A program made the position numbers and the translations under genes. Shown here in pieces: positions 1 to 6,459 of a DNA stretch of 6,459 nucleotides; positions within the stretch are counted from its first letter, which is position 1, and the number at the start of each line of letters is the position of its first letter. The stretch comes from a bacterium (GTDB taxonomy: Bacteria > SZUA-182 > DTGQ01): positions 1-6,459 of the forward strand of contig JAILZY010000140.1 in NCBI GenBank assembly GCA_023512255.1, given 5' to 3'. The notes beneath the pieces were generated by a model. It ran no database searches and was not told the origin of the DNA. It saw only the letters and a program-made list of their open reading frames with translations.

Positions 1-60
1 TATTGTCTTTTACCTCAATACCCTTCCCCTGCAGCTTATCTACTTCTCCTAATTTTAAAT

Positions 61-74
61 ATGGGGAACATCTG
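61..74 (+). repeat. 14-base motif shared with the efp upstream region
   Basis: The sequence ATGGGGAACATCTG is identical to the reverse complement of 6385-6398. Each copy lies upstream of a gene and reads in the same direction as that gene's transcription (pump gene here, efp at the other end). The distal copy is part of a LexA-box-like palindrome. This copy keeps only one half-site, GGAAC, because the following bases are GGAG rather than GTTC. It could be a shared regulatory element, a relic of a dispersed repeat, or chance. Confidence 0.45.
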
Positions 75-91
75 GAGTCTGTTGCCTGGTG

Positions 92-120
92 TTTTAAACC
101 TTGACGATCTGTGCTATAAT
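92..120 (+). promoter_or_regulatory. Candidate promoter of the EIIA-ATPase gene
   Basis: A perfect TATAAT lies at 115-120 and is preceded by TG at 112-113, giving an extended -10 element (TGnTATAAT). The -35 at 17-base spacing is weak (TTTTAA, 92-97), which is usual for extended -10 promoters. A better-looking TTGACG at 101-106 is only 8 bases from the -10 and cannot act as its -35. A start near 127 would give a leader of about 77 bases containing the hairpin at 143-180. Confidence 0.55.
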
Positions 121-142
121 TTTACTTTCTAATTGATTATAT

Positions 143-180
143 ATTCCGGCTAGCAGATCTTGCGTTTTACTAGCTGGAAT
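143..180 (+). promoter_or_regulatory. 11-bp hairpin in the 5' leader of the EIIA-ATPase mRNA
   Basis: ATTCCGGCTAG (143-153) pairs with CTAGCTGGAAT (170-180) over 11 continuous pairs, one of them G-U, around a 16-base loop. No U-run follows, so it does not look like an intrinsic terminator. It ends three bases before the ribosome binding site begins, so it could stabilise the message or affect ribosome access. The loop has no C-run that would pair with the G-rich Shine-Dalgarno sequence. Confidence 0.5.
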
Positions 181-183
181 CTT

Positions 184-190
184 AAGGGGG
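184..190 (+). promoter_or_regulatory. Ribosome binding site of the EIIA-ATPase gene
   Basis: AAGGGGG lies 13 bases before the ATG at 204, a slightly long spacing. An in-frame TAG at 198-200 rules out any earlier start, and no other ATG lies near this site, so the site and the stop together fix the start codon. Confidence 0.6.
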
Positions 191-203
191 TAACTACTAG
201 ATT

Positions 204-3200
204 ATGAAAATTTATGAATTGCTTGATTCAGAAAAAATCCTCTGCTTATCCAAGGTGGAGAATCAGCAAGATCTTTTCTCCCGCCTGGTTCCCTCATCAC
301 TTGCTCTCAACGGCAAGGGGAGCATTACCCAGGAGGAGATAATCCAGCAGCTTATGGATAGGGAAGCGATTTCCTCAACCGGAATTGGCAACGGCATTGC
401 TATCCCTCACATCCGGCTCGATGGGCTCAAGGAGCCTGTAGTCAGACTGGCTATTGTGAAAGAAGGGCTTCAGTTCAATGCTATTGATGGTAAGCCCTGC
501 AAGATATTCTTCTTGTTCATCACCCCCAGTGATCAGACAAGTACCCATTTGCAGATTCTGGCCAAGATATCGAGCCTTTTGGGAAGCGAAAAACTTCGCT
601 CACGCCTTGAAAAGGCCGACTCGCCGAAAAGCATATATCAGATCCTGGTGGATGAGGAGAATAAGGGGAAGTATGGGTATATCAATCTTGATAAAAAAAG
701 CATTTTTGAGGAGCTTCAGACCTCAGAGAATGGGCTAAGGCAAGAGGAGGCCAAGAGAAGGCTTGAGGTTTATGGTCCTAATGTTTTGAAAAAAATCAAA
801 AAGAAACCCACCTATGTAAAGCTTTTGAAAAATTTTATTTCCCTCTTTGCTATCCTTCTTTGGGTTGGCGGAGGGCTGTGTTTCATTCCCGGGGTGGATA
901 TGCCGCAACTTGGCTGGGCTATCTTTGGGGTTATTATAATTAATGCTGTTTTCTCATTCTGGCAGGAATTTAAGGCTGAGCGAGCGATCGAGGCTCTGCA
1001 GAAGCTGCTTCCTCAAAAATCTACTGTTTTGCGTAGCGGTCAAAAGGTTGAGATTCTGGCCTCAGAGCTTGTGCCAGGTGATATTATCTTTCTTGAGGAG
1101 GGAGACAGTATCCCGGTTGATGCTCGGCTGATCGAATCCCATGAGATGAGGGTCAATAATGCGGCCCTGACCGGAGAATCACGGCCTATTTATAAAATGT
1201 CTGAGCCGATTGAGGATGGAGCGGTCCTATTGTGGACCGAGCTGCCGAATATGGTTTTTGCCGGAACTTCGGTAACCTCAGGCAGCGGACGGGGAGTGGT
1301 CATTGGCACTGGGATGAATACGGAAATCGGCAAGATTGCCCACATGACCCAATCAGTGGAAAAAGAGCTGAGCCCGCTTCAGAAAGAAATGCACAAGATG
1401 GTCAATATCATCTCTTTTCTGGCGGTTGGCATGGGCATTATCTTTTTCTTTCTGGGCAAGAGCCTAGGAGGTCTTTCTCTAATCGGTGCCTTCATCTTTA
1501 CCATCGGCATTGTTGTCGCTAACATCCCCGAGGGACTTCTGCCTACGGTTTCCCTAGCTCTGGCTATGGGGGTTCAGCGGATGGCCAAGCGAAACGTGCT
1601 GATCAAGCAGCTTTCCTCAGTTGAAACCCTGGGCTGCACTAATGTCATCTGCACGGATAAGACTGGTACCCTGACGACCAACCAGATCAGTGTCTCCAAG
1701 ATTTTTATCAACCAGAGGCTGATCAGTGTTAGCGGCACCTCTTATGAGCCGAAGGGAGAATTCCACGATGAGCAGGGCAGGCTGATTAACCCTTCTGATC
1801 TTTGGCAGGATCCTACCTGTCGGATGTTTTTTACCTCATCTGTGCTGTGCAATAATGCCCATCTTCTCTCCCCAGGTTCAGAGACAAATTACTGGAGGAT
1901 TATGGGGGATCCAACTGAGGGTTCGCTCATTGTCCTGGCTCGGAAAGCTGGGGTTGATATCGAGGCTCTGGCTGCTGATTATCAGCGGGTCGGACATCTG
2001 CCTTTCGAGTCGATCCGAAAGCGAATGTCTACCATTAATCAAACCAAGGATGGCCGAAAGTTTGCTTTCACTAAGGGAGCACCCCTTGAGACTTTGGCCC
2101 AATGTGATTCGATCCTCATCAATGGCCGAAAAGAGAAGCTGACCCCACAGATTCGCCAGTCGATTATTCGTCAAAATGATCTGTTTGCCCGAGAAGGGTT
2201 CAGGGTACTGGCTGTGGCCTACCGTGAGGATCAGGAGCTTTCGGCACTCTCTTATTACAGCAATGAAAAGGTTGAATGCTCCCTCACCTTTCTGGCCCTA
2301 GTGGCTATGATCGACCCACCCCGAGCTGAGGTGCCCAAGGCCATTGCCGACTGTCGAACCGCGGGAATCAGGGTCATCATGATTACCGGAGACTATGGTC
2401 TGACCGCCAAATCCATCGCTCATAAAATCGGCATGATAGAAAATCCTGACGAGGTTACGGTTATTACCGGCCATGAGTTGGCGGAGATGGATGATCAGAA
2501 ATTGAAGGCTATTCTCAAGCAGCCTGTGATCTTTGCCCGAATGTCTCCTGACCAGAAAATGCGCATCGTCTCCTGTCTGAAAGAGGAAGGGTATATCGTG
2601 GCTGTAACTGGAGATGGGGTCAATGATGCTCCGGCTCTGAAAAAAGCAGACATTGGCGTGGCTCTTGGGATGCACGCCAATGATGTGGCCAAGGAAGCAG
2701 CTAATATGATTATCACCGATGACAATTTTGCCAGTATTGTAGCTGGTATTGAAGAGGGTAGGGCAGTTTATGCCAACATCAAGCGGTTTGTAACCTATAT
2801 TTTCGCCAGTAACGTGCCGGAGATTGTGCCCTTTATCCTCTTTGTTTTGTTCAAAATTCCTCTTCCCCTGACAGTCATGCAGATCCTGGCTGTGGATTTG
2901 GGCACAGACCTTGTGCCAGCCCTTGGCCTCGGAGTGGAGGCTCCTGAGCCAGGTACCATGAGCCGTCCGCCAAGACCGCAAAATGAGCGCATGATTAATA
3001 CCAAACTGTTCTTGAGAGCCTATGGATTTTTGGGCATGATCGAAGCCATTTTATGCATGCTGGGCTACTATTTTATATATTGGACCCATGGCCTGAGCTG
3101 GGGAACACTTATTCCGCCGGCAAACAATCCAGCCTATGTCTACCCGGATGGAGCGGTCTATATCATGGCTACAACCATGTGCCTGGCTGGTATCGTTACT

Positions 3201-3635
3201 GCCCAGGTTGGAAATGTTTTCTGCTGCCGGACCGAGCAAGAGTCGATTTTCAAGGTGGGACTGCTGAGCAATAAACTTGTCCTAGTTGGAATTATAACCG
3301 AAATCACCCTTATCCTCCTATTTATTTATAGCCCTTTCTTCCAGAAAATTTTTGGTCTTGCTCCTATAGGCTTGAAGGAGTGGGCGCTTCTGGCTACCTT
3401 TGGCCCGATCATTCTGATTCTTGAAGAGGGGAGAAAATGGTTGCTAAGGCGGCGACAGAAGAAACTCTCTCCGGCGAGGGCAAGGAAAATTGCTGAAGAA
3501 CCTAAGCCTTCCTATCTCAGTCAACAATCCCTAACTCCTAGGAGTAGAGAGCAAGAGCTGACAGCGAAGTCAGCCGATCTTGCGACGATTGGAAGCCTGG
3601 GGAGTAAGAAAACTGCACATCATGAGGAGCAATAA
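204..3635 (+). CDS. PTS EIIA-domain / Na+,K+-ATPase-like P-type cation pump fusion
   Basis: Predicted inner-membrane ATP-driven cation pump with a phosphotransferase-type regulatory domain at its N-terminus. Residues about 5-150 match PtsN/fructose EIIA, with GIGNGIAIPH and active-site H69, plus the conserved second histidine H115. From about 160 comes a full P2-type ATPase: N-terminal cation ATPase segment, M1-M2 (about 211-256), TGES 323-326, M3-M4 (400-455) with PEGL 442-445, phosphorylated D485 in DKTGT, KGAP 624-627, DPPR 704-707, TGD 728-730, TGDGVNDAP 802-810, and M5-M10. VANIPEGLL, SNVPE (869-873) and DLGTD (898-902) resemble the Na+,K+-ATPase (P2C) rather than the SERCA pattern. A hydrophilic tail of about 59 residues (1085-1143) ends the protein. 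All catalytic motifs are present. The transported ion is inferred, not shown; a K+/Na+ or Ca2+ role is possible. Control by PTS phosphorylation is inference. Confidence 0.93.
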   Translation: MKIYELLDSEKILCLSKVENQQDLFSRLVPSSLALNGKGSITQEEIIQQLMDREAISSTGIGNGIAIPHIRLDGLKEPVVRLAIVKEGLQFNAIDGKPCKIFFLFITPSDQTSTHLQILAKISSLLGSEKLRSRLEKADSPKSIYQILVDEENKGKYGYINLDKKSIFEELQTSENGLRQEEAKRRLEVYGPNVLKKIKKKPTYVKLLKNFISLFAILLWVGGGLCFIPGVDMPQLGWAIFGVIIINAVFSFWQEFKAERAIEALQKLLPQKSTVLRSGQKVEILASELVPGDIIFLEEGDSIPVDARLIESHEMRVNNAALTGESRPIYKMSEPIEDGAVLLWTELPNMVFAGTSVTSGSGRGVVIGTGMNTEIGKIAHMTQSVEKELSPLQKEMHKMVNIISFLAVGMGIIFFFLGKSLGGLSLIGAFIFTIGIVVANIPEGLLPTVSLALAMGVQRMAKRNVLIKQLSSVETLGCTNVICTDKTGTLTTNQISVSKIFINQRLISVSGTSYEPKGEFHDEQGRLINPSDLWQDPTCRMFFTSSVLCNNAHLLSPGSETNYWRIMGDPTEGSLIVLARKAGVDIEALAADYQRVGHLPFESIRKRMSTINQTKDGRKFAFTKGAPLETLAQCDSILINGRKEKLTPQIRQSIIRQNDLFAREGFRVLAVAYREDQELSALSYYSNEKVECSLTFLALVAMIDPPRAEVPKAIADCRTAGIRVIMITGDYGLTAKSIAHKIGMIENPDEVTVITGHELAEMDDQKLKAILKQPVIFARMSPDQKMRIVSCLKEEGYIVAVTGDGVNDAPALKKADIGVALGMHANDVAKEAANMIITDDNFASIVAGIEEGRAVYANIKRFVTYIFASNVPEIVPFILFVLFKIPLPLTVMQILAVDLGTDLVPALGLGVEAPEPGTMSRPPRPQNERMINTKLFLRAYGFLGMIEAILCMLGYYFIYWTHGLSWGTLIPPANNPAYVYPDGAVYIMATTMCLAGIVTAQVGNVFCCRTEQESIFKVGLLSNKLVLVGIITEITLILLFIYSPFFQKIFGLAPIGLKEWALLATFGPIILILEEGRKWLLRRRQKKLSPARARKIAEEPKPSYLSQQSLTPRSREQELTAKSADLATIGSLGSKKTAHHEEQ

Positions 3636-3681
3636 ACCGGTGTGTCAACAAAAGGAGCAATAAAACTGGTGTGTCAACAAA
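3625..3681 (+). repeat. Tandem duplication spanning the ATPase stop codon
   Basis: Two adjacent units, 28 bases (3625-3652) and 29 bases (3653-3681), both start AGGAGCAATAAA and end GGTGTGTCAACAAA. They differ by one inserted A and one C/T change. The first unit contains the last codons and TAA of the ATPase gene, so the end of the coding sequence has been copied into the spacer. The second copy carries AAGGAG followed by a 14-codon GTG reading frame (3669-3713), which I do not call as a gene. Confidence 0.85.
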
Positions 3682-3699
3682 TGAGAAAACTACTTCTCA
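3682..3699 (+). other. Small hairpin in the ATPase-HAD spacer
   Basis: TGAGAA (3682-3687) and TTCTCA (3694-3699) form a 6-bp stem with a 6-base loop. No U-run follows, so it is a weak candidate for a processing or attenuation site rather than a terminator. Confidence 0.25.
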
Positions 3700-3706
3700 A
3701 TAAAAT

Positions 3707-3745
3707 AGAATAGAAGCGATAGAAGCGATGGACAGAATAGAAGCG
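3707..3745 (+). repeat. Short repeats straddling the HAD gene start
   Basis: AGAATAGAAGCG occurs at 3707-3718 and again at 3734-3745, the second copy inside the coding sequence. AGAAGCGAT is tandemly repeated at 3712-3720 and 3721-3729, ending in the first two bases of the start codon. In the HAD frame the upstream copy would read R-I-E-A, the same as residues 3-6 of the protein, so the 5' end of the gene appears to have been duplicated into its leader. Confidence 0.75.
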
Positions 3746-4393
3746 CTGGTGAGGCAAAAGTGCAAGGCTGTATTGTTCGATATGGATGGGGTTATTGTCC
3801 ATACCATGCCGGATCATTTTCGTGCCTGGCAAAAGGTCTTGGAGTCGATCGGCATTCAGGTCGATGAATTTGAAATCTATGCCCGTGAGGGAGAGCCGGG
3901 CATGGTAACTCTGTCAGAGCTTTTGGCCAAGTATGGGAAGAAGTTGCCCCAAGAGCAGATGCGCCGCCTCGTTCAGTGGAAAGAGAGCCTGTTTAAGCAG
4001 ATCGCCTCGCCTCGGTTGTTTTCCGGGGTTGAAGATTTCATTAGCCAGCTAAAAAACCAAGGCTACCGGCTGGCGCTGGTTACCGGAACCTCAAAGAATG
4101 AGGTAGATTCTATTCTTCCGTCCAGGGTGGCTGATCTCTTTGAGGTGGTGATTACCCCAGAGCTGGTTAGCCGGGGAAAGCCGGCTCCGGATCCTTATCT
4201 TGCGGCCTTAGATAAGCTTGGTCTTAAGCCCGATGAGGCGCTGGTGATTGAGAATGCTCCCTACGGGATCCGCTCAGCCAAGGGGGCAGGCTTGGTGTGC
4301 ATAGCCGTAGCCACTTCTTTGCCTAGGGAATACCTCCAGGATGCAGACCTGATTTTCGACTCCATAGAGGAGTTAAGGAAACTCTTTCCGTAA
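3728..4393 (+). CDS. HAD-superfamily phosphatase / beta-phosphoglucomutase-like hydrolase
   Basis: Cytoplasmic HAD subfamily I hydrolase of 221 residues, normal for the family. Motif I is FDMDG, with nucleophile D18 and acid/base D20; motif II is the T119 of LVTGTS; motif III is K151 in GKPAPDPY; motif IV is E175-N176 in VIENAPYGI. A helical cap (about 25-95) sits between motifs I and II, as in beta-phosphoglucomutase and small sugar-phosphate phosphatases. Motif IV has Asn where beta-phosphoglucomutase has Asp, and H25 replaces the Asp often found after the motif I loop, so I do not assign mutase activity. The substrate is unknown. The gene follows the ATPase by 92 bases with no clear terminator, so co-transcription is possible. 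No Shine-Dalgarno sequence precedes the ATG. It is the only ATG upstream of motif I in this open frame, which begins after a TAA at 3701; GTG at 3749 is the alternative. Confidence 0.87.
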   Translation: MDRIEALVRQKCKAVLFDMDGVIVHTMPDHFRAWQKVLESIGIQVDEFEIYAREGEPGMVTLSELLAKYGKKLPQEQMRRLVQWKESLFKQIASPRLFSGVEDFISQLKNQGYRLALVTGTSKNEVDSILPSRVADLFEVVITPELVSRGKPAPDPYLAALDKLGLKPDEALVIENAPYGIRSAKGAGLVCIAVATSLPREYLQDADLIFDSIEELRKLFP

Positions 4394-4402
4394 ATATTCG
4401 GG

Positions 4403-4534
4403 TCGCTCTTATATCAGACACCATAAACCCTATATCAGAACAACCATAAAATATCAGAACAACCATAAACCATTGAAGGGGCTTAGCTCTTATTAGGGTT
4501 ATGTCTCTCAATGGCAGCTAATAAATAAGAGCGA
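4403..4534. repeat. Nested inverted repeats with the GCTCTTAT motif
   Basis: TCGCTCTTAT (4403-4412) is the exact inverse of ATAAGAGCGA (4525-4534). Inside it, CCATTGA (4470-4476) is the inverse of TCAATGG (4508-4514). GCTCTTATTAG (4486-4496) is the inverse of 4518-4532 apart from a 4-base insertion. These arms compete for the same right-hand partner, so alternative folds are possible. The motif recurs at 5671-5690. Confidence 0.55.
4411..4469 (+). repeat. 19-base tandem repeat downstream of the HAD gene
   Basis: ATATCAGAACAACCATAAA occurs twice back to back without a mismatch (4432-4450 and 4451-4469). A shortened 17-base copy lies just before them (4411-4427), separated by CCCT. The copies are non-coding and untranslated in context. 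Confidence 0.85.
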
Positions 4535-4610
4535 TTCAGGTTAAAGATTTGGCCGTCGTAGAAAACCCTTCCCCTGGGGCTGCTCGATCCCTCTTATTTA
4601 TAGAGCATTT

Positions 4611-4693
4611 ATTATAGAGCCTGTATAAGCCTGTATAAATTATGTATAAATAATAGAGCCTGTATAGATTGCCTGTATAGATTATAGAGCCTG
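4611..4693 (+). repeat. Imperfect GCCTGTATA repeat cluster downstream of epmA
   Basis: GCCTGTATA occurs at 4619, 4629, 4658 and 4671, with a degenerate ATGTATAAA between them at 4642. ATTATAGAGCCTG at 4611-4623 is repeated exactly at 4681-4693, and TAGAGCCTGTATA is at 4615-4627 and 4654-4666. The cluster ends about 10 bases from the epmA stop codon. Repeat spacing is irregular and there are no conserved unique spacers, which excludes CRISPR. Confidence 0.75.
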
Positions 4694-4703
4694 CGCTTAC
4701 ACA

Positions 4704-5600
4704 CTATACCTGCGGCAGGGGAAAAGCCATGACCTGTGAGATCTGTTCGGCTCCGGTGAGGGTCATAAGCAGGCGATCAACTCCCAGGGCGGCTCCGGCA
4801 CAGTCTGGTAGGAGTCCCTTTTCCAGCACTGAGAGAAAATGCTGATCCAGGGGATAAGGCTCTTTGTTCATGGCGATCCGCCGAGCACGATCCCGCTCAA
4901 ACCGCTCTCGCTGCTCCCGAGCGCAGGTTAGCTCGGAAAAGCCGTTGACTATTTCCACTCCCTTGAGGTAGAGCTCAAATCTTTCGCTCAGCTTCGGATC
5001 TTGGGGTTTCAACCTGGCCAGGCTAGCCATTGGAGCAGGAAAATCATAGAGAAAAAAGGCCGGCATATCTTGTAAGGCTGGCTCGACCTGCTCGATCAGG
5101 TCAAGGAAAAATCGCTCTTCATTCCATTCCCTGGAAGGACACCAGCCAGCGTGCTGTTCAAAGGCCTCATCGACTGAAATTCGGGCAAAAGGCAAGGAGA
5201 AAAGAGGTTTTCTGTCTAGGTACTCAGCCATCTGCCTGTCTACGGTTTGAATGAGGTTTTCCGTCAACTCCATCAGATCTTGGTAATTTATCCCTGTCTC
5301 ATACCACTCCAAAATTGAGAATTCGCAGTTGTGGTATTTCCCTATCTCATCAGAGCGGAAGGCATGGGTAAGCTGATAGATTTTTTTCAGGCCGCAGCCA
5401 AGCAGCCGCTTCATGTGAAGCTCGGGCGAAGTAGCTAGGTAAAAGCTCTCTCCGGCGGCAATAGCGTCAATATGGGGATCTATGCCCGGACAGCGGACCA
5501 AAACAGGAGTGAAAACCTCCACGTAGCCCCGCTGGTCAAAAAAGCCACGAATCGCTCGTCCCAGATGATGTCGAAGGTAATGCATTTCGGGCTGGATCAT
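4704..5600 (-). CDS. epmA: EF-P--lysine ligase EpmA (PoxA/GenX)
   Basis: Cytoplasmic paralogue of the class II lysyl-tRNA synthetase catalytic core. It activates lysine or (R)-beta-lysine with ATP and attaches it to the conserved lysine of EF-P. The 298 residues lack the tRNA anticodon-binding domain, as expected. Motif 1 is around P32 (VFTPVL), motif 2 is FRSDE...EFSILEWY with R82, and motif 3 is ALGVDRL with R276. A271 in motif 3 aligns with E. coli EpmA A298, where canonical LysRS has Gly; this Ala is tied to substrate choice. The gene lies 84 bases downstream of efp on the same strand, its substrate gene. ATG at 5600 is chosen because an in-frame TGA stands at 5604-5606. No clear Shine-Dalgarno sequence is visible, and ATG at 5585 is a shorter alternative. 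The aminomutase gene epmB is absent from the window. Confidence 0.95.
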   Translation of the reverse strand: MIQPEMHYLRHHLGRAIRGFFDQRGYVEVFTPVLVRCPGIDPHIDAIAAGESFYLATSPELHMKRLLGCGLKKIYQLTHAFRSDEIGKYHNCEFSILEWYETGINYQDLMELTENLIQTVDRQMAEYLDRKPLFSLPFARISVDEAFEQHAGWCPSREWNEERFFLDLIEQVEPALQDMPAFFLYDFPAPMASLARLKPQDPKLSERFELYLKGVEIVNGFSELTCAREQRERFERDRARRIAMNKEPYPLDQHFLSVLEKGLLPDCAGAALGVDRLLMTLTGAEQISQVMAFPLPQV

Positions 5601-5670
5601 ACGTCACTGAATCATGGAAATCATAAAAGAATCAAAGGCTACAGCAAAAGTTAGTGGCGGTCTTGCCGCT

Positions 5671-5690
5671 GCTCTTATTAGCTCTTATTT
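5671..5690. repeat. 10-base tandem repeat at the efp stop codon
   Basis: GCTCTTATTA (5671-5680) is followed directly by GCTCTTATTT (5681-5690). The efp stop codon (minus-strand TAA, 5685-5687) lies within the second unit. The same GCTCTTATT core is found at 4486-4494 and, inverted, at 4524-4532 in the central gap. Confidence 0.8.
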
Positions 5691-6248
5691 TTTCGCCCGC
5701 TCAACATATTGTCCGGTCCGGGTATCGACCACGATCCTATCTCCGTTATTGACAAAGATTGGCACTTGAATCCTGGCGCCGGTATTCATAATAGCCGGCT
5801 TATTGCCTCCGGTAACCGTATCTCCCTTAAAGCCAGGCTCGGTCTCAACCACCTCAAGCTCTACAAAATTAGGCAGGTTGATGGCAATTGGTCGATTGTT
5901 GAAAAAGAGCACATTAACCTCGAGATTTTCAATCAGGTAATCCTTAGCCTCTCCAACTTGGGATTCCTCCATTTCGATCTGTTCGTAGTTTTCCGTATTC
6001 ATAAAATGATACATGCCATCCTGAGCATAGAGAAATTGCATGGGGTGCTCTTCCAGCTGGGCAGGCTCAAGCTTTTCACCCGACTTGTAGGTCCGATCGA
6101 GAACATTTCCAGTAATCATATTCTTCAGCCTGGTTCTGGTAAAGGCATTCCCTTTGCCAGGCTTGACGAATTGAAAATCAACGACAATATACGGCTCTCC
6201 GTCTATTTGAATTTTTAGGTTCTTTCTAATATCACTAACTTCGTACAT
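5685..6248 (-). CDS. efp: Elongation factor P
   Basis: EF-P binds between the P and E sites of stalled ribosomes and promotes peptide bond formation at consecutive prolines. The protein has 187 residues (E. coli 188) and all three beta-barrel domains, about 1-63, 64-127 and 128-187. The domain I loop reads FVKPGKGNAF; K32 corresponds to E. coli K34, the residue lysylated by EpmA. The domain III signature K-x-A-x4-G-x2-I-x-V-P is intact at 150-169. The start at 6248 is supported by AAAGGG ten bases upstream and by the normal N-terminus. It is followed by epmA on the same strand, so modifier and target are probably made from one transcript. A Lys-type loop next to epmA argues for the lysylation branch rather than the Arg-rhamnose (EarP) branch. 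Confidence 0.97.
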   Translation of the reverse strand: MYEVSDIRKNLKIQIDGEPYIVVDFQFVKPGKGNAFTRTRLKNMITGNVLDRTYKSGEKLEPAQLEEHPMQFLYAQDGMYHFMNTENYEQIEMEESQVGEAKDYLIENLEVNVLFFNNRPIAINLPNFVELEVVETEPGFKGDTVTGGNKPAIMNTGARIQVPIFVNNGDRIVVDTRTGQYVERAKK

Positions 6249-6258
6249 AGAATCGAAT

Positions 6259-6264
6259 CCCTTT
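6259..6264 (-). promoter_or_regulatory. Ribosome binding site of efp
   Basis: On the minus strand AAAGGG precedes the efp ATG by ten bases, a workable Shine-Dalgarno sequence that supports the start at 6248. Confidence 0.6.
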
Positions 6265-6296
6265 CTGTATGTGAATTGAAAATAGTAACAAATGAA

Positions 6297-6325
6297 AGTA
6301 TATCAGAAACGGCGAACAAGTTAAA
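6297..6325 (-). promoter_or_regulatory. Candidate efp-epmA promoter
   Basis: Read on the minus strand, TGATATACT (6305 down to 6297) is an extended -10 with hexamer TATACT. A weak -35, TTTAAC (6325-6320), lies 17 bases upstream. Transcription would start near 6290, giving a leader of about 42 bases. Like the pump promoter, it relies on an extended -10 with a poor -35. Confidence 0.45.
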
Positions 6326-6339
6326 GCAAAATTCAAGAT

Positions 6340-6376
6340 ACTAGGAGTGTGTGAATATCACAATGAATATCCTAGT
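6340..6376. promoter_or_regulatory. Nested palindrome upstream of the efp promoter
   Basis: Outer arms ACTAGGA (6340-6346) and TCCTAGT (6370-6376) enclose an inner TGTGA-ATA-TCACA (6350-6362). The inner site resembles a CRP half-site pair, but its spacing is 3 rather than 6, so I do not call it CRP. It sits just upstream of the proposed -35 box, a usual place for a regulator to bind. It could also form a hairpin in a transcript from beyond the right edge. Confidence 0.4.
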
Positions 6377-6380
6377 CTGC

Positions 6381-6394
6381 CGAACAGATGTTCC
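6381..6394. promoter_or_regulatory. LexA/DinR-type SOS box match
   Basis: CGAACAGATGTTCC fits the published Bacillus-type consensus CGAACRNRYGTTYC at every position, including the GAAC-N4-GTTC core. It lies 133 bases upstream of the efp start and about 55 bases upstream of its proposed -35. It may instead serve a gene beyond the right edge. No SOS gene is visible in the window, and whether this organism uses this LexA class is unknown. Confidence 0.4.
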
Positions 6395-6396
6395 CC

Positions 6397-6459
6397 ATGT
6401 TGAAAAAATAATGTTGAAAATATAAAGGGGAGGAGAGAAAATAAAGAGAGAAGAAAGTT
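6397..6459. other. Right-edge non-coding stretch with direct repeats and a purine tract
   Basis: ATGTTGAAAA occurs at 6397-6406 and 6411-6420. From 6424 to 6457 the plus strand is all purine except one T at 6442. It includes AGGGGAGGAG, which would be a strong Shine-Dalgarno sequence, but no start codon follows within reach before the window ends. No gene is called. Confidence 0.35.

Follow-up and report, generated by a model that had tools for sequence, protein, structure and literature searches.

Two described systems are close to the gene analyzed here. LacS, a GPH symporter of streptococci and lactobacilli, has an EIIA-type domain covalently attached to the transporter; according to excerpts of a 2023 review, this domain is phosphorylated by HPr, and no bacterial transporter other than LacS is under direct control by phosphorylation (PMC10710835). 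The second system is PtsN (EIIA-Ntr) of Escherichia coli, the phosphorylation state of which controls monovalent-cation transport (PMC11808508; excerpts of PMC13104625). Unphosphorylated PtsN inhibits the K+/H+ antiporter YcgO (PMC11808508), and excerpts of a review on PTS-Ntr report its action on TrkA and KdpD as well as conflicting models in E. coli for EIIA regulation of K+/Na+ transport (PMC13104625). A protein joining EIIA to a P-type pump is not mentioned in the excerpts of that review, nor in those of reviews on P-type ATPases (PMC10654040) and on transporter control (PMC10710835). We found no description of such an architecture in the open-licence literature, and it may have been noticed elsewhere.

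The DNA stretch studied here (6,459 nt; hereafter, the window) is contig C169 of the draft genome G000 (3.83 Mb in 172 contigs). Positions 204–3635 of the forward strand form one continuous frame of 1143 aa with an ATG start and no internal stop codon, in which the initial annotation had seen an EIIA domain fused to a P-type pump. This reading was borne out: the Pfam domains of both parts are complete within the frame, and the fusion is present in a congener (G001; same full-length architecture with 87% identity over residues 1–1089 of the window protein), in the genome G179 (53% identity over residues 8–1081), and at many other loci. The N-terminal EIIA domain (PTS_EIIA_2, Ntr/fructose type; residues 1–152, positions 204–659) was assigned from PF00359 (residues 6–148, 104.7 bits against a cut-off of 27 in the Pfam search with the whole protein), structure matches, invariant residues, and an AlphaFold2 model. 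A linker (residues 153–161, positions 660–686), with pLDDT below 50 at residues 155–160, leads to the P2-type cation-pumping ATPase (residues 162–1085, positions 687–3458), in which Cation_ATPase_N (162–225), E1-E2_ATPase (267–463), Cation_ATPase (547–637), Hydrolase (682–816), and Cation_ATPase_C (886–1080) all exceed their Pfam cut-offs. The C-terminal tail (residues 1086–1143 and the stop codon, positions 3459–3635) is unconserved and is predicted to be disordered (pLDDT below 50 at 1090–1143); the tail of the congener is shorter and different. In the model of the whole fusion (mean pLDDT 79.4, pTM 0.67), the EIIA domain (block pLDDT mostly 73–91) and the pump are ordered on either side of the break at the linker, and the spacing from EIIA to pump is nearly constant (35–38 residues) in the 14 fusions compared.

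Downstream of the fusion, positions 3728–4393 (+) encode a HAD phosphatase (beta-PGM/inorganic diphosphatase-like; HAD_2, 107.6 bits), which is a possible operon partner. A HAD phosphatase gene lies 3' of the fusion in both species of the genus, and in the congener the homologue directly follows and overlaps it. Short imperfect direct tandem repeats of 19–31 bp occupy intergenic sites around the HAD gene (3625–3681, 4410–4471, and 4628–4693). The window also encodes an EpmA-type EF-P lysine ligase (4704–5600, minus strand; TIGR00462 above cut-off) beside EF-P (5685–6248, minus strand), an ordinary pairing. An Rfam search of the window gave no match.

The pump scored 308.7 bits with the P-type ATPase model TIGR01494 (cut-off 62.3), and D485 (codon GAT, 1656–1658), the phosphorylated residue in CTDKTGTLT, is invariant in an alignment of 48 rows; the P-type core is complete, as had been claimed. 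The top sequence and Foldseek matches, including the best PDB entry, are Na+,K+- and H+,K+-ATPases, with SPCA, SERCA, and LMCA1 nearly tied with them in the VIA-align list. The best NCBIfam model is TIGR01106 (Na+,K+/H+,K+-ATPase alpha, P2C), yet its score of 668.9 lies below the cut-off of 946.1, and several members of the pump clade scored highest with a PMR1-type Ca2+ model, likewise below cut-off. The family is most aptly described as a prokaryotic P2 clade intermediate between P2A and P2C.

At the cation site, the window clade matches Na+,K+-ATPase at PEGLL (M4), SN.PE (M5), DLGTD (M6), Q (M8), and E (M9). In the numbering of pig Na+,K+-ATPase, residues E327, S775, N776, E779, D804, D808, Q923, and E954 are conserved, whereas the window pump carries T774A and D926N, and T772 is also replaced. 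The label "Na+,K+-ATPase-like" in the initial annotation therefore holds for nearest kinship and for most site residues, but not for membership of the TIGR01106 family or for T774 and D926. Because the replaced D926 is presumably part of the third Na+ site, a stoichiometry of 3 Na+ : 2 K+ should not be assumed for this pump.

A second fused clade, of Omnitrophota type (L046–L052, L056, L078, L082, and L119), has AHL.PE in M5, DLGTE in M6, and often PQGL in M4, and this pattern is partly common to unfused pumps of Bacillota and Actinomycetota. Because of these site residues, the ions of the second clade may differ, possibly with an undescribed specificity. Among four of its loci (L047, L051, L052, and L056), H+-pyrophosphatase genes adjoin the fused pump at three, two of which have ExbB/ExbD upstream, and TrkH is found at one. 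Further neighbors in this clade are CstA and an SBF transporter. These neighbors would fit a function in the homeostasis of ions and energy.

The solved structures nearest to the EIIA part are all PtsN/EIIA-Ntr (1a6j, 3urr, 4gqx, and 2a0j). With the PtsN/EIIA-Ntr equivalog model TIGR01419 it scored 81.8 bits, below the cut-off of 138.7, and it may act like EIIA-Ntr though it is not filed as PtsN. H69 (codon CAC, 408–410, within GIAIPH) and H115 (codon CAT, 546–548) lie where the initial annotation had placed them and align to the phosphoryl-accepting and second active-site histidines of PtsN. Across 25 aligned fusions, the only invariant positions of the EIIA part are H69, P108, and H115, indicating that selection in the fused domain acts to retain the phosphoryl-accepting histidine together with its partner at the active site. 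Two further fusions, L160 and L178, also keep both histidines. In one subclade (L163–L168 and L170–L173), AIPH has become AIFH or AILH with both active-site histidines present in all members. Since the motif proline and other canonical positions are gone from this eroded subclade, canonical docking of HPr cannot be assumed for every fusion. The canonical motif is retained in the window protein, its congener, and L169 (PHAR in L169).

The regulatory reading of the initial annotation depended on EI/HPr-type genes, and EI, HPr, HPrK, and PtsN are all encoded in the genome of the window. They lie on contig C75 in the order rpoN-hpf-ptsN-hprK-EIIAman-EIIBman-glycosidase-EIICman-EIIDman-HPr-EI, where the names rpoN and hpf were given by eye from the sequence. 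With a second EI homologue (G000, C117:5130–5501, minus strand; 580-aa frame) in addition to that of the PTS cluster, the genome has two EIs alongside HPr, HPrK, its separate PtsN, and an EII of the mannose type. PF02378 was absent from 14 genomes searched. A purely regulatory PTS without a permease, considered on that ground, was rejected for the window's own genome, where the mannose-type EIIB/C/D are present. HPr and EI were found in 13 of the 14 fusion genomes searched. In the other one, G179, a ptsN-hprK-rapZ-EIIAman cluster meets N runs and a contig start where the downstream PTS genes are expected, and G179 was dropped as a candidate for a natural PTS-free case. EI was present in 15 of 35 genomes with unfused relatives, and the excess in fusion genomes (Fisher p 0.0014; 0.012 after thinning of near-duplicates) is uncorrected for phylogeny.

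These results suggest that HPr~P probably phosphorylates H69 and thereby changes pump activity in cis. The protein would be an ATP-driven monovalent-cation pump whose N-terminal domain, an EIIA-Ntr-type phosphoreceiver, has a regulatory role; this domain would lie on the cytosolic side, joined by a short, flexible linker immediately ahead of the actuator end of the pump. Phosphate would pass from PEP via EI and HPr to H69 of the fused domain, H115 would assist at the active site, and EIIA would touch the cytosolic domains of the pump depending on phosphorylation. As for the direction of control, we tentatively propose, by analogy with YcgO, that unphosphorylated EIIA might restrain the pump and that phosphorylation in a PEP-rich state would release it. 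The transported ions may be Na+ or H+ outward and K+ inward. Unfused relatives (~50–58% identity) evidently manage without EIIA, which counts against a switch in cis. A wider reading, which we place a little short of an even chance, is that the fusions represent an undescribed and widespread family of primary cation pumps controlled in cis by PTS histidine phosphorylation, in which PEP/pyruvate and carbon state directly set ion pumping, and in which the same EIIA serves at least two ion-site types (Na,K-like SN.PE/DLGTD and AHL.PE/DLGTE) and was remodelled around the retained histidine pair in one subclade.

Alternatively, the fused EIIA may be a docking or dimerization platform for the separate PtsN, for HPr-Ser-P/HprK, or for the HAD protein, so that its phosphorylation has no direct action on the tethered pump. 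The presence of HprK and PtsN in the same genome, the HAD gene adjacent to the fusion in two species, and partner binding as a common mode of EIIA proteins (excerpts of PMC13104625) speak for such control in trans, whereas the near-constant spacing between EIIA and pump and the repeated retention of the fusion suggest action in cis; we consider the platform unlikely. It is also rather improbable that the histidine pair is kept for a role outside the PTS, such as metal or ion sensing or acceptance of phosphate from a non-PTS donor. This would suit at least the eroded subclade, as the histidine pair persists in 25 of 25 fusions despite the change of AIPH to AIFH or AILH, but it fits poorly with the canonical motif of the window protein, the congener, and L169, and with the presence of EI and HPr in 13 of the 14 fusion genomes searched. 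That EIIA is a passive or decaying passenger is very improbable. Unfused relatives do exist and some fused EIIAs are highly diverged, but the active-site histidines are invariant even across the diverged sequences, and dN/dS (NG86) between the two congeners is ~0.13 for EIIA and ~0.06 for the ATPase, showing that purifying selection acts on the EIIA segment between these species. Finally, although the window is an entire short contig of a draft assembly, we see practically no chance of a frame error or chimeric assembly of two genes, which the initial annotation had named as fatal to the fusion, because the same architecture recurs across several phyla in genomes that were assembled independently, two of them as single contigs (G865 and G918).

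The EIIA-pump fusion is thus real, and neither chance nor error, and our preferred reading is phosphorylation of H69 by HPr~P with control in cis. At least 27 fused homologues were found in all, nearly all from draft or metagenome-derived genomes. When 84,980 species genomes were scanned, more full fusions turned up in MAGs with the labels Omnitrophota, Planctomycetota/Phycisphaerae, Fibrobacter, Marinifilum, and unclassified bacteria, so that the fusion-bearing groups include Omnitrophota, Planctomycetota, Fibrobacterota, and others. The fusion occurred in 3 of 386 genomes of a broad sample, in 4 of 285 genomes of an Omnitrophota sample (L160 and three that are also among the fusions above), and in 13 of the 395 genomes sampled from the G179 phylum (G179, 11 more, and L178 in G865, which was added through inspection of long frames). 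The architecture is rare and patchy, but it is recurrent rather than unique and is kept in many uncultured bacteria. N-terminal extensions in G1075, G980, G989, G1000, G184, and G254 had no EIIA match. L062, considered as an unfused member of the Omnitrophota-type clade, was rejected, as its frame starts at a contig end.

In the free tree, the two fused clades were placed inside the pump family. An AU test did not reject a single fused clade (p 0.33, or 0.74 once sequences were added), and in the larger set the constrained tree was 16.5 log units better than the free one. The tree of EIIA alone is too poorly resolved to decide between one and two origins.

EIIA domains were also found on other proteins. 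The genome of the window encodes an amino acid permease of the APC family that carries PTS_EIIA_2, with its AIPH histidine intact, at the C-terminus (L004:1474–3306, minus strand, contig C164), and a Fibrobacter MAG (G390) has a 764-aa frame with EIIA and a Na+/H+ exchanger domain (L143). As EIIA is attached to both in the same genome set, it seems to serve as a module that can be added to different transporters; these two resemble the window fusion in carrying PTS_EIIA_2 on a transporter but are secondary transporters. A further frame of the window's genome (L003:435–1244, minus strand, contig C32) has EIIA ahead of a zinc ribbon of the C4 type (PF02591), with the second active-site histidine changed to F.

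Among solved structures, the animal Na+,K+-ATPase/H+,K+-ATPase alpha subunits (P2C) are nearest to the pump in both sequence and fold and share the M4–M6, M8, and M9 residues given above, but the window pump differs from them in T774 and D926, in its score with TIGR01106, and in the added EIIA domain. The unfused prokaryotic relatives (Actinomycetota, Chloroflexota, Bacillota, and Thermodesulfobacteriota; L045 is 58% identical) belong to the same pump clade, many with a similar cation site, but are without EIIA. E. coli PtsN is of the same EIIA class, but it is a separate protein that acts in trans, and its partners YcgO, TrkA, and KdpD are not pumps of this kind. If our reading is true, the fusion would offer a clean one-protein test of EIIA regulation of K+/Na+ transport and would link ion gradients to carbon and energy state within a single protein chain; it would also be the first case of direct phosphorylation control in a primary cation pump. 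LacS is the only documented bacterial analogue that we found for this apparently uncharacterised fusion, and the mechanism may be LacS-like. The window protein is not of the LacS type, as its EIIA is of the PF00359 type and its transporter is a P-type ATPase: LacS joins an EIIA-Glc-like domain, presumably at the C-terminus, to a secondary sugar transporter, whereas here a PTS_EIIA_2/Ntr domain is joined at the N-terminus to an ATP-driven cation pump.
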